Assembly: GCF_013409575.1 (NCBI RefSeq)
Contig: NZ_JACCCY010000002.1
Coordinates: 558,001 to 622,000, forward strand
DNA length: 64,000 bases
Reading direction: 5' to 3'
From: Macellibacteroides fermentans
GTDB lineage: Bacteria; Bacteroidota; Bacteroidia; Bacteroidales; Tannerellaceae
Shown here: in pieces, positions 1 through 64,000 of the stretch
Position numbering within the stretch: the stretch's first letter is position 1
How the letters are laid out: each line of letters starts with the position of its first letter
Notes under the pieces: model-generated
Database searches by the model: none
What the model was told of the DNA's origin: nothing
Seen by the model: only the letters and a program-made list of their open reading frames with translations
Translations under genes and position numbers: made by a program

Positions 1-341
1 AATATAAGGTTTTGTTTCCATCTTTTGTAATTTAAATCTGAATTTAGAAAATAGGATGTTCCGATAAAAGTAATTTACTTCAAATGACATTGCATATTAA
101 CAGTAGGATACGTCCCAATAAGGAAGATTATATGTTATTCAGCAGACAAAATTCATCAGGGCATTAGTAATAGGTATTATTAATAAAAAAATGTATGAAT
201 TGTTTATCTACTAGCTGATATCACTAATTTTAAATGAGTTTTCTCCGTTGTAAAGGATTTAAATGTATTTTTGATTTTTATTTCAAAAAGTTATTTAACT
301 AAGCCTGGTTTATTTTGAATCCGGCTTTTGACTATTTACCT
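1..341. other. AT-rich intergenic leader, no gene seen
   Basis: This stretch precedes the TPR regulator. It is strongly A+T-rich with stops in all frames I checked. I see no RNA gene, no convincing hairpin and no complete TTTG/TAnnTTTG promoter, only short TTTG words. It probably holds the promoter of the downstream regulator, but I cannot place it. Confidence 0.5.
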
Positions 342-2165
342 ATGAACGCTAGAAGAATGATTCCAATTGTTGCCATCACATTTGTTTTGGTTATGTCTTT
401 TCTATTTTCTTGTAATAAAAATTATCCTATCCCGGATGAGATAAGTAAGGCTCAGGCATTAATGCTTGAACGTCCGGATAGTGCTTTGTTAATCCTCGAA
501 GGACTGAAAGGGGTAGAGCATCTGCCTGCCAAATTAAAAGCTACTTATAATTTATGTTTAATTGAAGCGCGAGATAAAAATTACATTGTTCATACTTCAG
601 ATTCACTGATTAATACGGTCGTAGCCTTTTTTGAAAAAGAAGATGACCCCTTGATGAAAGCTAAAGCTTACTATTATCAAGGACGAATTTATGATGATAT
701 ACGTGAAGTGGAAAAGTCGGCTCTTAGCTATAAAAAAGCCGAAACAATGGCCAATAAAACAACCGAGTATAGATTGCAGGCTTTGATATATAATCATTTA
801 GCAAAGCTTTCCTTTTACAGAGAATTATATAATGAAGCATTGGAATGGAATGTAAAAGCATATGGATCATTACTTCAGTCGAAAGACACAGCATCGGCCT
901 ATTTTATATTAAGAGATATTGCACGTTCTAATTATTTGTTGAAACGATATGATAAATCGATGCAATATTTTAATGAAGCACTTAGCATAGCTGACAGGTA
1001 TCAAAATAAAAGTGTTGAATCCTTGATGTATTATGAAATATCTCTTATGTATGATGCTAGACATATGTCAGATAGCTCTCTTTACTATATCCGCAAGTCT
1101 TTGTATACTGATCCTAATATTATAAAAAATGAAGAGATTAATTTGGGTGTATCTGATGCATATAGGAAAGTTAATCAGTTGGATTCTGCAAGGCTTTATT
1201 TAAATCAATGTAAAAATAGCAGTTCATTATATACAAAAACTGGCTATTACATGATTTTGGCTAAAATAGAAGAAGATGCCGGGAATTTAAATAAATCAAT
1301 AGATGCATATAAATTATCTTATACATATCAGGACTCTATTCGTAATATAAGTAGTGCTGAAGCCTTGGCGGAGGTTGTGGCTAAATATGATAATGAAAAA
1401 CTGGAGAACGAGAAAAATGTAATATTATTGGAAAAGTCCAGGGCATGGAGTAATTTCTATCTTATACTATCAGGAAGCTTGCTTCTGACAATTGCATTTG
1501 TTTACATCTTCTTTACGTTTAAACGAAGAAAAGAATCTCAATTAAGAGAAAGTGTAAACAAGTTGATTGACTACGAAAAGCAGATTGCAGATAATATGAA
1601 AATGCTAAAGGCAAATGAAATCTGGATCCGGAAAACGACCAAGCAGATGGCGGATACGAGTGATGAATTAGCTAAAAAAGAATATCAATTAGCTCTTTTG
1701 CGTGCAAAAACAGAAGAGACCATCGCTCTGAAAAAAGATACTGAAAAGCTAGAACGTACATTACACGATTTAAAAGATCAAATATCCAGCTTGTCGAAGA
1801 AAAAGGTTCAGATTATTGCAATGAATGAGCAGATAATGAAGCAAACTTCTTTAATTGAAAGATTACAGGTCTGGGTGCCGGGAGATCCATTGATTGCTGA
1901 ATCGGAGTGGGCTCAATTCTCCGAATTGATGAATGAACATTTTGATAATTTCAGTAAAAAACTTGAAGTTGCATTTCCAGACCTTACTACTCATGATGTA
2001 CGTATCTGTAATTTAATCAGACTTGGAATTTCAAATGAAACAATCGCTAAACTTACAAATTGTAAATACGAGTCTTTGTTGACCAAAAGGACTCGGATAA
2101 AAAAACTCCGAATGCATATTGACGGAGATATAACATTGGAAGATATTCTTCAAAAAATTGAATAA
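342..2165 (+). CDS. TPR-repeat membrane transcriptional regulator with C-terminal HTH
   Basis: This is a Bacteroidetes-type one-component regulator. The N-terminus is a lipoprotein-like or signal-anchor segment ending LFSCNKN. TPR-like helical pairs follow (AQALMLERPDSALLILEGL is the typical first one), then one membrane segment at about residues 370-392, a long coiled coil, and a C-terminal helix-turn-helix (around THDVRICNLIRLGISNETIA) of the LuxR-like kind seen in this family. The likely model is that the TPR part senses something outside or in the periplasm and the HTH lies in the cytoplasm, but ligand and targets are unknown. A TTG start at 315 is possible; the ATG at 342 or 357 puts the hydrophobic segment nearer the N-terminus and is preferred. 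The gene stands alone and ends at a bidirectional terminator. Confidence 0.8.
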   Translation: MNARRMIPIVAITFVLVMSFLFSCNKNYPIPDEISKAQALMLERPDSALLILEGLKGVEHLPAKLKATYNLCLIEARDKNYIVHTSDSLINTVVAFFEKEDDPLMKAKAYYYQGRIYDDIREVEKSALSYKKAETMANKTTEYRLQALIYNHLAKLSFYRELYNEALEWNVKAYGSLLQSKDTASAYFILRDIARSNYLLKRYDKSMQYFNEALSIADRYQNKSVESLMYYEISLMYDARHMSDSSLYYIRKSLYTDPNIIKNEEINLGVSDAYRKVNQLDSARLYLNQCKNSSSLYTKTGYYMILAKIEEDAGNLNKSIDAYKLSYTYQDSIRNISSAEALAEVVAKYDNEKLENEKNVILLEKSRAWSNFYLILSGSLLLTIAFVYIFFTFKRRKESQLRESVNKLIDYEKQIADNMKMLKANEIWIRKTTKQMADTSDELAKKEYQLALLRAKTEETIALKKDTEKLERTLHDLKDQISSLSKKKVQIIAMNEQIMKQTSLIERLQVWVPGDPLIAESEWAQFSELMNEHFDNFSKKLEVAFPDLTTHDVRICNLIRLGISNETIAKLTNCKYESLLTKRTRIKKLRMHIDGDITLEDILQKIE

Positions 2166-2335
2166 AAGCGGTTTAAGCTGAACTAATATGGGTTGTTAGG
2201 GTGAATTTGTCTATATTCTGTACATATAAACCTATTGTTTAGGATGTACAAGATACGTAGCTTTGCAATGTTTTCTAACCAAACTAACCCTACTCTATAT
2301 TTACTGACCTTTTCAAGTTCCTATGGATGGTACAG

Positions 2336-2418
2336 TAGTGTCCGTCCTTAGGTTCATTGAAATACAGCCTAAGACATTATTAAAGATGATGAGATTTAGG
2401 TTATTTTAGTGGACACTA
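2336..2418. repeat. Small inverted-repeat element, MITE-like
   Basis: The 8-bp word TAGTGTCC at 2336-2343 is repeated inverted as GGACACTA at 2411-2418. A second nested pair, CTTAGG and CCTAAG, lies just inside the left end. The 83-bp unit has no coding capacity. It could be an insertion-sequence remnant or MITE, or a chance structure; no target duplication is visible. Confidence 0.3.
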
Positions 2419-2435
2419 TTTGATATAATTATTAT

Positions 2436-2471
2436 AAGGATCATGGTTCTGAAGATGGAATCATGATCCTT
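2436..2471. terminator. Bidirectional hairpin terminator
   Basis: The 14-bp arms (AAGGATCATGGTTC at 2436-2449, its complement with one mismatch at 2458-2471) lie between two convergent genes, the TPR regulator and the DUF4268 gene. A T-rich stretch follows on the plus strand. Confidence 0.75.
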
Positions 2472-2484
2472 TGTTTTGATGATT

Positions 2485-2940
2485 TTATTCTCTTAGATAA
2501 TCGGCAATTTCAAGAAAGTTACGTTCAAGTAAATACATCTTTTGGGCCATAAAATGAAAGAATTCCCCCCAATGCTCTCTGCGATGAATATCAATGCCGG
2601 TTTTTTCAGTATAAATTCGGGCTACTTCTTTTCCTGTTTCTCTAACAAAGCATATATCCCAGATAAGTCCGTCGTTAAAGTCTTTTTCCAATGTTTCTTT
2701 GTACCAGGAAAGTTTTTCAAACATCTCCAACCGCAGATCTTCTTGTCGGTGGTTAATTTCAAGAATAACGTAGGCACCATTCCGGGTTGCGTCAAACTTA
2801 AGCTCAACCCCTTTTATCTTTGTATCATATAGGATCCAGATTTTTTTTCGTCCTTGTAAATATGGTTGTACCTCGCAATAGGCTGCAAAACTTTCCCAAA
2901 AGGCTATCTTTAATTCCCGTAATTCGTCTTTTGTGTACAT
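2485..2940 (-). CDS. DUF4268 domain-containing protein
   Basis: A 151-residue soluble protein with no signal peptide or membrane segment. It matches the DUF4268 family in length and pattern (FWESFAAYCEVQPYLQGRKKIW near the N-terminus, DICFVRETGKEVARIY in the middle, an aromatic-rich C-terminus). In other bacteria this domain occurs alone or attached to restriction-like nuclease domains; here it is alone, and no function is established. It is divergent from trmD, and the 95 bp between the starts must hold both promoters. A CAAATTTA word at 2964-2971 could be its -7 element. Confidence 0.75.
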   Translation of the reverse strand: MYTKDELRELKIAFWESFAAYCEVQPYLQGRKKIWILYDTKIKGVELKFDATRNGAYVILEINHRQEDLRLEMFEKLSWYKETLEKDFNDGLIWDICFVRETGKEVARIYTEKTGIDIHRREHWGEFFHFMAQKMYLLERNFLEIADYLRE

Positions 2941-3004
2941 GTATTATGTTTGGATTATGACTACAAATTTACATGTTTATACCCGAATAAATGTATATTA
3001 TGCC

Positions 3005-3012
3005 TACTTTTG
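3005..3012 (+). promoter_or_regulatory. Probable -7 element of trmD
   Basis: TACTTTTG fits TAnnTTTG and lies 24 bp before the ATG at 3036. No good -33 TTTG is visible. Its position argues against a start at 2991, which would be upstream of the transcript. Confidence 0.5.
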
Positions 3013-3035
3013 CACCGAAATCAAATTGTATGACA

Positions 3036-3710
3036 ATGAGAATTGATATTCTTACCGTATTGCCCGAAATGTTAGAAGGAACGATCAATTGTTCTATTTT
3101 AAAGAGAGCTCAGGATAATGGCTTGGCCGAAATCCATTTACATAACCTCCGCGACTATACTACTAACAAGTGGCGCCGTGTTGATGATTATCCTTTTGGA
3201 GGCGAAGCGGGCATGGTTATGCAAATAGAACCGATTGACCGGGCGATTTCTGCTTTAAAAAGTGAGCGTGATTACGATGAAGTTATATATACATCGCCGG
3301 ATGGTGAAACCTTTAACCAACCCATGGCCAATAAGATGTCGATGCTAAATAATCTGATTATTCTTTGTGGCCATTACAAGGGAATTGACTATCGTATCCG
3401 TGAGCATCTTATCACAAAAGAAATTTCGGTTGGTGACTATGTTTTAACTGGTGGCGAACTTGCTGCTGCTATCATGGCAGATGCAGTAATCCGACTCCTT
3501 CCTGGGGCTATTGGTGATGAACAAAGTGCTTTATCCGATTCGTTTCAGGATAATTTATTGGCTCCGCCGGTTTATACCCGACCAGCTGATTATAATGGAT
3601 GGAAAGTTCCTGAAGTTTTACTTTCTGGTCACGAACGTAAAATTGCTGAATGGAGGCTTCAGCAAGCTCATGAAAGGACTTTAAGACTACGTCCCGACTT
3701 GCTCAAATAG
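3036..3710 (+). CDS. trmD: tRNA (guanine(37)-N1)-methyltransferase
   Basis: TrmD transfers a methyl group from S-adenosylmethionine to N1 of G37 in tRNAs, which prevents frameshifting. Hallmarks of the trefoil-knot SPOUT enzyme are present: the N-terminal [26 protein letters not shown], the knot segments LCGHYKGID and [16 protein letters not shown], then [12 protein letters not shown] and [10 protein letters not shown]. The 225-residue length is normal. An in-frame start at 2991 would add 15 residues not typical of the family and would lie before the probable -7 element, so 3036 is chosen. The gene is monocistronic and cytoplasmic. Confidence 0.96.
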
Positions 3711-4083
3711 AACTTTACCTTATTGATTTTTGAATTAGATAGTTGTTACGAATCCTGTGATTAGGGTTTGGAAATTTTGTATTACCTTAAATCCGATTAT
3801 TTGTTAACATTTACTGATTTAACTTCGATTCGATAGATGATTTGCTTTTTGCAGAAACTTGCAATGCGAATTTCAGTGAGCCAAAATAAATAAAGTAAGC
3901 CTTTATATTATATTTAGAAAGAAAGCTGATGGAAGAGATTTTCTTGTTTATTTTATCTTATTTATTTGAATATGTAAATCAAATCAATTAGCTTTGTTCC
4001 CAATAGTACCATATAACATTCTACAAACAAATGAATTACATTTTTTTAAAGTGTAATTTATACAATATCTAAATTATAAGACC
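3711..4083. other. Intergenic region with the GH3 promoter
   Basis: No open frame of note and no hairpin clearly ending trmD. The right part carries the well-formed promoter at 3965-3996 followed by an AT-rich leader of about 80 nt. Confidence 0.6.
3965..3996 (+). promoter_or_regulatory. Bacteroidetes promoter for the GH3 gene
   Basis: The -33 TTTG is at 3965-3968 and the -7 TAGCTTTG at 3989-3996, with a 20-bp spacer, an ideal match to the Bacteroides primary sigma consensus. It predicts a start near 4003 and a leader of about 80 nt. Confidence 0.75.
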
Positions 4084-6690
4084 ATGAGAATGAAAATTAT
4101 TGCGGGTGCTGCTCTTTTTTTGATCGCAGCCGCTTCGTGTGTTAGTCAGAAGTACGACTATCCTTTTCGTAATCCAGATCTTCCTATTGACGAACGTGTT
4201 GACGACCTGCTAAGCAGATTAACGCCAGAAGAGAAAGTAGGTCAGATGATGAATCAGACCCCAGCTATCGAACGTTTGGGAATTCCTCCCTATGATTGGT
4301 GGAATGAAGCATTGCATGGCGTTGCCCGTGCAGGGAAAGCCACTGTATTTCCGCAGGCAATCGGCTTAGCGGCAACTTTCGATGATGAGGCTTTATTAAA
4401 GACTTTCACAATGGTAAGCGACGAAGCGAGGGCAAAATACCATCAATATCAAAAAGATAAAGAATATGACCGATATAAAGGACTAACATTTTGGACTCCC
4501 AATATTAATATATTCAGAGATCCGCGATGGGGGCGTGGAATGGAAACTTATGGCGAAGATCCTTATTTAACAGGCCGAATGGGACTAGCTGTTGTAAAGG
4601 GGTTGCAAGGGAACGATCCCGACTATTACAAAACCCATGCTTGTGCAAAACATTATGCAGTTCATAGCGGTCCGGAGTGGAACAGGCATGAGTTTGATGT
4701 TGAAGTAACTCCTCGTGATTTATGGTTAACCTATCTGCCTGCTTTTGAGCAACTTGTTAAGGAGGGGGATGTGCAGGAAGTAATGTGTGCCTACAACCGC
4801 TATGAAGGGAAGCCTTGTTGTGGCAGTGATAAGTTATTAATTGATATTCTTCGTAACAGCTGGGGATATAAGGGAATTATTCTTTCCGATTGTGGAGCAA
4901 TAGATGATTTTTGGCAAAAAGACAAGAATACGCCCCGTCATGAAACACATCCTGATGCCGAGTCTGCATCTATCGATGCCGTACGAAGTGGAACCGATTT
5001 AGAATGTGGCGGAAGCTATCGTTCATTGAAGAAAGCATTGAAAGACGGAACACTTAAAGAGAGCGATCTGGACGAGTCATTACGTCGTTTGTTTAAAGCT
5101 CGTTTCGAACTAGGCATGTTTGATCCGGATGATAAGGTGTCATACGCTAAGATACCTTATAACGTTGTAGAAAGTAAGCAACATATCCAGCAGGCATTGG
5201 AGATGGCTCGTAAGAGTATGGTGTTACTGAAAAATAAAAACAACGTTTTGCCATTGAATAAGTCCATAAAGAAGATCGCTGTTGTTGGTCCCAATGCTGC
5301 AGATAGCACCATGTTGTGGGCAAATTACAATGGATTCCCAACGAAAACTGTTACAATTTTAGAAGGAATCAGAAATAAAGTTCCCGGAGCTGAGGTAATC
5401 TATCAATTGGGATGCAATCATACTGATAACTTTGTAATGCAAGATATGGGGGATAAAATTACCTCAAATGCTGGTACCGGTTTTCTTGCTGAGTACTTTA
5501 ATAATACAGAATTTAAAGGAGAACCTGTCTTTAAGGGATTGGCTCAGAGCTTACATTATACTACGGGAGGAAATACTCAGTTTGCTCCAAATGTCAATTT
5601 ATCAGACTTTACCGCTCGTTTTACCGGAGTGTTTGAGGCTCCTGTAACCGGAGATATTGATTTTGAATTGTCTGGAAATGACGGAATCCGGTTGTATATT
5701 GATAACGCTGTTGTTTCTGAAATGTGGGAGAGCGAGTATACTGCATTTAGAAAATATACTCTTAAAGCAGAAAAAGGAAAGAAGTATGCTGTGAAAATAG
5801 AATACATGCAACGCTCGGGTATGGCCGATCTGAACTTCTCTGTTGGTGTTCGTAAACCGGTCGACTTTGCCGGCACTGCAGCAAACGTAAAAGATGCGGA
5901 TGTAATTGTATTTGTAGGAGGTATTTCGCCACGATTAGAGGGAGAGGAAATGCCTGTGGATGCTGAAGGCTTCAGAAAAGGAGACAGAACCAATATTGAG
6001 CTTCCAAAAGTTCAGCAGGAGATGGTCAAAGCTCTTAAAGCAACCGGAAAGCCTGTAGTTTATGTTGTATGTACAGGTAGTGCATTGGCCCTTAATTGGG
6101 AGGATGCAAACGTTGATGCTATTCTGAATGCCTGGTATGGCGGTCAGGAGGGTGGTACAGCGGTTGCAGATATTCTTTTCGGCGACTATAACCCAGCCGG
6201 TAGATTGCCAATCACATTCTACAAGTCCGTTGATCAGTTGCCCGATTTTGAGGATTATAGCATGAAGGGACGTACGTATCGCTATATGACACAGGTTCCA
6301 TTATATCCATTTGGTTACGGATTAAGCTATACAACATTTGCTTATCAGAATGCGAAACTTTCGGCTTCGAAGATTGGAACAAAGGATAAGGTAACCCTGA
6401 CTGTGGATGTTAAAAACATAGGAAAGCGTGACGGTGATGAGGTTGTACAGATTTACATTAAGAATCCGAATGATCCCGAAGGTCCTATTAAGGCATTGAA
6501 AGGTTTTAAGCGTGTGTCTGTAAAAGCAGGAGCTTCCGAAAAGGTATCCATCGAACTAGATCAGAAGGCTTTCTATTCCTTCAGTGATGCGACGCAGACC
6601 TTAGAAGTAAAGCCCGGATCCTATAAAATATTATACGGCGGATCGTCTGCCGACAGTGCATTACAGGGAATAGATCTTAAGATAGAATAG
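4084..6690 (+). CDS. GH3 beta-glycosidase with PA14 insert (beta-xylosidase/beta-glucosidase type)
   Basis: An 868-residue exported exo-glycosidase that removes non-reducing-end sugars from plant-type oligosaccharides. A lipoprotein signal (cysteine in AAASCVSQ) suggests membrane anchoring. The GH3 N-terminal domain spans about residues 30-335, with the nucleophile aspartate near residue 269 in LSDCGAID and the substrate motif KHYAVHSGPEWNRHEF. The second GH3 domain is split by a PA14 carbohydrate-binding insert (about 463-590, from AGTGFLAEYFNN). A fibronectin III-like domain closes the protein. The PA14 arrangement and DWWNEALHGVAR resemble xylosidase-type GH3 enzymes, but specificity cannot be decided from sequence. 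It stands alone, with its own promoter and terminator. Confidence 0.92.
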   Translation: MRMKIIAGAALFLIAAASCVSQKYDYPFRNPDLPIDERVDDLLSRLTPEEKVGQMMNQTPAIERLGIPPYDWWNEALHGVARAGKATVFPQAIGLAATFDDEALLKTFTMVSDEARAKYHQYQKDKEYDRYKGLTFWTPNINIFRDPRWGRGMETYGEDPYLTGRMGLAVVKGLQGNDPDYYKTHACAKHYAVHSGPEWNRHEFDVEVTPRDLWLTYLPAFEQLVKEGDVQEVMCAYNRYEGKPCCGSDKLLIDILRNSWGYKGIILSDCGAIDDFWQKDKNTPRHETHPDAESASIDAVRSGTDLECGGSYRSLKKALKDGTLKESDLDESLRRLFKARFELGMFDPDDKVSYAKIPYNVVESKQHIQQALEMARKSMVLLKNKNNVLPLNKSIKKIAVVGPNAADSTMLWANYNGFPTKTVTILEGIRNKVPGAEVIYQLGCNHTDNFVMQDMGDKITSNAGTGFLAEYFNNTEFKGEPVFKGLAQSLHYTTGGNTQFAPNVNLSDFTARFTGVFEAPVTGDIDFELSGNDGIRLYIDNAVVSEMWESEYTAFRKYTLKAEKGKKYAVKIEYMQRSGMADLNFSVGVRKPVDFAGTAANVKDADVIVFVGGISPRLEGEEMPVDAEGFRKGDRTNIELPKVQQEMVKALKATGKPVVYVVCTGSALALNWEDANVDAILNAWYGGQEGGTAVADILFGDYNPAGRLPITFYKSVDQLPDFEDYSMKGRTYRYMTQVPLYPFGYGLSYTTFAYQNAKLSASKIGTKDKVTLTVDVKNIGKRDGDEVVQIYIKNPNDPEGPIKALKGFKRVSVKAGASEKVSIELDQKAFYSFSDATQTLEVKPGSYKILYGGSSADSALQGIDLKIE

Positions 6691-6751
6691 GATAGGTAGT
6701 TTATGGTTTGAGATCACAAGTTGATACCGCGTCAAATTGATCTTAAGATAG
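6673..6751. repeat. 13-bp direct repeat across the GH3 stop codon
   Basis: GATCTTAAGATAG occurs at 6673-6685 in the last codons of the GH3 gene and again at 6739-6751 downstream. The unit contains the palindrome ATCTTAAGAT. It looks like a small local duplication. Confidence 0.4.
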
Positions 6752-6790
6752 GATAAGTTCGCTGGGTGCGACTTATTATTATACAAAGAA

Positions 6791-6824
6791 AGAGGATGAA
6801 TCTGCTTAACAAGATTCATCCTCT
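6791..6824. terminator. Strong bidirectional terminator
   Basis: AGAGGATGAATCT at 6791-6803 pairs perfectly with 6812-6824, followed by eight T on the plus strand and preceded by an A-rich stretch. It serves the convergent GH3 and antiporter genes. Confidence 0.9.
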
Positions 6825-6846
6825 TTTTTTTGTATATGAAATTGTA

Positions 6847-8151
6847 TTATACTTTTCGTTTTCGTAGTAAGATTATCAATAATGTTGTAAATCCTAGAAG
6901 ATAGGGATAATAGAGATTCTGCATTATTTCAATGGGAGATATCATAGCTAGTCCGGATGCCATCAGCAATTGAGCGCCATAAGGTATAATTCCCTGTACA
7001 AAACAAGAAAAGATATCTAAAATACTGGCCGATCTTTTAGCTGGGATATTAAAATTTGTGGCAATGTCTTTAGCTATTGGTCCAGCCATAATGAGTGCAA
7101 TCGTATTGTTTGCGGTGCATAAGTTGGCAAAGCTAACCAAGCCAGCGATACTAAGTTCGGCGCCTTTGGCGGTTCTTACATGAGAAGTAAGCTTTAATAT
7201 GATCCAGTCAATCCCACCATTAAAGCGTATCATTTCCAGAATACCTCCAGCAAGAAGTGTAACAATTATCAGTTCTCCCATATTATTTATACCTAATCCC
7301 ATGGAGGCGGTCCATTCCCAAATGCCGAATCCACCCGTCAGTAAGCCTACAAAACCAGATAATACGATTCCAATCAATAAAACTAGAAGTACATTAACTC
7401 CGGAAATGGCAGTAATGAGAACTACAAGATAGGGGATAACCTTAATCCAATCGATTGTTACCGAACCTGCATTCGGAAGTGCAGATTGAGAAGTGATAAT
7501 ATAAATGAGAGTGGTAGCAACAGCTACAGGAAGAGCAATTAGTACATTCGCCTTAAATTTATCAGACATGTTACATCCCTGGGTACGCGTTGCTACGATT
7601 GTTGTATCCGAAATGAAAGAAAGATTGTCGCCAAACATAGCTCCTCCAACTACAGCACCAACCATAAGGGAAAGATCCAGTCCCGTTTTCTGAGCAATAC
7701 CTGCCGCAACGGGTGTAAGGGCTACGACAGTTCCTACAGAGGTGCCTACCGATAGCGAGATAAAACACGCAGTGATAAATATTCCGGCTACCAATAGATT
7801 GTCTGGTAAAATGGACAAGGCTAGATTTACGGAAGCATCGATGGCGCCCATTGCTTTGGCTGTTTGGGCAAAAGCTCCGGCAAGAATAAAAATCAGCACC
7901 ATCAATAAAATGTTTGAATTGGCTGCCCCCCTGCAAAACTGTTCAATCCTGTTATTGAGTTTTCCTCCTTTCGATTGGGCAATTGCAACAACCGATGCTA
8001 TTGAAAATGCAACTGTGATAGGCATTTTATAGAAATCGCCGGCAAGAATAGATACCACCAAATATGTAAAGAGAAAAACGACCAAAGGAAATAAAGCCCA
8101 TGCATTGGGTGTATGGTTGTAAGGTGTTTTCACCGTATCCTTATTATCCAT
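6847..8151 (-). CDS. NhaC-family Na+/H+ antiporter
   Basis: A 434-residue inner-membrane protein with about eleven hydrophobic segments. The conserved NhaC core is visible: FISLSVGTSVGTVVALTPVAAG, MVGAVVGGAMFGDNLSFISDTT and FANLCTANNTIALIMAGPIA. Members exchange cytoplasmic sodium for protons; some relatives carry organic anion pairs such as malate/lactate, so the substrate is inferred only by family. It starts 10 bp after the stop of the upstream DUF5686 gene and is probably cotranscribed with it. Confidence 0.85.
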   Translation of the reverse strand: MDNKDTVKTPYNHTPNAWALFPLVVFLFTYLVVSILAGDFYKMPITVAFSIASVVAIAQSKGGKLNNRIEQFCRGAANSNILLMVLIFILAGAFAQTAKAMGAIDASVNLALSILPDNLLVAGIFITACFISLSVGTSVGTVVALTPVAAGIAQKTGLDLSLMVGAVVGGAMFGDNLSFISDTTIVATRTQGCNMSDKFKANVLIALPVAVATTLIYIITSQSALPNAGSVTIDWIKVIPYLVVLITAISGVNVLLVLLIGIVLSGFVGLLTGGFGIWEWTASMGLGINNMGELIIVTLLAGGILEMIRFNGGIDWIILKLTSHVRTAKGAELSIAGLVSFANLCTANNTIALIMAGPIAKDIATNFNIPAKRSASILDIFSCFVQGIIPYGAQLLMASGLAMISPIEIMQNLYYPYLLGFTTLLIILLRKRKV

Positions 8152-8161
8152 TATACCGTTT

Positions 8162-10741
8162 TTAGAATGAAAATCTTAGAGCAATACGTACACCACTCTT
8201 TTTAATATTTGAATTGTCAAGATAACTCAATCTTCTGAAATAATCAACGCGAAGAATCTTGAAGATATTCTCCAAACCTACACTTGCTTCCATGTAAGGA
8301 CGATCTCCTAACGGTTGTGTTCCTTCAGGGAACATAAAAAGATCAGGTGTCTTCATTGGGTTGTTCTTGTCAGAAAGTCCGCCGTATATGGCATTAAATG
8401 AAACAACTTCACGAAGTTTAAGCCAGTTTACTCCCGGAATTCTATTTAATATCCATCCCTTCAGGTAATAAGTTACATCCAGAGATACATACTGATCTGT
8501 TACAAATTCAAGAGCACTCATCATATGGAATGCTTCGGGTTGAATGGTGATAGACTGGTTTGTATTGGGTAAAATAAGTAATGGAAATGGAGCTTTGTCC
8601 CATACCTTACCTGCTTTTATCTTTGTGTCTATATGTCCGAACGATGAAAGCCAAATACGTTTCTCAGCAGAAGCTTCCGTATGATTATAACTATACTCAC
8701 TTCCTAATACATTGTTCAGACCCATCTGATGGGAGATCTTAAACACAGGAGCATCCTTTGAAAGGTTGAATACCGACTCTTTCCCGGCTCTTCCACTGTA
8801 CGGACGTTCACCAGGAGCAAAGCGGAGTTGAACACCTGCTTCACTGGTCGTAATATCATTGATCCGGTACATATTACCGTAGGCATCACGTTTCGTGTAA
8901 CGGAGCGTACCTGTTGGTTCGTCATTTTGATTACGAACCCATGTCTTGAATGTGAGTCCGTTTAACCATTCTTTCTCATATGATAGCATGGTTTTACGGA
9001 TGTAGCTCATTTTAGTAATGGGTTCTCCAACCTTCCAGGCAACAAATATATTATCCTTGCTGGTAAACAGGAAGTCCTGGCCAGGAGTATAAATATCGTA
9101 TTCATGCATCAACGATAAATTATTTCTGGGATTTTCACCCTCGTGATACTGTTTCTTGTTGAAAGCCCAGGTCAATTTACCGTTATACTTAAGTTTACGG
9201 TCGGTTGCTCCGTAAGCCATAAATCCACTGGCAAAAAGGTGTTTATGGAAATTGGCTGTTGTCATACCCCCAACACGCATACGGAATCCTTCAATCTGAT
9301 TCGCACTGAAAGTCGTATTCATCGGTCCGAAGTCAAATTTGCTTGTACTACGGTCTTTACCGGTCTGGATATATCCCGAAATAAGGATTTCGGCCGTTTT
9401 AATCATTACATTGAATGCCGGGACCTTACGTAGTTCAGCCAAAAGATCCTTAAGAGCATTTTCTTTTTCTTTTAAAGGGACGTGCCTGTTTGCTACCCAA
9501 AAGCTATCCGGTTGGTTTATGGCGCTTTCCAAAACGATGTAGCTGCCTAAAACATCAAACACAGAATCGGGTGGAGTAGAAAAGTCATAATTGTTATAAC
9601 TCCTCATCTGGTGTGCATAAAGCTGTTGTGCTCCCTTTATTACATAAAAATTAATGAATGTATTTTCCTGATCAAGTACCCAGGTACTGTCTGGCATTTG
9701 TTTGAATTCCTGTGTAATTCGCAAATTATCTACGAAGTTTAGATTGATGTTGGAAGGAACATTCAACAGAAACTTCTTGATGGCAAAATGACCATCTGTT
9801 GTAACAAACAATCTTCCGGTAAAGCCATAACTCTGACTGTTAAACGGAACAAAAGCCAGGTCAATACATTCGTTATTCCCCACCATTACGGTATCCATAA
9901 TGTAATATTTGTAATAGGAGGTAGCCAAGGTTGATGAGAGCGGACTCACAAACCGGTTTAGCAGAATATTAATGTTATTGTCGAAAATGTTGATTCCCTG
10001 AAAGATCTCCTGCAGGTTGGAAGTTATTCCACCTTCATCCAGCGATTTGTCAATCCCTTGCAGTTTCTGACCCTTTGTATAGATCTTTTCTGATTTGGGA
10101 TCTTTTCTGTAATAAATGTCGGACAATGTTTCGCGAACAGACACCGTTAAAATAGGTTTTCCATTGAATTCGGATGTGTCCAGGTAATTCTTGATAAAAC
10201 TAAATTTCTTGAGGAACTTATTCTTATCCAGGTTGGGATTAAAATTATCAAGAGCAATGCTCAGCTTCTCATACCTTTCGGATTGATAAGCGCTTTTTGC
10301 TTCAATGCGGTTGTCGTTTTTACGCTCAATAACATTGCGAATGAGTTCTACCGCGGGATTATCTTTTTTAGTGTATTTTTCTTTAGTCGGTTTAATTACA
10401 ACTTCTGAAATCTGAATGGTTGTAGGACGTATTAATATTGATAAAGCTTCGTTTTTCTTTCCTGCCGATAAGTTTACACGCTTGTTTTCGTAACCAAGCG
10501 AAGAAACCAGCAATTTGGTCAGCCCCCTGTCATTTTGAAGCGTAAACAAACCATTGTCATCTGTCATCGTTCCAATGGTTGAATTCTCAAAAATTACAGA
10601 AACGTACGACATTGGCTCACCAGTAATTGAATCTTTTACAATACCTGAAGCCGATGTGATTCGTTGTGCCAGCAAGGCAGAATTGCTCGATCCGGCCAGA
10701 AGCAGGACAAACAGAAATATGTTACGGATAATTTTTGCCAT
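8162..10741 (-). CDS. DUF5686 outer-membrane protein with carboxypeptidase-regulatory-like domain
   Basis: An 859-residue exported protein. A signal peptide (about 1-26, ending LLAQ) is followed by a CarboxypepD-reg-like beta-sandwich (about 27-115, ITGEPMSYVSVIFENSTIGT), as in TonB receptors, and then a long DUF5686 region predicted to end as a beta-barrel: many alternating aromatic strands and a terminal GVRIALRFSF. There is no plug domain, so it is not a TonB receptor. Function is unknown; it is a conserved Bacteroidetes outer-membrane family. It is first in a two-gene unit with the NhaC antiporter. Confidence 0.85.
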   Translation of the reverse strand: MAKIIRNIFLFVLLLAGSSNSALLAQRITSASGIVKDSITGEPMSYVSVIFENSTIGTMTDDNGLFTLQNDRGLTKLLVSSLGYENKRVNLSAGKKNEALSILIRPTTIQISEVVIKPTKEKYTKKDNPAVELIRNVIERKNDNRIEAKSAYQSERYEKLSIALDNFNPNLDKNKFLKKFSFIKNYLDTSEFNGKPILTVSVRETLSDIYYRKDPKSEKIYTKGQKLQGIDKSLDEGGITSNLQEIFQGINIFDNNINILLNRFVSPLSSTLATSYYKYYIMDTVMVGNNECIDLAFVPFNSQSYGFTGRLFVTTDGHFAIKKFLLNVPSNINLNFVDNLRITQEFKQMPDSTWVLDQENTFINFYVIKGAQQLYAHQMRSYNNYDFSTPPDSVFDVLGSYIVLESAINQPDSFWVANRHVPLKEKENALKDLLAELRKVPAFNVMIKTAEILISGYIQTGKDRSTSKFDFGPMNTTFSANQIEGFRMRVGGMTTANFHKHLFASGFMAYGATDRKLKYNGKLTWAFNKKQYHEGENPRNNLSLMHEYDIYTPGQDFLFTSKDNIFVAWKVGEPITKMSYIRKTMLSYEKEWLNGLTFKTWVRNQNDEPTGTLRYTKRDAYGNMYRINDITTSEAGVQLRFAPGERPYSGRAGKESVFNLSKDAPVFKISHQMGLNNVLGSEYSYNHTEASAEKRIWLSSFGHIDTKIKAGKVWDKAPFPLLILPNTNQSITIQPEAFHMMSALEFVTDQYVSLDVTYYLKGWILNRIPGVNWLKLREVVSFNAIYGGLSDKNNPMKTPDLFMFPEGTQPLGDRPYMEASVGLENIFKILRVDYFRRLSYLDNSNIKKSGVRIALRFSF

Positions 10742-10776
10742 TTAACGCTAATTGTTCCTTTAGGAAAATATTTGTG

Positions 10777-10784
10777 CAAAGGTA
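10777..10784 (-). promoter_or_regulatory. -7 element of the DUF5686-NhaC unit
   Basis: The complement reads TACCTTTG, a perfect TAnnTTTG, 36 bp before the DUF5686 ATG. The -33 region is a weaker TTTC-like word about 18 bp further upstream. Confidence 0.6.
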
Positions 10785-10903
10785 CAAGTTTTCTTAAATA
10801 AGGAAAGGTTTTAAGCCTTTAATAATCTATAACAGACGTTAGAATACCTAATATATTATTTTGCACTAATCCTTTCACCTGATTGCAGATAGTTAACAAG
10901 CAA

Positions 10904-10950
10904 ATAGCGTAATCTGTTCAACCCTCTTACGAGTTTTCAGATTACGCTAT
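10904..10950 (-). terminator. Hairpin after the malic enzyme gene
   Basis: ATAGCGTAATCTG at 10904-10916 pairs perfectly with 10938-10950 around a 21-nt loop. It lies 23 bp after the stop of the minus-strand malic enzyme gene; the T-tail on that strand is modest. Confidence 0.6.
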
Positions 10951-10973
10951 GTTATAATGTCCTTTAAGTCCGC

Positions 10974-13259
10974 TTATTTAGCTTTGTCAATCTGTTCCTG
11001 TACAATAGCATCAACAACAGCCACTGTGGTCAGATTCAAGATGTCGCGTGTAGAACTTTCAAGATCTGTGAAGTGAATCGGTTTATTTAATCCCATCTGT
11101 ATCGGTCCGATGGTCTCAACAACACCCATTTCCAATAAAAGCTTGTAAGCACTGTTTGCCGAGCTAAGGTTCGGGAAAATAAGCGTGTTTACATCCTTGC
11201 CTTTTACCTTGTTGAACGGATACGTATCATCTCTTAATTTCTTGTTCAGTGCAAAGTTTACCTGCATTTCGCCGTCGATCTGAATCTCGGGATAGTTTGC
11301 GTGCAGATGAGCTATTGCATCGTGAACCTTAACCGGACTACCCTGATTGTCGGCGCCAAAGTTAGAGTAAGAGATCATAGCCATTGTAGGCTCGTTGGCA
11401 AAGAATTTAACGGCATCGTGGGTAAGGCGAGCAATGTCGATCAATACCTCGGTAGAAGGATGTCTGTTTATAAGAGTATCGGCAATAAAAAATGTTCCCT
11501 TCTTGGAGGTTACAATGTTCATGGTGCCAAAATATTTATAACTGGGACGAATACCGATAATCTGTTCGGCTAACTTGGTAGTTTCAGAATAGCGGCTATA
11601 TACACCGGTAACAAAAGCATCGGCATCGCCAGAAGCAACCATCATCATTCCGAAACAGTTCCTGTCGTACATCTTTTCGCAGGCTTCGGCATAAGTCATA
11701 CCTTCGCGCTGTTTCTTTTCCACAAGCATTTTGGCGTATCGGCGACAGCGTTCCAGTTCGCGATCGTGACGCAGATTCACAATCTCCATGCCTTCCATAC
11801 TGATGTTCTCTTCTTTGGCTATCTTTGCCAAACGGTCTTCGTTACCAAGCAGGATGGGGAAACAGATACCTTCAGCCTTAGCTTCGGCTGCAGCTTTCAG
11901 CATATTTACATGGTTTGCTTCGGCAAAAACAACACGCTTGGGATTAGCTTTAGCCATATCCGTAAACGAGCGCATCATTTTGTTGTCGTAGCCCATCATT
12001 TCGCGCAGGTGGTTCTCGTATTTATTCCAGTCGGTAATTTCCTTCCGCGCCACTCCTGATTCTATTGCTGCCTTAGCCACAGCACTTGATACACGGGTAA
12101 GCAAACGGGGGTCAAGTGCCTTGGGTATGATATAGTCTCTTCCAAAACTCATGCGTTTTAGTTTGTAAGCAGCATTTACCACATCCGGAACAGGCTCTTT
12201 AGCCAGACTGGCGATTGCTTTTACAGCAGCAAGCTTCATCTCTTCGTTGATTGCTTTTGCTCTTACGTCCAATGCACCTCTGAAAATATAGGGGAAGCCC
12301 AGTACGTTGTTAATCTGATTCGGATAGTCGGAACGGCCGGTGGCAAAGATAATATCCTCGCGTGATGACATGGCCTCGCTGTACGAGATTTCAGGATTTG
12401 GATTAGCCAGTGCAAATACAATGGGATTGTCATTCATTGTCTGCACCATTTCCTTGGTAAGTACGTCGGCAACCGAAAGACCCAGAAATACATCAGCCCC
12501 GCTAACAGCCTCCGCAAGGGTTTTAATATCCAAAGAAGTCGCAAAGGCTTTTTTTGAAGCATTCAGATCGGTACGATGTGTGGAAATAACCCCTTTACTA
12601 TCGCACATAATGATATTTTCCATCTTTGCGCCCAGCATCACATACAGCTTGGTACATGATATAGAGGCAGCTCCGGCTCCGTTTACCACAATCCGTACAT
12701 CCTCAATATTTTTACCAACCAATTCGAGGGCATTGATTAATCCGGCACCGGAAATGATGGCTGTTCCATGCTGATCGTCGTGCATAACCGGGATGTCTAA
12801 CTCCTCTTTCAGTCGGGTTTCAATTTCAAAACACTCGGGGGCCTTGATATCTTCCAGGTTTATACCTCCAAAAGTGGGGGCGATGGCTTTTACAGTCTGA
12901 ATGAATTTTTCGGGATCCTTCTCGTCAACCTCAATATCAAATACATCTACACCTGCAAATATTTTGAATAAAAGTCCCTTTCCCTCCATAACAGGCTTTC
13001 CGGCCAGCGGACCTATATCCCCTAAACCTAAAACAGCCGTACCGTTCGAAATTACCGCAACCAGATTACCTTTGGCAGTGTATTCGTACGCATCCAGCGG
13101 ATTCTTTTCAATTTCAAGACAAGGTTCAGCCACACCTGGTGAATAGGCCAGTGATAAATCTGTCTGTGTACTATATGGTTTGGTGGGAATCACCTCTATT
13201 TTCCCCGGTTTTCCTTCGGCATGATACCGAAGAGCATCTTCTTTTGTTATCTTACCCAT
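10974..13259 (-). CDS. maeB: NADP-dependent malic enzyme with phosphotransacetylase-like C-terminus
   Basis: A 761-residue cytoplasmic enzyme of the MaeB type. Residues 1 to about 425 form the malic enzyme part ([10 protein letters not shown], the nucleotide and metal segments [19 protein letters not shown] and PECFEIE, then [16 protein letters not shown]). Residues from about 430 form a PTA/PTB domain, thought to be regulatory rather than catalytic in this family. The reaction is oxidative decarboxylation of malate to pyruvate with formation of NADPH. Length is as usual. The gene is monocistronic with a hairpin after its stop; a possible -7 element is at 13334-13341. Confidence 0.95.
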
Positions 13260-13333
13260 TGACTTATATATTTTGTAACGTTAGTCGGCTTTAACTTTTA
13301 ATGTGCTTGCGTTAAACCTTTGAACTTTGCAGA

Positions 13334-13341
13334 CAAAAGTA
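13334..13341 (-). promoter_or_regulatory. Possible -7 element of maeB
   Basis: The complement reads TACTTTTG, matching TAnnTTTG, 75 bp before the maeB start. No TTTG stands at the expected -33 distance, so this is tentative. Confidence 0.4.
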
Positions 13342-13442
13342 ATAAATTATTATATATAATGGCTTTTTTACTTACAAATAGTTTGGCTAACAGATATAAT
13401 ATCTACAAGTCGTAAATTGTATCTTTCTCTTTTACAAAGCAA

Positions 13443-13475
13443 AAGGAGGAGAATCCTTTGAAAATTCTCCTCCTT
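13443..13475 (-). terminator. Terminator of the M16 protease gene
   Basis: AAGGAGGAGAAT at 13443-13454 pairs perfectly with 13464-13475 around a 9-nt loop, 28 bp after the stop of the minus-strand protease gene. Confidence 0.8.
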
Positions 13476-13502
13476 AAATAAGGCTAAACAGATGAAAATG
13501 AA

Positions 13503-16415
13503 TTAATATCCGAAGATATCTTCCTGACTTAACCTCTGTATCGGTCCGTAACTTTCAAGATTTTTCAAATCAAGGTCTTTCTCGTCTCCAAGGATGCAGT
13601 AAATATATTTACGTCCTTTGATCCATTTTTCCTGGAAAGCCTTAACATCTTGTAATGTCATTTTTTGCACCTGCTCAAACAAAGCTTTTCTGGTATCCGT
13701 TTTCAGTCCGAGGTCTTCAGCCTGGATATAATTCCATAACACATTCGACTTGATGATTCGTTCGGTGCGCAGTCTGGTAATTAAACCATCTTTTGCCAGG
13801 TTGAACGCCTTTTCTGATTGGGGCATATCATCAATAATGGAATGGAACGCCTTTAAGGCATCAGCCATTTTGTCGTTCTGCGTAGCAATAAACGATTGAT
13901 AAATATACGGATATTTAAGTTTGGATGGTGTATTTAAGCTGGCACCTGCCGAGTAAGCCAATCCTCTTGCTTCACGCATTTCCTGGAAAACGATGGCATT
14001 CATGCTTCCTCCAAAATATTCATTATACAACGAGAGAACCGGATCAATGGCCGGATCGAATGTTTCACCTCTGTTGGAAACCATAGACATATAAATCTGT
14101 TTGGCATCATACTTGGCCAATAAAACCTTCGGTTCGGTAATAACCTGTTGCTTGAAGTCGATTCCGGCCGGAACAGGAAGCAACTTCTCGGGAACACGAT
14201 GTGATTTATTTAATTCGGCAGTAAGAGCCTCCTGCGACATCGGTCCGTAATAGAGGATTCGGTGCTGGAAAGAGGTCATCGTATGGATTTTCTTAATAAG
14301 CTCATCCGGATTAAGCTGTTTCAATTCGGATGCCGATGGTATGTTTTTATCCGGAGAAACAGGTCCCCATATAGCATACTGCATCAATTTATTAAAGTTA
14401 GCACCTTGGTTAAGCTTTGCATCAGAACGATTTTTCAATATATCGGCAGCCAGGTTGGTATAAGCCTCCTTGTTAACCTGCGCATCAGCCAGCAATTCTT
14501 CGAACAAAGCCAAAGCTTTCGGCATATTTTCGCCTAATCCGCTCAGCGCTACATAAACTCTTTCATTGCTGCTGAATACATCGAATGAACAAGCCAGTTT
14601 ATAGAACTCGGATTGAATCTGTTTAGGAGTCATCTTAGAAGTACCCAGATACTTTAGATATTGGAAAGCAGTACCCAGCAATTTGTCGTTGTTATTACCC
14701 ATCTCGTAAACGTACAAAATATCAAACAGGTCGTTGGTTACGTTTTGTTTGTATAGCACGGGGATATCAGACTTAGCCTTAAACTGTCCCATATCTTTCG
14801 AGTAGTCAAGAAATACAGGTTCAATAGGAGTCACCTTTGCCGCTTTGATCTCTTCAAGGAAAGCACTGCTTGTGTCGCGGTTCATCACGATAGGCGTGAT
14901 AGCCGGTTTGGCAATCTTCAATTCGTTGGGGTCTTTTCCCTGTCTTTTGTATACAACAGCATAGTTGTTGCCAAAATTCTTTTTAGCAAAAGCTACCAAT
15001 TCCTCTTTTGTAATCTTGCTGGTACGATCAAGTTTGGTTACAGCATTTTTCCAATCTACTCCATTAATGAATGAATTTACAAACCAATTGGCCCTTCCGG
15101 CATTGCTCTCCATGCGGTAGATCTGGTAAAGCTTAAGGTTGTTTATCGAAGCTTCGATCAGTGATTCATCGAAATCGCCTGTTTTCAGTTTCTCAATTTC
15201 GCCCAACAACAGGTCTTTTGCCTGCTCGAGAGTCTGCCCCTGCTTTGGAGTAGCCATCATAACAAAAGCAGAATAGTCGGCCATAGCATAAGTGCCTGCA
15301 TTGGCTCTGAGGACTTTCTGCTGCTGAATCAGGTTCAGGTCGATCAATCCGGCCTGTCCGTTACTCATAATCTGACCGATCAAATCAAGCATACCGGTCG
15401 AATCTGCAGCAACACCCGGGAATCTCCAGCCCAGAACAAGATTTTCGGCTTCCAGTCCGAGTACTTCAGCCTGTACAGGCTCCGTAATTTCGGGTTCCTT
15501 TGCTAACGAGAGGGTGGGGATTGAGTCACTTTTAGGCATAGTACCAAAGTAGGTCTTGATAACCTGGATCATCTGATCTGGATCAAAATCGCCCGAAAGA
15601 CAGATGGCCATATTATTAGGTACGTACCATGTCTTATAATATTCTTTGATTTTAGTGATAGACGGATTCTTTAAATGCTCCTGAGTACCCAATACTGTCT
15701 GGGTCCCGTAGGGATGATTTGGGAATAGAGAGGCAAGTAATTTCTCGTATACCTTTCTCGAATCACGGGTAAGCGACATGTTTTTTTCTTCGTAAACCGT
15801 TTCCAACTCCGTATGGAATCCACGTATTACGTTATTGGAAAACCGTTCGGATTGTATCTTCGCCCAGTTTTCGATCTGATTGGATGGGATATCTTCCGTA
15901 TAGACAGTCATATCGAATCCTGTATAAGCATTGGTTCCGTTAGCCCCGATAGCCGACATTAATTTGTCGTATTCGTTTGGAATGGCAAATTTAGACGCTT
16001 CGTAGGACAAGCTGTCAATTTGTTTATAAATCTCTTTCCGGGCCGCATCGTCGGTCGTTTTACCATAGGTTTCGAAAAGGCCTTCGATTTGATCCAGCAA
16101 AGGTTTTTCTTTTTCATAATCCTGCGTGCCGAACTTAGGTGTTCCCTTAAACATCAGGTGCTCAAAATAGTGGGCCAGACCTGTGTTGGTTGAAGGATCG
16201 TTTTTGCCTCCAACACGAACCGCAATATAGGTCTGGATCCGGGGAGTTTCTTTGTTGACAGACATATACACCTTCATCCCGTTGTCTAAAGTGTAGATGC
16301 GGGTGTTAAGAGGATCATTGGGTACAGTTTCATACAGAGATAGTGTAGACTTGCTACACCCACTAACCAAAAGAATGATAATGGAAAGTTGAAAAAGTTG
16401 ATAGATTTTTCTCAT
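13503..16415 (-). CDS. M16 (pitrilysin) family metallopeptidase, lipoprotein
   Basis: A 970-residue zinc protease of the pitrilysin/insulinase clan. The inverted zinc motif HYFEH is at residues 82-86 with the distal glutamate in the YEEKNMSLTRDSR segment. The protein has the four-lobe M16/M16_C layout in a single chain; the second half lacks a zinc motif, as is usual. A lipoprotein signal (LLVSGCSKS) places it in the cell envelope, probably degrading peptides in the periplasm. An upstream ATG at 16472 would add 19 residues but lies upstream of the promoter at 16442-16473, so 16415 is the supported start. It is divergent from the TonB-receptor pair. Confidence 0.92.
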   Translation of the reverse strand: MRKIYQLFQLSIIILLVSGCSKSTLSLYETVPNDPLNTRIYTLDNGMKVYMSVNKETPRIQTYIAVRVGGKNDPSTNTGLAHYFEHLMFKGTPKFGTQDYEKEKPLLDQIEGLFETYGKTTDDAARKEIYKQIDSLSYEASKFAIPNEYDKLMSAIGANGTNAYTGFDMTVYTEDIPSNQIENWAKIQSERFSNNVIRGFHTELETVYEEKNMSLTRDSRKVYEKLLASLFPNHPYGTQTVLGTQEHLKNPSITKIKEYYKTWYVPNNMAICLSGDFDPDQMIQVIKTYFGTMPKSDSIPTLSLAKEPEITEPVQAEVLGLEAENLVLGWRFPGVAADSTGMLDLIGQIMSNGQAGLIDLNLIQQQKVLRANAGTYAMADYSAFVMMATPKQGQTLEQAKDLLLGEIEKLKTGDFDESLIEASINNLKLYQIYRMESNAGRANWFVNSFINGVDWKNAVTKLDRTSKITKEELVAFAKKNFGNNYAVVYKRQGKDPNELKIAKPAITPIVMNRDTSSAFLEEIKAAKVTPIEPVFLDYSKDMGQFKAKSDIPVLYKQNVTNDLFDILYVYEMGNNNDKLLGTAFQYLKYLGTSKMTPKQIQSEFYKLACSFDVFSSNERVYVALSGLGENMPKALALFEELLADAQVNKEAYTNLAADILKNRSDAKLNQGANFNKLMQYAIWGPVSPDKNIPSASELKQLNPDELIKKIHTMTSFQHRILYYGPMSQEALTAELNKSHRVPEKLLPVPAGIDFKQQVITEPKVLLAKYDAKQIYMSMVSNRGETFDPAIDPVLSLYNEYFGGSMNAIVFQEMREARGLAYSAGASLNTPSKLKYPYIYQSFIATQNDKMADALKAFHSIIDDMPQSEKAFNLAKDGLITRLRTERIIKSNVLWNYIQAEDLGLKTDTRKALFEQVQKMTLQDVKAFQEKWIKGRKYIYCILGDEKDLDLKNLESYGPIQRLSQEDIFGY

Positions 16416-16441
16416 AAAATTGGGTTGTATAGATGATTCAA

Positions 16442-16473
16442 CAAACATAGTAATTAGTTTTACATTTATCAAA
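16442..16473 (-). promoter_or_regulatory. Promoter of the M16 protease gene
   Basis: On the minus strand, -33 TTTG (complement of 16470-16473) and -7 TATGTTTG (complement of 16442-16449) are separated by exactly 20 bp. The leader would be only about 20 nt. Confidence 0.75.
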
Positions 16474-16484
16474 TAATTTTTTAC

Positions 16485-16492
16485 TAACTTTG
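16485..16492 (+). promoter_or_regulatory. -7 element for the small membrane protein/TonB receptor pair
   Basis: TAACTTTG matches TAnnTTTG, 24 bp before the GTG at 16516. The -33 is not consensus, which would fit a regulated promoter. Confidence 0.5.
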
Positions 16493-16515
16493 TACCGTAA
16501 ATATAAAATAAGTTA

Positions 16516-16878
16516 GTGAAACAGAGACTGCGAACATTCTTTACTTATTTCCTGCCCGTTCTGTTTGTGTCGTACTACAGTGTGATTACCCTGTTTATGC
16601 ACGCTCACATAGAGAATGGGGTTACCATTGTACACTCGCATCCGTTTCAAAAGCAAAGCAACGGAACCACTCACCACCACTCGTGTTCCGAAATACAGTT
16701 ATTCAATGCTCTTTCGCACATTAATGTGCAGGATGGCGCTGTCCATTCGCTGGATATTCGCTTTTTTGCCATTCCCTTAGATACAATAACAACTGGTCCG
16801 GTCTGTGCCGGATATACCTCCCATCTGCCGGGCGGTAGTTTATTACGTGCCCCGCCTGCAAGTATCTTTTTTATCTGA
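16516..16878 (+). CDS. Small His-rich membrane-anchored protein upstream of TonB receptor
   Basis: A 120-residue protein of no family I recognise. It begins with GTG, has one hydrophobic segment (about 10-29) and then a metal-ligand-rich stretch: MHAHIENGVTIVHSHPF and THHHSCSE together hold nine histidines, a cysteine and a glutamate. The C-terminal half is apolar and proline/glycine-rich. It ends 95 bp before the TonB receptor and shares its promoter, so a role in sensing or handling the metal or metal complex taken up by that receptor is a reasonable inference, not shown by sequence alone. Confidence 0.65.
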   Translation: MKQRLRTFFTYFLPVLFVSYYSVITLFMHAHIENGVTIVHSHPFQKQSNGTTHHHSCSEIQLFNALSHINVQDGAVHSLDIRFFAIPLDTITTGPVCAGYTSHLPGGSLLRAPPASIFFI

Positions 16879-16973
16879 TTTCTTTATTTTCCGGACGTAG
16901 ACCGGAAGCGACATCTCTTTGTCTGCCTATGACAGAGAGCAGAGTCTGTTTTTTAATCAAGTTAATAAAGCAA

Positions 16974-19274
16974 ATGAATAAAATTGTCATACTTATGCTA
17001 TGTCTGTGCTGTTCCTTGTGGACAGTCAGAGGGGCCGATGAGCCCGTATTGAATCCTTCCGATGCAAACATCGTGGGACATATCATCGACAAAAAAAGCG
17101 GGGAACACCTGCCTTATATAAATGTATTTCTGCAAGGAACTACCATTGGAACCGTTTCAGACGGTACCGGACATTTTTATCTGAAGAACCTGCCCGAGGG
17201 CAAGTTTACCATCGTGATGAAGTCGGTCGGCTATAAAACAATCGAAAAAGAGATTGTTCCCAAAAAGGGAAAAACCCTGGAGATCAACTTCGAAACAGAG
17301 GAAGATGCTGTGTCGCTGGACGGCGTTGTGGTATCTGCTAACCGGAACGAAACAACCAGACGCCTGGCTCCTTCGTTGGTGAATGTACTGGATACAAAGG
17401 TGTTCGACAGGGCCAATGCAACCAGTCTGGCCGACGGACTTAACTTTCAGCCCGGAGTAAGGGTCGAGAACAATTGTCAGAATTGCGGTTTCCAGCAGGT
17501 ACGTATCAACGGTCTGGAGGGCCCTTATACGCAAATCCTGGTAGATAGCCGCTCTATCTTCAGTGCCCTAACCGGAGTATACGGACTGGAACAGATTCCT
17601 GCCAATATGATTGAGCGGGTAGAGGTGATGCGCGGTGGCGGATCTGCCCTGTTCGGCTCTTCCGCTATTGCCGGAACTATTAATATTATAACCAAAGAAC
17701 CACAGCGCAACTCGGCGCAGGTTGCTCACTCACTAACGATGATCGGGGGGAGCAGACCTGATAATAATACAACGTTGAATGCGTCGATGGTTACAGACGA
17801 CCAGAAAGCTGGTATTTATTTATTCGGACAAAGCCGTACCCGGTCTGCATACGATCACGACGGAGACGGCTTCACAGAGATCGGACACCTTAATGCCAAG
17901 ACGGTTGGTTTCAGGTCTTATCTGAAGACAAGCACTTATTCCAAACTAACGTTCGAATATCATAACATCAGCGAATTCCGCAGAGGTGGAAACAACCTTG
18001 ATTTACCTCCTCACGAAACGGATATCACGGAGCAGACGGATCATAATATTAATGGCGGGGGACTTAAATTCGATCTCTTCTCTACCGATTACAAGCATCG
18101 CTTAAACCTTTATGCATCGTCTCAGCACACCAAACGTCAGAGTTACTACGGTGCGGGTAAGGACCCGAACGCCTACGGACATACAACCGACCTTACCTTT
18201 ATAGGGGGTGCGCAGTATGTATACGACTGGACGAATTGTCTTTTTATGCCGGCCGAGTTTACAGGAGGTATGGAGTACAGCCACGATAACCTGGAGGATG
18301 TGATGATAGGATACAATCGTACGATTGCCCAAAAGGTGAATATCGGGAGTCTGTTTTTGCAGAACGAATGGAAAAATGCACGCTGGAGTTTCCTGATGGG
18401 AGGTCGATTTGATAAACATAACCTGATCGATCACCTCATATTTAGTCCCCGTGCCAACCTGAGGTATAATCCTACCAAGGATATTAATCTGCGGCTTTCT
18501 TATTCAAGCGGGTTCCGCGCTCCGCAGGCGTTCGACGAAGACTTGCATATTACGGCCGTAGGAGGCGATGTGGCTATCATCAGTATCTCTCCGGATTTGA
18601 AAGAAGAAAAGTCGCAGAGTATAAGTGCTTCGGCCGACTTCTATCAGCGCTTCGGGGCGGTACAGACTAATTTTCTTGTTGAGGGCTTTTACACCGACTT
18701 AAGCGATGTATTTTTGCTGGAAGAGATTGGCCGCGACCAACAGAATAACCTGTTGCTGGAAAGAAGAAACGGAAAAGGGGCACGAGTGATGGGTATTAAC
18801 CTGGAAGCCAAGCTGGCGTACGAATGGATGCAGATTCAGGCCGGTGGTACCTTACAACGCAGCCGTTATAAAGAACCTGAAAAGTGGAGTGGTGATGAAA
18901 GTCTGCAGCCGCAGAAAAAGATGTTCCGCTCGCCGGATGTATACGGGTACGTAACCTCTTCATTCAACCCGGTTAAACGGTTGGCGGTTTCCCTTACCGG
19001 AACTTATACAGGCAGTATGCTGATGCAGCATTTTGCCGGCTACATTCCGTCCGACAAGGAAGAAAAGACACCCGATTTTCTGGATATGAGCGTAAAGGTG
19101 GCCTACGATTTCCCCTTATTCAAGTCAGGTACCCTCCAGGTAAATGCAGGCGTTCAGAATATATTCGACTCTTATCAGAGTGACTTTGATAAGGGTGGCA
19201 GCCGCGATGCGGGCTATATTTACGGACCATCCCTGCCCAGAAGTGTATATGTGGGTTGCAAGATTATGTATTGA
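16974..19274 (+). CDS. TonB-dependent outer-membrane receptor
   Basis: A 766-residue receptor. Signal peptide about 1-20 (MNKIVILMLCLCCSLWTVRG), a CarboxypepD-reg-like N-terminal domain (IVGHIIDKKSGEHLPYINVF), a plug domain (VNVLDTKVFDRANATSLADG through VEVMRGGGSALFGSSAIAGT) and a 22-strand type barrel. It resembles CirA/FepA/BtuB-like siderophore, heme or metal-complex receptors rather than SusC; no SusD partner follows. The ATG at 16974 is chosen over 16929 because it begins directly with the signal peptide. G+C is visibly higher than in the neighbouring genes. The preceding His-rich small protein suggests a metal-related substrate. Confidence 0.9.
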   Translation: MNKIVILMLCLCCSLWTVRGADEPVLNPSDANIVGHIIDKKSGEHLPYINVFLQGTTIGTVSDGTGHFYLKNLPEGKFTIVMKSVGYKTIEKEIVPKKGKTLEINFETEEDAVSLDGVVVSANRNETTRRLAPSLVNVLDTKVFDRANATSLADGLNFQPGVRVENNCQNCGFQQVRINGLEGPYTQILVDSRSIFSALTGVYGLEQIPANMIERVEVMRGGGSALFGSSAIAGTINIITKEPQRNSAQVAHSLTMIGGSRPDNNTTLNASMVTDDQKAGIYLFGQSRTRSAYDHDGDGFTEIGHLNAKTVGFRSYLKTSTYSKLTFEYHNISEFRRGGNNLDLPPHETDITEQTDHNINGGGLKFDLFSTDYKHRLNLYASSQHTKRQSYYGAGKDPNAYGHTTDLTFIGGAQYVYDWTNCLFMPAEFTGGMEYSHDNLEDVMIGYNRTIAQKVNIGSLFLQNEWKNARWSFLMGGRFDKHNLIDHLIFSPRANLRYNPTKDINLRLSYSSGFRAPQAFDEDLHITAVGGDVAIISISPDLKEEKSQSISASADFYQRFGAVQTNFLVEGFYTDLSDVFLLEEIGRDQQNNLLLERRNGKGARVMGINLEAKLAYEWMQIQAGGTLQRSRYKEPEKWSGDESLQPQKKMFRSPDVYGYVTSSFNPVKRLAVSLTGTYTGSMLMQHFAGYIPSDKEEKTPDFLDMSVKVAYDFPLFKSGTLQVNAGVQNIFDSYQSDFDKGGSRDAGYIYGPSLPRSVYVGCKIMY

Positions 19275-19348
19275 TAGATAAATGAGTTGATTTGCCGGCT
19301 TCTTTAGGTTGCCGGAAGTCTTTAAGGTTGATTAGGAAGGTTGATAAG

Positions 19349-19376
19349 AGAGGGATCCGTCGTTTCGGATCCCTCT
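19349..19376 (+). terminator. Terminator after the TonB receptor
   Basis: AGAGGGATCCG at 19349-19359 pairs with 19366-19376, followed by a T-rich run (TCTTTTTT). Confidence 0.85.
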
Positions 19377-19453
19377 TCTTTTTTGTGTGGATGTAAGTAT
19401 GAATAACTGGCAATCATGCTTGAATTAAGCGGGAAAGTTACCAGCTATGCACC

Positions 19454-19515
19454 TCGGGCCCATGGGGCCGTTCAAATGCGCCCATGGGCTCAATTAAACG
19501 GCCCCATGGGCCCGA
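19454..19515. repeat. Palindrome-rich intergenic island A (CCCATGGG core)
   Basis: A perfect 19-bp inverted repeat (19454-19472 against 19497-19515) encloses a further palindrome GCCCATGGGC at 19480-19489. The word CCCATGGG is therefore present three times in 62 bp. The island is very G+C-rich inside an otherwise ordinary intergenic region and is not followed by a T-tract, so it does not look like a terminator. Downstream, TTTGCGGCTTAAG and TTTGCCGCTTAAG (near 19533 and 19555) form a further near-identical pair. No coding potential is visible. Confidence 0.75.
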
Positions 19516-19638
19516 AGTACGAATCCTGTTTGTTTGCGGCTTAAGAGGTATATCTTTGCCGCTTAAGCACTATAAGGTTGTCTCTTAACTTCCGAAGGGC
19601 AGTAGCCGATTGTTCCTTGATTGTGGAGCTGTAATTAA

Positions 19639-21468
19639 TCAGCGGCTTCCCAAATCGTCGTACAAAGTCTGCAACAGAGCCTTCCCATTATTCAGCCGGA
19701 TCTCGTTTCCTGCCTCAGGTTTTATAATCAAAGGCTTCTCGCTTTCGCAATCGTACACAGAAACCCCCGTGGTATCTATAAAACCAAAACCATTGTTGTA
19801 GCTATAGAAAGCATAGGCGGGTTGCAGACTGTCTACCATATTATTACTGAAAGTAAACTCCTTATGCGGCAGATCCAGTTGATAAAGCAGGGTTGCAGCT
19901 AAATCGGTTTGATTCCCGTAATTGGCTATTACACGCGGCTCCTTTATTGCTCCACCCAGCCATAGCATAGGGATGTGATATCTTTTGGGATCGTGCTCTT
20001 TAACAGAAGCCGGATATCTGAATCCATGGTCGGATACCAAAACAATCAGCGTATTATTCCAAAGCGGCAGTTTCTTTAATTTATCAATAAAATCACCCAG
20101 ACAGCTATCCGTAAATGCTACCGAGTTAAGGTAGGGATCCTTTAACCGGTTGTATGGAACCTCGAAAGGTTCATGACTGCTTAAGGTGAGGAATGTGCTG
20201 AAGAAGGGCTCCTTGCGGGAGTTGTCGGTCATACTTTGGTAAAGATGGGCGAAGGTGATGTCGTCGTTGGCTCCCCATTTGGAAAGGCGGCTTTTAAGCG
20301 GGAAATCCCTGTCGGCCGTCACCTTGCTATACCCCGAGCTAAAGAAATAGCTCTGCATGTTTGTAAAGTTGATATCGCCACCATACAACATATCGGAAGT
20401 GTATCCTTTTTTCTGAAGCGATTTGGCAATGGATGGAAGCGTCTGGCTTTTAGCCGGATATTTCATAATCGAGGTGGTAGGCTGTGCCAGATAGCCATTC
20501 AGAACAGCAACAATACCCCGGTCTGTACGGAACGAATTGGCATACATGTTGCTGAACAGGATTCCCTCCTTACTTAACCTGTTTATATTGGGTGTAACTC
20601 CTGCTTCTCCTCCAAGAACTTCAATCGCATTGGCAGAGAAACTCTCCATCAGGATAAGAATGATGTTGGGGTTTTTGGTAGTGAGTAACTCCGGAATAGA
20701 GTCGCCCTGCGGTTGATTGGTTAGCTTTTTGAAAATCTTGCTGCGTTGCGATTCGCTGAAATAGTTGTATTGCGCTGCAAAATCCTGCTGTTTGGACAGC
20801 GAAGCCAGAAAGCTGAAGCAGGGATTGATGGCCGAATGGTTGAGGAACTGATTCTTACTGAAGTATACCATACCCACATTCGCTGTAGAAGTGGTAACAC
20901 CGCCTCTGATCGGAATAAAGAGAATACCTCCCAGCAGTACCAGCTGAACCGAGTTGCTGAACATCTTTTTTACATATTGTTCCGGCATCAGGGGGAGTAC
21001 AAATCTTTTGAGTGCCCAGAATATTCCGTAGGTGTATACAACGAAAACCAGGGTTTGCAGTATCAGTGTGCTGGCCGGTGCACTGGCAAGTGCATCAGAA
21101 GGTGATTGCAGGTAGAACAAGGGGGTAGCATCCAGCCGGAATCCCCAGTAAGGATACAAGGCAATGTCCACCACAAAGATGAGTGAGATGATACACGCAA
21201 CGATAAAAAAGTATCCTTTAAGAATAAAAGTAATATATCTGCCGGGTATCCATACCGAAAGAAGTGTGAGTAACAAGGGTATAACTGTAAGGTAGCCGGC
21301 TACGGTGGCATCCAGCTGCAGTCCGTGAACCATTACCTGCAGATAATCCGAAATACTTAATCCCCCTCCGGAGGCATGGTTATACAACATAAATACTGGC
21401 TTTTGCAAAGCAAAGACCAGTATAAATGTTATGAAGCAGGCAAAAAGAAATAATACTCTCTTTTTCAT
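19639..21468 (-). CDS. LTA synthase-like sulfatase-fold membrane enzyme
   Basis: A 609-residue inner-membrane protein with about five N-terminal membrane segments (to about residue 190) and a large alkaline-phosphatase-superfamily domain from about residue 260. Metal and catalytic motifs are visible: ILILMESFSANAIEVLGGEA, the nucleophile threonine at residue 315 in SFRTDRG, LSSHEPF and VLVSDHGFR. Gram-positive relatives polymerise glycerol phosphate; in Bacteroidetes, which lack lipoteichoic acid, members are more likely to transfer phosphoglycerol or phosphoethanolamine groups to envelope glycans or lipids. The start lies 18 bp after the ABC-F stop, so the two are probably cotranscribed. Confidence 0.85.
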   Translation of the reverse strand: MKKRVLFLFACFITFILVFALQKPVFMLYNHASGGGLSISDYLQVMVHGLQLDATVAGYLTVIPLLLTLLSVWIPGRYITFILKGYFFIVACIISLIFVVDIALYPYWGFRLDATPLFYLQSPSDALASAPASTLILQTLVFVVYTYGIFWALKRFVLPLMPEQYVKKMFSNSVQLVLLGGILFIPIRGGVTTSTANVGMVYFSKNQFLNHSAINPCFSFLASLSKQQDFAAQYNYFSESQRSKIFKKLTNQPQGDSIPELLTTKNPNIILILMESFSANAIEVLGGEAGVTPNINRLSKEGILFSNMYANSFRTDRGIVAVLNGYLAQPTTSIMKYPAKSQTLPSIAKSLQKKGYTSDMLYGGDINFTNMQSYFFSSGYSKVTADRDFPLKSRLSKWGANDDITFAHLYQSMTDNSRKEPFFSTFLTLSSHEPFEVPYNRLKDPYLNSVAFTDSCLGDFIDKLKKLPLWNNTLIVLVSDHGFRYPASVKEHDPKRYHIPMLWLGGAIKEPRVIANYGNQTDLAATLLYQLDLPHKEFTFSNNMVDSLQPAYAFYSYNNGFGFIDTTGVSVYDCESEKPLIIKPEAGNEIRLNNGKALLQTLYDDLGSR

Positions 21469-21486
21469 TGCTATGTTTTTATTGAA

Positions 21487-23420
<1,934 letters not shown>

Positions 23421-24779
23421 ATGAAACCCATTAAACTGACATCTTTGCTTCTTATGCTTCTGGTAGCTTCAACGGCTTTCGGACAGGAAGTTTTTTATGA
23501 TGATGTATACTTCTCCGGTAAAAAGGAAAAAAAGGAACAAAAGGAGGAGAAAAAGGTTGTTGAACCCCAAAAACAAACTCAGCGTACTGCAACTGCAGCT
23601 CAAATGAACGCATCAACCAATGCAAAAGCAGCATCTTCTCTTTCTGATGACGAGATTGATGCCTACAACCGTCGTTATTCTAATGGAAGCGAAGAATATG
23701 CCAATGCAGAAGAGGGTGCTTATGCAGCTGAAGATTCGGTTAAAGTCAATGAACGTCGTTCGGATACAGAATATTCTGAAAGAATTATCCGTTATCATTC
23801 ACCCAGCAAGGTAACAATTGCCGGTGCTGATAATGTAAATATTTTCCTTAGTGACGGATATTACGGCTACGATTACGAAACAGAATACGCCGACGGAGGT
23901 TCAAGTGTGAACTTTAATATTAATATCGGCAATTCCTGGGGATGGAGATCTCCCTGGTATAGTTGGTATTCTTCCTGGTACGATCCATGGTATTACAGCC
24001 CTTGGGGATACAGTTCATGGTATGGACCTTCTTGGGGATGGGGTGGATTCTACAGCCCGTGGTATTATAGCTCATGGTATGGCCCGTCATGGGGTTGGGG
24101 TGGTTATTACGGAGGTTATTATGGAGGCTACTACGGACACCACCATTATTGGGGAGGAAGTTACGGACATGCCTATTATTCATCTCCTTACCAGCACATG
24201 CCAAATGGCCGTTCGGCTATTGGACGCAACGTAAATGGTCGCTCAAGCAGATCTTCCGTAGGTGGAACCGATATGAGCCTGCGCAGTTCAAACCGTAGCA
24301 CAAGTGTGATGCGTAGTTCAAGAAGCGGAGCTTCGTCTGTTCGCAGTTCGTCTATCATCGATCGTTCGGATGTGGTTGGCAGCAGCCGTTCAAGCCGTTC
24401 GTCTTCCGTACGTTCTTCCGAAGGAACATCAACCCGCAGCAGTATGAACTCGGGTGGCTCGGTTATCCGTCGTTCGGAAGCCCCGTCAACACGTACCCGG
24501 ACTATACGCAGCGAATCTTCAGACTATAGCTCAAGCAGACAGCAGTATACTCCGTCCAGAAGCAGCAGTTCACGGTCATCTTATTCCGGTCAGCCGGCAA
24601 CCCGCAGCAGCCAGAGTTATTCTTCTCCATCCGGCAGCAGCTCTCGCAGCAGCAGTTCATACAGCTCGCCTTCAAGCAGCAGTAGCAGCCGTTCCAGTGG
24701 AGTAAGCAGTGGCGGCGGAAGCAGTAGCAGCAGTAGTGGAGGTAGCAGCCGTTCAAGTGGCGGCGGTGGCAGACGCTAA
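23421..24779 (+). CDS. Exported low-complexity protein, Trp/Tyr/Gly-rich then Ser/Arg-rich
   Basis: A 452-residue protein of unknown function. A signal peptide (about 1-21, ending AFGQ) is followed by a Lys/Glu patch, a moderately ordered region to about residue 165, a Trp/Tyr/Gly/Pro-rich region (about 172-250) with a 19-residue unit repeated (SSWYGPSWGWGG twice, 57 bp apart), a GGYYGG/HHH stretch, and a Ser/Arg-dominated tail of about 180 residues. The tail is probably disordered and strongly basic. An AGGAGG sequence 8 bp before the ATG is unusually Shine-Dalgarno-like for this phylum. The OmpP1-like porin follows closely. The low complexity makes homology searches unreliable. Confidence 0.75.
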   Translation: MKPIKLTSLLLMLLVASTAFGQEVFYDDVYFSGKKEKKEQKEEKKVVEPQKQTQRTATAAQMNASTNAKAASSLSDDEIDAYNRRYSNGSEEYANAEEGAYAAEDSVKVNERRSDTEYSERIIRYHSPSKVTIAGADNVNIFLSDGYYGYDYETEYADGGSSVNFNINIGNSWGWRSPWYSWYSSWYDPWYYSPWGYSSWYGPSWGWGGFYSPWYYSSWYGPSWGWGGYYGGYYGGYYGHHHYWGGSYGHAYYSSPYQHMPNGRSAIGRNVNGRSSRSSVGGTDMSLRSSNRSTSVMRSSRSGASSVRSSSIIDRSDVVGSSRSSRSSSVRSSEGTSTRSSMNSGGSVIRRSEAPSTRTRTIRSESSDYSSSRQQYTPSRSSSSRSSYSGQPATRSSQSYSSPSGSSSRSSSSYSSPSSSSSSRSSGVSSGGGSSSSSSGGSSRSSGGGGRR

Positions 24780-24841
24780 TATTGCAACTTGTGTTTGAAG
24801 AGAGTATATTCAAGAAAATTGTTGATATAAAACTTTACGTG

Positions 24842-26431
24842 ATGAAAAAAATAGTTTGCTTAGTTGCATCTGTATTGTTCCTTTCTGGAGCGTCTGCATT
24901 TGCGCAGGGAGAGATGGATGCCTATAAATATTCTCTGGGAGATCTTAATGGAACCGCCCGTTACCTGGGTATGGGCGGTGCATTCGGTGCTCTGGGAGGG
25001 GATGCCTCTGCCATGAGCTCCAACCCGGCTGGTCTGGGTATATATCGTAGTTCGGAAGTTGTAGGTACACTTAGCCTCTCATCGATTGATACTAAATCGA
25101 ATTGGAATGGCAATGTTTCAAAAGACGATAAGTCGAAACTTAGCTTTGATAATTTTTCGTATGTAGGTTATTTCCCTACGGCCAACGAGTCAGGGATTAT
25201 GAGCTGGAACATCGGACTATCATACAACCGTTTGAAAAATTTCAATCGTAATTACCGGTTGTCCGGCTCACAGGCTTATTCTTTGGCCGATTATGCAGCT
25301 GATATTTCATATGGGATTCATGAAAATGACCTTATTTATGTAAAAGATTCGTACGATCCTTATAATAATCCTAATAATCCATGGATGTCTGTATTAGGAT
25401 ATGAAGCTGGTTATTTCGGATCTTTTCCTACTGACCGGAGTAATTATCATTCGGGTTTTGGAACAATGGATGCAACAGGTACTATATGGTATGCAGACAG
25501 TCCCCAGAACACGACTTTGAATGTGTCTGAAAAGGGTGCTGTAGATCAGTATAACTTTGCATTTGCAACGAATATTTCCAACAGTGTCTTTTTAGGTGCT
25601 ACTTTAGCTGTTACAGACATTAATTATAGTATATCTTCTATATACGACGAGCGTTTTGAAGGAGGCGATTATCTTTATCTGGATAATGGTTTGACTACAG
25701 AAGGTACCGGATATTCTTTTAATCTGGGTGCCATTGTAAGACCGGTCGACTTCCTTCGTATGGGGGTTGCCTATAATTCTCCAACGTGGTATAAGATGAC
25801 CGACTATTTCCATGCAGAAGCCGGAACGGACATTGCTCAGTATAATCCTTCCAAAATGGATGCTTCAACACCCGATAAGGTTTATGCCGACTATAAACTT
25901 CGTACTCCCGACAAATGGATTTTTAGTGCGGCTGCTGTAATTGGTCAGTACGGACTGTTAAGCGTGGATTATGAGTTGACAAACTTTAAAGGAATGCGTT
26001 TGAAGGATGTGAATGACAGAGAGATGGATGCCAACAATTTTATTAAGGAAGATTTTGGTACCAGCGGTCTGTTAAAGGTGGGGGGCGAATTTAAAGTAAC
26101 TCCTCAGTTTGCTGTAAGAGCAGGTGCCGGCTGGCAATCCAGCCCGGTTAAGACTGCCCTTAAGAACGGAGATGTAGAGGTTATTACTGCAGGTACGCTT
26201 CCTCACTATACAGTGGATAAGGGATCTGATTATATTACAGTTGGTTTGGGTTATCGTTTTACTCCAAACTTCTATGCAGACCTGGCCTGTGTTTATAAGA
26301 CATATAAGGAAGATGCATTTACTTTCTCAAGAACATTCCTGGATAATGGAGATATAATGGTAGATTCAGATGCAATTTCTCTTAAAACAAATACAACACG
26401 CGTAGCTCTTACACTAGGATATAAGTTCTGA
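24842..26431 (+). CDS. OmpP1/FadL-family outer-membrane transporter
   Basis: A 529-residue beta-barrel protein. The signal peptide MKKIVCLVASVLFLSGASAF is followed by the conserved N-terminal hatch-type motif (GTARYLGMGGAFGALGGDASAMSSNPAGLG), which marks OmpP1/FadL/TodX proteins that pass hydrophobic compounds through the outer membrane. The C-terminus, ALTLGYKF, is a typical barrel signal ending in phenylalanine. In Bacteroidetes such genes are often labelled hemin receptor, without firm support. An in-frame start at 24782 is possible but puts 20 residues before the signal peptide, so 24842 is preferred. It follows the low-complexity gene and ends at a strong terminator. Confidence 0.87.
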   Translation: MKKIVCLVASVLFLSGASAFAQGEMDAYKYSLGDLNGTARYLGMGGAFGALGGDASAMSSNPAGLGIYRSSEVVGTLSLSSIDTKSNWNGNVSKDDKSKLSFDNFSYVGYFPTANESGIMSWNIGLSYNRLKNFNRNYRLSGSQAYSLADYAADISYGIHENDLIYVKDSYDPYNNPNNPWMSVLGYEAGYFGSFPTDRSNYHSGFGTMDATGTIWYADSPQNTTLNVSEKGAVDQYNFAFATNISNSVFLGATLAVTDINYSISSIYDERFEGGDYLYLDNGLTTEGTGYSFNLGAIVRPVDFLRMGVAYNSPTWYKMTDYFHAEAGTDIAQYNPSKMDASTPDKVYADYKLRTPDKWIFSAAAVIGQYGLLSVDYELTNFKGMRLKDVNDREMDANNFIKEDFGTSGLLKVGGEFKVTPQFAVRAGAGWQSSPVKTALKNGDVEVITAGTLPHYTVDKGSDYITVGLGYRFTPNFYADLACVYKTYKEDAFTFSRTFLDNGDIMVDSDAISLKTNTTRVALTLGYKF

Positions 26432-26453
26432 TAAAAAGGGTTTCGTTGTCTAA

Positions 26454-26492
26454 TGTCCCCTATTCGTACAAGAAAGGTACGGGTAGGGGACA
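26454..26492 (+). terminator. Strong terminator after the OmpP1-like gene
   Basis: TGTCCCCTATTCGTAC at 26454-26469 pairs with 26477-26492 (two G-U wobbles), followed after ATTC by a run of eleven T. Confidence 0.9.
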
Positions 26493-26630
26493 ATTCTTTT
26501 TTTTTTACATAATAAATGTTTGTGAGTCTTAAGTAATCTTAGTTTATTTGTACTAAATAATATTGTTAAACTTTAAACCCCTACTGCCTATTGCATATCA
26601 TTACTCCATAAAATTAAAAACATATAAGTA

Positions 26631-27224
26631 ATGAACAGATTTGAATCGATGACCGACGAAATGTTGGTTATGATGTATGCACAAGGCACTAATGCTGCAT
26701 TCGATACACTATTGAACCGCTACAAAAGCAGTATTCATTCGTATATTTATTTTATCGTACGTAATCGTGAACTTGCAGAGGATATCTTTCAGGAAACCTT
26801 TGTGAAGGTTATCATAACGATCAAACAGGGACGATATACCGATAACGGAAAGTTCAAGGCATGGATCACCCGCATTGCGCATAATCTGATTATAGACTAT
26901 TTCCGTCAGGAGCGGGCAGAGAATACCATATCCAATGATGATGTTGAGGTAGATTTGTTTAATAACAGCAAGCTTTGCGACTGCACTATCGAAGATAAGA
27001 TGATCCGGACACAGGTATTGTCGGATGTGAAAAAGCTTATTAAACATTTGCCGGATAACCAACGTGAAGTTTTGGAAATGCGCTATTATCAGGATTTAAG
27101 TTTTAAAGAAATTGCAGATCTTACCGGAGTAAGCATCAATACGGCTTTGGGACGTATGCGCTACGCAATTTTGAATATGCGCAAACTAGCCGAAGATCAT
27201 AATATGGAGCTTTCGTTGGTGTAA
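26631..27224 (+). CDS. ECF-type RNA polymerase sigma factor
   Basis: A 197-residue sigma-70 family protein with regions 2 and 4 only. Region 2 includes FDTLLNRYKSSIHSYIYFIV and AEDIFQETFVKV; region 4 is a helix-turn-helix, LPDNQREVLEMRYYQDLSFKEIADLTGVS. The linker is short and acidic. There is no recognisable anti-sigma factor next to it; instead a 60-residue protein gene follows 77 bp later. The target regulon is unknown. Confidence 0.9.
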   Translation: MNRFESMTDEMLVMMYAQGTNAAFDTLLNRYKSSIHSYIYFIVRNRELAEDIFQETFVKVIITIKQGRYTDNGKFKAWITRIAHNLIIDYFRQERAENTISNDDVEVDLFNNSKLCDCTIEDKMIRTQVLSDVKKLIKHLPDNQREVLEMRYYQDLSFKEIADLTGVSINTALGRMRYAILNMRKLAEDHNMELSLV

Positions 27225-27303
27225 AAAATATTAAAAAGTGTATTTCATGCAATATGTGTAAAGGCATGTCGTTATTAGTGTGAATATATTAATAATGATG
27301 CCT

Positions 27304-27483
27304 ATGAAAATTATTTCTACACAAAGCAATCAGGAATTCACAACGATCCGTATACCGGAACTTACAACCGAGGTTGTTTCAGAGCCTTCTGTCGATACGT
27401 TGACTTTATTATGCCAGTTGGCGCGTATAATGTTTGTGGCTCCGGTCAAGACAGCAGACAAATGTGTTGTTTTTATGAATTAA
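27304..27483 (+). CDS. Small hypothetical protein after the sigma factor
   Basis: A protein of about 59 residues, or 67 from the upstream ATG at 27280. It has no signal peptide or membrane segment and no family I recognise. The sequence IRIPELTTEVVSEPSVDTLT looks like ordered protein, and the composition suits coding DNA. Its position right after an ECF sigma gene suggests a partner or target role, but that is only inference. The start at 27304 (MKIISTQSN) is preferred because of normal composition. Confidence 0.5.
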   Translation: MKIISTQSNQEFTTIRIPELTTEVVSEPSVDTLTLLCQLARIMFVAPVKTADKCVVFMN

Positions 27484-27496
27484 ATTCCTTTTTGTC

Positions 27497-27504
27497 TATC
27501 TTTG
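27497..27504 (+). promoter_or_regulatory. -7 element of the rpe transcription unit
   Basis: TATCTTTG matches TAnnTTTG, 19 bp before the rpe ATG; the -33 is not clear. AAAGGAA directly precedes the start as a weak ribosome-binding site. Confidence 0.5.
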
Positions 27505-27523
27505 CAAAAAACAAAAGGAATTT

Positions 27524-28174
27524 ATGAATCATAAAATTGCACCATCTTTACTTTCTGCCGATTTTTTGAATCTGCAGCGTGATGTGGAGATGATAAATAA
27601 CAGCGACGCCGATTGGTTGCACCTGGATATTATGGACGGTGTATTCGTTCCTAATATCTCTTTTGGTTTTCCTGTATTAAATGCTCTGAAGGATGTTTGT
27701 AAAAAACCGATGGATGTGCATTTAATGATTGTTGAACCACAGAAGTTTATTAACGAGGTGGCAGCTACAGGTGCATATATGATGAATGTACATTACGAGG
27801 CCTGTACACATCTTCACCGAACCATTACTGCTATCAGGGAGGCCGGAATGAAAGCCGGAGTTACTCTTAATCCCCATACACCTGTATCCTTACTTGAAGA
27901 TATAATTCAGGAACTGGATATGGTATTGCTTATGTCTGTTAATCCCGGTTATGGAGGACAGCGCTTTATTGAGCATTCGGTAGAAAAGGTGAAAGAGCTA
28001 AAAAAACTGGTTGACCGTAAAGGGTTGTCAACTTTGATTGAAGTGGACGGTGGTGTGAATGCCGAAACCGGAAAACGTCTGGTTGATGCGGGAGCCGATG
28101 TGTTGGTAGCAGGTAATTATGTTTTTAAATCGCCCGATCCGGTCGAAACTATCCGGCAACTCAAGGCAATATAA
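27524..28174 (+). CDS. rpe: Ribulose-phosphate 3-epimerase
   Basis: A 216-residue TIM-barrel enzyme that interconverts ribulose 5-phosphate and xylulose 5-phosphate in the pentose phosphate pathway. Family motifs are all present: APSLLSADFLNL, LHLDIMDGVFVPNISFG with the catalytic aspartate, MDVHLMIVEP, MSVNPGYGGQRF, and the phosphate-binding EVDGGVNAET and GADVLVAGNYVF. Length is standard. comEC begins 6 bp after the stop, so the pair is cotranscribed. Confidence 0.97.
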   Translation: MNHKIAPSLLSADFLNLQRDVEMINNSDADWLHLDIMDGVFVPNISFGFPVLNALKDVCKKPMDVHLMIVEPQKFINEVAATGAYMMNVHYEACTHLHRTITAIREAGMKAGVTLNPHTPVSLLEDIIQELDMVLLMSVNPGYGGQRFIEHSVEKVKELKKLVDRKGLSTLIEVDGGVNAETGKRLVDAGADVLVAGNYVFKSPDPVETIRQLKAI

Positions 28175-28180
28175 ATAGCA

Positions 28181-29773
28181 ATGATAAATGAAATCAGAAA
28201 GCGGCCTTTTACGAGGCCGCTTTTTTTATTGTTAACCGGAATCTTACTTCAAATCTATCTTCCATCCTCCATCTTTACCTGGACGTTGCTGATTGTGGGA
28301 GTGGGTGGTATGCTGGTCGCCATGCACCCCAAAGTCAAACCTTTATACAAATATAAATGGGTGTGGGGAGCTGCTTTCTCTTCACTGTTGCTTTTCCTTG
28401 CGATGCAAAACATGAAGTTTCATGAAGATAGGCTAAGATGGAATTTTCCAACAGAAAAAAGAATACAGGTGTGGGCTCAGCTTGAGGATTCTCCGGTCGA
28501 GAAGAATAAATCCATCCTGTGCGAGATGAAGTTACTCTCTTCCCCAGCCGATCAAAAGCGCATAATGGACCGGCGTGTTCAGGTTTATTTTCCGAAAGAC
28601 ACTCTAATATCTTCTCTTTTACCAGGCGAAAAGCTTCTTTTAAATATGCGGTTTACTCCCGTTGGTCAGCGAAACGAGCCACAGGGTTATTTGCATTACC
28701 TTCGTTCTAACGGAATTGTGGCCACCGGTTACTGTGCCGATTATGCGATTATTGGTGATTTGGAAGAGAGCTCGTTATCGCTAAAGCATAAAGCATTGCG
28801 TTTTCGGCAGCGTTTGGCCGACCAGATCAATCAGTTGTCGCTTCCTCAAACGGCAAAATCAACGTTGGCAGCACTCACTTTTGGTCACCGGGCTACCCTG
28901 GATAAAGAGATCCTGAAGGATTTTTCTACGACGGGAGTAATGCATATTATCTCGGTAAGCGGTTTCCATGTAGCAATTTTCTGTACATTTATCTCTTTTA
29001 TGCTGTCAGCCTTTCCCAATACGGTCGGATTTCGTCTGATTCGGTTTCTGTTCACCATAACGTTCCTTTGGGGATTTGTATATGTGTCGGGTTTGTCGGC
29101 ACCGGCAGTAAGAGCCGGACTTATGCTCACGTTCTTTCTTGTTGGCCGATTAATTTCCAGGCGTGCCGATAGTTACAATATATTGGCTGCTTCGGCTTTT
29201 CTTATGCTTGTGTACAATCCCTGGTTTCTATTTGATGCCGGATTTCAGTTAAGTTATATTGCGGTTTTCTTTATTTTGTATTTGCAGCCTAGGTTAAACA
29301 GTCTGCTCACTATCCGAAATCCCTTGCTTGCGGCTCCAAGAGACTGGACATCCGTTACATTGGCTGCTCAAGCGGGTACAACTCCGCTGTGTTTATATGT
29401 ATTTGGTAAGTTTTCATTGGTATTTTTATTTACCAATCTTCCCCTTGCCGCTTTATCCACATTGTTGATCCCATTAACTGTGGCATGGTCGTTGGTTTCT
29501 GTTGGCTTGGGATATCCTGTATGGGGACAGGAAATCATCGAGCTTTTATGCAGATGGATACTTTGGATTGTAAAGTCTTTTGGCAGAATACCAGGAGCAT
29601 CCGTGAGTTTTTCAATTGGATTTTGGGAGATGCTGGTCAGCTACGGCAGTATCGGTTTTTTCCTTTATTACCTGCAACGCCGTGCTCCATATGCTCTGCT
29701 GGTGGCACTTGGCTGTTTACTAATTGTATTTGTATTAATGCTAAAAGCCCGATTCGTATACGCTGGTCCATAA
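28181..29773 (+). CDS. ComEC/Rec2-family membrane protein, without nuclease-like domain
   Basis: A 530-residue inner-membrane protein. Several N-terminal membrane segments enclose a DUF4131-like soluble region (about 45-190), followed by the ComEC/Rec2 'competence' domain (about 215-490: FGHRATLDKEILKDFSTTGV, HIISVSGFHVAIFCTF, GLSAPAVRAGLMLTFFLVGR). In naturally competent bacteria ComEC forms the DNA channel. Here the C-terminal metallo-beta-lactamase-like domain found in many homologues is absent; the protein ends soon after the last membrane segment. That is common in this phylum. It lies between rpe and nrnA. Confidence 0.88.
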   Translation: MINEIRKRPFTRPLFLLLTGILLQIYLPSSIFTWTLLIVGVGGMLVAMHPKVKPLYKYKWVWGAAFSSLLLFLAMQNMKFHEDRLRWNFPTEKRIQVWAQLEDSPVEKNKSILCEMKLLSSPADQKRIMDRRVQVYFPKDTLISSLLPGEKLLLNMRFTPVGQRNEPQGYLHYLRSNGIVATGYCADYAIIGDLEESSLSLKHKALRFRQRLADQINQLSLPQTAKSTLAALTFGHRATLDKEILKDFSTTGVMHIISVSGFHVAIFCTFISFMLSAFPNTVGFRLIRFLFTITFLWGFVYVSGLSAPAVRAGLMLTFFLVGRLISRRADSYNILAASAFLMLVYNPWFLFDAGFQLSYIAVFFILYLQPRLNSLLTIRNPLLAAPRDWTSVTLAAQAGTTPLCLYVFGKFSLVFLFTNLPLAALSTLLIPLTVAWSLVSVGLGYPVWGQEIIELLCRWILWIVKSFGRIPGASVSFSIGFWEMLVSYGSIGFFLYYLQRRAPYALLVALGCLLIVFVLMLKARFVYAGP

Positions 29774-29781
29774 AAAAGTAG

Positions 29782-29789
29782 TACCTTTG
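29782..29789 (+). promoter_or_regulatory. -7 element before nrnA
   Basis: TACCTTTG matches TAnnTTTG just after the comEC stop, 22 bp before the nrnA ATG. It suggests an internal promoter; the -33 is weak. Confidence 0.5.
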
Positions 29790-29810
29790 CCCTAGTAAAA
29801 ACAAAACTCT

Positions 29811-30860
29811 ATGATTACAAAAATCATTCACGAAGACAAGATACAGAAAGCTCATAAATATATAGAAAAAGGAGAGAGCTTTGTAATAGTAACCCATGTT
29901 TCACCCGATGGAGATGCGATAGGATCTGCTCTTGGATTGTTCCATTTCCTTAATGCCTATGGGAAAGAGAATGTTTCGGTGATTGTTCCCAATGATTATC
30001 CCAATTTTTTGAAGTGGATGCCGGGAACCAAGGATGTAACAATTTACGAGAAGTATCCCGAATTTTCTGAACAGTTGATCAGTGATGCGGATGTGATATT
30101 TTGTCTCGACTTTAACGATCCCAAACGAATTGAGAAACTGGCAGACCCGGTATTGAAGTCGGAAGCCCGTAAGGTGTTGATCGACCATCACCTGCATCCG
30201 GTTGAGTTTTGTAACGTAACGATGTCTTACCCCAACATTTCATCAACCAGCGAAATGGTATTCAGGTTTATCTGCCGCATGGGCTTGTTCGACCTGATTG
30301 ATAAAAACGCAGCCGAATGTATCTATACAGGGATGATGACCGATACCGGAGCATTTACCTATAATTCCAATCACCCGGAAATATATACCATAATCGGTGA
30401 GCTGATAAAATTAGGCATAGATAAGGATTTGATCTATCGACGTATTAATCAGGTTTATTCTGAAGGACGTTTACGTTTGATGGGCTATGTGCTGTATGAG
30501 AAAATGAAAGTGCACCATGATATGCAGGCCGCAATGATTGCCTTGTCGGTGGAAGAGCTAAACCGATTTAACTACCAGACTGGCGACACAGAGGGCTTTG
30601 TAAACTTACCCCTCAGTATCGAAGGTGTATCTTTTTCAGTCTTTATCCGCGAAGATTCCGACTACATTAAAATATCTCTTCGCTCGGTGGGCGATTTCCC
30701 CTGCAACGAATTTGCTGCCAAATATTTTAATGGCGGAGGGCACAAGAATGCTTCCGGTGGCGAGTTTTATGGTACTTTGGAAGATGCAATAAAAAGGTTT
30801 GAACAAGGTTTAACGGAATTTAATCCTAATAATACCGAAGATTTTATCAAACATAAGTAA
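29811..30860 (+). CDS. nrnA: Bifunctional oligoribonuclease/PAP phosphatase (DHH family)
   Basis: A 349-residue cytoplasmic DHH/DHHA1 phosphoesterase. Metal-binding motifs are in order: THVSPDGDAIGS, FCLDFNDPKRIE, the signature LIDHHLHP, and TGMMTDTGAF; the DHHA1 domain ends with NGGGHKNASGGEF. NrnA-type enzymes degrade short oligoribonucleotides and dephosphorylate 3'-phosphoadenosine 5'-phosphate. Substrate balance cannot be told from sequence. It sits in the run comEC-nrnA-DUF4827-glmM. Confidence 0.92.
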   Translation: MITKIIHEDKIQKAHKYIEKGESFVIVTHVSPDGDAIGSALGLFHFLNAYGKENVSVIVPNDYPNFLKWMPGTKDVTIYEKYPEFSEQLISDADVIFCLDFNDPKRIEKLADPVLKSEARKVLIDHHLHPVEFCNVTMSYPNISSTSEMVFRFICRMGLFDLIDKNAAECIYTGMMTDTGAFTYNSNHPEIYTIIGELIKLGIDKDLIYRRINQVYSEGRLRLMGYVLYEKMKVHHDMQAAMIALSVEELNRFNYQTGDTEGFVNLPLSIEGVSFSVFIREDSDYIKISLRSVGDFPCNEFAAKYFNGGGHKNASGGEFYGTLEDAIKRFEQGLTEFNPNNTEDFIKHK

Positions 30861-30878
30861 GATGTTACGGTGATTATT

Positions 30879-30886
30879 TATCTTTG
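30879..30886 (+). promoter_or_regulatory. Possible -7 element before the DUF4827 gene
   Basis: TATCTTTG matches TAnnTTTG, 53 bp before the ATG; no TTTG at the -33 position. Confidence 0.4.
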
Positions 30887-30939
30887 TCGTTCAATGTTAA
30901 TATAAACGGGCAATCAGTCCTAACGAATTTAAATTAGAG

Positions 30940-31509
30940 ATGAAAAAAAGTTTTAATATTCTGTTGATTCTATGTGCGGTACTGGCAGTTGTATCGTGTG
31001 GCGATAAAACCAAATCGTATACCGATATGCTGAATGCTCAGGAGAAAGCTATCGAGGCATTGATCCGCGACAGTGGAATTGTTGTATTGAAAAACTATCC
31101 TGAGAATGGCGTATTTAAGGATAAAGAATTTGTTTTGTTACCCAACGATGTTTATATGCATGTAATTGATTCCGGTAACGGAACCCGGGCCGTGCTTAGT
31201 CAAACAACTGTGCTGACAAGATTTAAAGGTCTTTTGCTGGATACTGATACCGTTATACCCTTCGAGAACTTCAGCAGCTGGAAATTTCCTGTAGAATTTA
31301 AATATGGAAATTACAGTACACAAGTAGATAATAATGCATTTAACGCTTTCCTGAGCGAAGGTTTGGGAACTCCGCTGCAATATGTGGGCGACCGTGCCAG
31401 AGTGAAACTTATCGTACCTTTCCAGGTGGGAAGTACAATCGGTACCTATTCACAGCAGAGCGCCGGTACTCCTGTCTATTATGATTTAGTGACCTATCAA
31501 TTTGATTAA
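30940..31509 (+). CDS. DUF4827 lipoprotein
   Basis: A 189-residue lipoprotein: a signal peptide with the lipobox VVSCG, then a DUF4827 domain (KSYTDMLNAQEKAIEALIRD, FVLLPNDVYMHVIDSG). Some sequences of this group are likened to FKBP-type folds, but no isomerase active site is clear and the role is unknown. It stands 9 bp before glmM, a pairing that probably makes them cotranscribed and hints at an envelope-biogenesis role. Confidence 0.83.
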   Translation: MKKSFNILLILCAVLAVVSCGDKTKSYTDMLNAQEKAIEALIRDSGIVVLKNYPENGVFKDKEFVLLPNDVYMHVIDSGNGTRAVLSQTTVLTRFKGLLLDTDTVIPFENFSSWKFPVEFKYGNYSTQVDNNAFNAFLSEGLGTPLQYVGDRARVKLIVPFQVGSTIGTYSQQSAGTPVYYDLVTYQFD

Positions 31510-31518
31510 ATATAACTT

Positions 31519-32907
31519 ATGACACTGATTAAATCTATTTCAGGTATTCGGGGAACCATTGGAGGCAAGCCCGAAGATGGATTAAGCCCGCTGGCAATTG
31601 TTAAGTTTGTTGCGGCATACGCTACCTTTATTAGAAAAAGCACAAAATCGAACACCAACAAAATTGTGGTTGGTAGAGACGCCCGTATTTCCGGTCCGAT
31701 GGTAAAACAGATTGTTCTAGGAACGCTTACCGGAATGGGATTTGATGTGGTAGACATTGATCTGGCAACTACCCCCACAACCGAGATGGCTGTTACTATG
31801 GAAAAAGCCTGCGGAGGAATCATCCTCACCGCCAGTCATAATCCAAAGCAATGGAATGCCCTCAAGTTGTTGAACGAAAGAGGTGAATTCCTGAATGCTG
31901 CCGAAGGGAATGAAGTATTGGAAATAGCTGCTTCAGAAGATTTTACCTTTGCCGATGTAGACTCGTTGGGAAAGGTTACTGTAGATACAACCTATAAACA
32001 GAAACACATCGAAAGTGTGTTGAATCTCGACCTGGTGGATGTGGAAGCGATTAAGGCTGCCAATTTCAGAGTGGCTATCGACTGCGTAAACTCTGTAGGA
32101 GGGGTTGTTTTACCCGACCTGCTTTATGCACTTGGCGTAAAGGAGATATTCAAATTACATTGTGCGCCTCATGGAAACTTTGCACACAATCCGGAGCCGC
32201 TGCCACAGCATCTTACTGAAATATCAGAGTTGATGAAACATGCAAAGGCAGATATTGGCTTTGTTGTTGATCCGGATGTGGACCGTCTGGCCCTGGTATG
32301 TGAAAACGGAGAAATGTTTGGTGAAGAATATACGCTGGTTGCTATCAGCGACTATGTACTGAGTCATACTCCCGGTAATACGGTAAGTAACCTTAGTTCA
32401 AGCCGTGCCTTGCGTGATGTAACCGAAGCACATGGTTGTACCTATCAGGCAGCAGCTGTAGGAGAAGTAAATGTGGTAGCCAAAATGAAAGAAACCAATG
32501 CCGTTATCGGAGGCGAGGGCAACGGAGGTGTTATCTATCCTGCCAGCCATTACGGACGCGATGCTTTGGTAGGGATTGCTCTTTTTCTGAGTCATCTGGC
32601 AAAGAAAAAAATGAAAGCAAGCGAGCTTCGCGCCAGCTATCCTCCTTATTTCATTTCAAAACAGAAAGTTGAGCTTACCCCCGAAATTGATGTGGATGCC
32701 ATTCTAGAAAAGGTAAAGGAAAAGTTTGCAGGCAACGATATTACCGATATCGACGGTGTAAAGATAGACTTCCCGGACAAGTGGGTGCACCTTCGTAAAA
32801 GTAATACGGAACCGATTATCCGTATCTATTCGGAAGCCCATACAATGGAGGAAGCCGACGAATTAGGAGGCCAGTTAATTAGCATCATTCACGAAATGTG
32901 TAAATAA
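31519..32907 (+). CDS. glmM: Phosphoglucosamine mutase
   Basis: A 462-residue alpha-D-phosphohexomutase. The phosphoserine loop TASHNP has its serine at residue 106; the metal loop reads DPDVDRLALV, the sugar loop GEGNGGVIYP and the phosphate-binding loop RKSNTEPIIRIY. GlmM converts glucosamine 6-phosphate to glucosamine 1-phosphate on the way to UDP-GlcNAc for peptidoglycan and lipopolysaccharide. The assignment to glmM rather than phosphomannomutase rests on overall similarity and the RKSNTEP loop. It ends the operon at a strong bidirectional terminator. Confidence 0.88.
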   Translation: MTLIKSISGIRGTIGGKPEDGLSPLAIVKFVAAYATFIRKSTKSNTNKIVVGRDARISGPMVKQIVLGTLTGMGFDVVDIDLATTPTTEMAVTMEKACGGIILTASHNPKQWNALKLLNERGEFLNAAEGNEVLEIAASEDFTFADVDSLGKVTVDTTYKQKHIESVLNLDLVDVEAIKAANFRVAIDCVNSVGGVVLPDLLYALGVKEIFKLHCAPHGNFAHNPEPLPQHLTEISELMKHAKADIGFVVDPDVDRLALVCENGEMFGEEYTLVAISDYVLSHTPGNTVSNLSSSRALRDVTEAHGCTYQAAAVGEVNVVAKMKETNAVIGGEGNGGVIYPASHYGRDALVGIALFLSHLAKKKMKASELRASYPPYFISKQKVELTPEIDVDAILEKVKEKFAGNDITDIDGVKIDFPDKWVHLRKSNTEPIIRIYSEAHTMEEADELGGQLISIIHEMCK

Positions 32908-32925
32908 CAATCCAAAATACAAATC

Positions 32926-32956
32926 AAAAAGGAGAGTCCTAAAGACTCTCCTTTTT
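32926..32956. terminator. Strong bidirectional terminator
   Basis: AAAAAGGAGAGTC at 32926-32938 pairs with 32944-32956; seven T follow the stem on the plus strand and five A precede it, so it serves both the glmM and the convergent Nudix genes. Confidence 0.9.
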
Positions 32957-32979
32957 TTATTTACAAAAATTACTTAGTG

Positions 32980-33480
32980 TTATAAGTCGGGTAACACCCT
33001 ATCCAATTCTCCTTCAAAGTTGGGCGTAAAGATTCCTTTACCCATACCAGCCTTAACTTCGGCCAGCGTCCAGAAGCGTCCTTCTTCAATTTCGTCTTTG
33101 TTAGGCAAGATAACTCCATTGTAAGTAGTTTTGTAGGTATGAACCAGTTCACGCTCAATTTCCGATTCAAACTCATAGCAAGTTACAAGCTGGGGAGTAA
33201 AACCAATAATTCCAAGTTCCTCCATAGCCTCCCTTCTAAGAGCGTCTTCTACTGTTTCACCCCAATCTACATGACCACCTACAGCTGTATCCCATTTACC
33301 CGGCTGTATATCTTTGGATTCGGAGCGTTTTTGAAGGAACAGATCACCAGCATCATTAAAAACATGCAGGTGGATAACCGGATGCAGCAACTTACTTCCG
33401 CTATGACACTCTTTACGCGTTGCTTTTCCTATAACGGAACCATCGGAGTCGACCAACGGAAACCACTCTTCTTTTTGCAT
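32980..33480 (-). CDS. Nudix hydrolase (IPP isomerase-like subgroup)
   Basis: A 166-residue cytoplasmic protein with a complete Nudix box: GGHVDWGETVEDALRREAME followed by ELG. N-terminal LVDSDGSVIGKATRKECH and HPVIHLHVFN resemble the IPP-isomerase/YfcD-like Nudix group. Members hydrolyse nucleoside diphosphate derivatives; the substrate here cannot be inferred. Monocistronic, with a -7-like element upstream. Confidence 0.88.
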   Translation of the reverse strand: MQKEEWFPLVDSDGSVIGKATRKECHSGSKLLHPVIHLHVFNDAGDLFLQKRSESKDIQPGKWDTAVGGHVDWGETVEDALRREAMEELGIIGFTPQLVTCYEFESEIERELVHTYKTTYNGVILPNKDEIEEGRFWTLAEVKAGMGKGIFTPNFEGELDRVLPDL

Positions 33481-33549
33481 AGCTAATTATTATATGTATA
33501 CTATACTTCCCTTACCTTCATTAGCAAGGAAACACTCATTGATAAAATG

Positions 33550-33557
33550 CAAAGATA
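33550..33557 (-). promoter_or_regulatory. -7 element of the Nudix gene
   Basis: The complement reads TATCTTTG, matching TAnnTTTG, 70 bp before the Nudix start. The -33 is not consensus. Confidence 0.4.
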
Positions 33558-33676
33558 ATGAACTTTATCTTTTACGATAGAATGATAAATGTTATAGAAG
33601 ATGTAAGAAAATAAGATTGGATATATTAATTCGTAATAATTTCCCGTTATTTAATTGGTCAGCTTGATTAAAATTG

Positions 33677-33684
33677 TATTTTTG
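33677..33684 (+). promoter_or_regulatory. -7 element of the kinase-like gene
   Basis: TATTTTTG matches TAnnTTTG, 15 bp before the ATG at 33700; a TTGG word about 18 bp upstream could act as -33. Confidence 0.45.
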
Positions 33685-33699
33685 TTCAAAATATAATAA

Positions 33700-34554
33700 A
33701 TGCAAGGTAAATATCTATATATGCCATGGATATTATGTGGTCTGGTCGCTGTGCTGCTTCTGGTACTGCAGGGAATACTGCTTGGAAAGAGCTATGAAAT
33801 TCTATTTAAGTATTTCTCTCACGACATGATACTCCTTTATATCTCATCGTTGGTAACATTCATGCTTTTTATTATGGGAGCTTTTATTCTTGTTTATTCT
33901 TTTAACCACCAGCGGAAGATAAACCAGATTAAAATGGATTTTTATACCAAAGTATCATCTACCTTGCATACTATATCTCAGTCGGCCGCCAATGCCAACA
34001 ACCCCAAGCAAGTATTCTCCGAACTCAGAAAGGGCGAGAACCGGATCCAGGCCATGTTGTTTATCGAAAAAGAACAAGAGGGGTTCTACGTACGGAATGT
34101 TTCTGAATTTAATATTATTGAGGCTCTACAAGAATTAAAAAACACCTGCATCAACGAAAGTACGATGCCTCTTACCATCCGCATTACCGATAGAATGGAT
34201 TCTCCCCTGATAAAAGCCGATAAAGAGCATCTGATACGTGCTATATATATCATTGTTGATCAGCTGGTAGCTCTCTCGCCGGGTAATACATACATTCAAT
34301 TGATAACAGAAAAAAAGAATCAGGTATTTTCCCTTACAGTGGAGGGCGACGGCGTTCTTCATATCATGCAAGATAGCAGAGCTAACCACCGGATAAAAGC
34401 TGATAGTCAGGACCCGGAAAAGGAAAATGAGGGACAGGAAGAGGAGATTGACTATGTAAACTTAGTTGTTAAAGCACAAAATGGCTGGATAGAGTCGGGA
34501 AATCATTTCGGTCAAGGCAATGAAATAAGTATCTACTTACCACAGACTTCCTAA
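33700..34554 (+). CDS. Membrane protein with degenerate histidine-kinase core
   Basis: A 284-residue protein with two membrane segments (about 8-30 and 45-67) followed by a shape like a histidine kinase. QIKMDFYTKVSSTLHTISQS stands where a dimerisation H-box should be but lacks the HExxxP pattern. ADKEHLIRAIYIIVDQLVALSPG occupies the N-box position but lacks the catalytic asparagine. The C-terminus (AQNGWIESGNHFGQGNEISI) matches the end of kinase ATPase domains, while the G1/G2 glycine boxes are missing and replaced by an acidic insert. It is probably a pseudo-kinase with a regulatory or scaffold role. No response regulator is adjacent on its strand. Confidence 0.65.
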   Translation: MQGKYLYMPWILCGLVAVLLLVLQGILLGKSYEILFKYFSHDMILLYISSLVTFMLFIMGAFILVYSFNHQRKINQIKMDFYTKVSSTLHTISQSAANANNPKQVFSELRKGENRIQAMLFIEKEQEGFYVRNVSEFNIIEALQELKNTCINESTMPLTIRITDRMDSPLIKADKEHLIRAIYIIVDQLVALSPGNTYIQLITEKKNQVFSLTVEGDGVLHIMQDSRANHRIKADSQDPEKENEGQEEEIDYVNLVVKAQNGWIESGNHFGQGNEISIYLPQTS

Positions 34555-34570
34555 TTATAAGCTGCGAGTA

Positions 34571-34613
34571 CCTTCCTTTATTTTGCAGAACTAAACTGCA
34601 GCATAAAGGAAGG
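34571..34613. terminator. Bidirectional hairpin terminator
   Basis: CCTTCCTTTAT at 34571-34581 pairs with 34603-34613, with an inner GCAG/CTGC stem. It lies between the convergent kinase-like and flavodoxin genes. Confidence 0.75.
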
Positions 34614-34622
34614 AATCAAATA

Positions 34623-35135
34623 TCAGCTGGCAGGACAATCCTTTTTGAGTAAATCAATCCATTTATCAATTCTACCGTTGGTGAGGGTGCTTTCATTTGT
34701 TTCATCCAGAACCAGACCTACAAACTTCCCGTCCACAACCGATTCGGAATCTTCAAACTCATACTCTTCCGGATCGCTCCATCCATAAAATGTAACGCCG
34801 CTGCCCTGTAATTCGCGATAGAGTATACCCATACCACTGCAGAAAGAGTCGCTGAATGATCCCGAATCACCCAATCCGAATAAAGCTACTGCCTTGCCCG
34901 AGAGATCCAGTTTTTTTACTTTACCGATGGCATTATCCCAATCATCCTGCAGATCGCCGCTACCCCAGGTGGAAGTACCCAATATCAACAAATCGTATTG
35001 AGTCAACACATTCAGATCCACCGATGAGATATCGTATACATGCTCGCTGCCCAAACCGAGTTTCTCAGCAATTCGTTCGGCAATTTCGCCGGTTGTTCCT
35101 GTTCCGGAACCATAAAATATACCTATTTTTTTCAT
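34623..35135 (-). CDS. fldA: Flavodoxin (long-chain type)
   Basis: A 170-residue FMN electron carrier. The phosphate loop GSGTGTTGEIAERIAEKLG opens the protein after the first strand, followed by the FMN-contacting segments GTSTWGSGDLQDDW and FGLGDSGSFSDSFCSG. The extra loop near residue 120-135 (GWSDPEEYEFEDSESVVDG) marks the long-chain class. It gives low-potential electrons to enzymes, often replacing ferredoxin under iron limitation. Monocistronic; a -7 element TATCTTTG lies about 60 bp upstream. Confidence 0.95.
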   Translation of the reverse strand: MKKIGIFYGSGTGTTGEIAERIAEKLGLGSEHVYDISSVDLNVLTQYDLLILGTSTWGSGDLQDDWDNAIGKVKKLDLSGKAVALFGLGDSGSFSDSFCSGMGILYRELQGSGVTFYGWSDPEEYEFEDSESVVDGKFVGLVLDETNESTLTNGRIDKWIDLLKKDCPAS

Positions 35136-35196
35136 ACGGAGTTAATTTAAAAATGTAAACATGTAAGCTTTGTAAGACTACAATCTTGTTATTTCA

Positions 35197-35204
35197 CAAA
35201 GATA
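35197..35204 (-). promoter_or_regulatory. -7 element of the flavodoxin gene
   Basis: The complement reads TATCTTTG, matching TAnnTTTG, 62 bp before the start; no good -33, so the promoter may be regulated. Confidence 0.45.
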
Positions 35205-35290
35205 GCAGACAGGCAAAGACTATAAAATCCCTATTTATAGGTATACTTTGGTTGTAAAATCATTATATGTAGGTATGAGCTGCGGGCAAG

Positions 35291-36115
35291 TTAGAGCGAC
35301 AACCTGTCCTTTAGCAACTTATAACCGGCACTGCTGGCTCGCAGGCATTTACCGTTTTTCAGCAAAACATGGTAGCTCTCTTTTCCATATAATTCGACCC
35401 TGAGAATCTGTTCCACATTGATAATGTACGATCTGTGGATGCGAACAAACCGATGAGGAGGTAAACACATCTCGAAATACTTCATCGTCTGCTCTTTAAG
35501 GTATTGCCCGCTTGCGGAGAAAAGCATCACATAATCACCTTCCGCCTGCAGGTATAAAAGCTCGTCCAATCGTACGATATGAATTTTTGTTCCGGATTTA
35601 ACCGCAATATGATCTGTAATCTCATTCTTCTGCAGGGATTCCTTCGGTTCTTCATTATCAGGTAATCCAGACGGTTCTGTAGTTGTCTGACAATTTACTT
35701 CAATGGAATCATTTACATCCTTTAGTTTGCATAACCGGTACCACTGCAACAAGATAACCCAACATAAAATGCCCAGAAGAACCCTGATGGGTAGGGTTCG
35801 AATGAAGTAATGGTCTATTTGTCCGTCGGCATAATCAAAGAAATAGAGACTGGCAAAAGAAAGAGACAGCCAAAGTCCCAGTGTTAAAAAAGCAACCAGC
35901 GCTTCAAGTAAAGGAGCCCTTGTTACATCAACCATGTACCATAGCAGATATCCCAGACAGGCAAAAAGAAAAACAGAAAACAAACTGTCGGCCGTAATCA
36001 CATTGAATGGCATATCTACATATAGATACAACAAGATCCATTGATTGGTTACGGCCAACAAAGTAAGCAGACTGATCGATACTTTTTCTTTCTTTGAAGC
36101 AAGAAATGGATGCAT
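35291..36115 (-). CDS. Membrane-anchored LytTR DNA-binding regulator
   Basis: A 274-residue protein with four hydrophobic segments in the first about 140 residues, a polar linker, and a LytTR domain at about 168-272 (DELLYLQAEGDYVMLFSASG, RFVRIHRSYIINVEQI). There is no receiver domain, so it does not work like AgrA/LytR; the membrane part probably senses directly or through a partner. It lies 15 bp after the LiaF-like gene and is cotranscribed with it. Confidence 0.87.
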   Translation of the reverse strand: MHPFLASKKEKVSISLLTLLAVTNQWILLYLYVDMPFNVITADSLFSVFLFACLGYLLWYMVDVTRAPLLEALVAFLTLGLWLSLSFASLYFFDYADGQIDHYFIRTLPIRVLLGILCWVILLQWYRLCKLKDVNDSIEVNCQTTTEPSGLPDNEEPKESLQKNEITDHIAVKSGTKIHIVRLDELLYLQAEGDYVMLFSASGQYLKEQTMKYFEMCLPPHRFVRIHRSYIINVEQILRVELYGKESYHVLLKNGKCLRASSAGYKLLKDRLSL

Positions 36116-36130
36116 GGTACGAGCGTCTTA

Positions 36131-36886
36131 TTATTTGATCTCTAAACTTCCAAACGTAACCGTACCCTTTATAACCAATGTCCGATCCGAATTAGCACTT
36201 CCGTGGTCCATCCGTTTATCATCCGAAGAACCCAGAAAAGGATGTGCTTCGTTCCGGATATTCCACTCACCCGGAATATATAATTCGATGCTTCCAAAGT
36301 AACAATTCACATCCAGCACCGTGGTGCCCAAAGGAAGAGAGGTCTTTCTGAAATCAATACGGGTGGCTCCAAAACCATTTTCAACGTATCCGCCGTTAAA
36401 AACAGGATCCAGTACAATCCGTTTTACATCGCCAAAGGTGTTCCGTGAATCCACATAACCGCCGGAATTTTCGTTGACTGTTGTGAATTTGTTCCTGTGG
36501 TAATATTCGGAATCCTTGCTGCCTCTTTTAATAAGTATGCCAACCCCTATAATCACAAATATTATCGGCCAGAAGGTGAACATGAAGCCGGATGAAAGCA
36601 TTCCTATTTTTTCTGCCCAGAAGGCCGTTCCAAGAAAAAGGACTACCAATCCGCCGGGATAATTTTTATTGGCTAATAAAAATATTCCGATTACAACCAT
36701 CAGCGTTTGCCACGAAATAAACATTCCGAACAGCGTATTATCAATCATATTCAGATTTCTGAAAAGAAAAAGAATACCACCTATTATAAATAAAACGGGT
36801 AGGAGAACAGATTTGGGCATTCCGGGTTTGGGCTGTTCCGAGCGCTCGGAATCTTTGCGGTCTTGAGGAGGATTAATAATTTCCAT
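36131..36886 (-). CDS. LiaF-like membrane protein (DUF5668 plus cell-wall-active antibiotic response domain)
   Basis: A 251-residue protein. After a polar Pro-rich N-terminus come about four hydrophobic segments (about 27-115), the DUF5668/LiaF membrane part, then a beta-rich C-terminal domain (VNENSGGYVDSRNTFGDVKR, CYFGSIELYIPGEWNI) like that of LiaF and DUF2154 proteins. In Bacillus LiaF inhibits an envelope-stress two-component system. Here its partner would be the LytTR protein encoded next; a membrane sensor-regulator pair is the simplest reading. Confidence 0.82.
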   Translation of the reverse strand: MEIINPPQDRKDSERSEQPKPGMPKSVLLPVLFIIGGILFLFRNLNMIDNTLFGMFISWQTLMVVIGIFLLANKNYPGGLVVLFLGTAFWAEKIGMLSSGFMFTFWPIIFVIIGVGILIKRGSKDSEYYHRNKFTTVNENSGGYVDSRNTFGDVKRIVLDPVFNGGYVENGFGATRIDFRKTSLPLGTTVLDVNCYFGSIELYIPGEWNIRNEAHPFLGSSDDKRMDHGSANSDRTLVIKGTVTFGSLEIK

Positions 36887-36914
36887 ATTTTTTAGTATTA
36901 AAATGAATATACCA

Positions 36915-36946
36915 CAAAACTATATGGTATCTTTTGCTATATCAAT
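36915..36946 (-). promoter_or_regulatory. Promoter of the LiaF-like/LytTR pair
   Basis: On the minus strand a -7 TAGTTTTG (complement of 36915-36922) lies exactly 20 bp from a -33-like ATTG (complement of 36943-36946). The leader would be about 20-25 nt. Confidence 0.5.
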
Positions 36947-37179
36947 AGTAAATAGGTAATTAGCTGCAAAAAAGCGATGAATAGCCGAAAAAAGCCGACA
37001 AACAAAGCTCAATTGCAAAGATAATAAAATACACGAAGGTATATTATGAAGCTGCTACTAATCCATACCGATCTAATATAAATCAAAAAAGGCTTTTGCA
37101 TAAAGGCTAAATTCAATTAATTTTATAACCAAAACCGGAGCAGATTTCCGGATATCATATTATTAATATAAAAGTACAA

Positions 37180-37908
37180 ATGAAAAAAGTAATCATAATA
37201 GGGGCTACATCGGGTATTGGATACGAACTTGCCAAAGGATATGTAAAGAAGGGTTGGCGGGTAGGTGTGGCCGGGCGACGTATTGAAACGTTGGAGATCT
37301 TCAAATCTTCGGCCCCCGACCAGATTGAGATTGAACAGATAGATGTTACGGAAACAGATTCTCCGCAACAACTGCAGAGGCTTATTGATAAAGTGGGAGG
37401 GATGGATCTGTTTATCCTGAGTGCGGGGGTAGGGAACCAGAACCGGAAATTGAATCCGGATATTGAGCTTGCCACGGCCCAGACCAATGTGGTTGGCTTT
37501 ATACGTATGGTAACTTTTGCATATCAGTATTTTAAAGAACAGCGCAAAGGGCACCTGGCTGTTATCAGTTCCATTGCCGGTACCAAAGGATTGGGGGTGG
37601 CCCCTGCCTATTCGGCCACTAAAGGATTTCAGAATCTGTATATAGATGCACTTGCCCAACTTGCACACATGGAAAAGCAGCCAGTCGTCTTTACGGATAT
37701 CCGCCCCGGATTTGTTGAAACGGCCTTACTTAAAACGGGTACCTATCCCATGTTGATGAAACCGGACAGTGTAGCCCGCAAGATCATGAAATCGATCAAA
37801 CGTAAAGAACGTGTGGTTGTAATTGATAAACGTTATGCGATAATTGTCTTTTTCTGGAGACTTATTCCCCGATGGATATGGGAGCGCATTTCTATAAGCA
37901 ATAAATAG
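37180..37908 (+). CDS. SDR-family NAD(P)-dependent oxidoreductase
   Basis: A 242-residue classical short-chain dehydrogenase. The nucleotide motif is GATSGIG near the N-terminus, the NNAG motif is altered to SAGVG, the catalytic serine is in ISSIAG and the YxxxK pair in AYSATKGFQ. The C-terminal hydrophobic stretch (YAIIVFFWRLIPRWIWERI) could associate with the membrane. Substrate unknown. Monocistronic, directly upstream of the hexuronate operon but separated by a dedicated promoter. Confidence 0.9.
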   Translation: MKKVIIIGATSGIGYELAKGYVKKGWRVGVAGRRIETLEIFKSSAPDQIEIEQIDVTETDSPQQLQRLIDKVGGMDLFILSAGVGNQNRKLNPDIELATAQTNVVGFIRMVTFAYQYFKEQRKGHLAVISSIAGTKGLGVAPAYSATKGFQNLYIDALAQLAHMEKQPVVFTDIRPGFVETALLKTGTYPMLMKPDSVARKIMKSIKRKERVVVIDKRYAIIVFFWRLIPRWIWERISISNK

Positions 37909-37979
37909 GTTACCGAAGGAAAATCCCGACACTTTTCAACAACCAACACAGACCTTCAGGAAGCGGCAGCATCCTCTAA

Positions 37980-38009
37980 AATATCATTTTATTATACTAT
38001 TTTGATATT
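37980..38009 (+). promoter_or_regulatory. Inverted repeat next to the hexuronate-operon promoter
   Basis: AATATCA at 37980-37986 is repeated inverted as TGATATT at 38003-38009, ending one base before the -33 TTTG. It could be an operator for a uronate-responsive regulator, but it is AT-rich and could be chance. Confidence 0.25.
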
Positions 38010-38010
38010 A

Positions 38011-38042
38011 TTTGCATTGTATTGAGTTAATATCTACATTTG
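38011..38042 (+). promoter_or_regulatory. Promoter of the kduI-exuT-kduD-DUF4861 operon
   Basis: The -33 TTTG is at 38011-38014 and the -7 TACATTTG at 38035-38042, with a 20-bp spacer. A TTG at 38040 lies inside the -7 box, which rules it out as the kduI start. Confidence 0.75.
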
Positions 38043-38081
38043 AGCAAACCATATCACGAAAACCATATTAAAATAGAACAT

Positions 38082-38924
38082 ATGAAACTAAATTATGAGG
38101 TACGCTACGCCGCGCACCCTGACGATGCCAAAAGCTACGACACAACACGGTTGAGAAAAGACTTCCTTATCAGCAATCTGATGGTTGCCGACGAAATTAA
38201 TTTGGTCTACACTATGTACGACCGACTGATTGTTGGAGGTGCTGTTCCAGTATCCGAAACGATGGAATTAACAGCTATTGATCCCTTACGCGCTCCCTTC
38301 TTTTTGTGGCGCCGTGAGCTTGGTATTATCAATGTAGGAGGTTCTGGTTTTGTAGAGGTAGACGGACAAACGTTCGAACTTGATTATAAAGAGGCTTTGT
38401 ATTTGGGAAAAGGCGATAGAAACGTACGATTCAGCAGCAAGGACAGTGCCAATCCGGCGCACTTTTACTTTAATTCGGCTCCGGCGCATTGTACGTATCC
38501 CGACAAGAAGATTACCAAAGCCGAAGCGAATATCCTCGAACTGGGTAGCCTGGAAGGTTCTAACCACCGTGTGATAAACCGCATGATTGTACAACAGGTT
38601 CTTCCAACCTGCCAGCTTCAGATGGGGATGACCGAACTTAAGCCAGGTAGTGTTTGGAATACAATGCCGGCACATACACACCCCCGTCGTATGGAGGCTT
38701 ATTTCTACTTTGAAGTGCCTTCAAGTCAGGCTGTCTGTCATTTTATGGGCGAGACCGACGAAACACGCCATATCTGGATGAAGAATGAAGAGGCGGTGAT
38801 TTCGCCTGTATGGTCGATTCACTCGGCTTGTGCAACCAGCAACTATACTTTTATCTGGGGTATGGCCGGTGAGAATCTGGATTACGGCGATATGGATGGT
38901 TGTGCTACCGAAGATCTTAAATAA
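38082..38924 (+). CDS. kduI: 5-dehydro-4-deoxy-D-glucuronate isomerase
   Basis: A 280-residue cupin-fold enzyme that converts 5-keto-4-deoxyuronate, the breakdown product of unsaturated uronates from pectin or glycosaminoglycans, into 3-deoxy-D-glycero-2,5-hexodiulosonate. Characteristic segments are [60 protein letters not shown] with metal-binding histidines, and the ending [11 protein letters not shown]. Length is standard. It heads a four-gene operon with the transporter and kduD, which fits the pathway. The ATG at 38082 is chosen because the upstream TTG is inside the -7 element. Confidence 0.95.
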
Positions 38925-38936
38925 TCAGACTATACC

Positions 38937-40382
38937 ATGAATACACAAAATGAAAAAATGACAAACTACCGTTGGGTGATTTGCAGCATGTTGTTTTTTG
39001 CCACAACGGTAAACTATATGGACCGACAAGTACTTTCCCTGACCTGGAAAGATTTTATCGCTCCGGAATTTCATTGGACAAATGCCGATTACGGAAATAT
39101 TACGGCCACATTTTCAATTATTTATGCGCTTGCCATGCTTTTTGCCGGTAAGTTTGTGGATTGGATGGACACCAAAAAAGGATATTTATGGTCCATCGGC
39201 GTTTGGTCTTTCGGTGCCTGTTTGCATGCTCTTTGCGGCATCGGTACCGAATGGGTGGTAGGATTAGATAGTGCCGAGGCATTACGTATTGCAGAGGGAG
39301 CCGACTTAGTGGCAAAGATTGCATCCATCAGTGTTACCTTCTTTATCATCGCCCGCTTTGTTTTGGCAGTAGGTGAGGCCGGAAACTTCCCTGCAGCAAT
39401 TAAGGCTACTGCCGAATTCTTTCCGAAGAAAGACCGTGCTTTCGCTACCAGCATTTTTAATGCCGGGGCAACTGTGGGAGCTTTGGCCGCACCGGTTAGT
39501 ATTCCCTTCATTGCCGCAAGTTTCGGCTGGGAGCTGGCATTCCTTATCATTGGGGCTTTAGGTTTCGTATGGATGGGTTTTTGGGTATTTATTTATAAAA
39601 AACCCGAGGCTCACCCCAGAGTAAATGCTTCGGAATTAACCTATATCCGTCAGGATAACGACCACGAACCCGCAGGAACTACAGAGGCTCCGGCCAAGAA
39701 AATGCCTTTTATGCAATGCTTTACATATAAACAAACCTGGGCTTTTGCATTTGGTAAATTTATGACGGATGGCGTTTGGTGGTTTTTCCTTTTCTGGACT
39801 CCGGCTTACTTAAGCTCGGTATACGGACTGGACTCCACGCAAAGTGCACCTCAGATATTTGTTCTCTACCTCATTACCCTGCTGTCTATCGTAGGTGGAT
39901 GGTTGCCAACCTACTTTGTAGAAAAGAAGGGGATGCATCCCTATGCCGGACGTATGCGTTCAATGCTCATCTTCGCCTTTTTCCCTTTATTGGCATTGCT
40001 CGCACAGCCTTTGGGGGGGATGACCGAGGAGTTTGGCGCTTTGGCAGTCTGGTTTCCTGTGGTGATTATCGGTATCGCCGGAGCGGCCCATCAGGCCTGG
40101 TCGGCCAACATATTCTCTACCGTAGGTGATATGTTTCCCCGTTCGGCTATCGCTACCGTTACCGGTATCGGAGGAATGGCCGGTGGTGTTGGAGCATTTG
40201 TCATCAACATGAGTTCGGGGGTATTATTTGACCATGCCACAAATACTCAGATGCAATTTATGGGTTTTAAAGGAATTGAAGCAGGTTACTTCATCATCTT
40301 TTCTATTTGTGCTGTATCCTATCTGATCGGATGGGTAGTAATGAAAATGCTTGTTCCAACCTATAAAAAGATTAACTTATAA
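38937..40382 (+). CDS. exuT: MFS hexuronate transporter (ExuT-like)
   Basis: A 481-residue major-facilitator protein with 12 predicted membrane segments. The signature NYMDRQVLSLTWKDF at the first helix is typical of the ACS/ExuT family, which imports galacturonate and glucuronate with protons. Other family segments include ARFVLAVGEAGNFPAAIKAT and WSANIFSTVGDMFPRSAIAT. It lies 12 bp after kduI and 15 bp before kduD. Uronate is inferred from family and operon; unsaturated monomers are a possible alternative. Confidence 0.9.
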   Translation: MNTQNEKMTNYRWVICSMLFFATTVNYMDRQVLSLTWKDFIAPEFHWTNADYGNITATFSIIYALAMLFAGKFVDWMDTKKGYLWSIGVWSFGACLHALCGIGTEWVVGLDSAEALRIAEGADLVAKIASISVTFFIIARFVLAVGEAGNFPAAIKATAEFFPKKDRAFATSIFNAGATVGALAAPVSIPFIAASFGWELAFLIIGALGFVWMGFWVFIYKKPEAHPRVNASELTYIRQDNDHEPAGTTEAPAKKMPFMQCFTYKQTWAFAFGKFMTDGVWWFFLFWTPAYLSSVYGLDSTQSAPQIFVLYLITLLSIVGGWLPTYFVEKKGMHPYAGRMRSMLIFAFFPLLALLAQPLGGMTEEFGALAVWFPVVIIGIAGAAHQAWSANIFSTVGDMFPRSAIATVTGIGGMAGGVGAFVINMSSGVLFDHATNTQMQFMGFKGIEAGYFIIFSICAVSYLIGWVVMKMLVPTYKKINL

Positions 40383-40397
40383 TTAAACGTAAAAACT

Positions 40398-41192
40398 ATG
40401 GTAAATTTTTCATTAGAAGGTAAGGTGGCACTTGTTACAGGAGCTTCTTACGGTATAGGATTTGCATTGGCTATGGCCTATGCTCAGGCTGGCGCAACCG
40501 TTGTATTTAACGATATCAAACAGGAGTTGGTGGATAAAGGTCTTGCCGCCTACGAAGCCGAAGGAGTAAAAGCACATGGATATGTATGCGATGTAACCAA
40601 CGAGGACCAGGTTAATAACATGGTTGCACAGATTGAAAAGGAGGTTGGAGTGATTGATATTCTGGTGAATAATGCCGGAATCATTAAACGTATTCCCATG
40701 CATGAGATGACTGCTGCAGAGTTTCGCCAGGTAATCGATATTGATTTGAACGGACCGTTTATCGTGGCTAAGGCTGTTATTCCTTCCATGATTAAGAAAG
40801 GACACGGTAAAATTATAAATATATGCTCGATGATGAGTGAGCTGGGCCGCGAAACGGTATCTGCCTATTCTGCAGCAAAGGGGGGACTTAAAATGCTTAC
40901 CCGCAATATCGCGTCCGAATATGGCGAACACAATATACAATGTAACGGATTGGGACCGGGTTATATTGCCACTCCGCAAACTGCTCCGCTACGTGAACCG
41001 CAGGCAGATGGAAGCAGACATCCGTTCGATTCTTTTATCATCGCCAAAACTCCTGCAGCCCGTTGGGGAACACCCGAAGACCTTGCCGGTCCGGCTGTAT
41101 TCCTGGCATCGGATGCTTCCAACTTCGTAAATGGTCATATTCTTTACGTAGACGGTGGAATATTGGCTTACATCGGAAAACAACCCAATTAA
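40398..41192 (+). CDS. kduD: KduD-type 2-dehydro-3-deoxy-D-gluconate 5-dehydrogenase (SDR)
   Basis: A 264-residue classical SDR: coenzyme motif TGASYGIG, NNAG, catalytic serine in ICSMMS and YSAAK. In the genome context of kduI it most likely reduces 3-deoxy-D-glycero-2,5-hexodiulosonate to 2-keto-3-deoxygluconate. Similar proteins are often called gluconate 5-dehydrogenase, and the sequence alone does not decide between the two. The next gene starts 7 bp after its stop. Confidence 0.88.
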   Translation: MVNFSLEGKVALVTGASYGIGFALAMAYAQAGATVVFNDIKQELVDKGLAAYEAEGVKAHGYVCDVTNEDQVNNMVAQIEKEVGVIDILVNNAGIIKRIPMHEMTAAEFRQVIDIDLNGPFIVAKAVIPSMIKKGHGKIINICSMMSELGRETVSAYSAAKGGLKMLTRNIASEYGEHNIQCNGLGPGYIATPQTAPLREPQADGSRHPFDSFIIAKTPAARWGTPEDLAGPAVFLASDASNFVNGHILYVDGGILAYIGKQPN

Positions 41193-41199
41193 ATTGCGT

Positions 41200-42342
41200 A
41201 TGAAGCTTATTCTTAGTTTTTTATGTGCAGCCATTCTGTTTGGCTGCACTTCAAATAAAATAGCTACGCTTGCCGTACAGAATGTTTCTACCGAACCGCG
41301 CGAGAACGAGATGGTGGAAATTAATGTGGATCCACAGTGGACAACCGCTCCCTTTATTCTGACCGATTCAACGGGAAAGGAGATTCCTTATCAGCTTACC
41401 TATAATAATAAGCTGATATTTCAGGCCAGTGTACCAGCTTGCAGCGAGGCGCGCTACCAATTAAAAGCAGGTGTACCCCAGAAGGTGGATACCATCGTAA
41501 CAGGAAATCAATATCCCGAACGGGTTGATGATATTGCCTGGGAGAATGACCGTATCGCTTTTCGTACCTACGGCCCGGCTTTGCAGGCCAGCGGCGAAAA
41601 GGCCTACGGCTATGATGTCTGGGCAAAACGTGTGTCGCATCCCGTTGTGGCCGAACGTTACCGATTGGAATTAAAAGAAGGAATAACCTATCATAAGGAT
41701 AATGGCAACGGCTGCGATTTCTACAAAGTAGGTCCTACGTTAGGAGCAGGAACTGCAGCACTCATGGTTGCTGATACGTTGGTGTATCCCTATTGTTATG
41801 ATACGTACGAGATACTGGATAACGGTCCGCTACGTTTTACCGTAAAACTTACCTACCATCCGCTTAAGATTAATACAGATACCGCTGTTGTTGAAACACG
41901 ATTGCTATCGTTGGATGCCGGAGCACAGTTAAACAGGGTAATTGTTTCGTACCATGGTCTGTCGGCCGCCACTCCACTGGCTGCAGGTATTGTTTTACAT
42001 GATACGACAACAAATTTTCAAGCTGATGCAGATAGGGGGTATATTGCCTATGCCGATCCGGTGGATCGTGATAACGGACAGCTTTATCTGGCAGCTATTT
42101 TACCGGGCGGAGAGGTTAAGTCGGCACAACCAGTCTACTTTTCTGCCCAAGAGCAAAAGACGCGGGGAGCCAACGGCCATTTGTTAGCATGTACTACTTA
42201 CCAGCCAGACAGTAGCTTTACATACTATTGGGGTGCCGGATGGAGTAAATGGGGCTTTGCCACACAAGATGATTGGTTTAATTTTGTGAGAAAAGAATCC
42301 GCAAAGAAGGCCGAACCTATGATGGTGATAGTCGTAGAGTAA
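41200..42342 (+). CDS. DUF4861 lipoprotein of the hexuronate operon
   Basis: A 380-residue exported protein with a lipobox (ILFGCTSN). The body matches DUF4861, a beta-rich family found in polysaccharide-utilisation contexts (YPERVDDIAWENDRIAFRTYGPAL is a characteristic segment, with an aromatic-rich WGAGWSKWGFA near the end). No biochemical function is established to my knowledge; a periplasmic step before uronate uptake is inferred from the operon. An upstream ATG at 41155 overlaps kduD; the ATG at 41200, 7 bp after the kduD stop, begins the signal peptide and is preferred. Confidence 0.83.
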   Translation: MKLILSFLCAAILFGCTSNKIATLAVQNVSTEPRENEMVEINVDPQWTTAPFILTDSTGKEIPYQLTYNNKLIFQASVPACSEARYQLKAGVPQKVDTIVTGNQYPERVDDIAWENDRIAFRTYGPALQASGEKAYGYDVWAKRVSHPVVAERYRLELKEGITYHKDNGNGCDFYKVGPTLGAGTAALMVADTLVYPYCYDTYEILDNGPLRFTVKLTYHPLKINTDTAVVETRLLSLDAGAQLNRVIVSYHGLSAATPLAAGIVLHDTTTNFQADADRGYIAYADPVDRDNGQLYLAAILPGGEVKSAQPVYFSAQEQKTRGANGHLLACTTYQPDSSFTYYWGAGWSKWGFATQDDWFNFVRKESAKKAEPMMVIVVE

Positions 42343-42363
42343 TAAACAAATAGTTATAGTTAG

Positions 42364-42403
42364 AACATGTTATCTTCTGAAGCATTGCAGAGGATAACAT
42401 GTT
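42364..42403 (+). terminator. Terminator of the hexuronate operon
   Basis: AACATGTTATC at 42364-42374 pairs perfectly with 42393-42403, followed by TTGTTTTTTTT. Confidence 0.85.
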
Positions 42404-42434
42404 TTGTTTTTTTATTCTGTTTATTCGAATCCTA

Positions 42435-42465
42435 TTTGCTTCGTATTATAAATTAACTAACTTTG
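42435..42465 (+). promoter_or_regulatory. Promoter of the TraB/GumN-like gene
   Basis: The -33 TTTG is at 42435-42438 and the -7 TAACTTTG at 42458-42465, with a 19-bp spacer. Confidence 0.72.
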
Positions 42466-42489
42466 AAGCATTAACGAAATCTACAGGTT

Positions 42490-43527
42490 ATGAAAAACTA
42501 TTTTCCCTTTCTTTTACTGATCTTCTTTACTCTCTGCGCCTTTGGTAAGGCTCCCAAAGAGGGCCTTTTATGGAAAATTTCGGGCAACGGCTTAACCCAA
42601 CCCTCTTATCTATTTGGTACATGGCACGGAGATACCGAGCTCCGCAATCAGTCTTTTCTTGACAGTGTGCCCGGTTTTCATGCCTCTTTTCGCTCCGTAA
42701 AGCAGTTCATGTGCGAAAAAACATTAACTGGGGCATCAAAATCCACAAATTCTTCTCAAGATAAACTTAGGGCAGTGATGTTGTTGCCTAAGGATACCAC
42801 TTATAGCGATCTGCTGGATAAGTCACAAATAAGTATACTCGATACCTTTTTAACAAAGAAATTAAAGGTAACTTCAGACAAAATGAACCTGCGTCCCAAC
42901 GCCTTGTCTTATATTTTAACTCAGATGATATCTGAAGATACGGTTAGAAGCCGGATCCGGCAGAAGGTGATGATTCTTGAAAGTTCAACCCGTCTTCCTG
43001 ATTCGGTTGTAATTGCCAGAAGAAAACAACTTTATAGTGAACAGGATATTATGGATTATGCCTTGCTTAAAAAAGCAGAAGCAAAGGGAATGGAAGTAGT
43101 AGGACTGGATGAGCTTATCGAATATCAGCCTATTATGCTATTTACTACTGATGCAACATTAAAACAACAAGCCGATTCCCTTGTTCGATTCATAAATCGT
43201 TCGGGCTTTGATCATTTGGTTGATTCCATGAATCTTTTAACTAGTGCTCTTCGAGACGTTTACCGAGAACAGAACATCCACAAACTAAAAGATGAAAAAC
43301 AGAAACTGATGGATGGAATTGTTAAAATGGATACATGGACAAAAAATAAAATGGACGAAATGACACAATCATTGGTCTCAGATAGAAACAGAGATTGGAT
43401 GAAACACATTCTAACATACATTAAGAATAAATCTACCTTTATTGCTGTGGGAGCGTTACACCTTCCCGGAGAAGACGGACTTATCCAATTACTTCGTGAT
43501 GCCGGATATACGGTGGAACCCATGTAG
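42490..43527 (+). CDS. TraB/GumN-family exported protein
   Basis: A 345-residue protein with a signal peptide (about 1-19). The TraB/GumN pattern is clear: LLWKISGNGLTQPSYLFGTW with the conserved GTWHGD, and near the end FIAVGALHLPGEDGLIQLLR, the two segments that carry the conserved histidines and acidic residues. The fold is related to Tiki-type proteases and erythromycin-esterase-like proteins, but activity of bacterial members is not settled. Monocistronic. Confidence 0.88.
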   Translation: MKNYFPFLLLIFFTLCAFGKAPKEGLLWKISGNGLTQPSYLFGTWHGDTELRNQSFLDSVPGFHASFRSVKQFMCEKTLTGASKSTNSSQDKLRAVMLLPKDTTYSDLLDKSQISILDTFLTKKLKVTSDKMNLRPNALSYILTQMISEDTVRSRIRQKVMILESSTRLPDSVVIARRKQLYSEQDIMDYALLKKAEAKGMEVVGLDELIEYQPIMLFTTDATLKQQADSLVRFINRSGFDHLVDSMNLLTSALRDVYREQNIHKLKDEKQKLMDGIVKMDTWTKNKMDEMTQSLVSDRNRDWMKHILTYIKNKSTFIAVGALHLPGEDGLIQLLRDAGYTVEPM

Positions 43528-43994
43528 AAGATTTATTCCTAAGCAGTGCTTTATTTAAATCCCTTAAGGGAAGTAATAGGTTTACTACGATGATCTAATC
43601 TTTTGTTAACGAATACTTATTCGTTTGACAGCTGTTAAACGCAAGTTCAACAGCTGTGTACTTTGCGTTCAACAGCTGTCAAACGCAAAGTACACAATTG
43701 TTGAACGAATAGTTCTCCTAATAGAAGAAAATAGAAGTCTTAATAGAAGGAGCTAATTGATAGGGAGAAATTTTTAGTTGCTCACTATTAAAGCTTTAAA
43801 AGTGGTGGTGTTTTGCAAAATCAGCTCTAATTCCGTGATCGGGGGGATGTGACAGATGGCACACGCTGACAGATGTAAAAATGCCATATATCATTTTATA
43901 TATCTTTGTTAACCAGCTGTTTGGGTGGTAAAAATGATAGATGACAGTTTGTTTTGCAATAAATTAGTTTTGAAGCTGAGAAGTTTGTAATTTT
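43528..43994. other. 467-bp intergenic region with palindromic island B
   Basis: Besides the island at 43619-43711, this gap has the direct repeat TGACAGATG (43850-43858 and 43867-43875) and an isolated TATCTTTG at 43901-43908 facing the end of the GH20 gene, without a matching -33. No credible open frame and no T-tailed terminator for the flanking convergent genes were found. Confidence 0.55.
43619..43711. repeat. Palindrome-rich intergenic island B (ACAGCTGT core)
   Basis: The 8-bp palindrome ACAGCTGT occurs three times, at about 43628, 43650 and 43672. The 15-bp word TGTGTACTTTGCGTT at 43655-43669 is repeated as a perfect inverted copy at 43682-43696, with one palindrome between them. ATTCGTT and AACGAAT close the outer ends. 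Linker words such as GTTCAA, TTAAACG and CGAA also appear around island A. No T-tract follows. Confidence 0.72.
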
Positions 43995-46007
43995 CTATTT
44001 CTGCATCTCCGGCGAATAGATCAGCCCCTCTATGGCATCTTTACCATCGGGGGTAACAAGTGCAAACGCGAATCCCCAGCGGATTAATCTGACTTCCTGA
44101 GTTGTAAATGCTCCCACAGGGAGTTTTACGAATACGGTGTTCCATCCTTTCTTCAACGCAACGGGAATCGGTGCACGTGCGACCATGTTCTCGTTTTTAA
44201 GAGATATTTCCTGATTGCGCACGGTATGGGTGTTTTCCCAAACAGGAGGTGCAATTTCAGCATCGTTGATCCAGATTCGGCTCTCTTTATTATCCCACTT
44301 ACCCTGGCGAGGTGCAAGATCGGGCTCGGAACGGCTGTAATTCTGAAATTCAATCCAGGCTCCAACCTTTTGTGCTTTGGGTGAATAGATATAGGTGTAA
44401 GCGTAGGCTGTAGAGTTGGGTTGTGGATTCTTAAACAATCCAGATACAATGGGGTCCCAAACGTGACGTAAGCAGATGCCGGATCCGTACACGGTCCGGG
44501 TGTTATAGCTTTTCCCTTCGTATGAATATGTGTCGGACAACTGATTCTCCGGAGGGAAGGAGGCCGTAAGATTGCCGGAATTTGGAAATGCGTCTGTAAC
44601 TTTCCAACTGGCATCCACCTGTTTTACATAGGCAATGGGTTCGTTTTTCAGATAATTGTTCTTGTGGAAAAGAAGTCTCCGTTCAAAGTCGGGGAAATCT
44701 GATTGCGAAGGGTTCAGTTGAACGCCATTTTCCTGTATATATTTATCTCCTCCTCCTTTCCATGCACGTTCTGCAACGGCGAGCAGGGCAGGGTAGAAGT
44801 TGTTTTGTGTAAGCAGGGCATTATCATTTTCCATTATTCGATCGTTCCACATTCCCACGATCACACCCGCATATTGTTCGTTTCTTTTAGGCTGTCTTGC
44901 TATGTTGCTGTTATAGATGCCAACTAAATCGGAAAAGGTATCAAAATGGTTGATATAATGAAAACGTAAGTCGATTGCCGGTTTCCCGGGGAGTGGCCGG
45001 CCATGGTTGCTCCACATCATGATCATATCGATACCGTCGGAAGTATATTTGTATCCTGGATTCCATGAAATAACCTTTTTCCCTTTGCTGCGGATGTGGC
45101 TAACCATGTCCGGTACGAAGTTAGGCATGGTGATCTTTACCTCATCCGTGCCGATATGCATCCATTCCGAATCTTTAAATATATCGCATATTTCATTCAT
45201 CAACTCTTTTAAAGTCTCCAATCCTTGCGGTGTTTGCATGGTATAGCCAAATGCCCGTGTAAAGGCCTCGCTATGCCCCGGCATATCTATTTCCGGGATT
45301 ACGATAATGTTGTGTTGTTTAGCAAAGGCTACCAATTCTTTTGCCTGTTCAATGGTGTAATATTTGCCGGGATGACGCGTGTAGCTGGATGGTGCATTTA
45401 GCTGAGGAAAGCGTTTGCTTTCCAATCTCCAACCCTGGTTTTCGGTTAGATGCCAGTGAAATACGTTAACTTTATAACGGGATAAATTGACAATGTGCTT
45501 TTTTATCTCATCATAATTCATGTAGCTTCGCCCGATGTCGTGCATGTAGCCACGTATGGGAAAGGCCGGCCAGTCGGTAATGGTGCATGCCGGTATTTTC
45601 CCCTTATTACCTTCTGCCAGCTGATGGAGGGTCTGTACTGCCCAGTAAGCCCCTTGAAGCGTTGTGGCCTGAATTGTTAGTTGCGAGGGGTCAATGTTTA
45701 ATGAATAAGCCTCTTCCTGAAATTCGCATCCATCCACTTTGTCGGTCAGCTTTATACGGATAACAGCTTTTGAGGGTTTTTCGGTAACATTTCCTCCATT
45801 CATGCCAATGAACCCTCCAATCTCTGATTTAATTGACGGATCACCAGATGTGGTGGGAGGAAGAATAAGTTGTATAGTGCGGTTCAGATTAAAAACACCC
45901 TTTCTCGTCACTATTTTTTGTGGTTGAGGTAACAGATTATCAATTCCCGCATATACCCCTTGCACTGTACACAATGCAATGAATAATAATATTATTAATT
46001 TTTTCAT
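43995..46007 (-). CDS. GH20 beta-N-acetylhexosaminidase
   Basis: A 670-residue exported enzyme. Signal peptide 1-20, a GH20b non-catalytic alpha/beta domain (about 22-145, ending VQTLHQL), a TIM-barrel catalytic domain (about 150-470) and a C-terminal beta-rich domain (about 480-665). The catalytic pair is Asp288-Glu289 in MHIGTDEVKI; RGYMHDIGRSYMNYDEIKKH and YKVNVFHWHLTENQGWRLE are conserved. It releases terminal GlcNAc or GalNAc by substrate-assisted catalysis, probably from host or microbial glycans. It is transcribed away from the hybrid sensor gene, which may or may not control it. Confidence 0.92.
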   Translation of the reverse strand: MKKLIILLFIALCTVQGVYAGIDNLLPQPQKIVTRKGVFNLNRTIQLILPPTTSGDPSIKSEIGGFIGMNGGNVTEKPSKAVIRIKLTDKVDGCEFQEEAYSLNIDPSQLTIQATTLQGAYWAVQTLHQLAEGNKGKIPACTITDWPAFPIRGYMHDIGRSYMNYDEIKKHIVNLSRYKVNVFHWHLTENQGWRLESKRFPQLNAPSSYTRHPGKYYTIEQAKELVAFAKQHNIIVIPEIDMPGHSEAFTRAFGYTMQTPQGLETLKELMNEICDIFKDSEWMHIGTDEVKITMPNFVPDMVSHIRSKGKKVISWNPGYKYTSDGIDMIMMWSNHGRPLPGKPAIDLRFHYINHFDTFSDLVGIYNSNIARQPKRNEQYAGVIVGMWNDRIMENDNALLTQNNFYPALLAVAERAWKGGGDKYIQENGVQLNPSQSDFPDFERRLLFHKNNYLKNEPIAYVKQVDASWKVTDAFPNSGNLTASFPPENQLSDTYSYEGKSYNTRTVYGSGICLRHVWDPIVSGLFKNPQPNSTAYAYTYIYSPKAQKVGAWIEFQNYSRSEPDLAPRQGKWDNKESRIWINDAEIAPPVWENTHTVRNQEISLKNENMVARAPIPVALKKGWNTVFVKLPVGAFTTQEVRLIRWGFAFALVTPDGKDAIEGLIYSPEMQK

Positions 46008-46123
46008 TTAAACAGTTCTTTTGTATGTTGAAGTTTATAAAATATATTTGTGTTTTACGCGTAAATTCCTGTTATGTGTGATTGAATCCGGTGGTTGATT
46101 TGAAATATTGTAAATAATAATTG

Positions 46124-46131
46124 CAAATATA
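46124..46131 (-). promoter_or_regulatory. Possible -7 element of the GH20 gene
   Basis: The complement reads TATATTTG, matching TAnnTTTG, 117 bp before the GH20 start; no good -33. Confidence 0.35.
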
Positions 46132-46209
46132 TATAATATTTATAATAACTGGAGCGGTTGGATAAAAATCGGTCTATTAGAATTTGAGCCTGAGATATAA
46201 TAATTGTAG

Positions 46210-46217
46210 TATATTTG
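46210..46217 (+). promoter_or_regulatory. -7 element of the hybrid sensor gene
   Basis: TATATTTG matches TAnnTTTG, 25 bp before the ATG at 46242; a TTTG at 46183-46186 gives a slightly long 23-bp spacer. The TTG at 46215 lies in the -7 box and cannot be the start. Confidence 0.55.
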
Positions 46218-46241
46218 TACGAATATTTTACCGGATTGATA

Positions 46242-49200
46242 ATGAATAAACAGCTCTATTTATTTATTTGCCTCCTTTTGTGCTTGTTGACGAATGCCCC
46301 TTCGGCGAGGTGTTCCGTTAATCAACAGGATACCAGGTATTATTTCCAGAGGTTGAATAGTAAAGATGGGTTGTCGCAAAATACGGTTCATGCTATTTTA
46401 CAGGATAGTCAGGGTTTTATGTGGTTTGGGACCAAAGATGGTTTAAATCGGTTTGATGGTCTCACTTTTCGCGTTTTCAGAAAAGAAGGAGGTACCTTGG
46501 GGACCAACTTTATTACGACTTTGTATGAAGATACCGATGGAAATATTTGGGTGGGTACCGATATAGGGGTGTATGTCTATTCGAAAGAGACAGAGTCGTT
46601 CAGCAAATTCACAATTAATAGCAACCGGAACACGGTAATTACACAACCGGTAACTTCCATTTTGGGTGATAAAGCCGGTAATATATGGATATCCGTAGAT
46701 TCGCAGGGATTGTTTAGTTTTAATAAGAAAACCCGGAAATTACAGAATTATCAGTTTAACGGCCCCGGACAAATGGTTACGGGAAATGTGACACATTTCT
46801 TGTTTGATTCAAAAGGACGGTGCTGGATCAGTTTCTATTCCGATAACTTGTATTATTCCGACGACCAGTTTAAATCTCTTCATCCATTTTCGTCGGATAC
46901 GGAAGAGAAGCCTTTCCGCGACGATATTATCAATAAATTGGTGGAGGGACCGGATAATACGTTGTTCGTGGGGTCATCCAAAGGGGGACTGAAGAAGATT
47001 GACATCCAATCGAACAAGGTTCGCGATTTATTGCCGATGAAAGATGGAAAGCTACCCTATGTACGCTCCATAGCATACTACACAGACAACGAGCTTTGGA
47101 TAGGTACCGAATCGGGGATTTATATATATAATTTGCTTAGCGGGAAAAGAAATCATCTTGTGCATGACGAAGCGGATTCTTATTCATTGTCTGATAATGC
47201 GATTTATTCATTATACAAAGACAAGGAAGGTGGAATGTGGATCGGATCTTATTTCGGCGGACTAAATTATTATCCCAAGGGATACTCCTACATTGAAAAA
47301 TATTATCCCAAAAAGGAGGACAATTTCAGATTGGGAAAGCGGGTACGTGAATTTTGTCAGGGGAAAGATGGTACCATATGGATTGGTACGGAGGATAAGG
47401 GCTTGTTTCTTTTTGATCCTCAAAATGGAAAAATTCAGCCTTTTGTAGACAAGTTGTTGTACAACAATGTTCATGGTCTGTGCATGGATGGGAATTTTCT
47501 GTGGGTGGGCACCTTTTCCAAGGGACTCAACCGCATTGATTTACGCACCGGAAGAGTTAAGAACTATCAGAAGGGAATGAGAGAGGATGACTTGAGTTCG
47601 AATGATATTTTTTCGGTTTGTCGTTCCAGATCAGGAACATTGTGGATTGGAACAACCTATGGTTTGCATACCTACGACAGAGAGTCGGATCGCTTTAAAC
47701 GGGTGGAAAAGTTGACAGGTATTTTTATTTACGATATGCTGGAAGATGATGCAGGTAACCTTTGGATTGCCACCTATGCAAACGGAATATATTGCTTTAA
47801 TCCAGCTAATAATATATGGAAACACTTTGTACACGAAGAAAATAATCCATACAGCTTATCCACCGACAGGGTGCTGAGCGTTTTTCAGGATACGGCTAAG
47901 CGGTTATGGTTTACCACTCAGGGAGGTGGATTTTGTATGTATGATAAGGTACATGATAGGTTTGAACATTATAATTCCGAATCTTCTGCATTACCATCCA
48001 ATGTTGTTTTTAATATGGTGGAAGATAACAGCGGAAAGCTCTGGATAACGACCAACGACGGATTATTTTGTTTTGATCCCGTAACAAAGGCAGGAAAGGT
48101 GTATACCGTTTCCAGCGGGTTGCTAAGCAATCAGTTTAACTATCAATCGGCTTTCAAAGACCGTTCCGGTAAAATATATATGGGAACAATTGAAGGTTTT
48201 ATCGGTTTCGATCCGGCTAGCTTTACAGAAAACAGATATGTACCGCCGGTGGTTATTACGGATTTTCTTTTGTTCAACCGTAAGGTGCCGGTAGCGACTA
48301 AAGATTCTCCTTTACCCAAAAGTATCAGTTTGCTGGATGCCATTACCCTTAAATCTAGTCAGCATTCATTCTCATTCCGTATTGCAGCGTTAAGTTATCA
48401 GTCGCCGCGGATGAATAAGCTGATGTATAAACTGGAGGGATTCGACAAGGAATGGTTTTACGTTAGGGAAACCCCGGTAATCAATTATTCTAATCTGCCC
48501 TATGGATCCTATACTTTTCTGGTTAAAGGGTCGAACAGTGATGGATTATGGAATGCTACTCCAACAACACTCGAAATTCATATTTTACCACCCTATTATC
48601 TTACTTTCTGGGCTTTTGCCTGTTATTTCCTGGTTGTACTGGCAACGCTTTACGGAGTTTATCGTTACCTGAAAAATCGAAGTGTACAGAAGCACCGTTT
48701 GCAAATGGAAAAGTTTGAACGGGAAAAGGAGCGCGAACTTTATAATGCTAAAGTCGACTTCTTTACTCAGGTGGCGCATGAGATCAGAACTCCTCTTACA
48801 CTTATAAAAAGTCCCCTTGAAAATATTTTGAAAGAAAATGAATTTCAACCCGGAGTGGAAGAGGATTTACAGATTATGAGCAGGAACGCGAACCGGTTAT
48901 TGGATCTGACCAATCAGCTGCTGGATTTCAGGAAGACAGAAAATAATGCCTTCCGGCTAACTTTTGTTGAATGCGAGATAGTAGCGTTGCTGAAGGATAT
49001 ACATGCGCGGTTTATACCGCTGGCAAAACAGAGGTGTATTGATTTTAGAATGGATATTCCGTTGGATAGCTATGTTGTTTCATGCGACAGAGAAGCTCTG
49101 ATTAAGATTGTGAGTAATCTGTTTTCCAATGCGTTGAATCATGCGGGTGGCTTTATTCATGTAAAGCTTGTGACCGAAGAACCTGCCGATTGGTTTTCTG

Positions 49201-50330
49201 TTGTGGTGTCTAACGACGGAGAGATTGTTCCTTCCGAAATGAGAGAGGCTATTTTTAAACCATTTGTACAATATAATGACAAAGGGAAGAAGCAGACTTC
49301 GGGTACCGGTATCGGGTTGGCTTTGGCCCGTTCGCTGGCAGAATTGCATGAGGGTACCCTGATGATGGATGAAACACTTGAACTGAACGTTTTCCGGTTA
49401 ACCCTTCCGGTTCATCACAAAGAGACTATCCGGTTGCATTCTGAAGTGCCGCTTGCTATGGAAGATGTACATGCGACTTCTGAGTTTATTGCTCCGTTGT
49501 ATGATATTCTCCCGGTTGATCAAAAAACGAACGACATCGAACCTGAATTGTCAAACGTGCAGACGAAATCCAACGAGAGAAAAGAAGTAGTTCTGGTTGT
49601 GGAAGATAATAAGGAGATGAGAGGTTTTCTGTGTCGTCATTTATCACCACACTACACCGTACTAGCTGCCGCTGATGGTCAGGAAGCGATAGAAATGTTA
49701 GATACAAATTATGTAAATTTGATTGTGAGTGATGTTATGATGCCGAAGATAGACGGATTGGAGCTTTGTTCCCGGATAAAATCGGATCTGTCATATAGTC
49801 ACATCCCTATCATTTTACTTACAGCCAAAACCAATGTACAGGCTAAAATAGATGGAATCCGTTCGGGTGCTGATGCTTATATCGAAAAACCATTTTCCAT
49901 TGAATTCTTACTTGTCAGCATTTCTGGTATGCTTGCAAACCGTGAAAAATTGCATCAGGCATTTGTAAGCTCACCTTTTATTGGAACAAGCACGATGGCG
50001 ATTACAAAAGCCGACGAGTCTTTTCTGAAGATATTGAACGAAGAGGTAGAACGTAATATGTCGGATCCAGAGTTTAATCTGGATGATTTGGCGGCAAGTA
50101 TGCATATGAGCCGATCCAGTCTGAACCGTAAAATAAAAGGAATACTTGATCTTACCCCTAACGACTATATTCGTCTGGAACGACTTAAAAAGGCTGCCTC
50201 TTTGTTACAGGAAGGCGAATGTAAGATAAATGAAGTATGTTACCGGGTAGGGTTTAATACACCCTCTTATTTTGCCAAATGCTTCCAGAAACAATTTGGC
50301 GTTTTACCCAAAGATTTTGTGAATCCCTGA
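46242..50330 (+). CDS. Hybrid two-component system sensor/regulator (HTCS)
   Basis: A 1362-residue one-chain signalling protein that controls carbohydrate loci. Signal peptide to about residue 25, then two Reg_prop beta-propellers (DGLSQNTVHAILQDSQGFMW, DNAIYSLYKDKEGGMWIGS and further repeats) and a Y_Y_Y domain to about 780, one membrane helix (about 787-808), HisKA with the phospho-histidine at residue 846 in VAHEIRTP, HATPase (NLFSNALNH, GTGIGLALARS), a receiver with Asp1164 in VSDVMMPKIDG, and an AraC-type DNA-binding domain (DLAASMHMSRSSLNRKIKG, VCYRVGFNTPSYFAKCFQ). All catalytic residues look intact. It probably senses an oligosaccharide in the periplasm and activates the GH43 pair downstream. 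Confidence 0.95.
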   Translation: MNKQLYLFICLLLCLLTNAPSARCSVNQQDTRYYFQRLNSKDGLSQNTVHAILQDSQGFMWFGTKDGLNRFDGLTFRVFRKEGGTLGTNFITTLYEDTDGNIWVGTDIGVYVYSKETESFSKFTINSNRNTVITQPVTSILGDKAGNIWISVDSQGLFSFNKKTRKLQNYQFNGPGQMVTGNVTHFLFDSKGRCWISFYSDNLYYSDDQFKSLHPFSSDTEEKPFRDDIINKLVEGPDNTLFVGSSKGGLKKIDIQSNKVRDLLPMKDGKLPYVRSIAYYTDNELWIGTESGIYIYNLLSGKRNHLVHDEADSYSLSDNAIYSLYKDKEGGMWIGSYFGGLNYYPKGYSYIEKYYPKKEDNFRLGKRVREFCQGKDGTIWIGTEDKGLFLFDPQNGKIQPFVDKLLYNNVHGLCMDGNFLWVGTFSKGLNRIDLRTGRVKNYQKGMREDDLSSNDIFSVCRSRSGTLWIGTTYGLHTYDRESDRFKRVEKLTGIFIYDMLEDDAGNLWIATYANGIYCFNPANNIWKHFVHEENNPYSLSTDRVLSVFQDTAKRLWFTTQGGGFCMYDKVHDRFEHYNSESSALPSNVVFNMVEDNSGKLWITTNDGLFCFDPVTKAGKVYTVSSGLLSNQFNYQSAFKDRSGKIYMGTIEGFIGFDPASFTENRYVPPVVITDFLLFNRKVPVATKDSPLPKSISLLDAITLKSSQHSFSFRIAALSYQSPRMNKLMYKLEGFDKEWFYVRETPVINYSNLPYGSYTFLVKGSNSDGLWNATPTTLEIHILPPYYLTFWAFACYFLVVLATLYGVYRYLKNRSVQKHRLQMEKFEREKERELYNAKVDFFTQVAHEIRTPLTLIKSPLENILKENEFQPGVEEDLQIMSRNANRLLDLTNQLLDFRKTENNAFRLTFVECEIVALLKDIHARFIPLAKQRCIDFRMDIPLDSYVVSCDREALIKIVSNLFSNALNHAGGFIHVKLVTEEPADWFSVVVSNDGEIVPSEMREAIFKPFVQYNDKGKKQTSGTGIGLALARSLAELHEGTLMMDETLELNVFRLTLPVHHKETIRLHSEVPLAMEDVHATSEFIAPLYDILPVDQKTNDIEPELSNVQTKSNERKEVVLVVEDNKEMRGFLCRHLSPHYTVLAAADGQEAIEMLDTNYVNLIVSDVMMPKIDGLELCSRIKSDLSYSHIPIILLTAKTNVQAKIDGIRSGADAYIEKPFSIEFLLVSISGMLANREKLHQAFVSSPFIGTSTMAITKADESFLKILNEEVERNMSDPEFNLDDLAASMHMSRSSLNRKIKGILDLTPNDYIRLERLKKAASLLQEGECKINEVCYRVGFNTPSYFAKCFQKQFGVLPKDFVNP

Positions 50331-50361
50331 ACGTAAGAGCTTTTTCATCCTCATTTGATTC

Positions 50362-50393
50362 GATTGTTTTATAGATTGACCGGATTGTTTTAT
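50362..50393 (+). promoter_or_regulatory. Candidate HTCS operator: 21-bp-phased direct repeat
   Basis: GATTGTTTTAT is present at 50362-50372 and again, identical, at 50383-50393, a start-to-start distance of 21 bp or two helical turns. The second copy ends 20 bp before the -7 box, so it covers the place where a -33 should be, and there is no consensus -33. AraC-type activators bind such phased direct repeats, and an AraC-domain sensor gene ends just upstream. Confidence 0.5.
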
Positions 50394-50413
50394 CTCAAAT
50401 AATTCGAATAGGG

Positions 50414-50421
50414 TACTTTTG
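50414..50421 (+). promoter_or_regulatory. -7 element of the GH43 operon
   Basis: TACTTTTG matches TAnnTTTG, 36 bp before the ATG at 50458. The missing -33 suggests activator dependence. The TTG at 50419 is inside the box. Confidence 0.55.
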
Positions 50422-50457
50422 TGCAGAGCAAACATGCTGTTTCAATTTAAAAACTAT

Positions 50458-51474
50458 ATGAAAAGAGTCATGAGTCCGATCCTTATTCTCAGTATTCTTC
50501 TTTCTTGTGGCTCAGGTGTGACAGGCGATCCATTGCCTGATAATCCTGAGGTGCCAGATGTGAAAACTACCTATAGAAATCCTGTAGTCAATTTTAGTCT
50601 GCCCGATCCAACAATTATTCAGGCAGCTGATAGCACCTTCTATTTATATGCAACGGAAGATATCCGGAATGTACCTATCCTTCATTCGTCCGATTTGGTG
50701 AACTGGACGGAAGTCGGCACAGCTTTCACCGATCAGACCCGCCCCAATTTCGAACCTAAGGGGGGGATTTGGGCTCCGGATATTAATCGTATCGGAGATA
50801 AATATGTATTGTATTACTCAATGTCTGTCTGGGGTGGCGAGTGGACTTGCGGTATTGGTGTTGCAACCTCGGATAAGCCAGAAGGACCTTTTCAGGATCA
50901 TGGAATGTTGTTCAGAAGTAATGAAATAGGCGTGCAAAATTCCATCGATCCTTTTTATATAGAAGAGGGCGGTTCCAGGTATCTGTTTTGGGGCAGTTTC
51001 AGAGGTATTTTTGCCATCGAACTGACCGACAACGGACTTTCGGTTAAACCGGGTGCTGAAAAAAAACAAATTGCAGGAACTGCCTACGAAGGGACTTATA
51101 TCCATAAGAAAAATGGTTTTTATTATCTGTTTGCCTCTACAGGAACTTGCTGCGAAGGTTTGAAGAGTACATATACCACAGTGGTGGGACGTTCCAGCAA
51201 CTTATTTGGCCCCTATGCCGATAAAAGTGGTCAAAGTATGCTTACCAACCATCACGAAGTCCTGATTCAGAAAAACAACTCTTTCGTGGGTACAGGTCAT
51301 AATTCAGAAATAGTTACAGATAAAGCCGGCAACGACTGGATTTTTTACCATGGCGTGGATGTAAAGAATCCCCATGGCCGTGTGTTGTTGCTCGACAAGG
51401 TGCAGTGGAAGGAGGGCTGGCCACGCATCGAAACAAGTTCGCCATCAGTCCAATCACTCCTGCCTGTTTTTTAA
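50458..51474 (+). CDS. GH43-family glycosidase, lipoprotein
   Basis: A 338-residue five-bladed beta-propeller enzyme with a lipobox (ILLSCGSG). The GH43 triad is visible: catalytic base Asp50 in LPDPTII, the pKa-modulating Asp in GIWAPDINRI and the acid glutamate in GTAYEGTYIHKK. The opening YRNPVVNFSLPDPTII and a late NDWIFYHGVD segment suit the arabinanase/beta-xylosidase group. It probably cleaves arabinan- or xylan-type linkages in the periplasm or at the surface. The ATG at 50458 begins the signal peptide; upstream starts fall in or next to the promoter. The unknown toroid-like gene follows after 12 bp. Confidence 0.88.
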   Translation: MKRVMSPILILSILLSCGSGVTGDPLPDNPEVPDVKTTYRNPVVNFSLPDPTIIQAADSTFYLYATEDIRNVPILHSSDLVNWTEVGTAFTDQTRPNFEPKGGIWAPDINRIGDKYVLYYSMSVWGGEWTCGIGVATSDKPEGPFQDHGMLFRSNEIGVQNSIDPFYIEEGGSRYLFWGSFRGIFAIELTDNGLSVKPGAEKKQIAGTAYEGTYIHKKNGFYYLFASTGTCCEGLKSTYTTVVGRSSNLFGPYADKSGQSMLTNHHEVLIQKNNSFVGTGHNSEIVTDKAGNDWIFYHGVDVKNPHGRVLLLDKVQWKEGWPRIETSSPSVQSLLPVF

Positions 51475-51486
51475 TAAAGATTAATT

Positions 51487-53532
51487 ATGAGTATTTTATT
51501 TAGAAAATTCACATTCGGAGCATTGCTAGCCTCCACGCTTACTATTTTTGGTCTGCATGCCAACAGCTATGAACCATCGCAGACCGTTGCAAGTCTTTCG
51601 TTGAAAGTACCCGGAAACAATTCTAACACGTATCCGCTTACTTTCAACAGACTTGCCAACAGTAATTTTACGTACCAGCTTACTGCTGCAGAACCATTGC
51701 CAGTAACTATTTTTCAAAAAGTAGTGGAAAAAGGACTGAAGAGAGAATTGACCGTTTTTATTACGGCATCAGAGGATGTTTATCTTCATTACAGTCAGCT
51801 TCTCCGCACCGGTTATCGTCACGAAGATTGTTTGTTTTATCTGCCGGGGTTCTGGTATCGCCGCAATCTGCGGTCGCCAAAAGAGGCTCCTTCCTTCCAC
51901 ACGTCGGATAGTTGGACTGTAAGGGAAGACCGCCTTAGTGCTCCTCTTACGGGTATCTTTAACGAAAAAAACGGAGAATCTCTTACCATTTCACGTAAGG
52001 ATGATTTTGCTCACGAAGCTTTAACCACTCATAAAGAGGGTGAAGTGGTGTTGTCCGGTAAAACATCACTTGGCTATACAGGGTTCGAGAATCAAGACGG
52101 TGTTGCTAATCTCTCTTTTGGATTTCCGTATCAGGAAACTCCCCGTAGTTACATACGGAAGTTGACATTGGCTCCGGCAGTTAAAGCTTTTCAATATGTA
52201 AAAAAAGGAGAGACTGTTATTCTGACATGGGAGATACAGGAGAATAGATCGGCCGACTATTCCGCTTTTGTTCAACAAATGTGGGAATATGCATACGATA
52301 GTTATCAACCTCAACCAGTACAATCTCCTTATACATCGGATCGGATGAAGGAGGTCTTGAGCAATTATTTTACAGAAAGTCTGGTAACCGATAAACCATT
52401 GGTTTACACTTCGGGTGTACACCTGCCAACCTATGACTGTACCCCCGTAGGTATTGCTGAAGTGGGTTTTGTGGGTCGCGTCCTGCTCAATGCCTATAAT
52501 GCCCTGGAATATGGAGAACAACAAAAACAATCGGACTTGCCTGCTCAAAGTAAACGAGTTTTCGACAGCTATCTGGCAAATGGTTTTACTTCTGCAGGAT
52601 TCTTTAAAGAGTTTGTAGATTTTAAAACAGGTTATGAAGAAAAGACTCTTAGTATTCGCCGACAATCTGAAGGTGTATATGCCATATTGCACTACTTGCA
52701 ATACGAAAAAGAGCATGGACGAAAGCATCCGGAATGGGAGACTAAAATGAAACATATGTTGGACATGTTTTTACGTTTACAACAAGGTGACGGAAGTTTC
52801 CCCCGTAAGTTTAAAGATGATTTTAGTATAGCCGATAAGAGCGGAGGGAGTACCCCTTCGGCTACATTGCCTTTGGTGATGGGATACAAATATTTTAATG
52901 ATAAGAGATACCTTGATGGAGCCAAACGTACTGCCGGTTATCTTGAAAAGGAACTCATATCTAAAGCTGATTACTTTTCATCTACGCTGGATGCCAACTG
53001 CGAGGACAAGGAGGCTTCATTATATGCTGCAACGGCTACATATTATCTGGCTTTGGTTTCCAAAGGAGCAGAGCGGGAGCATTATGCTTCACTTACAAAG
53101 AGAGCGTCGTATTTTGCGTTATCCTGGTATTATGTATGGGATGTGCCTTTTGCAAGGGGACAAATGTTGGGAGACCTTGGTCTCAAAACCAGGGGATGGG
53201 GTAATGTATCTGTCGAAAATAACCATATCGACGTCTTTATCTTCGAGTTTGCGTCGGTTCTTGATTGGCTGTCAGATTATTACAAAGAGCCGCGTTTTTC
53301 AGGCTTTTCCAAAGTGATAAGTAGCTCAATGAAACAGTTACTTCCTGTTGAAGGTAATCTTTGCGGCGTCGAAAAGAAAGGCTATTATCCTGAAGTAGTA
53401 CAACATACTCAGTGGGATTATGGCAAAAACGGAAAGGGATTCTATAATGATATTTTCGCTCCGGGATGGACAGTTGCTTCACTTTGGGAGCTTTATAGTC
53501 CGGGGAGATCTGAAAAATTTCTTGGAAAATAA
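51487..53532 (+). CDS. Exported protein of unknown function, toroid-like, in GH43 operon
   Basis: A 681-residue protein that I cannot assign to a named family. A signal peptide (about 1-25) leads into a beta-rich N-terminal region (to about 255), then an all-helical region (about 260-675) with repeated helix pairs reminiscent of (alpha/alpha) toroid glycosidases and lyases: EGVYAILHYLQYEKEHG, MLDMFLRLQQGDGSFPRKF, CEDKEASLYAATATYYLALV and NNHIDVFIFEFASVLDWLSD. Conserved-looking acidic and aromatic residues in these segments would suit sugar binding. The operon with GH43 and the sensor upstream argue for a role in glycan breakdown; enzyme or binding protein cannot be told apart. The operon ends at the hairpin 78 bp downstream. 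Confidence 0.75.
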   Translation: MSILFRKFTFGALLASTLTIFGLHANSYEPSQTVASLSLKVPGNNSNTYPLTFNRLANSNFTYQLTAAEPLPVTIFQKVVEKGLKRELTVFITASEDVYLHYSQLLRTGYRHEDCLFYLPGFWYRRNLRSPKEAPSFHTSDSWTVREDRLSAPLTGIFNEKNGESLTISRKDDFAHEALTTHKEGEVVLSGKTSLGYTGFENQDGVANLSFGFPYQETPRSYIRKLTLAPAVKAFQYVKKGETVILTWEIQENRSADYSAFVQQMWEYAYDSYQPQPVQSPYTSDRMKEVLSNYFTESLVTDKPLVYTSGVHLPTYDCTPVGIAEVGFVGRVLLNAYNALEYGEQQKQSDLPAQSKRVFDSYLANGFTSAGFFKEFVDFKTGYEEKTLSIRRQSEGVYAILHYLQYEKEHGRKHPEWETKMKHMLDMFLRLQQGDGSFPRKFKDDFSIADKSGGSTPSATLPLVMGYKYFNDKRYLDGAKRTAGYLEKELISKADYFSSTLDANCEDKEASLYAATATYYLALVSKGAEREHYASLTKRASYFALSWYYVWDVPFARGQMLGDLGLKTRGWGNVSVENNHIDVFIFEFASVLDWLSDYYKEPRFSGFSKVISSSMKQLLPVEGNLCGVEKKGYYPEVVQHTQWDYGKNGKGFYNDIFAPGWTVASLWELYSPGRSEKFLGK

Positions 53533-53609
53533 GGAATGAAGTAAATGATAAAATAGAATTTGTCAAAATTACCAACGGTTAATTTTGGATATTCAGATTT
53601 AGTACGCGA

Positions 53610-53642
53610 AAAACGCCGTAGAGTTTCATCCTACGGCGTTTT
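53610..53642 (+). terminator. Terminator of the GH43 operon, target of the group II intron
   Basis: AAAACGCCGTAG at 53610-53621 pairs perfectly with 53631-53642, followed by TTATT (five T counted from the stem end on). The intron begins 4 bp later, the typical placement of class C group II introns. Confidence 0.88.
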
Positions 53643-53646
53643 TATT

Positions 53647-54062
53647 GTTCGCCCAGCACGAACGTATTCTAACGGGTGTAAGTCCCCAACGCACCCTAAC
53701 AGCGGGAAGCGTCCAGCCAACGACAAGGGTGTTCATCGCGAGGTGTAATCTGAAGGAAGTCTTCGGCAAAGATCTGGCCTGACGAACAGAAACTTGATAC
53801 CAAGGCTCACGAGTGTGGATTAGTTTGCAATACAAAACAAAGTCCTATAGCTGTTCGGAACACTTGGAGTAAATCAAGCAGGTATAAGATTGAAAGAATA
53901 CGTCCATAACTGGGGAGGTCTCACGGGCGAGGTCATCCGAGCAGTAACAACGAACCGTGAGAAGTCAGCAGAGGTCATAGTAGCCGGGCAAGGAAAAAAA
54001 ACATCGACAACCTGGTGAAGGACTGAACTTTAATTAAACTGGAATTATTACATTATTACCAA
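53647..54062 (+). ncRNA. Group II intron ribozyme, domains I-III
   Basis: This 416-nt structured RNA region precedes the intron-encoded protein. It opens with GTTCGCCCAGCACGAACG and contains the GGGTGTAAGTCCCC, GCGAGGTGTAATCTGAAGG and GGGAGGTCTCACGGGCGAGG segments seen in bacterial introns of this kind. I could not fold it fully, so domain limits are not given. Confidence 0.75.
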
Positions 54063-54600
54063 ATGGAAGAAACAATGCAGCAAACAACAGAATCTGTTGG
54101 CTGCCATCAGATGAATAGGACGGAATCCGAAGGGTATGATGGAGCGCAGACTTTTATGAGGATAATAGGTGAAAACCTAGTGGAAGTGCAGATAGGCACA
54201 ACCAATTTGTTGGAACTTATCCTGAGTCCCGAAAACTTAAATCGATCTTATCGACAAGTAATAGGGAATGACGGATCCGGAGGCGTCGATAAGATGGGAA
54301 CGAGCGAACTGTTGCCATACCTGAACCTCCACAAAGACGAATTGATAGAGCAGCTACAAAAGGGTAAGTACCGGCCCAATCCGGTCCGTCGTGTCGATAT
54401 CCCCAAGGACAACGGCAAGGCACGTCAACTCGGTATCCCTACGGTTGTTGACCGGTTCATCCAACAGGCTATAAGCCAAATGTTGATACCGATATACGAA
54501 CGAGAGTTCAATGACAACAGTTTTGGCTTCCGCCCAAACCGCAGCGCCCACGATGCGCTGAAGCGGGTGCAGGAATATGCAGACAATGGGTATCATTACT
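54063..54600 (+). pseudogene. Group II intron reverse transcriptase/maturase, N-terminal fragment
   Basis: The first 179 codons of the intron-encoded protein. RT0-RT2 blocks are visible: NRSYRQVIGNDGSGGVDKMG, YRPNPVRRVDIPKDNGKARQ, LGIPTVVDRFIQQAISQML, and FNDNSFGFRPNRSAHDALKR. The frame is cut by the ISL3 element immediately after the TAC of HY; base 54600 is the first base of the codon that continues at 56509. Read straight into the IS, the frame goes on for 40 irrelevant codons to 54722. The fragment cannot be functional alone because the catalytic YADD box is in the other part. Confidence 0.9.
54593..54600 (+). repeat. Target-site duplication of the ISL3 element (left copy)
   Basis: TCATTACT immediately before the left inverted repeat is identical to 56501-56508 immediately after the right one. 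Eight bp is the usual ISL3 duplication length. Confidence 0.93.
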
Positions 54601-56500
54601 GGTTCTTCGTCAAATTTGGTGCAGGTTATCCTAAGTTGGAAAGCACGACCTTTCGTCTTAACAGTTCAAATCCAGCCCTGCCATACATCTCTCTTTTCTT
54701 GTTTTTTAATCTGTTTACATGACCCTCCACAACTCCATTACTCCAAGGGTATTTAATGGCGTTTTTTACTGCTTCCAAATCATGAATAATGCCATTTATA
54801 AAACTTTTAATCCTCCGTATTTGGGTCGACTTATACTTCTCGAGCCATTGGTCTAATCTAAGTTCATCTTTACTGTTCAAAACCTCTCTAAAAGTGTTGT
54901 ATACCTCTCTCATGCTTTTTAATAACATAGAGGAGTTAATAATATCCTCTGCCAGTATGTGAGACTTGCTACACTCGCCTGTTTCCTTTGAAACACCCCA
55001 TTCACTATTTGTTAAATGTATAGCAAGTCTGTTGGGTGACATTCCGCTAAATCGAGTTTCTTCATAAACTATCGGAGAGGTATTTAATGCTACTGGTAAT
55101 CTTTTCTTATTCTGATATTCCGGGAAGTGCCTGTTGAACCACTGATAAAAAGATGTTTGATTACCCTTGAATCCCTGTTTTTTCAGAGACACAAATATAT
55201 TTCTTACATTTAACCCCTGATTACAACACTCCTTAATCAGATCCATAAAATCTCCATAATTATTATAATAGATGGTTGCTCGTGGCAACAACTCTTCCAT
55301 TTCAAAATAATATCTTACAGTATTACGGCTAATGTTTAAAGCCTTGGCAATTGCTCTTTGAGAGTAGTTGTTGTTTTTAAGCTCATGAATCCTGTTAAAC
55401 AACTCCTGTTTTCTATGGTTAACACTATTGGTGTGTTTGTTATATTGTGAATCGCTGGTATTTTCGTTATCTCCACTACTTAAGCAGATGTTATTTTTTT
55501 TGCTTTTATAAAGACTCTTCCTGTGAGCCAACCAACTATTTTTAATGGTTTTATACTCCATTCGTATTTCATGTGCTATGTGATCTCCCAGATTTTTCAC
55601 TAAATGAAACCTGTCTGCTATTTGTGACGCCTTGGATGCCCCAGACTTTATAGCATTAGAGTAGCTGCTTGATCGATCCCTGGTTACATACAGTATGGAG
55701 TTATGTCTTATAAGCCAATCTGCAACCTCCTCCTTGTCTCTACTCTTTAGTAGTTCTACGGGACGGTGATTAATCGCATTTACAATAATAGTACCATACG
55801 ATTTGCCTTTCCTGTATGCCCAGTCATCTATGCCTATGGTAGTTAGTTCCTGAAAATGGGGCATTTCTATAGACTTAACGATTCTAAGACAGGTAGAACT
55901 GCTCTGCTTTATTGATAGGAGCTCACTTATATACTCACCTTTACGAGAAGAGACCTCAATGAGCAGTTTTTGCAAAAAGTGACTTGTGCGATCTGTCAGT
56001 CGTGAGTGTTTCCGCGTTAAGGGCAGATGTTGCTCAGAGAAAACTGTTTGAGTGCAATTACTGTAACGGCATCTAAACTTTCTGACTTTCAGTATAATTT
56101 TAACAGCTCTGCCAACTACAGCTAGATCTGTTAATTTGCGCATATAGGATGAATGGACACTTTTACTCCTTTTACCGCAACAGATACATTTTGCTGTCTT
56201 GTCTTTAAGACGGGCAGATAGAAGAATCAAATTATCACTTATAACGGAATCATAGAATACAACACCTGGGATTCCAAAAATAGCTTGGAGCGAATGTTTG
56301 TTTATAAAAAAGTTATTATCTTTGGGTTGGCTAGTGTTGTCAATCATCTTTAAATCCTTTAGTGTCAGACCTTTAAAGATAATAAAAATAATTCTATTAT
56401 ACTAGCTTTTTGTTATTTATTTGCCTGTATATCAACACAATAAGTCAATTATACTGGTTGTTTAAGAACCGTTATTTTGCACCAAATTTGACGAAGAACC
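54601..56500 (-). mobile_element. Complete ISL3-family insertion sequence, 1900 bp
   Basis: The ends are perfect 23-bp inverted repeats (54601-54623 and 56478-56500, beginning GGTTCTTCGTCAAATTTGG). The element is flanked by an 8-bp direct duplication and contains a single full-length transposase gene on the minus strand. Everything looks intact, so the element may still be active. It sits in the reverse transcriptase gene of a group II intron. Confidence 0.95.
54626..56347 (-). CDS. ISL3-family transposase
   Basis: A 573-residue DDE transposase. A zinc-finger N-terminus (CICCGKRSKSVHSS and CRYSNCTQTVF) is followed by the first catalytic aspartates in TIGIDDWAYRKGKSYGTI, then VTRDRSSSYSNAI and ASQIADRFHLVKNLGDH, the most typical ISL3 segment. 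A helix-turn-helix insert (YSQRAIAKALNISRNTVRYY) precedes the final catalytic block, which ends NGVVEGHVNRLKNKKREMYG with the glutamate. The gene fills almost the whole element: its stop is 2 bp from the left inverted repeat. No frameshift or missing segment. Confidence 0.95.
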   Translation of the reverse strand: MIDNTSQPKDNNFFINKHSLQAIFGIPGVVFYDSVISDNLILLSARLKDKTAKCICCGKRSKSVHSSYMRKLTDLAVVGRAVKIILKVRKFRCRYSNCTQTVFSEQHLPLTRKHSRLTDRTSHFLQKLLIEVSSRKGEYISELLSIKQSSSTCLRIVKSIEMPHFQELTTIGIDDWAYRKGKSYGTIIVNAINHRPVELLKSRDKEEVADWLIRHNSILYVTRDRSSSYSNAIKSGASKASQIADRFHLVKNLGDHIAHEIRMEYKTIKNSWLAHRKSLYKSKKNNICLSSGDNENTSDSQYNKHTNSVNHRKQELFNRIHELKNNNYSQRAIAKALNISRNTVRYYFEMEELLPRATIYYNNYGDFMDLIKECCNQGLNVRNIFVSLKKQGFKGNQTSFYQWFNRHFPEYQNKKRLPVALNTSPIVYEETRFSGMSPNRLAIHLTNSEWGVSKETGECSKSHILAEDIINSSMLLKSMREVYNTFREVLNSKDELRLDQWLEKYKSTQIRRIKSFINGIIHDLEAVKNAIKYPWSNGVVEGHVNRLKNKKREMYGRAGFELLRRKVVLSNLG

Positions 56501-56508
56501 TCATTACT
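56501..56508 (+). repeat. Target-site duplication of the ISL3 element (right copy)
   Basis: TCATTACT, identical to 54593-54600. Deleting the IS and one copy restores the reverse transcriptase frame exactly (HY-C-INLDLERFFD). Confidence 0.93.
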
Positions 56509-57377
56509 GCATAAACCTAGACTTGGAGCGATTCTTCGATACAGTAAACCATAGCAAGCTTATAGAGGTGTTGTCACGTACAATCAAGGATGGACGGGTA
56601 ATTTCACTTATCCATCACTATCTCAAAGCGGGCGTAATGGTTGCTCATAAGTATGAATCAACCGAGGAGGGGGTTCCTCAAGGGGGTCCGTTAAGCCCGA
56701 TTCTAAGCAATATCTTGCTGAATGAGCTTGATAAAGAGTTATCTCGCCGAGGTCATCCATTTGTCCGCTACGCAGACGACTGTCTGATTTTGGTTAAAAG
56801 CAAGCGTGCCACAGAGCGAGTACGAGACAGTATATCCACCTATTTAGAGAAGAAACTCTTCCTTAAAGTGAATATGGAAAAGACCATCATTGGAGATCTT
56901 CGAGGCAAGAAATACCTCGGCTACTCATTCTACTGAAGGTCCAAAGGCAAGTGCGGTCTATGCACCCACCGTACAAGTCAAGAAAAGTTCAAACGCACGC
57001 TCAAACAAATAACCAAACGAAACAATGGAAAAGGATATGCATGGCTAAAGCAACGATTGTCACAATACATACGAGTCTGGCTAACTTACTACAGTTTAGC
57101 AGACATGAACCGATTTATCCAAAAGACGGATGGTTGGTATCGTCGCAGGCTAAGGACGTATATATGGAAGAGTTGGAAGAAAATCAGCACGAAGTCACAT
57201 AATCTCCAGAAATGTGGTATAAACAAACATCAGGCTTGGCAATGGGCTAATACCCGTAAAGGATACTGGCACATAGCCAACAGCTGGGTGCTGCATCGGG
57301 CAATTACAGATGAGAGTCTAGACCGAGCAGGTTATCCACAAATAATGAGATTATATCGCCGTCTGCATCGTAATTAA
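56509..57377 (+). pseudogene. Group II intron reverse transcriptase/maturase, C-terminal part with in-frame TGA
   Basis: The rest of the intron-encoded protein: RT3 block INLDLERFFDTVNHSKL, RT4 EGVPQGGPLSPILSNILLNE, catalytic FVRYADDCLIL (YADD), then GKKYLGYSFY. A TGA at 56934-56936 follows, yet the same frame stays open to 57377 and encodes the maturase and thumb region (LSQYIRVWLTYYSLADMNRF, DGWYRRRLRTYIWKSWK, GINKHQAWQWANTRKGYWHI). Homologues have lysine or arginine at the stop, so a CGA or AGA to TGA change is likely. With the IS upstream, the gene is doubly inactive. There is no DNA-endonuclease domain, as is usual in class C. Confidence 0.9.
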
Positions 57378-57380
57378 AGA

Positions 57381-57471
57381 ACCGCCGTATGCCGAACGGC
57401 ATGTACGGTGGTGTGAGAGGTCGGAAAACAAAAGTAGGAAGAAAACTACTTTTGTTTTCCTCCTACTCGAT
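57381..57471 (+). ncRNA. Group II intron domains V and VI
   Basis: Domain V is the hairpin ACCGCCGTATGCCG / CGGCATGTACGGTGGT at 57381-57412, with the CGC-type triad common in class C. Domain VI has a perfect 15-bp stem (57423-57437 with 57446-57460) and the intron end CTACTCGAT at 57463-57471. Both look intact, so the ribozyme core might still splice. Confidence 0.85.
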
Positions 57472-57517
57472 TGTTAAATTTGAGATTGTAATCGATATAA
57501 ATTTTTAAGGTATAAAC

Positions 57518-57525
57518 TATCTTTG
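57518..57525 (+). promoter_or_regulatory. -7 element of the PPOX-fold gene
   Basis: TATCTTTG matches TAnnTTTG, 35 bp before the ATG; it lies in the 3' flank of the intron. The -33 is unclear. Confidence 0.45.
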
Positions 57526-57560
57526 TCTCTTATTGAAAGTTATAAATAATAATATGATTC

Positions 57561-58040
57561 ATGAACTACAGAAATGAAGATATACGTCGGCAGGATAGAA
57601 CACTCTCTATAGAAGGTGTCAATAGGTTACTTTTAGATGGAGAGTACGGAGTGTTGTCTATGGCGAATGAGCATGGCGAAGGCTATGGAGTGCCACTTAA
57701 TTTTGTCCTGGATGGCGAGACAATCTATTTTCATGGTGCGCCTGAAGGAGATAAACTGCGGTCACTTCGTACTTCTAAACAAGTTTCTTTTTGCATCGTT
57801 GGAAAGACAAAGCTTATACCTGAGCAATTTACAACTGCTTATGAATCTGTAATTGTAAAAGGAACTATAGCTTTGGATTTATCTTTTCAGGAGAAGATGC
57901 ATGCTCTTGAGTTGATTATTCGTAAATATTCACCTGAGTATTTAGAACTTGGGATGAAAGCATCCGAAAAGTCGGCACATCGTACTTTGGTTTACCGGCT
58001 GGATATAGTTTCTGTTTCAGGAAAATGCAAGTTAGGATAA
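57561..58040 (+). CDS. Pyridoxamine 5'-phosphate oxidase-fold flavoprotein (NimA-like)
   Basis: A 159-residue split-barrel protein with the pattern of the NimA/FMN-binding subgroup: EGVNRLLLDGEYGVLSMANE, GYGVPLNFVLDGETIYFHGA, EGDKLRSLRTSKQVSFCIVG, FTTAYESVIVKGT. Relatives include 5-nitroimidazole reductases and many uncharacterised flavoproteins; no resistance role should be assumed from sequence. Cytoplasmic and monocistronic. Confidence 0.85.
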   Translation: MNYRNEDIRRQDRTLSIEGVNRLLLDGEYGVLSMANEHGEGYGVPLNFVLDGETIYFHGAPEGDKLRSLRTSKQVSFCIVGKTKLIPEQFTTAYESVIVKGTIALDLSFQEKMHALELIIRKYSPEYLELGMKASEKSAHRTLVYRLDIVSVSGKCKLG

Positions 58041-58229
58041 TATAGTTATGTAAACTTGTTCCAGATGCAATCGAGCTTCTTTATTTTGCTGTTTGTTTTT
58101 TGTTTCGTTAACAATATATAGTAAAAATAAATAATAAATTTTGTATTAATATGAGTTAAGTCCATTTTTTATATCTACTTTCGCACATCGAAAAGTGATA
58201 AGGTTAAAAGACTGATATTCATACTATTT

Positions 58230-58583
58230 TTGTTTGTATCGTATCTTCATTTCAATACAAATGATGCCGGATTGTTAACCGATTCGCCTGCGTATGAGTC
58301 ATGTTCGGTAAGTAGTGAAAAGGAAAGTCTTTATCATGCTGGTCAAAAACAAACGGCTGCCAGTAACCCGCTTGTAGAACTAAAATTTGAGGTAGGGCAG
58401 TTTAGAGAAGATATTACCTCCCGCAGTTACAGATCTCCAAGATATAATTTCTCTTCCGCTATCTTTTCTTTGTCGCCGGATTCATTTTTTCGAAATATCC
58501 GATTAGCTGATTTTCGCAAACCTCTTTCACTTAATTCTCAGAAGAAGGAAATCCTTCATCTCAATCACACCCTGCGTATTTAG
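58230..58583 (+). CDS. Uncertain small exported-protein ORF without a clear start
   Basis: The frame codes for a plausible signal peptide (KRLIFILFLFVSYLHFNTND) and a polar mature part, but has no ATG or GTG: the only standard start is the TTG at 58230, inside the hydrophobic segment, and the frame is open upstream to 58155. Possible explanations are a near-cognate start around 58206, a broken gene, or a chance frame. No homologue is recognised. TACTTTCG at 58176-58183 resembles a -7 box. Confidence 0.35.
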   Translation: MFVSYLHFNTNDAGLLTDSPAYESCSVSSEKESLYHAGQKQTAASNPLVELKFEVGQFREDITSRSYRSPRYNFSSAIFSLSPDSFFRNIRLADFRKPLSLNSQKKEILHLNHTLRI

Positions 58584-58855
58584 CGGTTTCCCGTATCTTT
58601 CCTGAAGTTGCATGAATGCTAAATCTTGTACAGAAATTGTGCAGGAGTTGCAAGTGTGTTCATTTTGATCAGGAATCGTCTGTTATTTTAATCCGTATAT
58701 TTTCCGGTAGTAACTGAGTATGTTTATACTTAGTGCTTCTGTTGTAGTTGCTGAAACGCAAACGACAGGTTGTGTCTGTGTGTACGGATGTCATTATTCA
58801 TGTTCTTAGAAATATGATTTTATTCAAAATACTATTTTATTAATTGTAATCTAAC

Positions 58856-59218
58856 ATGTTACACATTTTGTATGTTACTATCGAAATGATGGCGCTTACT
58901 TTCGTCATCGGATTTGTGGTTGCCGCCATAATCAAATCTATTGCCTACGCAACAGATAGCATTGAGTTTTATAACGTTAACAAGGAGGAAATTGATCGCT
59001 TGGAACGTATGCGTTATAAACGATTAAAGAGAGTAAAAAGAACATTTGCGGATGAGAACAGGTCGTGGGTGGAACGCGATTACGGAATCAGTCGTGGCCG
59101 GGTTGTTCAAGAATTGAATGATGAAATGCTGAAGGGCGTTAGTAAAGGTCGTCCTGATTTTGATATCAATCAGTATTATTATGCAGCTTTTCCTGGTAAA
59201 ACCAAACGGATTGCTTAA
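58856..59218 (+). CDS. Small membrane protein, possible decarboxylase gamma-like subunit
   Basis: A 120-residue protein with one N-terminal membrane segment (MMALTFVIGFVVAAIIKSIA) and a charged cytoplasmic part rich in arginine and lysine (DRLERMRYKRLKRVKRTF). It ends 27 bp before the start of the sodium-pump decarboxylase beta-subunit gene. OadG gamma subunits have this layout, a short helix then a charged tail, so a gamma-like role is inferred from size, topology and position; sequence similarity is not evident to me. Confidence 0.55.
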   Translation: MLHILYVTIEMMALTFVIGFVVAAIIKSIAYATDSIEFYNVNKEEIDRLERMRYKRLKRVKRTFADENRSWVERDYGISRGRVVQELNDEMLKGVSKGRPDFDINQYYYAAFPGKTKRIA

Positions 59219-59245
59219 AAAAGATATTAAAAATAGAAAGTTAAA

Positions 59246-59365
59246 ATGGAGAATATAGATTTCTTGACTCTTTTTCAGGGATTTGGCACGATGATGGCCG
59301 GAGGCTGGGTATTGGGATGGTTGCTATTAATTGCGGTACGCTTTTTATGCCGGGAGGAGGATTGA
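59246..59365 (+). pseudogene. Original N-terminus of the decarboxylase beta subunit, frameshifted
   Basis: From the ATG at 59246 the frame reads DFLTLFQGFGTMMAGGWVLG then LLLIAV, the normal beginning of this family, but runs into TGA at 59363-59365 after 39 codons. The true continuation is in another frame from about 59317. Between the two the family's first membrane loop, about 20-25 residues, is missing, so a deletion with a frame change is the best explanation. The junction lies at GGATGG, read as G-W in one frame and as the start of M-V in the other. Confidence 0.6.
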
Positions 59366-60360
59366 GTAATTTATTCCTTGATCCGATGTTGAGTGATACT
59401 GATGAGTTGATGAATATGATGCAGATCGATTTTCTGCAGCCGGTTTATACGCTTACTTTCAGCAATGGACTGATAGCTTGTTTTGTTTTTATGGGAATTG
59501 GTACATTGTTGGATGTAGGGTTTTTATTGCAAAAGCCTTACGTAAGTATTTTTTTAGCCCTATGCGCCGAATTAGGAACTTTTTTGGTACTTCCTATTGC
59601 TCATGCTTTTGGCCTTAGTCTGGGCGAAAGTGCTTCTGTTGCAATGGTTGGAGGGGCTGATGGTCCGATGGTTTTGTTTACATCGCTGGCATTGGCCAAA
59701 AACTTATTTGTACCTATAACAGTTGTGGCTTACCTGTATCTTGGACTTACCTACGGAGGATATCCTTATTTGGTTAAGCTCCTTGTCCCCAAAAAGTTGC
59801 GTGCTATCAAGATGGTTCAGACCCGTACACCCAAAAATTACAGCTCAAAAGTGAAATTGGCTTTTGCAGTGTTATTATGTGCTGTACTTAGTTTCTTATT
59901 TCCAGTGGCTTCGCCTCTATTTTTCTCACTGTTTTTAGGAGTTGCTGTTCGAGAGTCTGGCATGAAGCATATTCAGGATTTTGTTAGTGGTCCTTTATTA
60001 TATGGATCAACGTTCATGTTGGGTGTATTGCTTGGTGTGTTATGTGACGCCAAATTGCTTTTAGATCCCAAAGTCTTAAAGTTATTGGTGTTAGGCATTG
60101 CTGCGTTGTTATTGTCCGGAATAGGAGGAATAATGGGCGGATATATCATGTATTTCATAAAGAAAGGAAATTTTAATCCTGTTATCGGTATTGCGGCTGT
60201 AAGTTGTGTACCAACCACTGCCAAGGTGGCTCAGAAGATTGTGACGAAAGACAATCCTGACTCGTTCATTATGGGCGATGCATTGGGGGCTAATATTTCG
60301 GGTGTAATTACATCGGCTATTATAACAGGTATTTACATTACAATAGTTCCCTACTTATAA
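59317..60360 (+). CDS. Sodium-pump decarboxylase beta subunit (OadB/GcdB/MmdB-like), N-terminally truncated
   Basis: A 347-residue polytopic membrane protein. Beta subunits couple decarboxylation of a biotin-bound substrate to sodium export. Conserved sodium-channel segments are present: IACFVFMGIGTLLDVGFLL, ASVAMVGGADGPMVLFTSLA, ITVVAYLYLGLTYGGYPYLV and AAVSCVPTTAKVAQKIV, followed by DALGANISGVITSAI. The full-length family is about 380-420 residues; here the first membrane segment is in another frame (59246-59365). Translation from the ATG at 59317, with GGAGG about 13 bp upstream, could still make a shortened protein. Substrate (oxaloacetate, methylmalonyl-CoA or glutaconyl-CoA) cannot be told, and no alpha or biotin subunit gene is in the window. 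Confidence 0.8.
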   Translation: MVAINCGTLFMPGGGLSNLFLDPMLSDTDELMNMMQIDFLQPVYTLTFSNGLIACFVFMGIGTLLDVGFLLQKPYVSIFLALCAELGTFLVLPIAHAFGLSLGESASVAMVGGADGPMVLFTSLALAKNLFVPITVVAYLYLGLTYGGYPYLVKLLVPKKLRAIKMVQTRTPKNYSSKVKLAFAVLLCAVLSFLFPVASPLFFSLFLGVAVRESGMKHIQDFVSGPLLYGSTFMLGVLLGVLCDAKLLLDPKVLKLLVLGIAALLLSGIGGIMGGYIMYFIKKGNFNPVIGIAAVSCVPTTAKVAQKIVTKDNPDSFIMGDALGANISGVITSAIITGIYITIVPYL

Positions 60361-60410
60361 GGGTTAACGGTTGGTTTAGTATTTTTGGTTGTTGTATTTT
60401 TAGGTTGCCT

Positions 60411-60446
60411 GATGGCGTCCGGCAGTATGTCTGCCGGACAGCCATC
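60411..60446 (+). terminator. Strong terminator after the beta subunit gene
   Basis: GATGGCGTCCGGCAG at 60411-60425 pairs with 60431-60446 (one bulged base), followed by a run of T. Confidence 0.9.
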
Positions 60447-60528
60447 TTTTTTTTGTTCAAACAAACGGAGACAGTTTTTGTTTTATTTACAGTGATTTGT
60501 TAGTGTAAAACATATAAAAAAATTATGT

Positions 60529-61053
60529 ATGAGAAACAGAACAGTTTTAGGATTGGTATTGATGCTTTTTACAGTATTTACAGGATGGGGAGCCAATGTT
60601 CCACAATCGGTCGAACCGGATAAAGAGCAAATGATAAAGGAGGTAAAGGCGCTGGTAGATAAATTGGTGCAGGGTTGTGAAACTGCTAATGCCGATGAAG
60701 TTTTAGGTGTGTTAGCTAATTCTCCTGAGTTTTCATATGTAGTGAACAGGCAGTATAGCACCTATCCCGAGTTTGAAAAGGGTCTTAAAGGATGGTTTGA
60801 AATGATAACAGGGCAAAAGTTGACAGTAGAAAATGAACGGTTTTCATTTCCATTTTTTAATTCGGTGCTTTATACGGCTGATTTGGGTATTGTTATGAGT
60901 TATAAAAACGGCCGTACAGTAATAACCGATCGAGGCCGATGGCTGCTGTTGTTTAAGAAAACTGGAACCGAATGGAAGTTGATTCATGGCTCAGAATTTT
61001 ACATCTATAAAGATGCTCCAAAAGATGCTCCAGCTACGCCTCCAACACCATAA
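60529..61053 (+). CDS. Exported NTF2-like/DUF4440-type protein
   Basis: A 174-residue protein with a signal peptide (about 1-21, ending GWGA) and an NTF2-like cone domain: KALVDKLVQGCETANADEVL, YPEFEKGLKGWFEM and WLLLFKKTGTEWKLIHGSEF are typical of SnoaL/DUF4440 folds. No active-site acid/base pair stands out, so it may bind rather than convert a ligand. A Pro/Ala-rich tail (APKDAPATPPTP) ends the protein. Monocistronic. Confidence 0.75.
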   Translation: MRNRTVLGLVLMLFTVFTGWGANVPQSVEPDKEQMIKEVKALVDKLVQGCETANADEVLGVLANSPEFSYVVNRQYSTYPEFEKGLKGWFEMITGQKLTVENERFSFPFFNSVLYTADLGIVMSYKNGRTVITDRGRWLLLFKKTGTEWKLIHGSEFYIYKDAPKDAPATPPTP

Positions 61054-61073
61054 ATAATGTAAGTTAATATAAA

Positions 61074-61111
61074 TGCAAAAGGTCTGATTCTCACGAACCG
61101 GACCTTTTGCA
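61074..61111. terminator. Hairpin between the NTF2-like gene and the HerA-like gene
   Basis: TGCAAAAGGTC at 61074-61084 pairs perfectly with 61101-61111. The T-tail after the stem is weak on the plus strand. Confidence 0.6.
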
Positions 61112-61243
61112 TGATTTAAAAATTATCTTATGAAAAAATTAAATAATAGATGTTGCATCTATGTATACAAATATACGTTTTTATCGCTTTTCAATTGTGA
61201 TGTGTGATGTGTTATAGAGCATATGTACTATTATTTGATCTTT

Positions 61244-62767
61244 TTATTTCCCTTTTATAAGTGTTCCGAGTACGCTACGGACAATTTGAGTACCTAAAGT
61301 TCGTCCTACAGAAGAAAGCATATTTCCGAACATGCGTTCCGTAGGACTCTGTCTGCTGCTGTTTCTTCGTTCGTTGTTTATTCGTCTACCTTCTTCTGCT
61401 TGCCATTGTTTTTCTTGTTTTATACGTTCCTTTTCTTCCTGCTCACGTTGTTTGTTCAGAATTTCTTTTTCTTCTTCCTGTTGCTTAAGTAAAGCTTCTT
61501 CCTGTAGTATCTCGTAAGCAGAATGTCGGTCTGTTGTTTTTTCGTATATTCCATATAGCGGCGATTGTTTAATGGCTTGTGCCCGTTCTGCATCTGTAAT
61601 TGGCCCGATTTGTCCTTGTGGACATAACATTTTGGCTCGTTCTACAATGCAAGGAGCACCTTTTGAATCAAGAAAGGATACAAGTGCTTCGCCAGTTGCA
61701 AGTTCGAGTATTGCGGTCTCTGTTTCGAATGCTGGATTCTGTCGGAATGTCTGTGCAGCTGTTTTTACCGCTTTTTGATCGCGTGGAGTAAAGGCACGCA
61801 AAGCGTGTTGAATGCGGTTTCCTAACTGACCAAGTATACTTTCCGGCAGATCCAATGGATTTTGAGTAATGAAGTAGACGCCTACGCCTTTGGAGCGGAT
61901 GAGACGGACAATCTGCTCGATTTTATCGAGCAATACTTCTGGAGCATCATCGAACAGCAGGTGGGCTTCATCAAAAAAGAATATAAACTTGGGCCGTTCC
62001 AGGTCGCCTACTTCGGGTAGTTCTTCGTATAGAGAGTTTAACATCCATAACAGGAAGGTTGCATATAACTTAGGTGAATTAAGGAGTTTATCAGCTGCCA
62101 GAATATTTATTACACCTTTTCCCTGTTCTGTTTGCAGAAAATCATAAATGTTAAATTCGGGTTCGCCAAAAAAAAGATCACCACCCTGATCTTCCAAATT
62201 GAGTAATCCACGTTGGATAGCCCCAATACTGGCTGCCGATATATTGCCGTACTGTGTTGTGAAACTACGTGCATTTTCTCCTACATAGGAGAGCATTGCA
62301 CGAAGGTCTTTTATATCAAGTAGTAGCATTTTGTTATCATCTGCAATTCGAAACACAATATTAAGTACTCCAGACTGGGTGTCGTTCAACATCAAAAGCC
62401 TCGAAAGCAATAGTGGTCCCATATCTGATATTGTAGTTCGTAGCGGATGGCCTTTTTCAGCGAATACATCAAAGAAACGGGTAGGATATCCTTGAAATTG
62501 GAATGTTACACCAAATTCTTCCTGTCGTTTGGCAATAAAACTGTTAAGTGTCCCGGCTTTGCTGATACCGGACAGATCTCCTTTCATATCAGCCATGAAG
62601 ACGGGAACGCCCAATTCGCTGAAGCTTTCCGCCAGTATCTGAAGTGATACTGTTTTTCCAGTCCCTGTCGCTCCGGCAATCAACCCGTGACGGTTGGCCA
62701 TTTTAGGATGTATATAGAGCGGCATACTGCCGTGAGCCACATATAATTCCTTGTTGTCTGTCAGCAT
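61244..62767 (-). CDS. HerA/FtsK-like ATPase, DUF853 family (YjgR-like)
   Basis: A 507-residue cytoplasmic ATPase. Walker A is GATGTGKT near residue 33, Walker [17 protein letters not shown] near 270, with a sensor segment [20 protein letters not shown] and arginine-rich [14 protein letters not shown], all typical of DUF853. The C-terminal part (about 415-470) is a Glu/Lys/Gln-rich coiled coil, followed by a short apolar tail. HerA relatives translocate DNA, but the DUF853 subgroup has no established job; no NurA-like nuclease or defence gene lies next to it, so it should not be read as a defence system. Confidence 0.88.
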
Positions 62768-62848
62768 AAGATAAAGGTATTAGGTTTATAATCACAATAA
62801 TACAACAAATGAGTGTGAAAAACAAGTAGCCAGTCTTAAAAGAATTTG

Positions 62849-63778
62849 TTAAATAAAGAACAAAGAAACACCTATTACGCTGATGATTGCGCCAAATACC
62901 TCTTTCAACGTGATCTTATTTTTGAAAAGCATCCGTGAAGGCCATAGGATAAAGATAGGGGTAAGAGCCATCAGTGTTGAGGCAATACCTGCTTCTGTAT
63001 ACTGTACGGCCATCAATGAAAATGAAACGCCGATAAATGGACCGAAAAGTGTAGCCCCCAGTGCGGCTTTCATCCCTTTGCTATCACGTACCGATAGAGA
63101 AAGACTGGCGAATTTACGTGTATACCACATGACGGCCAAAAAACCCAGGGTACCGGTGATTGCCCGTATAAATGTAGAGGCAAAGGGAAGCATCTGTGAA
63201 GCCTCAAGCATGCCTTCGGGGATGGAGAGTGCATAATAGTTCATCCCAACCTTGCTTAAAACCAGTCCCACACCTTGTCCTATGCCAGCACCAATACCAA
63301 ACATGACTCCTTTAAGAGGGAGTTTAAGACCGAATTTATGGCTTGTGCCTCTGCTCAATACAGATAGTGCGATGCCAGAGAGGGTGACCAGCATTCCGGC
63401 TATAGCTTGAATTGATAATTTTTCGCCAAGAATTAACCATCCGGAAAAAGCGGCGGCAATAGGGGCTAGAGTCATAAAGAGCTGTCCAAAACGTGACCCT
63501 ATCAGAACATAAGCATTGAAAAGACAATAATCTCCTAGGACATAGCCTACAAAGCCTGATAATGATAGCCAGAACCAAGTACGTCCATCAGCATATATTG
63601 GTAGAGGCGAACCGGTAAACCACCACAATGTGATTCCTAAAAAAAGCAGGGAGAGAGACATACGGATCACGTTGAGTTGCAAAGAGCCCAGTCGTTTACT
63701 TCCCACTTCGGCAAATAGGGCTGTGGCGGTCCATGAAATGGCAACACCAACAGAAAGAATCTCACCAAAATATTGCAT
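62849..63778 (-). CDS. DMT-superfamily (EamA) transporter
   Basis: A 309-residue inner-membrane protein with ten predicted helices in two EamA repeats; YFGEILSVGVAISWTATALF opens the first and GVMFGIGAGIGQGVGLVLSK the second. These proteins export or import metabolites such as amino acids or sugars; the substrate is not predictable. A -7 element TACCTTTG lies 18 bp upstream of its start. Confidence 0.87.
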   Translation of the reverse strand: MQYFGEILSVGVAISWTATALFAEVGSKRLGSLQLNVIRMSLSLLFLGITLWWFTGSPLPIYADGRTWFWLSLSGFVGYVLGDYCLFNAYVLIGSRFGQLFMTLAPIAAAFSGWLILGEKLSIQAIAGMLVTLSGIALSVLSRGTSHKFGLKLPLKGVMFGIGAGIGQGVGLVLSKVGMNYYALSIPEGMLEASQMLPFASTFIRAITGTLGFLAVMWYTRKFASLSLSVRDSKGMKAALGATLFGPFIGVSFSLMAVQYTEAGIASTLMALTPIFILWPSRMLFKNKITLKEVFGAIISVIGVSLFFI

Positions 63779-63795
63779 TTCCTAAAATTTGCGCG

Positions 63796-63803
63796 CAAAG
63801 GTA
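63796..63803 (-). promoter_or_regulatory. -7 element of the DMT transporter gene
   Basis: The complement reads TACCTTTG, matching TAnnTTTG, 18 bp before the start; the -33 is weak. Confidence 0.5.
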
Positions 63804-63853
63804 CATTTTTTATATCTTTCGTGGTTAAAAATGGTTGTATTCTTATCCAGGTT

Positions 63854-63883
63854 TTTGTGTTGGTGTATTTTGTTGTATTTTTG
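63854..63883 (+). promoter_or_regulatory. Promoter of the tcdA-like gene
   Basis: The -33 TTTG is at 63854-63857 and the -7 TATTTTTG at 63876-63883, with an 18-bp spacer, slightly short. Confidence 0.55.
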
Positions 63884-63910
63884 CGGCCAAAATCAATGCA
63901 AATATATTGA

Positions 63911-64000
63911 ATGGGGTTAGAAAAAGGTATTTTTAAACGTACGGAGTTATTGGTTGGCAATGATTGGATGACACGTATTGCATCAGCTCGTGTAATAATT
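63911..64000 (+). CDS. tcdA: Start of a ThiF-family tRNA threonylcarbamoyladenosine dehydratase (partial)
   Basis: Thirty codons from the ATG at 63911 to the window end. FKRTELLVGNDWMTRIASAR then VII matches the N-terminus of TcdA/CsdL, which goes on to the nucleotide-binding GVGGVG loop beyond the window. TcdA converts t6A37 in tRNA to its cyclic form using ATP. The call rests on this short segment only; another ThiF/MoeB-like protein is possible. Confidence 0.65.
   Translation, partial: MGLEKGIFKRTELLVGNDWMTRIASARVII

Follow-up and report, generated by a model that had tools for sequence, protein, structure and literature searches.

Genes at the locus

The window, i.e. the whole stretch of 64,000 nucleotides that was analysed, carries the gene of a hybrid two-component sensor/regulator (HTCS) followed by a GH43 gene and the gene of a conserved protein, with a tandem repeat and a promoter box between the first two. 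The features are:

46215-50330, plus strand: HTCS gene (P0001), putative binder of the site; the ORF opens with TTG at 46215 and has an ATG at 46242 (from the ORF and its Pfam domains)
50355-50372, plus strand: upstream half-site TTGATTCGATTGTTTTAT, containing the first 11-mer (from the sequence; TTGATT, TTGT and TAT are invariant in 6 aligned loci, two of which are one species and two of which have identical sites)
50376-50393, plus strand: downstream half-site TTGACCGGATTGTTTTAT, 21 bp from the upstream one and ending at the -33 position (from the sequence)
50414-50421, plus strand: -7 promoter box TACTTTTG, 20 bp past the downstream half-site (from the sequence; the spacing recurs elsewhere)
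50458-51474, plus strand: gene of a GH43 (arabinanase-like) lipoprotein (P0002), first gene of the putative target operon (from the ORF and sequence matches)
51487-53532, plus strand: gene of P0003, a conserved protein of 681 aa, probably the second operon gene (from the ORF, homologs and predicted fold)

P0001 combines a propeller (Reg_prop), Y_Y_Y, HisKA, HATPase_c, a receiver domain (Response_reg) and an AraC-type HTH_18 in one chain and is thus a complete HTCS. Its sequence relatives in the PDB are 4a2l and 12aw, and SHIP is read in the receiver domain. For the GH43 gene the start was set at the ATG at 50458, with MKRVMSPILILSILLSCG read as a lipobox, and not at the mechanical TTG at 50419; the solved structures nearest to P0002 by sequence are endo-arabinanases. 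P0003, which probably shares an operon with the GH43 gene, gave no Pfam, NCBIfam or PDB sequence match and shows 56-82% identity across 26 aligned Bacteroidales homologs. Its predicted fold (mean pLDDT 34.8 from the single sequence, 75.4 with 27 sequences) has a beta-rich N-terminal half and an (alpha/alpha)-toroid-like C-terminal half, and the PDB structure matches of the latter are mostly (alpha/alpha) toroids (GH76, epimerases; Z 18.7-23.4 among the best 50 listed). Such matches of a modelled fold give P0003 no function; it is perhaps a carbohydrate-active enzyme of unassigned kind.

SusC and SusD were not found among ten other window ORFs tested, a selection from 38.9-43.5 kb and 54-63.8 kb. 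At 38937-42342 of the window, ahead of the HTCS region, an MFS transporter, a short-chain dehydrogenase and a DUF4861 protein are encoded in a row, perhaps a uronate or pectin catabolic cluster. A reverse-transcriptase ORF fragment at 54063-54722 (plus strand) covers the first 73 of the 205 RVT_1 profile positions and overlaps an ISL3-type transposase at 54626-56347 (minus strand), by whose insertion it looks to have been cut short.

A tandem repeat in front of the GH43 promoter

The sequence-only reading had described two identical 11-bp repeats 21 bp apart, the second 20 bp before a -7 box. Both copies of GATTGTTTTAT are indeed exact (50362-50372 and 50383-50393) and the gap to TACTTTTG is exactly 20 bp; as a repeat unit the 11-mer did not hold, being just part of a longer one. 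When the copies are aligned 21 bp apart, 15 of 18 bases are equal and both start with TTGA, and since the repeat extends 5' to this TTGA the unit is 18 bp long. The element is therefore made up of two 18-bp half-sites, a 20-bp gap and the -7 box. It is located between the HTCS end at 50330 and the GH43 start at 50458, i.e. in the promoter region beside the HTCS gene, and has the published form of an HTCS motif, a direct repeat with tandem sites about 21 bp apart.

Regarding the chance level, the 127-bp intergenic region was shuffled 20,000 times with its dinucleotides preserved: no shuffle had an exact run of at least 11 at period 21, and 37 had one when all periods from 12 to 42 were allowed. 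The whole 64-kb window contains seven exact runs of at least 11 at periods 12-42, so that an exact repeat alone is unusual locally and not unique; just one of them, the HTCS-GH43 repeat, has period 21. The spaced pair with exact 11-mers occurs a single time in the 3.94-Mb genome. Among 220 TAnnTTTG words from the window and seven HTCS neighbourhoods of the same genome, the HTCS-GH43 element has the highest 21-bp self-match, and the second highest (12/18) is found between another HTCS and a divergent GH2 gene.

Promoters of Bacteroides are built from -33/-7 elements. The earlier statement that no consensus -33 is present here was borne out, as the four bases at this position are TTAT, with neither TTTG nor TTG. 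In 54 TAnnTTTG promoters from the genome stretches examined, the 3' end of TTTG (5/54) and of TTG (8/54) peaks 20 bp upstream of the -7 box, and the end of the downstream half-site coincides with the place where the -33 box of these other promoters ends. Because the half-site ends at the -33 position and the box itself is absent, the HTCS probably stands in for the -33 contact. AraC-type activators at E. coli promoters work by replacing upstream-element recognition; a bound HTCS would likewise probably take over -33 recognition as an activator.

Recurrence beside HTCS orthologs

Conservation in related species had been proposed as a check of the repeats, and many HTCS orthologs do have the site past their stop codon, with several lacking it. 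The shared layout, TTGA-type half-sites 21 bp apart followed after about 20 bp by a -7 box, is seen with many HTCS orthologs, some as low as about 42% in identity, and is missing from others, so the site is kept, without being universal, in orthologous upstream regions with an orthologous regulator. Of 80 GH43 relatives, 23 are preceded on their own strand by an HTCS relative within the flank examined, and another four have HTCS-like matches elsewhere or reversed. Adding the window locus itself, L103 and two genus mates to these 23 loci gives a set of 27. The layout was scored after the HTCS stop as half-sites at 21 bp, then TAnnTTnG 19-21 bp on. In this set, whose loci are not independent (L002 is the window locus, L005 is the same species, L003, L004 and L006 are identical over the element, and the far group is related) and for which the measure was framed after inspecting them, L103 having been added because it matches, at least 6 of the 8 TTGA letters were present in 26 of 27 loci (0.49 expected from shuffles) and at least 7 in 24 of 27 (0.035 expected). 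The gap to the -7 box is exactly 20 bp in 23 of those 26, and L014 is the one locus of the 27 without a site. In the same search as L103, the HTCS relatives of 45-52% identity in L101, L104 and L105 have no site near the HTCS by the geometry measure, and those of the same identity range in L102 and L125 have just 6 of the 8 TTGA letters. The downstream half-site is far less conserved than the upstream one (L078, L084).

HTCS loci fetched later allowed a fairer test: of 20 given, namely L192 plus 19 out of 30 loci from the HTCS-relative search, 16 were readable. The site lies just past the HTCS stop in 8 of these 16, which include close pairs (e.g. L206 with L210 and L205 with L215), and all eight are at exactly 20 bp; the other eight have no site by the measure set, although L212 among them shows a weaker repeat placed at 20 bp. 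When the loci were rechecked with the helix search widened, 8 of 17 had a site (0.35 expected from shuffles), and of 11 loci first left out (36-40% HTCS) none of the three readable ones has it. The recognition helix of the window HTCS, MSRSSLNRKIK, is present in 12 loci, 8 of which have the site, compared to none of the 5 loci with other helices, so that all eight sites go with this helix. The type of helix 1 (SLN/SLH vs SFY), compared after recovery of the DBD from 34 of 35 loci, appears tied to the half-site type, which among related sequences is only suggestive. The contig of L005 (JAQVJP010000011.1), from a MAG titled Eubacteriales bacterium, carries counterparts of the window's HTCS, GH43 and P0003 with about 99% identity; its Eubacteriales label is almost certainly wrong.

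The gene behind the site

Sensor and site are constant among these loci and the next gene varies:

GH43: the window, L078 and L084
Another GH43-like gene: L003, L004 and L006 (read from translation)
GH2: L051 (Pfam-tested)
Oxidoreductase-like gene: L206 and L213 (read from translation)
SusC-like gene: L205, L207, L209, L212, L215 and L216 (read from translation) and L235 (Pfam-tested)

In Parabacteroides gordonii (L235, site at 573-611) the order is HTCS, site, SusC, SusD, GH43, GH43, GH43 and a P0003 relative, the third GH43 being 69% identical to P0002 and the P0003 relative 67% identical. As even the best SusC relative of the window genome reaches just 36% identity, the window locus looks like this unit minus its transporter head, that is, a SusCD-less version of the P. 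gordonii SusC-SusD-GH43-GH43-GH43-P0003 locus that would have arisen by loss here or gain there. The site in B. rodentium (L037), TTGAATCTATTGTTCTAT / TTGAAATAAAATGTCTAT followed after 20 bp by TATATTTG, precedes a GH43-like gene with no HTCS in the flank examined, and an HTCS match of 52% (residues 8-694) is present in that genome outside the GH43 locus. A candidate upstream of GH43 in L021/L025, TTGACCGGATTGTTTGGG, was rejected as chance; there it belongs to the coding frame of a different GH43-like gene.

GH43 loci without an HTCS in the flank

A first control took 57 GH43 loci with no HTCS upstream in the flank examined and scored their identity to the half-sites of the window; it was dropped because far-group sites of the right geometry would score low as well. 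By the geometry measure none of the 57 loci has a site within 220 bp upstream of GH43; within 3 kb, 8 of the 57 reach at least 6 letters, three at least 7 and one 8. The three with at least 7 letters (L019, L037 and L063) all have the 20-bp gap and look like real sites, L063 adjoining its own reversed HTCS. A search of 20 of these genomes found an HTCS relative at E <= 1e-220 in 18 and one of 51-57% identity in 14, and the P. gordonii HTCS lies just outside the flank first examined. Since most such genomes hold HTCS relatives elsewhere, the 57 loci do not serve as true negatives, and the absence of an HTCS there supports no claim.

The half-site pair as a putative HTCS operator

The comparison with HTCS orthologs supports the earlier suggestion that the site is bound by the HTCS encoded just upstream. 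Very probably the half-site pair is the operator of this adjacent HTCS, which would turn on the GH43-P0003 operon. A glycan fragment on the periplasmic propeller, probably an arabinose-containing plant glycan fragment, would lead to phosphorylation of the receiver domain and this in turn would free the AraC-type DNA-binding domain. The 18-bp half-sites, spaced by two helix turns on one DNA face, would then each be occupied by such a domain in head-to-tail orientation, the downstream domain covering the -33 place and recruiting RNA polymerase to the bare -7 box, whereby the operon would be switched on. We likewise infer activation rather than repression by the HTCS, and the assignment of its helices to the parts of the half-site.

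The repeat might instead belong to another AraC-type or global regulator encoded elsewhere, with the HTCS a mere neighbour. That the site is separable from the sensor gene is indicated by B. rodentium (L037) and B. congonensis (L019), where the flank examined contains no HTCS, and the HTCS orthologs without a site count in the same direction. However, both genomes hold a 52-54% HTCS relative outside the locus, the site keeps its place after the HTCS stop codon and is followed by different genes, and all eight sites in the later-fetched loci go with one type of recognition helix, which together make a foreign regulator improbable. We consider it more improbable still that the HTCS binds the site and blocks transcription: the downstream half-site does overlap the -33 position, but no -33 box is present to compete for, and the HTCS BT1754 is called an activator in the accessible part of PMC11501099. 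Hardly credible is a functionless chance or relic repeat, despite the seven exact short-period repeats of at least 11 bp in the window, given that 20,000 shuffles yielded none at period 21 and that position and geometry recur across loci.

An HTCS operator of this kind resembles a familiar arrangement. E. coli AraC at araI, a case of class II activation, uses a pair of half-sites in direct repeat with a spacing of 21 bp, of which the downstream half-site overlaps the upstream promoter element. The window site shares the 21-bp half-site pair and the downstream overlap, whereas the HTCS is membrane-bound and phospho-regulated and the promoters of Bacteroides are of the -33/-7 type. For HTCS themselves, the accessible part of Ravcheev et al. 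2013 (PMC3878776) gives predicted motifs for 16 of 36 Bacteroides thetaiotaomicron HTCS, direct repeats with on average 21 bp between the tandem sites, and notes that similar HTCS DNA-binding domains go with similar motifs. As direct repeats of about 21 bp are the published form of predicted HTCS sites, the window site would be a further case of a known type of switch. That survey, as far as the accessible part describes it, included just HTCS genes co-localized with susC/susD-like genes, in contrast to the window HTCS with no susC/susD among the ten neighbouring ORFs tested. In the available portion of PMC11253607, receiver-HTH fragments of BT4124 and BT4663 bind the promoters of bt4114 and bt4662, which have predicted sites; most, not all, B. 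thetaiotaomicron HTCS carry an S/CHIP motif in the receiver loop along with D and K of the DBD, and this type of motif is tied to an inhibitory receiver-DBD contact, DNA binding being inhibited without phosphorylation. The window HTCS carries SHIP, part of this motif, and differs from BT4124 and BT4663 of that study in its target genes and in that binding was assayed there and is predicted from sequence here.

The distance from motif to -7 box was not found in the accessible parts of PMC3878776 (Additional file 2 may show it), PMC6874557, PMC11501099 and PMC12125979, and we do not claim that it is unpublished. Relative to known HTCS sites, the present comparison would add this near-constant distance and evidence for a SusCD-less version of the locus. 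It provides a likely operator and target operon for an HTCS without neighbouring SusC/SusD, a class outside the published motif survey. The near-constant distance also suggests a largely sequence-independent route to the operators of HTCS with unknown motifs, and it predicts an activation mechanism.

Generality of the geometry

Around HTCS paralogs we scanned 53 loci with 161 non-coding -7 boxes, varying the period from 12 to 35 and the gap from 8 to 33. The highest counts, 8 boxes each, fall at period 21 with gaps of 19-20. A 21-bp repeat of at least 12/18 ending 18-22 bp upstream was found for 8 of the 161 boxes, which represent 7 regions because L126 is counted on both strands, with L098 and L147 being relatives; the other periods from 14 to 32 gave 0-2. 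Control boxes away from HTCS genes gave 3 of 204 at period 21, among them L019 and the C3 site described below, which may be real sites, and 0-4 at other periods. The window genome itself has a second HTCS with the same geometry, located between itself and a divergent GH2 gene. This second HTCS and its genus-mate relative share a 21-bp repeat of their own (L098:10596-10662 and L147:546, minus strand; core A.ACAAAA) 20 bp before TATCTTTG, and the L098 repeat stands before the divergent GH2 gene.

Most -7 boxes near HTCS genes are without the geometry, so the rule is not proved general; the scarcity would fit few target promoters per HTCS, or half-sites too degenerate to show as repeats. We see roughly even chances for the wider proposal that Bacteroidales HTCS promoters share a rigid geometry (half-sites 21 bp apart, the downstream end at the missing -33, 20 bp before the -7 box) in which the HTCS substitutes for -33 recognition, that operators could thus be found by geometry without a known sequence, and that the window unit heads the GH43-P0003 tail of a locus lacking its SusC-SusD head.

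Search for further targets

In the regulon search with sequence model R1, the window site scored E 2e-15 and the next match 0.10. Allowing up to 3 mismatches, a degenerate pattern found one more site in the same genome, C3:72335-72373 on the minus strand, and none in reversed-pattern controls. This site has 3 mismatches and is followed after exactly 20 bp by TACTTTTG and the gene of a DUF418 membrane protein; model R1 ranks it sixth (E 0.52). As the relatives of 82% and 79% identity (L173 and L174) have no such site in front of them, it was left as a candidate, and that it is a second target seems possible, though leaning to the doubtful side. The same pattern yielded 8 matches in 10 other genomes and one match in the reversed control. 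Two of the 8 are known HTCS-adjacent sites (L167 and L168), five have no -7 box at the expected place, and the match in L170, whose -7 box is one base off, adjoins an HTCS relative that contains an in-frame stop. In L125 / L170 (G168:C5) this in-frame stop is TAG, and the adjoining repeat site is located upstream of a gene read from the sequence as GH51 arabinofuranosidase-like.
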